A DNA stretch of 22,468 nucleotides from Clostridiaceae bacterium (GTDB lineage Bacteria; Bacillota_A; Clostridia; Acetivibrionales; Acetivibrionaceae): positions 1 to 22,468 of the forward strand of contig JAAZCB010000479.1 of the NCBI GenBank assembly GCA_012513545.1, given 5' to 3'. Shown piece after piece: positions 1 to 22,468 of the stretch (position 1 is its first letter; every line of letters starts with the position of its first letter). Made by a program: the position numbers and the translations under genes. Below the pieces are notes generated by a model, which searched no databases, was not told where the DNA came from, and saw only the letters and a list, made by a program, of their open reading frames with translations.

Positions 1-247
1 CATAACCTGATTCAGTATCAATAGGATAATTCTTTACTTTATAATCCAAATTTTCAACAGCCTCGACGATCTGATCAAGCCCAAGAACAATAACATCATA
101 AGCAACGTATACGGTAGAGCTTCTGTAGACAGCTTTTGCTTCTCTAATACCATACAATTTCCTAAGTACATTCTCAATCCGCATTTCACAGCCTGTACAG
201 GTCATTCCTTCTATTCTTAATGCTTTCCGCATAATTTTATGTTCCAT
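1..247 (-). CDS. HMA-domain protein, 5' part only
   Basis: The first 82 codons of a gene that leaves the window at its left edge. The N-terminus carries the heavy-metal-associated (ferredoxin-like, copper-chaperone type) motif GMTCTGCE near residues 14-21, followed by the beta-alpha-beta pattern expected of an HMA domain (INV..YGI..A...YRSSTVYVAYD). The two cysteines of the CxxC motif would bind a soft metal such as Cu(I). The start is ATG with TAGGAGGAGA just upstream. What follows the domain is not visible. A metal P-type ATPase, or an HMA domain fused to a TauE/SafE (UreH-like) membrane protein, are the usual possibilities. The latter is favoured by the neighbouring DUF2318 gene, because such pairs occur in Clostridia. 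That choice is inference; the HMA domain itself is clear. Confidence 0.85.
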   Translation of the reverse strand, partial: MEHKIMRKALRIEGMTCTGCEMRIENVLRKLYGIREAKAVYRSSTVYVAYDVIVLGLDQIVEAVENLDYKVKNYPIDTESGY

Positions 248-275
248 GCTTCTCCTCCTACTATCCACTAACGTG

Positions 276-310
276 CTTATATTGTAGCATCAAATTATGA
301 AGATTTTATG
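276..310 (-). promoter_or_regulatory. Probable activated promoter of the HMA gene
   Basis: Reading leftwards, CATAAAATCTTCA (310-298) contains a poor -35, TCTTCA (303-298). A 16-nt spacer and the -10 TATAAG (281-276) follow. The same 13-mer, spacing and spacer character recur upstream of the DUF2318 gene. A weak -35 overlapped by a conserved block suggests activation by a DNA-binding protein, but no regulator is identified here. Confidence 0.5.
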
Positions 311-346
311 TAGGCAATATTTAGAATGATAAAAAGCTTCAAAATC

Positions 347-390
347 TCGAGTGCCTGGCTTTTGCCGGATTTACTTTCAGTAAATGTCCC
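347..390 (+). repeat. Intergenic hairpin element, copy A
   Basis: A 44-bp stretch beginning TCGAGTGCCT that contains CTTTTGCC and a small hairpin, ATTTAC-TTTCA-GTAAAT. It aligns at about 33 of 45 positions with the reverse complement of 10011-10054. The hairpin bases that differ between copies change on both arms, so pairing is kept. It lies immediately beyond the terminator of the minus-strand DUF2318 gene. Its function is unknown. Confidence 0.55.
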
Positions 391-425
391 TAATAAAAAG
401 GTGGAACAATCCACCCTTTTATTAG
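390..425 (-). terminator. Hairpin terminator after the DUF2318 gene
   Basis: Near-perfect 16-bp inverted repeat: arms 390-405 and 410-425, loop ACAA, one G-T type mismatch. Read on the minus strand the core is GGTGGA-TTGT-TCCACC followed by TTTTTATT, a good intrinsic terminator directly after the stop codon at 428. The symmetric A/T flanks mean it may also stop plus-strand transcripts. Confidence 0.75.
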
Positions 426-427
426 TT

Positions 428-991
428 TTATTGTTTTTTCCAGTTGTCGTTGAAAAGATCTTTGTTTTTCTCAATAAATGCTTGTGAGATAGTTATATTG
501 CTCCCATCATCGGTTTTGTCTTCCTTCATGATCGGAATAGGGTTGCACCCGCCTCTTTGCTCCTCAATCATATCCATTTTAAACCTGTTGCCGCAGTTCT
601 GGCAAACAACTGCATCACCTTGCTGCTTGTAGTATGCCCTTGGGGAGCCGTTGCACACCTGGCAGGTATTGAATGCCGTTCTGATCGTACCGTCACTTGC
701 CTTGACAGCCATTATCTCCATATTTTTCTCACCGACCTTAATTGGATAAAAACTTGCTGTGTCGGTAATTTCGTTTTTTGATATGACTAGGTCACTACCA
801 CCTGAAGCAAAGTTATCACTGTCCTTTAAAGCAGCACTTTTACCATCACCTGACCCTACACCCTTTGCTATGAAAATAGTTGCGGTCAGCACCAGAATTA
901 CCGCGAGCATAACGAGAAGACTTTTCTTTGATTTACCTGGCTGTGGGGTTTTATGAGCAGTTATATTTGTTGATTGAACTTTTTTATCCAT
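428..991 (-). CDS. FtrD-like (DUF2318) membrane-anchored cysteine protein
   Basis: 187 aa. A basic N-terminus is followed by one membrane segment (about residues 24-42), then an extracytoplasmic domain. The DUF2318 / FtrD-like signature is plain: FNTCQVCNGSPRAYY (Cys110, Cys113), VVCQNCGNRF (Cys130, Cys133) and RGGCNPIPI (Cys149). These cysteines are thought to bind a metal or an Fe-S cluster. The family is associated with high-affinity iron uptake of the Ftr type and is often found beside HMA/TauE-SafE proteins. Here it lies just upstream, in transcription order, of an HMA-domain gene with an almost identical promoter, so a joint role in metal handling or redox at the membrane is a reasonable inference. 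The start is ATG with GAAGGTG 6 nt upstream. The family call is firm; the metal and substrate are unknown. Confidence 0.88.
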   Translation of the reverse strand: MDKKVQSTNITAHKTPQPGKSKKSLLVMLAVILVLTATIFIAKGVGSGDGKSAALKDSDNFASGGSDLVISKNEITDTASFYPIKVGEKNMEIMAVKASDGTIRTAFNTCQVCNGSPRAYYKQQGDAVVCQNCGNRFKMDMIEEQRGGCNPIPIMKEDKTDDGSNITISQAFIEKNKDLFNDNWKKQ

Positions 992-1015
992 TCTTTACAC
1001 CTTCCCCGATAAAAT

Positions 1016-1055
1016 TGATGATTTTATGCTATCAGCAAAATGTGAAGATTTTATG
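1016..1055 (-). promoter_or_regulatory. Probable activated promoter of the DUF2318 gene
   Basis: CATAAAATCTTCA (1055-1043) supplies a weak -35, TCTTCA (1048-1043). A 16-nt spacer and the -10 TAAAAT (1026-1021) follow. A second near copy, CATAAAATCATCA (1028-1016), overlaps the -10, with copy starts 27 bp apart. The arrangement duplicates that of the HMA gene promoter at 276-310. Confidence 0.5.
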
Positions 1056-1097
1056 GAGAATAGATAAGGATTTATTGTGTAAAGGAATAATTAATGA

Positions 1098-2093
1098 TCA
1101 TACTATGTAGACGATAGGTATATTCCCTAGATTCGCTGAAAGCTGTTCCCTGAGGAACTGCTCTCCATGAGCTCTGATTTGGTCTCTATAAGTATACTTT
1201 CCACGCCCTCTTCCCGTCATTAGTGTTTTATCATATAGTTCAACCGCTTTAGGAAATGCTTCATTATTAATGGCACGGTGAACAAAACTGTAGGTCATAA
1301 ATATAATCTCAATGAACAGCACTTTTTTAGCCTTGTCCGAAAGCTCATCTGCCAGTTGCCGGATTAATTCGGAGTATAACCTTTCCCATTCTTCCATCAA
1401 AACAACCGGTGCAATCAGGAGTCCAACCTTATACCCGGCCTCACACATTTGATTGATTGCTTTAATCCTTTTCTCTAGAGGTGATGTTCCGAATTCCGCT
1501 TTTTGAATTATTGTCCGGGGATTTGCACTCATTCTGAAGATGGTTCTTCCATTATGCTTTAAGGGCAGCAGGGACTCTATCATATCAAATTTAGTCGGAA
1601 AGGTAATGAATCCTTTTTGGTTGCTGCCAAACCTTTCTATTGTCCACTCAAGATTTTTTGTAATGGAATTTTCCAGAACCAGATCGCTGTTGCTTCCAAT
1701 CTCAAAGGTCAAATCCTCTGAAGCTTTATTAGCAGTCTTTATCAGCTTGTCCATCATTTGTTCACGGTTGACAAAAAGCCTCATGTACGAGCACTTGTTA
1801 TAATTACACACCAGATAGCAGTAAAGGCACATGGCACTGCACCCCGAGGAGGTATAGGGAACAAGAAAGTCTGAAACCTTATGGTTGGGCACATACTTAT
1901 GGGTTTTTCTGGTCCCGATTACAAGAAACCTTTTCATTTTCCCGAATTCAGAATTTGAACTCTTTTGCAGTTGTTCAATGTTATTGTGATTTTCAATGGG
2001 TATCCAGGTTTTGTCCCGGTATTTTTCTTTTAAATACCTTCCAAGTTCATACCCTGCAACAGATGGTTCATAAAATATTTTGTCCGGAAACAC
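1098..2093 (-). CDS. splB: Spore photoproduct lyase (radical SAM)
   Basis: 331 aa, near the usual length of about 340. A radical-SAM enzyme that reverses 5-thyminyl-5,6-dihydrothymine in germinating-spore DNA. The cluster motif CSAMCLYCYL gives C-x3-C-x2-C at Cys85, Cys89 and Cys92. The two tyrosines around the last cysteine (Tyr91, Tyr93), proposed as the radical-relay pair in the Bacillus enzyme, are present. The following stretch RLFVN and the region FEIGSNSDLV also match the family. By eye, Ser134 stands where the B. subtilis enzyme has its H-atom-donor Cys141. Extra cysteines occur at Cys96 and Cys101. The start is GTG, with GGAGGTG 5 nt upstream. No splA-like gene is adjacent. Family assignment is confident; the H-donor question is raised under findings. 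Confidence 0.92.
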   Translation of the reverse strand: MFPDKIFYEPSVAGYELGRYLKEKYRDKTWIPIENHNNIEQLQKSSNSEFGKMKRFLVIGTRKTHKYVPNHKVSDFLVPYTSSGCSAMCLYCYLVCNYNKCSYMRLFVNREQMMDKLIKTANKASEDLTFEIGSNSDLVLENSITKNLEWTIERFGSNQKGFITFPTKFDMIESLLPLKHNGRTIFRMSANPRTIIQKAEFGTSPLEKRIKAINQMCEAGYKVGLLIAPVVLMEEWERLYSELIRQLADELSDKAKKVLFIEIIFMTYSFVHRAINNEAFPKAVELYDKTLMTGRGRGKYTYRDQIRAHGEQFLREQLSANLGNIPIVYIV

Positions 2094-2110
2094 AAAAACA
2101 CCTCCATTTG

Positions 2111-2139
2111 TATTATATCAACGGAGGTAGAAATTATAC
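2111..2139 (-). promoter_or_regulatory. Possible sigma-G-like promoter of splB
   Basis: GTATA (2139-2135), a 17-nt spacer, and TATAATA (2117-2111) resemble the sigma-G pattern GHATR-n18-CATWHTA, which would suit a forespore gene. The implied start site falls at the edge of the ribosome binding site and leaves a leader of only about 11 nt. This is therefore a weak call, and the true promoter may lie further upstream. Confidence 0.25.
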
Positions 2140-2313
2140 CTGGCAAAAAGAATAAGACTAAAACCATAATGATATTCAGTTTATAATTATTATTTCTCTA
2201 ACAATCAGGTTCATACTTATACTGTAATATAGAAAAATAGAATTTTATATGAATTTGTGTTATTATTAACATAAAAATTTGCTTGGGTTTTTCCCTAAAT
2301 GGAGGAGAAGTTT

Positions 2314-2508
2314 ATGTATGAATATAAGTTTGTCAAAGTAGATTTAAGCAAATGGAGTATGACATCAAAACCCAAAGAAGATTATCATGAAATTATTCAT
2401 GAACATGCCCGGGAAGGTTGGAAACTCCTTCAAGTATTTGCTCCGCCCATACAAGCTTACGGAACAGCAGCCTTTTTTGACTTGATATTTGAAAGAGAAA
2501 AAAGTTAA
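2314..2508 (+). CDS. DUF4177 small protein
   Basis: 64 aa from the ATG at 2314. An upstream in-frame ATG at 2299 is rejected because the strong GGAGGAG (2301-2307) lies between the two and sits 6 nt before 2314. The sequence MYEYKFVKVDL...DYHEIIHEHAREGWKLLQVFAPP is typical of DUF4177, a small soluble alpha/beta domain common in Firmicutes with no established function. It is divergent from splB and followed by a decayed gene. No signal peptide or membrane segment is present. Confidence 0.85.
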   Translation: MYEYKFVKVDLSKWSMTSKPKEDYHEIIHEHAREGWKLLQVFAPPIQAYGTAAFFDLIFEREKS

Positions 2509-2587
2509 TAACCTCTTGATGCTTTCAGTCTTAAGGATACAGAAGTTGCCCCGATATTATATAAGAACTATTCTTCGCATTATCTAA

Positions 2588-3193
2588 GACAACAAGGCCA
2601 TACCATAATCCTTCATAAACATCCATATACAGGATGGAAGAACAGGCAGGACCACCAGAGTGACTCTTAGTGAAAATGCAGGATACAATCCAAGGATAGT
2701 ACTCGCAGAACTCACGGGAGATGGAGTGCAAGATATCATGGTCAGTATTGATTCAGGCGGAAGTGGTGCAATTATGTACCATTATATATATTCCTTTGTC
2801 AATAACAGACCTCTGCTTATCTTTGATTTCAATGCATATAACTCAGAGTACAAGTATGATATTACCTTTAAAGACAACTACAAGGTTGAAGCTATCAGCT
2901 GGAAAAACCGCAGTAAGTACATAATAGACATATCCCTTAAGGGAGAGGATTATTTGAATGAAATATACGACGCAAACGGGAAACTCAAAGCGCCTATAAG
3001 TGGATTTGTAAATCCCTTAAGCGGCTTATACCCTGTTGACTTCAATTCCGACGGAGTATATGAGCTGCTGGCCTATCAGAAAATAGCAGGGAGATACAAC
3101 GCAGACTCTCTTGGTTATTTTATGAATACTCTGAAATGGAATAGGAACAGGTTCGAACTGAACAATCAGAACGTAGCCATATTCGGAAATTAA
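2588..3193 (+). pseudogene. Decayed VCBS/FG-GAP-like repeat protein gene
   Basis: The intact part runs from a GTG at 2660 to the stop at 3193 (177 codons). It has two calcium-blade-like motifs, LTGDGVQDI near its start and DFNSDGVYEL near residue 142, as in VCBS/FG-GAP beta-propeller proteins that are usually secreted. The same reading frame continues upstream without a start as IHIQDGRTGRTTR, in keeping with family sequence. It is interrupted by TAA at 2606 and TAA at 2585, with further related-looking codons (DNKAIP) between them. No ribosome binding site precedes the GTG. The simplest reading is a truncated gene whose secretion signal and first blades are lost. A short functional protein starting at 2660 is possible but unlikely. 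Confidence 0.6.
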
Positions 3194-3237
3194 CTTGCTC
3201 TAAAAAAGCTTCGTGACATGGCTCATAATCAATCATT

Positions 3238-3266
3238 AAGGGGCTGACATAAACAGCCCCTTTTAT
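3238..3266 (+). terminator. Intrinsic terminator after the VCBS-like remnant
   Basis: Perfect 9-bp stem AAGGGGCTG (3238-3246) / CAGCCCCTT (3254-3262) with a 7-nt loop, followed by TTATA. It separates this unit from the convergent acyl-CoA synthetase gene and may act on both strands. Confidence 0.75.
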
Positions 3267-3294
3267 ACCCTCTGGCATCTTAATCTAAATACAT

Positions 3295-4938
3295 CTATAT
3301 TTTTTTAATCTCGACCTGAGCCGCAACCAGACTTGCTGCTCCATACTTTTCCCTCAAGCGGGGCTTTTCAATCTTACCGGTGGGATTACGCGGTACCTTG
3401 TCAAAGATAACCTTCTTTGGACGCTTATAACGCGGCATTGGAGCACAAAATGTCTCTATTTCTTCCTCCGTGCAGGTGCTGTCCGGTTTCAATTCTATGA
3501 TAGCTGCTGCTATTTCGCCCTGGCGCTTGTCAGGCAGTCCAATGACAGCAACATCCTTGATTGCCGGATGTGCACGCAGGAAATCTTCAATCTGTACCGG
3601 ATATATGTTCTCGCCTCCGCTTATTATTACATCTTTTTTACGGTCAACAAGATAAATGAATCCGTCTTCATCCATCTTTGCCATATCTCCTGTAAACAAC
3701 CAGCCATCCTTTAGTACTGCCTCAGTTGCTTTCTGGTCTTTATAGTAACATTTCATTACACCCGGCCCCTTAACAGCAAGCTCTCCAACCTTTCCCTGCT
3801 CTACAAGGCCTCCATTTTCATCGCAAATCTTCACTTCCCAGTTATAACCCGGAATACCTATAGCTCCGACTTTATGTATATTTTCAGTTCCCAAATGCAC
3901 ACATCCCGGACCGATAGATTCGCTCAAGCCATAGTTCGTATCATATAGATGGTTCGGAAAATACTTTTTCCAGCGATGGATAAGACTAGGCGGAACCGGT
4001 TGTGCACCGATATGCATTAATCTCCATTGTGACAGCTGATAATCCTCCAGCTTCACATCTCCCCTGTCGATAGCGTCCAGAATATCCTGTGCCCATGGTA
4101 CAAGCAGCCAGACATTTGTAATCCCCTCTTCCGAAATTGTTTTAAGTATCCAGTCCGGCTTGATTCCACGGAGCAACACTGCTTTACTGCCTGACAGCAA
4201 GCTTCCAAACCAATGCATTTTTGCTCCGGTATGATAAAGAGGCGGAATGCATAAAAAATTATCTTCACGTTTTTGCTCATGGTGCTTTTGCTCAGTGATA
4301 CAAGCTGACATCAGGCTTTTGTGGTTATGTAAAATTGCTTTTGGAAATCCTGTAGTTCCAGATGAGAAATATATAGCCGCATCATCTTCGTCAGTTAACT
4401 TAACCTTTGGAGCTTCCGAAGAGCAGTTAGCGGTGAGACGGTCATAGTTTTCTGCAAAAGAAGGACGATTTTCTCCTGCAAAGAACAGCGTCTTTACCTC
4501 CGGTATCTGATCATAAATTGATTCAATACGCCCAATAAATTCCGGCCCGAAAATCAAAGCAGATGTATCGGACAAACCTAAACAATACTTGATTTCTTCG
4601 GCTGTATATCGGAAGTTCAGAGGTACTGCAATAGCACCTGATTTTAATATACCAAAATAGATAGGCAGCCACTCCAGACAATTCATCAGAAGGATTGCCA
4701 CCTTATCTCCCTTCTTTATTCCCCTTTTAAGCAGCAGATTTGCCATCCTGTTTGCTTTTTCGTCAAAAACACGCCATGACATTTCCCTCCGGTATTCGCC
4801 GGCTGGATTGTTTTCGATCAGTTCATATTCACGCCATATTACATTATGACTTTCCTGGAGATCCAGATTGATTTCAGTCAGACAGGTTTCCTGTCCGTAT
4901 AATTCTGCGTTACGCGCCAGTATTTCAGTAATGGGCAT
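3295..4938 (-). CDS. Acyl-CoA synthetase / AMP-dependent ligase
   Basis: 547 aa from the ATG at 4938, a standard length for ANL-superfamily acyl-CoA ligases. It would activate a carboxylic acid with ATP to an acyl-adenylate and transfer it to CoA. Motifs in order: P-loop YFSSGTTGFPKA (190-201), YGLSESIG (336-343), WLFTGD (413-418), the hinge DRKKDVIISGGENIYP (432-447), and PRNPTGKIEK with the catalytic Lys522. The ATG is preceded by GGGGGAGG. The frame is open further upstream with hydrophobic codons, but that part lies beyond the promoter and has no ribosome binding site, so it is not coding. Substrate cannot be read from sequence; medium/long-chain or aryl acids are possible. No fatty-acid genes are adjacent, so it appears to be a single-gene unit. 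Confidence 0.9.
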   Translation of the reverse strand: MPITEILARNAELYGQETCLTEINLDLQESHNVIWREYELIENNPAGEYRREMSWRVFDEKANRMANLLLKRGIKKGDKVAILLMNCLEWLPIYFGILKSGAIAVPLNFRYTAEEIKYCLGLSDTSALIFGPEFIGRIESIYDQIPEVKTLFFAGENRPSFAENYDRLTANCSSEAPKVKLTDEDDAAIYFSSGTTGFPKAILHNHKSLMSACITEQKHHEQKREDNFLCIPPLYHTGAKMHWFGSLLSGSKAVLLRGIKPDWILKTISEEGITNVWLLVPWAQDILDAIDRGDVKLEDYQLSQWRLMHIGAQPVPPSLIHRWKKYFPNHLYDTNYGLSESIGPGCVHLGTENIHKVGAIGIPGYNWEVKICDENGGLVEQGKVGELAVKGPGVMKCYYKDQKATEAVLKDGWLFTGDMAKMDEDGFIYLVDRKKDVIISGGENIYPVQIEDFLRAHPAIKDVAVIGLPDKRQGEIAAAIIELKPDSTCTEEEIETFCAPMPRYKRPKKVIFDKVPRNPTGKIEKPRLREKYGAASLVAAQVEIKKI

Positions 4939-5032
4939 TTCGTATTCCTCCCCCTTTATTAACAAAAAATAGATGCATTTAACTGTAAAGACAATAATAT
5001 TATAATAAAACATTGTAACACTATACTTAATT

Positions 5033-5061
5033 ATTATAAAGTTATACAAGCAGTTAATCAA
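5033..5061 (-). promoter_or_regulatory. Sigma-A promoter of the acyl-CoA ligase
   Basis: TTGATT (5061-5056), exactly 17 nt, then TATAAT (5038-5033). It predicts a leader of roughly 90 nt before the ATG at 4938. Confidence 0.65.
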
Positions 5062-5212
5062 CAGATTATTTATACTGTTAGTAATTGTACTGAACATAAT
5101 TAAAAATCCTGGCCCAATAGCTGATTCTTCTTAATATATTCAACGTAATAAGACTATTTTTCAGGAAAATAAAAAAAATTTTAAAAAAAGTGCTTTAATG
5201 CATAAATTATAT

Positions 5213-5218
5213 TATAAT
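5213..5218 (+). promoter_or_regulatory. Candidate -10 element for carB
   Basis: A perfect TATAAT about 40 nt before the carB start. No convincing -35 is found at 16-18 nt; the candidates there, around GTGCTTT, are poor. An in-frame ATG at 5198 lies upstream of this -10, which argues against its use as a start. Confidence 0.4.
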
Positions 5219-5260
5219 ATTTCAGAGATACTAAAAATCAATAAGGTAAGGAGTAATAAC

Positions 5261-8200
5261 ATGCCAAAAAGAACTGATATTAACAAGATACTGATAATCG
5301 GCTCTGGACCTATAATTATAGGACAAGCCTGTGAATTTGACTATTCAGGTACACAAGCTTGCAAAGCACTTCGTAAGTTAGGCTATAAAATCGTACTGGT
5401 AAACTCAAATCCGGCAACTATCATGACTGACCCCTCAATGGCTGATGCTACCTATATAGAACCGTTAAATCTTGAAAGAATATCGCAGATTATAGCAACT
5501 GAACGCCCGGATGCTTTATTGCCCAATCTTGGGGGACAGTCAGCTCTCAACCTTTGCCTGGAGTTGTCAAAAGCAGGAGTTCTTGACAAATATGGTGTTA
5601 AGGTAATTGGAGTACAGGTAGATGCAATAGAGCGCGGTGAGGATAGAATTGCCTTTAAAGAAACTATGAACAAACTCGGCATTGAGATGCCACGAAGCAA
5701 ACCTGCCTACAGTTTGGAGGAAGCCGAGAAAATCGCTCTTGAGCTTGGTTTCCCGGTAGTTATCCGTCCGGCTTATACTATGGGAGGTACAGGCGGAGGT
5801 CTTGTGTATAATCTTGAAGAACTAAGGATTGTAGCTCAGCGTGGAATAACCTCAAGCCTTATAGGACAAATTCTGATTGAAGAATCTGTGCTTGGCTGGG
5901 AGGAACTTGAACTTGAAGTGGTTCGCGACTCCAAAAACCAGATGATTACTGTGTGCTTTATTGAAAATATTGACGCCATAGGCGTACACACAGGTGACTC
6001 CTTCTGTTCTGCACCTATGCTTACAATAAGTCCTGTTCTTCAACAACGTTTGCAAAAATACGCTTATGACATAGTTGAAGCAATACAGGTTATCGGAGGC
6101 ACTAACGTTCAGTTTGCCCATGACCCGAAGAGCGGACGTGTTGTAGTTATTGAAATAAATCCCCGTACTTCACGTTCATCAGCATTAGCCTCAAAAGCCA
6201 CAGGCTTTCCTATTGCATTAATATCCTCCATGCTTGCGGCCGGGCTTACACTTGACGAAATTCCCTACTGGCGTGACGGGTCACTTGACAAGTATACTCC
6301 TTCCGGGGATTATGTTGTTATTAAATTTGCACGCTGGGCTTTTGAAAAGTTCAAGGGTTCTGTCGATAAGCTCGGAACCCAGATGAGAGCTGTCGGTGAA
6401 GTTATGAGTATAGGAAAAAACTATAAAGAGGCTTTTCATAAGGCAATCCGTTCACTTGAAATCGGACGTTATGGCCTTGGCTTTGCAAAGGACTTCAATA
6501 GTCATTCGTTGGAAAAGCTTATGGAAATGCTTGCCGAACCCTCAAGTGAACGTCAATTCATAATGTATGAAGCTCTTAGAAAAGGTGCAGATATAAATGA
6601 GTTAAACCGTTTAACCCATATCAAGCACTGGTTTATTGAGCAGATGAAAGAGCTTGTCCTGCTTGAGGAAGAAATCCTCAAACACACAGGTGCCTTACTG
6701 CCTGACGATTTATTGATCAGAGCTAAAAAGGATGGTTTTGCCGACCGTTACCTGGCTAAGCTGTTAAACATCTCAGAGGATAAAATAAGGGCTCAGCGGG
6801 TTGCCCTTGGAGTGGTTGAAGGATGGGAACCCGTACCTGTAAGCGGTGTTGAGAACGCTGCCTATTATTTTTCAACCTACAATGCAAAGGACAAGACCGG
6901 CTCTAGTAATAAGCAGAAGGTTATGATACTTGGTGGTGGTCCTAACCGAATCGGTCAGGGCATAGAGTTTGACTACTGTTGCGTACATGCAGCCTTTGCC
7001 CTGCGGGACTTGGGTTATGAAACAATAATTGTAAACTGCAACCCTGAAACGGTTTCAACCGACTACGATACCTCGGACAAGTTATATTTTGAGCCTCTTA
7101 CTGTTGAAGATGTGCTCAGTATTTATAATAAGGAAAAGCCTCTAGGTGTAATTATCCAGTTCGGAGGTCAGACTCCTCTTAACATTGCACGCGAGCTTGA
7201 AAAAGCGGGGGTCAGGATTCTGGGTACTACCCCGGAAACAATTGACCTTGCAGAAGACCGTGATATGTTCCGTAAAATTATGGAAGAACTTGAGATACCA
7301 ATGCCAAAATCCGGCATGGCAAGCAATATAGATGATGCAATAAAAATAGCAAGCGAAATCGGGTATCCTCTGATGGTACGTCCGTCATATGTTTTGGGTG
7401 GACGCGGTATGGAAGTAATATATGATGAAGGCATGCTCATAAGGTATGTTAAAGCTGCAGTTGATGTGACCCCCGAAAGACCAATTTTGATAGACAAGTT
7501 CCTTGAAAATGCCATCGAGGCTGAAGCAGACGCAATAGCGGATGGAACTGATGCTTTTGTACCGGCCGTTATGGAACATATTGAGCTGGCAGGTATCCAT
7601 TCCGGGGACTCGGCTTGTGTTATACCTACAATCAATATTGCAGAAAAACACCTGCAAACCATTTATGAATATACTGCTAAAATCGCCAAGAAAATGAAGG
7701 TTGTTGGGCTTATGAATATGCAGTATGCTATTTCAGATGACCGTGTATATGTACTTGAAGCCAATCCACGTGCTTCAAGAACAGTTCCTCTTGTTTCAAA
7801 AATATGCAACATATCCATGGCACATATTGCAACAGAGATCGTAATGTCCAACCTGACAGGCAAGAAATCACCGGTTAACAGTTTAAGAACTAAAAAGCTT
7901 CCCCACTTTGGAGTAAAGGAAGCTGTTTTTCCATTCAGCATGTTCCATGAAGTTGACCCCGTTTTAGGGCCTGAAATGCGCTCCACTGGAGAAGTATTAG
8001 GAATTGCAAATTCTTTCGGACTCGCTTTTTACAAGGCTCAGGAGGCTATCCAGGCACCTCTGCCCACTTCAGGCTCAGTCCTTATAAGTGTGGCTGAGCA
8101 GGATAAACCGGCTATGCTTGAAGTTGCAAAGATGTTTATAGAGCTGGACTTTCAAATAAAAGCTACTGAAGGAACTCATAACTTCCTGTCCCGGAACGGC

Positions 8201-8488
8201 ATCAAATCGGAATTAATCAGGAAACTTCACGAGGGTCGTCCTAATATACTTGATGCTATAACAAACAAGGAAATTCAGCTGGTTGTAAATACGCCTATAG
8301 GCAAACAAAGCCAGGATGATGACTCTTATATTCGCAAAACAGCTATAAAATACAAAATACCGTATATTACAACACTTACAGCCGCAATGGCAAGTGTAAA
8401 AGGGATTAAGGCTTATAGAGAAACCCATTTGAAGGAAGACAAGGTTAAGTCCCTTCAGAACTATCACAATAATGTTGATATAAAATAA
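5261..8488 (+). CDS. carB: Carbamoyl-phosphate synthase large subunit
   Basis: 1075 aa, the normal full length. It makes carbamoyl phosphate from bicarbonate, ammonia and two ATP for pyrimidine and arginine synthesis. It shows the internal duplication of the family. The first ATP-grasp half has [20 protein letters not shown] (residues 14-33). The second begins near residue 550 with [15 protein letters not shown]. A C-terminal MGS-like allosteric domain starts near 940 and includes [11 protein letters not shown]. The start is ATG 5261, with AAGGAG 7 nt upstream. An earlier in-frame ATG at 5198 is rejected because it precedes the -10. The glutaminase subunit gene carA is not in the window. Instead the next gene, 48 bp on, is a PurF-like protein without glutaminase residues. 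CarB looks catalytically complete. Confidence 0.97.
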   Translation: [1075 protein letters not shown]

Positions 8489-8536
8489 GCATCTATGCAT
8501 TAATGAAATTTAAATAGATAATAGGAGTGTTTTATA

Positions 8537-9937
8537 ATGGGAGGACTTTTTGGTGTAGTTTCAAAAAACAGTTGTGTGACAGATTTGTATTTCGGCATCG
8601 ACTACCACTCACATCTTGGTACAAGCCGGGGTGGTATGGCTGTTTGGAATGGAAGCAGTTATACAAGATCCATACACAATATTCAGAATATTCAGTTTAG
8701 AGCAAAGTTTGAAGACGAGCTATCCGGCATGCAAGGTAATATGGGAATAGGCTGTATCAGCGATACAGAGCCTCAGCCGCTTACAGTATTTTCCCACCTT
8801 GGGCATTATGCCATAACTACTGTAGGGCGGATTAATAATATTCAGAATCTTGTCAGTAAGACTCTTTCAAGACATAATACCCACTTTTTGGAGATGAGCG
8901 GAGGAGTTATAAATCCGACAGAGGTAGTATCCAATTTAATAGATGAAGGAGAAACCTTTAAAGATGGTATAATACATGCGCAGGAATCAATAGAAGGATC
9001 ATGCACCATGCTGGTACTGACTCCTGAAGGTATATTTGCCGCAAGAGACCGTTTAGGAAGGACTCCTTTGATAGTAGGGGAAAAAGAAGGCTCTTACTGC
9101 GTGTCCTTTGAGTCCTGTGCATTCCCTAATCTGGGCTATCAAACAAAATATGAGCTCGGACCTGGAGAAATAATACTATTAACACATGACGGAATAGAAA
9201 AGTTATCGCCTCCCAGGGAAAAAATGAAGATATGTGCCTTCCTTTGGGTTTATTTTGGCTACCCCTCTTCATCCTATGAAGGAAAAAATGTTGAGGTAAT
9301 GCGCTATCGCAACGGTGCCGCTCTTGCCAAAAATGACAATGTTGATATAGACCTGGTTGCCGGTGTTCCTGATTCAGGTATCGCACATGCCATAGGCTAT
9401 TCAAATGAGTCTAAGGTTCCTTTCGGAAGGCCTTTTGTAAAATACACTCCAACCTGGTCGAGAAGCTTTATGCCTCAAGATCAGAGTATGCGAAGCCTTG
9501 TCGCGAAGATGAAGCTTATACCGATCACTGATCTGGTTAAAGGAAAAAAGCTTTTATTTTGTGACGACTCAATTGTCAGGGGTACTCAAATGCGCGAAAC
9601 TACTGAACTGCTTTACAACTGCGATGCAAAAGAAGTTCATATAAGACCCGCATGTCCTCCCTTACTTTACGGCTGCAAATACCTGAATTTTTCAAGGTCA
9701 AATTCCGAGATGGATCTGGTTGCGAGACAGGCCATCAGGGATCTAGAAGGTAAAGAACCGTCATCCCTAAATGAATATAGTAACTCCGATACGGAAAAGT
9801 ACAGTTGTATGGTTGACTGGATTAGAAAACGTTTGAACTTTACAACACTAAAATATCAAAAATTAAATGATATGCTGGGTGCAATTGATTTGCCCTGTGA
9901 AAATGTATGCACGTATTGTTGGGACGGTAAGGAATAA
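8537..9937 (+). CDS. PurF-like phosphoribosyltransferase, glutaminase-dead
   Basis: 466 aa, the length of amidophosphoribosyltransferase. PurF moves glutamine nitrogen onto PRPP in the first step of purine synthesis. The C-terminal transferase half looks intact: GVPDSG (276-281), MKLIP (325-329) and the PRPP loop KLLFCDDSIVRGT (338-350). Four cysteines align by eye with the Fe-S ligands of B. subtilis PurF: Cys233, Cys380, Cys458 and Cys461. The N-terminal Ntn fold is recognisable but its chemistry is gone. The nucleophile Cys after Met is Gly (MGGLFGV). The arginine of the RYST-type motif is missing (GIGCISDTEPQ, 70-80). NG has become VG (TTVGR, 94-98). The Asp of DSEV is Pro127. The start ATG has AGGAG 9 nt upstream. 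It is probably co-transcribed with carB. It may be ammonia-dependent, regulatory, or act on another amine; the true purF is presumably elsewhere. Confidence 0.85.
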   Translation: MGGLFGVVSKNSCVTDLYFGIDYHSHLGTSRGGMAVWNGSSYTRSIHNIQNIQFRAKFEDELSGMQGNMGIGCISDTEPQPLTVFSHLGHYAITTVGRINNIQNLVSKTLSRHNTHFLEMSGGVINPTEVVSNLIDEGETFKDGIIHAQESIEGSCTMLVLTPEGIFAARDRLGRTPLIVGEKEGSYCVSFESCAFPNLGYQTKYELGPGEIILLTHDGIEKLSPPREKMKICAFLWVYFGYPSSSYEGKNVEVMRYRNGAALAKNDNVDIDLVAGVPDSGIAHAIGYSNESKVPFGRPFVKYTPTWSRSFMPQDQSMRSLVAKMKLIPITDLVKGKKLLFCDDSIVRGTQMRETTELLYNCDAKEVHIRPACPPLLYGCKYLNFSRSNSEMDLVARQAIRDLEGKEPSSLNEYSNSDTEKYSCMVDWIRKRLNFTTLKYQKLNDMLGAIDLPCENVCTYCWDGKE

Positions 9938-9967
9938 AGTCATTGAATTTCTATAATAATTAAATAT

Positions 9968-10004
9968 AAAAAAGCCCGGAAGGTTATATTCCCGGGCTTT
10001 TTTT
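9968..10004 (+). terminator. Terminator of the carB / PurF-like unit
   Basis: Strong stem AAAAAAGCCCGG (9968-9979) / CCGGGCTTTTTT (9992-10003) ending in a T run, 30 nt after the stop codon. A-rich and T-rich flanks make it potentially bidirectional, though the opposing gene ends only 100 nt away. Confidence 0.9.
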
Positions 10005-10010
10005 ATTATG

Positions 10011-10054
10011 CGCCATTTCCCGGAGGGAAATCAGGCAAAAGGCGAGGGACTCGA
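10011..10054 (-). repeat. Intergenic hairpin element, copy B
   Basis: The reverse complement begins TCGAGTCCCT and contains CCTTTTGCC and a hairpin, ATTTCCC-TCC-GGGAAAT. It matches copy A at 347-390 over its full length with paired changes in the hairpin arms. As with copy A, it sits directly past a gene's terminator and reads back towards that gene. Next to it, GGGAC-TCGAT-GTCCC (10046-10060) adds a small second hairpin overlapping the element's edge. Confidence 0.55.
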
Positions 10055-10103
10055 TGTCCCGAGGTATCAATAACTATTAATATGTTTACCTCACCATCAA
10101 GAA

Positions 10104-11876
10104 TCAGCTCTGTTTGCCAGTTGAATATTCTTCAATAGAATATTGCTTCGAATATTTCTTGAATTGTCTCATAAATTCACTATCAGACTCATGTTTGACC
10201 TTATACAGGTAGCTGTGCATGTCCATTCTGTCATGAGACAATTCGATTATCGCACCGGCGATATTGGAACAATGATCAGAAATCCGTTCAAGTACTGTTA
10301 ATAAGTCGGAAAACACAAAGCCCAGTTCAATAGTGCATTCATTTCTCTGCAAACGTGTTATGTGTCTCTTTTTTATCTCACTCTTCAAAGAATCGATTAC
10401 TTCCTCAAGCGGATCAACTTTTGCTGCCATTGAAATATTGTTGTCTCGGAAGGAAGCAATTGCAATTTCAACAATTTCCTCTACAGCTGACATCATAACC
10501 CTAAGCTCTTCCATTGCATATTCTGAAAAGCACAGTTTCTTTTCGTCCATTTCCCTTGCTGAAGATACTATGTCCATAGTGTAGTCTGTAATCCGCTCGA
10601 ACTCTCCTATCAGATACAGCAGCAAAGCAGCTTCAGTATTGTCACTTACAGATAAATTATGGCTGGAAAGCTGTACAAGATATGTACCAAGGGAGTCTTC
10701 AAAAATATCAGTCTGTTCCTCCATATCTTTTATCTCTTCAGCTTTTTTATCATCATAGTTGCAAACCAGAGCCAACGCCTTCCTGATTGCATTCAAAGAA
10801 ATACCCGCCATCTCCTTTGCAATTGTTCTGCTTTGACTGATGGCAATAGCCGGGGTTGAAAATAAACGTGTGTCAAGCAGCAAGTGCTTGTCCTGTACAT
10901 CGCCTTCTTTAATAGTCTTATATGCGAGTTTCTCAAGTTGTCCACTGAAAGGCAGCAGAATTGCCGTACATACGATATTAAATATAGTGTGGAAAATAGC
11001 AATTGATAAGTGATTAGCCGTCTGATTCAGAATAGATAATTCAAAAAACATTCTGAGACCAGCATATATAGCAAGGAATACTATTGTGCCTATTAAATTA
11101 AAATATAAATGTACAATTGCTGCACGACGTGCATTTTTGTTTGTCCCTACCGAAGAAATCAATGCAGTAACTGTGGTACCGATATTTTGGCCCATAATAA
11201 TAGGAATTGTTGTCCCGACAGTCACTTGTCCGGTAGCAGACAAAGCCTGCAGAATACCTACAGATGCAGATGAACTTTGTATAATACCAGTAACAATAGC
11301 CCCGAGCAATACTCCGAGAATCGGATTTGAGAACATCAGCAGAATATTGCGGAATTCTTCTATCTGCCCAAGTGGTTTAACTGCCGCCGACATCGATTCC
11401 ATTCCGTATATCAATGTAGCAAATCCCAGCATAATCAAACCGATGTCTTTTTTCTTCTCATTTTTAATAAACATGTAAAAAATTATGCCAATTAGTGCAA
11501 TAATCGGTGTAAACGACGATGGTTTCAGCAAATTGATAAAAAAATTATCCCCTTCAATACCAGCCAGGCTCAAAATCCATGCAGTTACCGTAGTTCCAAC
11601 ATTTGCACCCATAATAACATGAATTGCCTGTTTTAAAGTCATAATTCCTGAATTGACAAACCCGACCACCATGACAGTCGTTGCCGAAGAGCTTTGTATA
11701 ATGGCAGTCACTCCTATTCCCAGACCAAAACCGTTCAGCTTATTTGATGTCAAACGTTCAAGAAAAGACTTGAGTTTATTGCCTGCGCTTTTTTCCAGTC
11801 CCGTCCCCATCAAACTCATACCAAATAGGAACAGTGCCAAACCCCCTATAAGTTCCAAAACACCAAATATATCCAT
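10104..11876 (-). CDS. Na/Pi cotransporter family protein with PhoU-like tail
   Basis: 590 aa. A type II sodium-phosphate cotransporter-like (NptA/YjbB) membrane protein. The inverted pair of family signatures is present: QSSSATT (61-67) and QSSSASV (200-206), each followed by a GANVGTTVT- or GQNIGTTVT-type stretch (90-98 and 229-237). About eight hydrophobic segments fill residues 1-310. The C-terminal part (about 345-560) is soluble, helical and acidic, like the PhoU domain fused to this family. It probably exchanges phosphate with sodium, and the tail may gate transport. Direction is not readable from sequence; bacterial homologues include exporters. The start ATG has AGAAGGTG upstream. 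It is a single-gene unit with an apparent Pho box 60-100 nt before the start, which fits phosphate control. Confidence 0.9.
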   Translation of the reverse strand: MDIFGVLELIGGLALFLFGMSLMGTGLEKSAGNKLKSFLERLTSNKLNGFGLGIGVTAIIQSSSATTVMVVGFVNSGIMTLKQAIHVIMGANVGTTVTAWILSLAGIEGDNFFINLLKPSSFTPIIALIGIIFYMFIKNEKKKDIGLIMLGFATLIYGMESMSAAVKPLGQIEEFRNILLMFSNPILGVLLGAIVTGIIQSSSASVGILQALSATGQVTVGTTIPIIMGQNIGTTVTALISSVGTNKNARRAAIVHLYFNLIGTIVFLAIYAGLRMFFELSILNQTANHLSIAIFHTIFNIVCTAILLPFSGQLEKLAYKTIKEGDVQDKHLLLDTRLFSTPAIAISQSRTIAKEMAGISLNAIRKALALVCNYDDKKAEEIKDMEEQTDIFEDSLGTYLVQLSSHNLSVSDNTEAALLLYLIGEFERITDYTMDIVSSAREMDEKKLCFSEYAMEELRVMMSAVEEIVEIAIASFRDNNISMAAKVDPLEEVIDSLKSEIKKRHITRLQRNECTIELGFVFSDLLTVLERISDHCSNIAGAIIELSHDRMDMHSYLYKVKHESDSEFMRQFKKYSKQYSIEEYSTGKQS

Positions 11877-11915
11877 TTTTCACCTTCTCTCTTTAAAATA
11901 ATACCTAATAATAAT

Positions 11916-11977
11916 ATCATAATTTGTCAGGCTTATGGTCATAAATTCATGTTAATTTAATTATAAATACACGTTAA
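11916..11977 (-). promoter_or_regulatory. Putative Pho-box array and -10 of the Na/Pi gene
   Basis: Four hexamers in the transcription direction: TTAACG (11977-11972), TTTATA (11967-11962), TTAACA (11955-11950) and TTTATG (11945-11940). They form a 22-bp direct repeat in which 14 of the first 17 positions agree, and they resemble the PhoP consensus TT(A/T/C)A(C/T)A with a period of about 11 bp. A -10-like TATGAT (11921-11916) lies 18 nt further on. No good -35 is present, as expected for an activated promoter. Confidence 0.45.
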
Positions 11978-12031
11978 TAACAGAAAAACTACTAATCATT
12001 AACAATCTTCGTAATCATCCCCAAACACAAT

Positions 12032-14215
12032 CTATACCAGCCTGACAGGTTTGTCCCTTTCAATTCCCTTTCTCATGCAATATTGGTCTATAATCTCAAT
12101 AATTTCGTTACCGAAGGCTTTTACTTTTTGCTTTCCAATTCCTTTTATGCTCCGTAATTCCTCTAGTGTTGCAGGTAGTTTTTCAACAATTTGTATAAGG
12201 CATTTCTGATGTAATACAAAAAATGCCGGCTGATCAAATTCTTCAGCTTTTCGAATCCTCCATCCTTTGATATCCTCAAACAGTTCAGGGTGACTGATGG
12301 CTTTTGACGTAGATTCTTTTTTGCTCACGTTTGGCTCCTGCTGCTTATTATTAGGCTTTTCAATTGAAGCCTTTGCCCGGGTATCCAAAAAGTCTTTCAC
12401 ATTAAATCCTTTATGACACTTATCAAAGCAAGCGTGTTTTATCAAGAGGTCAGCTTTAACCTTCTCCATTGCTTTGACAATATTCTTTTTCAGGCTCCTG
12501 TTATCACACTCAACATTTATACCCTCTAAAACAGGTAATATTCCAGTGTTTATTTTTTCGGTATAATACTTACCGGCCTTTATTATTCGCTCCTGTAGCT
12601 GTTGATTTTTTTCTGAGTCAGGTTCAGTCTCCAACATCCTGTTGATTTGAGGTTTGAATTTCTCTGAAACAGTAAGTAAATCAGCATTTACAGCTCTTAT
12701 TACCTGTTCCAGTTCATCCTTTAAACCCTCATATAAACTGCCCGCATTTTCGCCATACAACTTCAAGCAATATGACAACTGTCTCACAGTCGGACTAAAA
12801 TCAAACAATTCGTGTAATAGCTCCTTCTGATATTCATATTTTGATCTTTCAAGTTCATCTCCGCCAGGCTGGTTCTTCGATACATCACTTGAAAAATTCC
12901 GGACAGTGGTGTCACTGATGATACTCCTTGCTGTTAATTTTGAACCAAGTACCAACCCGTCAATGGTCTTACAGCGGCTCAGTGCAACATAAACCTGACC
13001 ATGGGCAAATGCTGCATTGGCATCAATAATAGCCTTCTCAAAGGTTAGGCCCTGACTCTTGTGAATGGTAATAGCCCATGCCAGCTTCAAGGGATACTGG
13101 ATGAAAGAGCCTACTACCTCCTCTTGTATTTCTTCCGTTTCTTCATTGATGGAGTATTTGAAATTCTGCCATTCCGCTTGTTCAACAGTAATTTCATCCT
13201 CGTCTCCCATACACTTTACACGGATACTGTCTTTGCCTATTTTCTCAACAATTCCAATTTTGCCGTTATAAAATAGTTTTCCCCTGGAATTATCGTTCTT
13301 TATAAACATGACCTGAGCTCCTTCTTTCAGGACAAGCTCATATTCCCCCGGATATGAATACTCAGGGAAATCACCCTGGGTGCAGGCTGTAAAACGGTAT
13401 TCCTTTCCATTGATTTGTGCAAGTTTTCTTTGATTAATTCCTTGAGCCTGATGATTATGTGTGGTCAATATGATATAGCCCTCCGGAGTATTCTTTGCCA
13501 AATCCGGATCATACCTTTTGTTGATCTCATTTAGTGTGTCCTCATCAACCCTGTTATCACGAATCTTATTTAGTAAACTGATAAATACACTGTCCTTTTG
13601 TCTATATATATGTATTAATTCAATACTGACATACTGAGTCATCATCAGTGCCCTGCTGTTAAAAAAGTATATTGAGTTGTACCACTCCTTCAAAATAGCC
13701 CATTCATCATCTTTTATAACCGGTGCCAATTGCTGGATATCCCCTATCATAAGCAATTGGACTCCTCCAAAGGGCTTATGCCTGTCTTTGAATCTTCTAA
13801 GCACATCATCTATTGCGTCCAGCACATCGGCACGTACCATACTGATTTCGTCAATTACAATAAGGTCCATGCTTCGGATGATGTTGATCTTTTCTCTGGT
13901 AAATTTTTGTATATTCCTTTTTTCTTTGCTGTCTCCATTAATAGTATCAGGAATAAAGGGTCCGAAAGGTAATTGGAAAAAAGAATGTATGGTTACTCCT
14001 CCGGCATTAATAGCAGCAACTCCCGTAGGTGCTACCACAATCATGCGTTTTGGAGATACTTTTTTTAAATTGTGCAAAAACGTAGTTTTCCCTGTACCGG
14101 CCTTTCCGGTTAAAAATACATTTCTATTGGTGTACTGAACAAAATTGAAGGCTATTTCCAACTGAGGATTGTCAATTTTTTCAGTTACTCCACCTGCCCT
14201 GTCTATGTTAATCAA
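12032..14215 (-). CDS. PIF1-like DNA helicase with HRDC-like C-terminus
   Basis: 727 aa superfamily 1B helicase, expected to move 5'-3' on single-stranded DNA. Seen in order: Walker A GKAGTGKTT (37-45), Walker B IDEISMVRAD (121-130), GDIQQLAPV (158-166), the late motif WAITIHKSQGLTFEKA and the arginine-finger motif VALSRC. This set is typical of the bacterial PIF1/RecD2-like group. The last 80 residues, with LEELRSIKGIGKQKVKAFG, look like an HRDC domain that helps DNA binding. The middle region (about 450-620) is helical and not recognised. The start is TTG at 14215, overlapping the stop of the upstream small ORF as TTGA; the next in-frame ATG lies beyond Walker A and cannot be the start. Translational coupling to the upstream ORF is likely. 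Confidence 0.88.
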   Translation of the reverse strand: MINIDRAGGVTEKIDNPQLEIAFNFVQYTNRNVFLTGKAGTGKTTFLHNLKKVSPKRMIVVAPTGVAAINAGGVTIHSFFQLPFGPFIPDTINGDSKEKRNIQKFTREKINIIRSMDLIVIDEISMVRADVLDAIDDVLRRFKDRHKPFGGVQLLMIGDIQQLAPVIKDDEWAILKEWYNSIYFFNSRALMMTQYVSIELIHIYRQKDSVFISLLNKIRDNRVDEDTLNEINKRYDPDLAKNTPEGYIILTTHNHQAQGINQRKLAQINGKEYRFTACTQGDFPEYSYPGEYELVLKEGAQVMFIKNDNSRGKLFYNGKIGIVEKIGKDSIRVKCMGDEDEITVEQAEWQNFKYSINEETEEIQEEVVGSFIQYPLKLAWAITIHKSQGLTFEKAIIDANAAFAHGQVYVALSRCKTIDGLVLGSKLTARSIISDTTVRNFSSDVSKNQPGGDELERSKYEYQKELLHELFDFSPTVRQLSYCLKLYGENAGSLYEGLKDELEQVIRAVNADLLTVSEKFKPQINRMLETEPDSEKNQQLQERIIKAGKYYTEKINTGILPVLEGINVECDNRSLKKNIVKAMEKVKADLLIKHACFDKCHKGFNVKDFLDTRAKASIEKPNNKQQEPNVSKKESTSKAISHPELFEDIKGWRIRKAEEFDQPAFFVLHQKCLIQIVEKLPATLEELRSIKGIGKQKVKAFGNEIIEIIDQYCMRKGIERDKPVRLV

Positions 14216-14448
14216 CCCCTCATAAGTGTATGTAATAAGTACATTATATCATAATCTTCCCTTATCTTATTTTTTTCATTTTCATAAAAACCATCAATAG
14301 TCTTTTTCTCTATACTCTCAAAAATTTTGAGTTCCTGAAACAGGATACTCTCAACCGGTTCGACATCCTCTATATCCTTAAAACCACTAATATCAATTGA
14401 TATTAGTTCAGCCTCAGAATCTCTTATCTCAGCTATGTTAAATAACAA
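14212..14448 (-). CDS. Small acidic hypothetical protein, doubtful start
   Basis: 78 codons ending in a 4-nt overlap with the helicase start. The product is acidic (IDISGFKDIEDVEPVES), helical at its C-terminus, and not recognised. Only a TTG is available, with GGAG just 2 nt before it, which is too close. The frame remains open upstream as GTVVHDNGSGD until a TAA at about 14481. It may be a real leader gene of the helicase or the surviving end of a decayed larger gene. Confidence 0.4.
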   Translation of the reverse strand: MLFNIAEIRDSEAELISIDISGFKDIEDVEPVESILFQELKIFESIEKKTIDGFYENEKNKIREDYDIMYLLHTLMRG

Positions 14449-14566
14449 ATCTCCAGAACCATTATCATGAACAACAGTTCCTTATAGAAAGTCAGATTTC
14501 ACCGCTGATATGAAAAAATGAAACCACCTGTCGCCTGTCAGCATGGAAACAAAGCCCTACTTTGCC

Positions 14567-15673
14567 CTATTTCAAATATATAATGCTGCTTCTATAGTTA
14601 TATCCATCCAGTTCAGCAACGGCAATCTGTTTCCCTGAAGGACTCCATTTAATTTTTGCGTTTTCGATGTTCACTGCAATCTGTATGGGTTTACCGGTTA
14701 ATGCGTCGTACAGGTAAAGTCCGCTGCTGGTCATGCCGTTGATGACAGATTTTAGATGGTATGCGATCATCTGCTGGTCGGGAGACCAGGAAACTCCAGT
14801 TATCTCTGTTCCCTCTGCAATGGTTTGCATGATATTTGCCTCAGCATCAGCAACAAGAAGCCTTCTTGAGGATTCTGTACTTTGTAAAATCAAAATTTGC
14901 TTTCCATCGGGTGATGGAATGATTCCATCAACATTTTCGACCTTCAGGCTCTTTTTCTGTTTGGTTGTCATATTCAGTATATTCAGCTGGAAGGATGGGT
15001 TACCAATGGTTATATAATAGATTTTGTCCTGTATTTTTCTCACAGTATACAATTGCTCCTCCTGCAACTCGGCAAGCTGTGTAACTTTCCTGCTGGTGTC
15101 TGCCATATAAGCACCTCCACTGTAAGAAGCCCCAATCACATTTTCAGCATCGGCCCACTCAGCCGTATAAGCAATTCCCAGATTGTCCTCAGCTAAGGAA
15201 GAATGCTTCCCATCGTCCATGCTCGTCAGATAAAAGGCAGTATCTCCTATAGAGTATTCATAGTATAACAGGTGTTTTTTATCGGAAGACAAGACTCCCC
15301 CGCCAAGAAACATATTCTTCTGGGCTTTCACTGTTTTGTAGGCTTTAGAATCGAGATTGTACAGGTATATACTTCTAGGATAGAATTCCGACTTCTCAAG
15401 CAGTTCCATTTTTCCAAACTCCCGGTTTTCCTTCGAGAGAACGACGGTTTGATCATCAAACCAGTCGGTAATTTCCATACCTTCATACTTATCAATCTTT
15501 TCAACGGAAATAGAAGGCTGGTCGGTTTCGTTATCTTCATTTTCAATAATGATAATGCTTTTATCCGGCTCTTTTATGACTGTTCTATTATCATCCTGAC
15601 GCATACTGCAGGAAGTGAAAGTCAATAGTACAAAAAAAGCCGCTGCAATTTTTATTGTTTTCATCTTTTTCAT
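14567..15673 (-). CDS. Lipoprotein with TolB/PD40-like beta-propeller
   Basis: 368 aa. An N-terminal lipoprotein signal with hydrophobic core and lipobox LTFTSC (Cys22) would anchor the protein to the outer face of the membrane. An acidic linker follows, then a beta-propeller with repeated PD40-type turns: IIPSPDGKQILIL, VSWSPDQQMIAY and IKWSPSGKQIAVA. Such propellers bind proteins or sugars and have no catalytic site. The gene follows a sensor kinase and response regulator on the same strand with a 77-nt gap. It is therefore probably an accessory sensor or a target of that system; this is inference. A small inverted repeat, CCTTGAT/ATCAAGG (15686-15708), overlaps the AAGGAG and could tune translation. 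Confidence 0.8.
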   Translation of the reverse strand: MKKMKTIKIAAAFFVLLTFTSCSMRQDDNRTVIKEPDKSIIIIENEDNETDQPSISVEKIDKYEGMEITDWFDDQTVVLSKENREFGKMELLEKSEFYPRSIYLYNLDSKAYKTVKAQKNMFLGGGVLSSDKKHLLYYEYSIGDTAFYLTSMDDGKHSSLAEDNLGIAYTAEWADAENVIGASYSGGAYMADTSRKVTQLAELQEEQLYTVRKIQDKIYYITIGNPSFQLNILNMTTKQKKSLKVENVDGIIPSPDGKQILILQSTESSRRLLVADAEANIMQTIAEGTEITGVSWSPDQQMIAYHLKSVINGMTSSGLYLYDALTGKPIQIAVNIENAKIKWSPSGKQIAVAELDGYNYRSSIIYLK

Positions 15674-15750
15674 GTTACATCATCTCCTTGATTCTTATTT
15701 TATCAAGGTTTTGTATCAGAAATATAACCAAATGTTTCAAAATTGTAAAT

Positions 15751-17229
15751 TTATTCGTTGTTTTCGTAAGCTGGAAAGCACAAACGGAAAGTTGAGCCTT
15801 CAGGCCCGGTTTCAACTAATTCAACTGTTCCTCCCTGCTTATAGATAAGCTTTTTGATGAGTGCCAGCCCCAATCCGGCACCGCCGCTCTGTCTCGAACG
15901 GTTTTTATCCACTGTGTAAAAGGGCTCAAAAATTCTGGATTTAGCCTCCTCCGGCATGCCGATGCCTGTATCACTGATTTCAATAAATACTTTTGAGCTG
16001 ACTGCATAACTTTTTATTCGAATGCTCCCCTGTGTCTTATTGTATTTGATGGCGTTATCCAAAAGATTAACGAGAATAATGACCATATTTTCTCTATCAG
16101 CTTTAATAAACACCTCTTTGAGCTCTGTTTCCAGCTTTATGCCGAACTTATCCATTCTTCCTTTTAAGCTGCTGCATACCTTGAGAATAATCTTGCCAAC
16201 ATCAATTTTCTCCATCATATATTCGAAGTCATACTTTTCCAGGGCAGACAATTGCAAAACCTTATCTACCATCTCATACAACCTACCTATTTCCTGATTG
16301 ATATTTTCCCTCGCAGTTTTTATCAGTTCTACATCATCAGGATACATTTCCAGAAGGTCGATATATGCCTTGACAGATGTCAACGGTGTTTTGAATTCAT
16401 GTGTGACATTTCCAATGAACTGCTTCTGCTGTTTTTCCAGCCTAGACAGCTTATCGACTGCAAGTGTAAGCTTTTGCTGCTCGGCTTGCATATCTTCGAT
16501 GGTTTTTACGATCTGCCTGCTCATGTCATAAATCCCTTCTCCCAGCTTCCCCAACTCATCTCTGCGGTGAAGAACCTCTACGTTGTATTGTCCGGTGCGG
16601 ATACGGTCAGTCATGTTCTTTAACATCAAAATCCCATTTGCAAAAGAATTGAAATAGAAATATCCAAAAATAAAACTGATAATAAAAACAGCTGCTCCAA
16701 TATAAATAAAGAGCCTCCTGATATAATTGTAGAATTTAAGCTCTCCCGCCAGCGAATAATAGAGCTGTATAACCCCTACCTGTTTGCCTCCTGCAGTTAA
16801 CGGTGCAAAGTAATAAAGGGAGTCTTGCTCCACCTGATATGCTGTTTTGTTTTGCAGAGCAAAAGAAAGGGTTTTTTCAATCTTGCTGGATTTACTTTCA
16901 ACCGCAGATTGTCCGATTTTCTTACCGTTTATATCATACAACACATTTGATTGCCCGGTGACCATGCTCATCTGTCTTGCCAGTTCATTTCCCTTAGAGA
17001 CTAAAAATATTTCGGGTATAGTAAAGGATTCACTAAGACTCAACTGGACGAAATACAGATTCGCCGTCCTGGTCTGCTGAGCTAAAAATGCTTCATATTG
17101 CGCCTGTTGATCCTTTTTTATTCCATCCAATACCAGGATGCTTAATATTGTCACCGTGAGAAGCAAAAGTGCCGCCAGGAAAACACTGAATTTAATTTTT
17201 ATGCTTATTATCATATCAGCCGCCACCAT
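15751..17229 (-). CDS. Sensor histidine kinase, HAMP type
   Basis: 492 aa membrane kinase partner of the response regulator just upstream. Two transmembrane segments (about 11-35 and 171-195) enclose an extracytoplasmic sensor of some 135 residues with no recognised fold. HAMP-like residues 196-245 and a coiled coil follow. The HisKA motif is NVTHEFKTPLTS with the phospho-acceptor His277. ATP-binding boxes are NLLDNAIKYN (N392), DTGIGMP (420-426), FEPFYTVDKNR and GGAGLGLAL (449-457). All catalytic residues seem present. The start ATG lies 4 nt after the regulator stop, with an AAGG ribosome site overlapping that stop. There is no PAS domain, unlike classical PhoR. The signal is unknown. Confidence 0.93.
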   Translation of the reverse strand: MVAADMIISIKIKFSVFLAALLLLTVTILSILVLDGIKKDQQAQYEAFLAQQTRTANLYFVQLSLSESFTIPEIFLVSKGNELARQMSMVTGQSNVLYDINGKKIGQSAVESKSSKIEKTLSFALQNKTAYQVEQDSLYYFAPLTAGGKQVGVIQLYYSLAGELKFYNYIRRLFIYIGAAVFIISFIFGYFYFNSFANGILMLKNMTDRIRTGQYNVEVLHRRDELGKLGEGIYDMSRQIVKTIEDMQAEQQKLTLAVDKLSRLEKQQKQFIGNVTHEFKTPLTSVKAYIDLLEMYPDDVELIKTARENINQEIGRLYEMVDKVLQLSALEKYDFEYMMEKIDVGKIILKVCSSLKGRMDKFGIKLETELKEVFIKADRENMVIILVNLLDNAIKYNKTQGSIRIKSYAVSSKVFIEISDTGIGMPEEAKSRIFEPFYTVDKNRSRQSGGAGLGLALIKKLIYKQGGTVELVETGPEGSTFRLCFPAYENNE

Positions 17230-17233
17230 TCTT

Positions 17234-17917
17234 CTACCTTAATGAAGCTTTATACCCAACCCCATGAACGGTCTGCAGTATATAATGGAAATCAGCGCCC
17301 AGTTTTTTTCTCAATCGCTGGATATGTATATCCACAGTCCGGGTACCGCCTATATAGTCCATTCCCCAAACCAAATCCAAAAGCTCATCCCTTGAATACA
17401 CCCTTTCAGCGTTGGCCACCATAAGTGCCAGCAGATCAAATTCCTTAGGTGTCAGATCCAGCAATTCCTCACCGGCAACTGCCTTTCTCTGCTGCAAATT
17501 GAGCTTCAATCCATCTATGAGGACTTCATTTTTTGCCTGTTCAGCCGATTTAACTTGCAAGCGCCTTAGCAGAGATTTCAGTCGGGCAAGCAGTTCACGC
17601 ATATCAAAGGGTTTTGTGATATAGTCGTCTGCACCAAGTTCAAGACCCAGTACCTTGTTTACGATATCGTCCTTAGCAGTCAACATAATGATACCCACCG
17701 AGTTCATGCTTCCCAGCCTTTTGAGCACTTCGTATCCGTCTATGCCCGGCAGCATAACATCCAGAATCATAGCATCCGGTTTAAAAAGCTCAAATCTCTT
17801 CAACGCATCTTCTCCATCATAGGAAGTCTCTACTGTGAAGCCCTCTTTTCTCAGTGCATATGCCATCGCATCGGCAATGTTCTTTTCATCATCAATCACC
17901 AATATCCTTTGCTTCAT
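17234..17917 (-). CDS. OmpR/PhoB-family response regulator
   Basis: 227 aa from the ATG at 17917, which has GGGGG 6 nt upstream; a GTG one codon earlier is only 3 nt away and less likely. The receiver domain has the acidic pair Asp9-Asp10, the phosphorylation site Asp53 (ILDVMLPG), Thr80 and Lys102 (TKPFD). The C-terminal winged helix (about 130-225) has LTPKEFDLLALM and RTVDIHIQRLRKKLG, the DNA-recognition helix region of OmpR/PhoB. It is first in an operon with the kinase and the propeller lipoprotein. The target genes are not known. About 260 bp upstream (17918-18176) contain no further gene and no clear promoter. Confidence 0.95.
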   Translation of the reverse strand: MKQRILVIDDEKNIADAMAYALRKEGFTVETSYDGEDALKRFELFKPDAMILDVMLPGIDGYEVLKRLGSMNSVGIIMLTAKDDIVNKVLGLELGADDYITKPFDMRELLARLKSLLRRLQVKSAEQAKNEVLIDGLKLNLQQRKAVAGEELLDLTPKEFDLLALMVANAERVYSRDELLDLVWGMDYIGGTRTVDIHIQRLRKKLGADFHYILQTVHGVGYKASLR

Positions 17918-18176
17918 CACTTTCCCCCAAGACCTTTCATCTTTTCCTGTTCAATATACTGTAAACAGCTGTATCTTATTTTAATCCGAAACTTTTTTAA
18001 ATCTCCTTTGAATGCAGGCTGAAAATAATCTCGTATTAAATAGAGTCTGTATATATATTTTATCACTATGTATAATTTTTTAGTATCCTTTAGTTTGATT
18101 TACTGTTGGCCTTTATACTCCTAAGCCAAACCCTCCATATCCCACCGCCAATCTTGTTATCTTTACGACACTAGAA

Positions 18177-20018
18177 TTACACTAGTGGACGCAGATGTAT
18201 TTTCTTCAGTTTATGTTGATGCTTGATTAGCTTTTCTTTATTGAAAGGTTTCCCATGAGACGGATACACTTTTTTATAATCAAGGCTAATCATCTTCATC
18301 CATGAGGCTTCATAGTCTTTCAAATTTTCTATCCAAATGATGATGTTATTCCTGCCTGGTATACCATTCATGGCTGCATCACCACAAAAAAGCACCCCAT
18401 TCTCAAACAATAAGTCCATGGAATCCTTTGTATGACCAGGCAGCTCAACAATCCTGGCTGAAAGAATTTTCTCTATTTGAGGCTTGGTCTCTTTTGTTAC
18501 GACCATATATCGTTCCGGGGAATCAACCGGTTCGAAGCGATGCTCACCCTTACCGAATAGTTTCATCATCTGGCAAAAGCCATATGCTAACATACTACTG
18601 CATCCACCCTCGAATGAATTTTGTCCAACTTTTAATCTTTCAATAGATACCGGATTAAGGATTACTTTCGCTTTAGTCTTGTCCAACAGCTGATTTAGGA
18701 ACCCAACATGATCATCATGGGCATGTGTAATAAAAACATATGTAATATCCTCTAGTGCTATCCTCCTATTTGTCAACTCTTCCTCGAATTTCTTATAATG
18801 CTCTTTGTAACCTGTATCGATAAGCAAATACCCCTCTTCCATTTCTATCAGAAAAATATTACTGATCCTGTTTCCAATGTTTATCGTTCTTTCTTCAATG
18901 GGTTTCCTCATCTTATAGGCGCTTTCTATCCTTTTAGCCATTTGTATGTTCACCTTTTTAACTTCGTCAATGTAAGAAGGAATATCTCCGAAGCTTCCGA
19001 TTGGCTGGCCAAGAAGAATGGTTTCCAATTGGTTACGAATTAAATGAGCATTATTCAATCTTTTATCGTCTTTTATCTTGCCTGTCAACCAAAGCGTATC
19101 TACCAAGCTATCTAATACTTCTTCAGGTATAAATGGCTTATCCTGATAAGTAAATTCCGCTTTCCTCAATCCACCTTGCCACTCCGGATTGGCTAAAGAC
19201 TTTTTTATAATATCTTTGGCATGTCCTACAGAACATTTGTGTCCTTGACATACATTGCAATATTCCGGCCCTCTGCAGATGTTTTCAAGATCTTCTTTTA
19301 TATGCTGATAGTAATCATGAAGTATTTTGGATTTTGCTTTGAATTCAGATTGAATACCCATCTTCCTATCATGAAATAACCTTCTTACCATAAAAAATAC
19401 AAGCAATACCAAAACAACTATGAAGGGCACTATAAAAACAGGATTTAAATATTTTTCCGGCATAGTTTGCGACAACTTCTGGATACCAAAAAACATAAAT
19501 ATTGAAGCTGCCATAAGCTTAATGCCTAATTCAGGAATCTTGTCACCTAATTTTTTGCCAACAAAAATACCTAACGCTCCTGTAACAATCATACCCGTTA
19601 CTGTTCCCACCAAAACCATGAATGGATATGAGGAATCTGCTGCCAAGGTGATTGCTGTTAGCTGCGTTTTATCCCCGAGTTCCCCTAAAAAGAAGGCTAA
19701 AGCGACAGTTGCGACAGGGCCAAATTGAATTTTAGGTTCATCTTCATCTTCTTCTTGCTCAGACTTCAGTGTCCATATAGCAAATCCTACAAACGCAGCC
19801 CCTGCCACCATTTGAATTGTGCTAATCGGAAGCAATTGAGAAAGATAGCTTCCTAAAAGCACTGCCAGACCATGATTCAGAAAAGCTCCAATTCCGATTC
19901 CAAATAGAACTTTCCTCACAGGGAAACGTGTAGCAAAAGCCATTGCCAGAATCTGAGTCTTATCCCCCATTTCCGCTATAAAAATCAACATAAATGCCTC
20001 TAGTATCTCTTGAATCAT
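18177..20018 (-). CDS. GDT1/UPF0016 cation exporter fused to MBL-fold domain
   Basis: 613 aa from the ATG at 20018, which has AAGGAG 7 nt upstream; an ATG two codons earlier is only 1 nt from it. Residues 1-215 are a complete GDT1/TMEM165 (MneA-type) exporter with both signatures, EMGDKTQ (16-22) and ELGDKTQ (113-119), in a two-times-three-helix layout. Members export Mn2+ or Ca2+. A soluble linker follows with a cysteine set, Cys248, Cys254, Cys257 and Cys262 (CNVCQGHKC), that may bind metal. Residues about 380-600 are a metallo-beta-lactamase fold with a full ligand set: His432, His434, Asp436, His437 (THAHDDH), His529 (PGHTKDS), Asp547 (CGDAAMNG) and His588. A Mn riboswitch upstream supports manganese export. 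The hydrolase substrate is unknown. No frameshift is visible at the joint. Confidence 0.88.
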   Translation of the reverse strand: MIQEILEAFMLIFIAEMGDKTQILAMAFATRFPVRKVLFGIGIGAFLNHGLAVLLGSYLSQLLPISTIQMVAGAAFVGFAIWTLKSEQEEDEDEPKIQFGPVATVALAFFLGELGDKTQLTAITLAADSSYPFMVLVGTVTGMIVTGALGIFVGKKLGDKIPELGIKLMAASIFMFFGIQKLSQTMPEKYLNPVFIVPFIVVLVLLVFFMVRRLFHDRKMGIQSEFKAKSKILHDYYQHIKEDLENICRGPEYCNVCQGHKCSVGHAKDIIKKSLANPEWQGGLRKAEFTYQDKPFIPEEVLDSLVDTLWLTGKIKDDKRLNNAHLIRNQLETILLGQPIGSFGDIPSYIDEVKKVNIQMAKRIESAYKMRKPIEERTINIGNRISNIFLIEMEEGYLLIDTGYKEHYKKFEEELTNRRIALEDITYVFITHAHDDHVGFLNQLLDKTKAKVILNPVSIERLKVGQNSFEGGCSSMLAYGFCQMMKLFGKGEHRFEPVDSPERYMVVTKETKPQIEKILSARIVELPGHTKDSMDLLFENGVLFCGDAAMNGIPGRNNIIIWIENLKDYEASWMKMISLDYKKVYPSHGKPFNKEKLIKHQHKLKKIHLRPLV

Positions 20019-20326
20019 ATCCATGCTCCTTTTATTTTTCGTAACAATCTAATTGAACAGCCCGGTCAACTTCCTCTAACAAATTATATATGTTCCTAAC
20101 CTATATGGTTTATGTTTGGAAAGAGCTGATGTTTTCAGCAAAAATGCCGTTATTCTGCAAAAAATATCAGAACCCTTAATATATGTTACAAACCATAAAT
20201 TGTATGGCAGAATATTGTGGCGCTCCTTCAATAAGCATCCATGGCTTATTGAAGGAGCCAATTTCATTAAGCTTTGGAATATATTATTATCATGTCCTGA
20301 ATGCATGCAACCATCCACTGTCAATT
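20019..20326 (-). other. Long leader between Mn riboswitch and exporter gene
   Basis: About 300 nt of AT-rich leader with no supported ORF. It holds a perfect 15-bp inverted repeat, GCTCCTTCAATAAGC (20222-20236) / (20244-20258), with a 7-nt loop and no T run. A GCTGA/TCAGC small hairpin lies near 20124-20139. Two similar 20-odd-bp blocks both read ATATATGTT..C.AACC..ATA on the plus strand, around 20084-20104 and 20180-20198. No second promoter could be assigned with confidence. Confidence 0.5.
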
Positions 20327-20375
20327 AAAAAAGACCCTCAGATTATCAGACAATTCTCCTGATAATCTAAAAGTC
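20327..20375 (-). terminator. Terminator of the manganese riboswitch
   Basis: In the transcription direction the 5' arm (20375-20359) reads GACTTTTAGATTATCAG. The 3' arm (20349-20333) reads CTGATAATCTGAGGGTC and is followed by six Ts. The 5' arm contains the 3' strand of the aptamer's closing stem, so ligand binding and termination are mutually exclusive. This predicts an ON switch. Confidence 0.85.
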
Positions 20376-20465
20376 TCGCTTCTTTAATATCCTTAAAGCC
20401 GATAAGACCAGGATCACTCCAGTATGTTGATCTTATCTTGGTTTCCCACAGCTACTCCCTTTTAG
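20367..20465 (-). ncRNA. yybP-ykoY manganese riboswitch
   Basis: The RNA begins CTAAAAGGGAGTAGC, the invariant GGGGAGUAGC-type start of the class (here AGGGAGTAGC). It continues through a short P2 hairpin to ATCAACATACTGG and CTTATCGGCTTTAAGG, the conserved loop and helix pieces of yybP-ykoY. The closing stem P1 pairs CTAAAAG (20465-20459) with CTTTTAG (20373-20367). It lies directly after a strong promoter, upstream of a GDT1-family exporter. Mn2+ binding should stabilise P1, block the terminator and switch the exporter on. This is established for the class; identification here is by eye. Confidence 0.88.
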
Positions 20466-20474
20466 AACACTTAT

Positions 20475-20503
20475 ATTTTATACTTGCAAAATACAATTGT
20501 CAA
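20475..20503 (-). promoter_or_regulatory. Sigma-A promoter of the Mn riboswitch / exporter unit
   Basis: TTGACA (20503-20498), exactly 17 nt, then TAAAAT (20480-20475). The predicted start is about 20468, immediately before the aptamer. Confidence 0.8.
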
Positions 20504-20624
20504 TAATGCTCTTCTGACTGTACATGCATATTTATTAATCTTGTTAAATATGATTATTGTATGTGTTGATATATTCAATTCTGTATTTTTTTGTCTGACA
20601 AGGCATACTTTTTATATATTAATA

Positions 20625-20653
20625 TTGACATATATATATGAATTTGTTATATT
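20625..20653 (+). promoter_or_regulatory. Sigma-A promoter of the GGDEF-RHH gene
   Basis: Consensus TTGACA (20625-20630), 17 nt, and TATATT (20648-20653). The leader is only about 17 nt and holds the GGAGG. It is divergent from the Mn riboswitch promoter, about 120 bp away. Confidence 0.75.
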
Positions 20654-20676
20654 AATATACACGGAGGAAAGTGTAT

Positions 20677-21297
20677 ATGGAGAACCCACTAGTAACAAAA
20701 GAAGAATTTATCTCAAAAGTTGAAGAATTGGTCGCTATAGGTGATGGACCTTTTAGTATCGTTGTAGCTGATATTGATAACTTTGCAAATATTAATAAAT
20801 TATTTGGTTATTCCATAGGTGATGAATTAGTTAAAAAACTAGTATCTGTATTCAGGCAAAACTTAGCCGGCACAGACCTTATGACACGCCACGGCGATGA
20901 ATTTAACCTGCTGCTCGTGAGAAAGGGTGCTGAAAGAAGTATTATGGAAATGGAGGAAATCAGAAGATACCTTTCTGATAATACTTTTGCAATTAGTGAC
21001 AATAATAAAACCGAAAACGTATCTGTAACTATCAGCTTTGGAATAGCAAGCTATCCCAGGGATGCTAAAAATACGGTTGAGTTGTTCAGAGTTGCTGACA
21101 GTGCTATGTTTCGAGCTAAGAAATTGGGTAGAAACAGAATTTGCCTTTCCGAATCCGAAAGCATGGTACTAAAGTCCAGTTATTTTACTAAGACACAAAT
21201 AGACAGGTTATCTGAATTATCAAAGGATACCGAGAAAACAGAAGCATTTCTTCTACGTGAAGCATTGGATGATTTATTCAAGAAGTACAGCAAATAA
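20677..21297 (+). CDS. GGDEF protein with C-terminal ribbon-helix-helix domain
   Basis: 206 aa from the ATG at 20677, 9 nt after GGAGG; a GTG two codons earlier is only 3 nt away. Residues 1-160 form a bare GGDEF domain: VADIDNFANINKLFGYSIGDE (metal Asp32), then RHGDEF (71-76), ISFGIASYP and the closing ADSAMFRAKKLGRN. The signature is HGDEF rather than GGDEF, ND is NK, and no RxxD inhibitory site precedes it, so cyclase activity is uncertain. Residues 168-204 (YFTKTQIDRLSELSKDTEKT...LLREALDDLF) look like a ribbon-helix-helix (CopG/RHH_3) DNA-binding domain: a short strand, then two helices. It may be a nucleotide-responsive transcription factor. No input or membrane domain is present, and no terminator follows, so transcripts may run into the next leader. 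Confidence 0.82.
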   Translation: MENPLVTKEEFISKVEELVAIGDGPFSIVVADIDNFANINKLFGYSIGDELVKKLVSVFRQNLAGTDLMTRHGDEFNLLLVRKGAERSIMEMEEIRRYLSDNTFAISDNNKTENVSVTISFGIASYPRDAKNTVELFRVADSAMFRAKKLGRNRICLSESESMVLKSSYFTKTQIDRLSELSKDTEKTEAFLLREALDDLFKKYSK

Positions 21298-21375
21298 TTA
21301 AATTTGGAGACTTATTTTGATATAAGTTTTCTACCCTAATTACATATTTATGCTGTTGATAATTTAATAAAAATT

Positions 21376-21500
21376 TGCGCTGAATCCAGAAATGGAGCGG
21401 GAGAACCAAATAATGGGGTGAATCCGGTAAATCCGGTAGGGTTAAGCTCTTTCGATCCGAACCCGACAGCTAATCTCGTAAGCGTTGGAAGAGAAGGTGA
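21376..21500 (+). ncRNA. ydaO/yuaA cyclic di-AMP riboswitch
   Basis: Conserved pieces of the class appear in order: GCTGAATCC, a GGGAGAACCA-like block, GGGGTGAATCCGG, GGTAGGG, CTCTTTCGATCCGAACCCG, ACAGCTAATCTCGTAAGCG and GGAAGAGAAGG. Class members bind two c-di-AMP and usually switch genes off by termination. The 3' strand GAGAAG (21491-21496) is complementary to CTTCTC (21562-21567) within the terminator, which would give an antiterminator in the free RNA. Ligand binding should therefore allow termination and lower dapB-like expression. Boundaries are approximate. Confidence 0.88.
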
Positions 21501-21549
21501 TTGATATGCTTTAATCGTGCCTTTAATATGGTACCCCTCTTTGGAGCAT

Positions 21550-21580
21550 ACGCTATAGATACTTCTCTATAGCGTTTTTT
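21550..21580 (+). terminator. Terminator of the c-di-AMP riboswitch
   Basis: Perfect 10-bp stem ACGCTATAGA (21550-21559) / TCTATAGCGT (21566-21575), loop of 6, then a T run to 21580. It ends 33 nt before the dapB-like ATG. Confidence 0.9.
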
Positions 21581-21613
21581 AGTTGGTAAAAAATCGTATC
21601 GGAGGTATTGAAA

Positions 21614-22468
21614 ATGATTAGAGTTTGTATATCAGGTCTTGGAAAAACAGGTAAGGAAATCGCAAAGGTATTATTGGAGCAAGAGGATATTAAGCTTGTT
21701 TCAGCTATATGTAGCTCTACCAGCAGTAAAAAAGGCAAGGATTTGGGTGAAGTTTTGGAAAGCAGTGCTATGGGCGTTATAGTAGAAAGCTCAGACAATC
21801 TGGAGCAGGTTATTTTCAGAACCAGACCGGATGTAGTTGTCGACTTTTCAAGTCCCGAGGCAGCCTTAAGAAATGCAAAGGTATTCTCGCAGATGAAAGT
21901 TAATATTATCATAGGCACTACCGGCTTCTCGAAAATCGGGCTTAAGAAGCTGTTTATACTTGCCAAAAGACATAAGAATGGCATTGTCTATGCTCCAAAC
22001 ATTACTTTGGGAGTAAATGTACTAATGCTTCTTACAAATTTGGCAGCTAATATTCTAAACAATTATGACTTTCAAATTACAGAAATCCATCACAAGCATA
22101 AAAAGGACTCCCCTTCCGGCACTGCTAAGAAAATTGCAAATGAGATAGAGAAAGGTCTTACTGCTTCGGGTAATGCCAGCAAGGATTTAGTGGTACCAAT
22201 TACAGCAATAAGGGCAGGCGGGGTCGTTGGAAAGCACGAAGTGATGATTATCGGAGAAGATGACAAAATAGAAATTTCCCACGAATCCTTTTCACGAAGA
22301 GCTTTTGCGCTTGGTGCCCTTCGCGCTGTCAGATTTGCAAAAGGAAAGTCCGGATACTTCGAAATGAGCGATGTACTAAACCTGAAAAAAGTACTTGGAG
22401 ATTACCTTGAGTTTAAGAACGACTCATTTAAGAAACAAAACTCGATTTTTCTTAATAATAAGGAATTA
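21614..22468 (+). CDS. dapB: Dihydrodipicolinate reductase-like protein, 3' end missing
   Basis: 285 codons with no stop before the window ends. DapB reduces dihydrodipicolinate in the diaminopimelate/lysine path; its substrate pool also feeds spore dipicolinate. The catalytic block EIHHKHKKDSPSGTA is present with His159, His160 and Lys163. GTTGF (101-105), VDFSSPEA (76-83), RAGGVVGKHEV and SRRAFALGALRAV also match. The N-terminal nucleotide loop is GLGKTGKE instead of the usual GxxGxMG, so it may be a divergent paralogue. It also continues at least 34 residues past the normal C-terminal MSDVL motif with a lysine-rich tail. The start ATG follows GGAGG by about 9 nt. It is controlled by the c-di-AMP switch upstream. 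The family is certain; whether it is the housekeeping DapB is not. Confidence 0.85.
   Translation, partial: MIRVCISGLGKTGKEIAKVLLEQEDIKLVSAICSSTSSKKGKDLGEVLESSAMGVIVESSDNLEQVIFRTRPDVVVDFSSPEAALRNAKVFSQMKVNIIIGTTGFSKIGLKKLFILAKRHKNGIVYAPNITLGVNVLMLLTNLAANILNNYDFQITEIHHKHKKDSPSGTAKKIANEIEKGLTASGNASKDLVVPITAIRAGGVVGKHEVMIIGEDDKIEISHESFSRRAFALGALRAVRFAKGKSGYFEMSDVLNLKKVLGDYLEFKNDSFKKQNSIFLNNKEL

Follow-up and report, generated by a model that had tools for sequence, protein, structure and literature searches.

The gene that follows carB in the stretch of DNA analysed here (the window, 22,468 nucleotides in full) belongs to a family of PurF-like proteins, which we call F2. Members of this family have lost the PurF glutaminase site and kept the PRPP and Fe-S sites, relatives of the window gene take the purF slot in pur operons, and a share of the genomes that carry F2 have no canonical PurF. 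We propose that F2 is an ammonia-using phosphoribosylamine (PRA) synthase able to replace PurF and that the accompanying CarB, here CarB2, is an ammonia-using CPS that works without CarA. Judging from sequence and genome comparison, we give this joint reading a probability of roughly 0.68. Textbooks present the committed step of purine synthesis as glutamine dependent, and the F2 family seems to carry it out without a glutaminase. If this is true, the PurF step would have to be corrected in the metabolic models and annotation of many anaerobes, and F2 should escape inhibitors that are glutamine analogues.

The carB2-F2 pair in the window

The features of the pair are given in Table 1. The window CarB scored 1346.6 bits against the TIGR01369 cut-off of 1027 and has a complete domain set, which makes it a CPS large chain. 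A longer start at ATG 5198 was dropped in favor of ATG 5261, with the ribosome site and homology deciding. The description of a carB without carA nearby, given in an earlier note on this DNA, was borne out: the gene is full length, and no CarA was found among the window proteins scanned (some small ORFs fell outside the scan). In the window and at six loci from its kin, no riboswitch 5' of carB2 reached gathering score.

The window F2 scored 188 bits, below the TIGR01134 (PurF) cut-off of 350. Its best matches among solved structures were PurFs (E values near 1e-45 to 1e-44; aligned residues 3-392 or 11-392). carB2 and F2 form one apparent operon in the window lineage and are probably cotranscribed.

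Table 1. Features of the carB2-F2 region, in window coordinates
Feature	Position	Strand	Description
carB2	5261..8488	+	CPS large chain of a separate clade; 1075 aa; ATG start with AAGGAG upstream; no adjoining carA
F2	8537..9937	+	PurF-like, glutaminase-dead, retains PRPP loop and four Fe-S cysteines; 466 aa; begins 48 nt after carB2; own ribosome site
Dead Ntn glutaminase part of F2	8537..9226	+	Residues 1-230, analyst's boundary
DYHSHLG of F2	8600-8620	+	Residues 22-28, invariant, inside the dead Ntn part
PRPP loop DDSIVRGTQ of F2	9563..9589	+	Residues 343-351, from the alignment
Terminator-like hairpin after F2	9968..10003	unassigned (.)	Listed on the - strand; T run on the + strand read by eye

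F2 residues lost, kept, and changed

We aligned 87 F2 sequences (that of the window and those of 86 out of 94 fetched loci, 8 loci having been lost in ORF selection) with 11 canonical PurFs. A counterpart of Cys1 was found in none of the 87. In the fuller set of 95 recovered F2s (L082 and L023 being incomplete sequences), Met is followed by Gly in 86 and by Ser in 9. Leu replaces the HRG Arg in all 87, and the Arg, Tyr, and Thr of the RYxT loop fall in gaps in every one of them. The Asn of the NG pair is absent throughout (Val in 70, Ile in 14, Thr in 2, and Leu in 1), and the glutaminase Asp is retained in only two members, with Pro (35), Gln (17), Ser (16), Ala (9), and others elsewhere. The window F2 has none of the glutaminase residues Cys1, Arg, Asn, and Asp and thus lacks the PurF glutaminase site. 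The claim that Cys1 had become Gly and that the Arg, Asn, and Asp sites had changed was correct; the exception is the Gly of the NG pair, kept in 84 out of 87. Two residues were considered as substitute nucleophiles and rejected: Cys13 is Ala in 14 of the 87 F2s and hence not general, and the nine F2s with Ser2 lack the Arg and Asn too.

The PRPP loop DDSIVRGT is retained (the first Asp is Glu in 4 members and the Ile is Leu in 1), as are Cys233, Cys380, Cys458, and Cys461; the last two were seen in 86 out of 87, the remaining row ending early. Lys302, Arg309, Arg319, and Lys326 are also kept. F2 therefore has both the PRPP loop and the Fe-S cysteines of a PurF, and the intact PRPP site and cysteines described earlier for the window hold across the 87-member alignment.

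Other positions have changed uniformly. The residue following VRGT is Gln in all 87 F2s versus Thr in all 11 canonical PurFs, the flexible loop has gone from KNRYxGRTF in PurF to a KYTPTWxRSF-like sequence, and YHSHLG was found in 95 out of 95. Given these shared losses, kept sites, and changes, we regard F2 as a coherent family. The mean entropy of the dead domain was 1.31 in the 87 F2s and 1.27 in the 11 PurFs (the sets are unmatched), which suggests conservation at about the PurF level, more than a relic would need.

With the flexible loop and the position just past the PRPP loop both altered, ammonia and another amine would fit equally well. An alternative, in which F2 makes PRA with nitrogen from a separate glutaminase or from an amine donor bound in a reworked DYHSHLG pocket, is supported by the family-specific residues that are uniform in the old glutamine pocket, invariant YHSHLG among them, and in the flexible loop. 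A partner may be encoded elsewhere in the genome, but none stands out near the gene: within two ORFs of F2, in up to 87 loci, wide recurrence was seen only for pur genes and carB2, and other clusters were limited to 5 loci or fewer. We regard a separate donor as quite unlikely.

F2 in genomes without PurF

F2 formed a single clade separate from PurF on a long, starred branch (value of 100 in a quick tree), with a warning from the tree program that the long branch of a Lokiarchaeal PurF meets the F2 branch. Compared with canonical PurF (TIGR01134; Bacillus subtilis 1gph/1ao0), F2 aligns over most of its length, shares the PRPP loop and the four cysteine positions, and has relatives that occupy the pur-operon slot. 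It differs in its score (188 versus 350 bits), its lost glutaminase residues, its flexible loop, and its long-branch clade.

In a first set of 15 genomes (from 15 of the first 24 F2 loci), canonical PurF scored over the cut-off in 14. The remaining genome, a Bacteroidales MAG, encodes a PurF of 633 aa that has an HECG start and adjoins F2. The main sample consisted of 243 genomes of Clostridia, the class of L003 (Pseudobacteroides). A completeness of 90% was requested for these genomes, and most of those found to lack PurF or carA are fragmented. F2 was present in 71 of the 243 genomes; 49 of these retained canonical PurF, and it was absent in 22. All of the 22 except G130 have purD, whose enzyme acts on the product of PurF. 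Among purD-carrying genomes, PurF was missing in 21 out of 70 with F2 versus 1 out of 143 without F2 (E<=1e-65; P = 1e-10 by Fisher's test, kinship ignored), and the F2 family thus takes the place of PurF in some of the genomes that keep purD. The one control exception, G086, has a PurF split over two contigs (model positions 1-123 and 304-432; E<=0.01). Two F2-negative genomes (G048 and G076) have PurF and no purD.

A divergent PurF might be overlooked by a strict cut-off (the Bacteroidota PurF reached 112 bits only), but none was found in the 22 genomes: a search for PurF pieces at E<=0.01 returned only F2 and single matches of <18 bits in G130 and G155. Assembly gaps were also rejected as a general cause. 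G226 is a single contig of 1,671,491 bases (genome listed as 1.7 Mb) that lacks PurF and carries F2 within a pur operon, PurF is missing from all four genomes of a related group (G068, G114, G156, and G173), and the control figure was 1 out of 143. On the F2 tree, PurF absence took 15 changes, of which starred branches force 8, and we conclude that it arose repeatedly. Some single absences may still be assembly gaps, for example that in G186, whose near-identical relatives carry PurF.

F2 in pur operons

We fetched 70 F2 neighborhoods (the 71 minus that of G024, a partial match). In 19 loci, F2 has same-strand pur genes no more than 1.5 kb away; the other 51 had none at that distance. Where the locus is complete, the order is purE-(purC)-F2-purM-purN-purO-purH-purD-purL (gene names checked on representatives). 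Of the 19 pur-linked genomes, 7 are without PurF and 12 have the canonical enzyme. In one representative F2-containing pur operon, PurL has its glutaminase part, and the purine pathway would therefore not be glutamine-free overall.

An Rfam search covered 15 of the 19 pur-linked loci. It placed a ZTP riboswitch 5' of purE in six (L039, L042, L045, L086, L088, and L091) and a purine riboswitch 5' of purE in L092. In L083, a ZTP riboswitch lies on the operon strand, not 5' of F2, and no Rfam riboswitch was found in 7 of the 15 loci searched. In L040, F2 is located after a pyr operon.

Canonical purF adjoins F2 in two pur-linked loci (G181 and G096) and in G184, where no other pur genes were found; in two Bacteroidota loci, the 633-aa PurF adjoins F2. 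Such pairs would suit an F2 that is a catalytically dead sensor of PRPP or nucleotides, regulating PurF and/or CarB, as would the loss of the glutaminase with the PRPP loop remaining. A sensor role, for CarB, had been raised in the earlier note, and the genome data disfavor a mere sensor or regulator of PurF: 22 F2 genomes, 21 of them with purD, have no PurF, the only such control (1 out of 143) has a split PurF, and F2 takes the purF slot of pur operons. We consider a sensor very unlikely. Of the three roles put forward at that time, the ammonia-using transferase is favored, as F2 is the sole PurF in 22 out of 71 genomes, 21 with purD.

The CarB2 clade and its carA-less genomes

Two or more CarBs over the cut-off were present in 13 of the 15 first-set genomes. 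In the 243 genomes, with up to three candidates scored in each, relatives of the window CarB comprised 45 at 65-90% identity, followed by a gap down to 48%, at and below which CarB1 begins. A set of 40 CarB2 sequences (window included) formed one clade versus 23 CarB1 sequences. Compared with known CarB (TIGR01369; Escherichia coli 1bxr), CarB2 has the full domain set, scores above the cut-off, and retains 260 of 338 near-invariant CarB1 columns. It differs in the missing CarA neighbor, in its own clade, and in 65 of the 338 columns, at which the commonest CarB2 residue deviates from CarB1.

We counted carA in the CarB2 genomes only. It was over the cut-off in 38 out of 45 and absent (E<=1e-40) in 7. 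Aspartate carbamoyltransferase (pyrB) was over the cut-off in five of these seven. CarB1 was also absent in the seven, based on up to three candidates scored per genome. One CarB2-only genome without carA, G253, is a single contig of 3,604,547 bases. The earlier note had held that a second carB with carA doing the main job, the pair itself being silent, would refute its reading. Such a second carB does occur in the three closest genomes (G001 to G003), and the nearest kin of the window retain PurF and carAB; yet carA is absent in 7 of the 45 CarB2 genomes.

Mitochondrial CPS I is extended at its N terminus by about 400 residues, an inactive glutaminase-like domain. CarB2 would resemble CPS I (5dot) in having ammonia as its substrate. 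It differs in aligning to 5dot residues 407-1470 only, and it has no fused glutaminase-like part.

Linkage and co-occurrence of carB2 and F2

The two genes lie side by side, on the same strand and within 500 bp, in the window and in L001, L002, L003, G147, and G182; the L002 genome has the arrangement twice. In G090, G206, and G216, they are 2-3 kb apart in opposite orientation. Tight linkage was seen only in close kin, and most of the CarB2 genes seen lie away from F2 and from any recurring neighbor.

At the genome level, 29 out of 243 genomes had both F2 and CarB2, 42 had F2 alone, and 16 had CarB2 alone. F2 thus occurred in 29 of 45 genomes with CarB2 versus 42 of 198 without it (P = 7e-8, kinship ignored). 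Three genomes with fragmented assemblies (G057, G147, and G233) carry F2 and CarB2, and both PurF and carA are absent. The suggestion that the pair shares a task, and the question of its conservation across Clostridia, came out divided: co-occurrence in 29 genomes exceeds expectation, but adjacency did not extend beyond the window and five genomes of close kin.

This narrow range of adjacency, the separation of most CarB2 genes from F2, and the 42 and 16 genomes with one of the two genes alone would all fit a reading in which F2 and CarB2 serve separate roles and their proximity in the window is local. On the other hand, both clades are old and conserved, the 29 co-occurrences are above expectation, and in three genomes the two are present where both textbook counterparts are missing. 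On balance we find the absence of a shared role unlikely.

Proposed function and precedents

Having lost the glutaminase half-reaction, F2 most likely makes PRA from PRPP and ammonia. The ammonia would be free or delivered by some donor, and F2 would stand in for PurF as the enzyme that opens purine synthesis. CarB2 would make carbamoyl phosphate from ammonia without CarA, and the two enzymes together could form ammonia-fed entries to purine and pyrimidine synthesis. High ammonium is often met by anaerobes. If its nearest kin are a guide, F2 and CarB2 would operate in the window lineage alongside the glutamine-using enzymes; because those kin retain PurF and carAB, F2 may do something else in them. 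A broader idea, which we hold tentatively and at slightly below even odds, is that of an ammonia-feeding module. PurF and CarAB, two unrelated glutamine amidotransferases, would each have been rebuilt without a working glutaminase, often in the same bacteria and, in the window, within one apparent operon. In several lineages the rebuilt forms would have taken over from the textbook enzymes, and the DYHSHLG pocket of F2 may have taken on a new duty, such as binding an ammonia source or sensing nitrogen status.

The proposal of ammonia use draws on the replacement pattern and on precedents for Cys1 loss and for the E. coli CPS large subunit. Ammonia use is reported to persist in E. coli PurF that lacks Cys1 (PMC3261824). 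A 1987 study cited in PMC6245113 deals, by its title, with the E. coli large subunit and the formation of carbamyl phosphate from NH3 in vivo. The closest idea in print that we found is the PurF' of crenarchaea (Brown et al. 2011, PMC3261824), a paralogue of PurF that lacks Cys1 and is encoded near purine genes. Among the possibilities that its authors raised, untested by them, is an ammonia-dependent PRPP aminotransferase. In crenarchaea, PurF and PurF' occur as one copy each per organism, and many PurF' proteins have Ala or Val at the Cys1 site. Going by this published description, F2 is likewise a PurF paralogue with Cys1 missing, close to purine genes, and differs in being alone in 22 genomes and in having Gly or Ser at the site. 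If our reading is true, the archaeal question of 2011 becomes testable in bacteria.

We found no work on this bacterial F2 family in the open-access PMC literature, which most subscription journals lie outside. Sources label F2 relatives "amidophosphoribosyltransferase." There are at least 7998 candidates, which may include canonical PurFs beyond the best 120, and those 120 are 70-100% identical.

F2 and PurF-type genes in other lineages

In two Bacteroidota loci (L020 and L021), a gene for a 633-amino-acid protein begins 44 nt after F2, the PurF-like gene that has lost its glutaminase residues. The L020 protein starts with HECG, as in PurF, and scores 112 bits, under the PurF cut-off (TIGR01134, 350 bits). 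In a Lokiarchaeota MAG (locus L019), canonical PurF and F2 adjoin tail to tail. Within F2 itself, the stretch DYHSHLG (residues 22 to 28) is free of variation; it lies in a glutaminase pocket that is expected to be nonworking.

Repeated pair and neighboring features

The carB-F2 pair is present twice in one MAG (G002, the source of locus L002), separately, at C49 and C67. L002 has a ZTP riboswitch upstream of a purH-like gene, some 5 kb away from its carB2-F2 pair. Other genes of the window, and its c-di-AMP riboswitch, are listed in the table.

Locations of features in the window and in other F2 loci
Feature	Location	Strand	Remark
FtrD-like membrane protein	window 431-991	-	adjoins spore-photoproduct-lyase-like gene
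Spore-photoproduct-lyase-like protein	window 1101-2093	-	score under NCBIfam cut-off
DYHSHLG of F2	window 8600-8620	+	
GDT1 cation/proton antiporter part fused to metallo-beta-lactamase-fold part	window 18180-20024	-	single ORF
c-di-AMP riboswitch	window 21368-21500	+	105.6 bits; upstream of dapB-like ORF
dapB-like ORF	window 21608 to window end		after c-di-AMP riboswitch
ZTP riboswitch	L002 16376-16458	-	
PurF and F2	L019 10001-12950		
F2 and 633-aa protein	L020 10001-13350		
F2 and 633-aa protein	L021 979-4328
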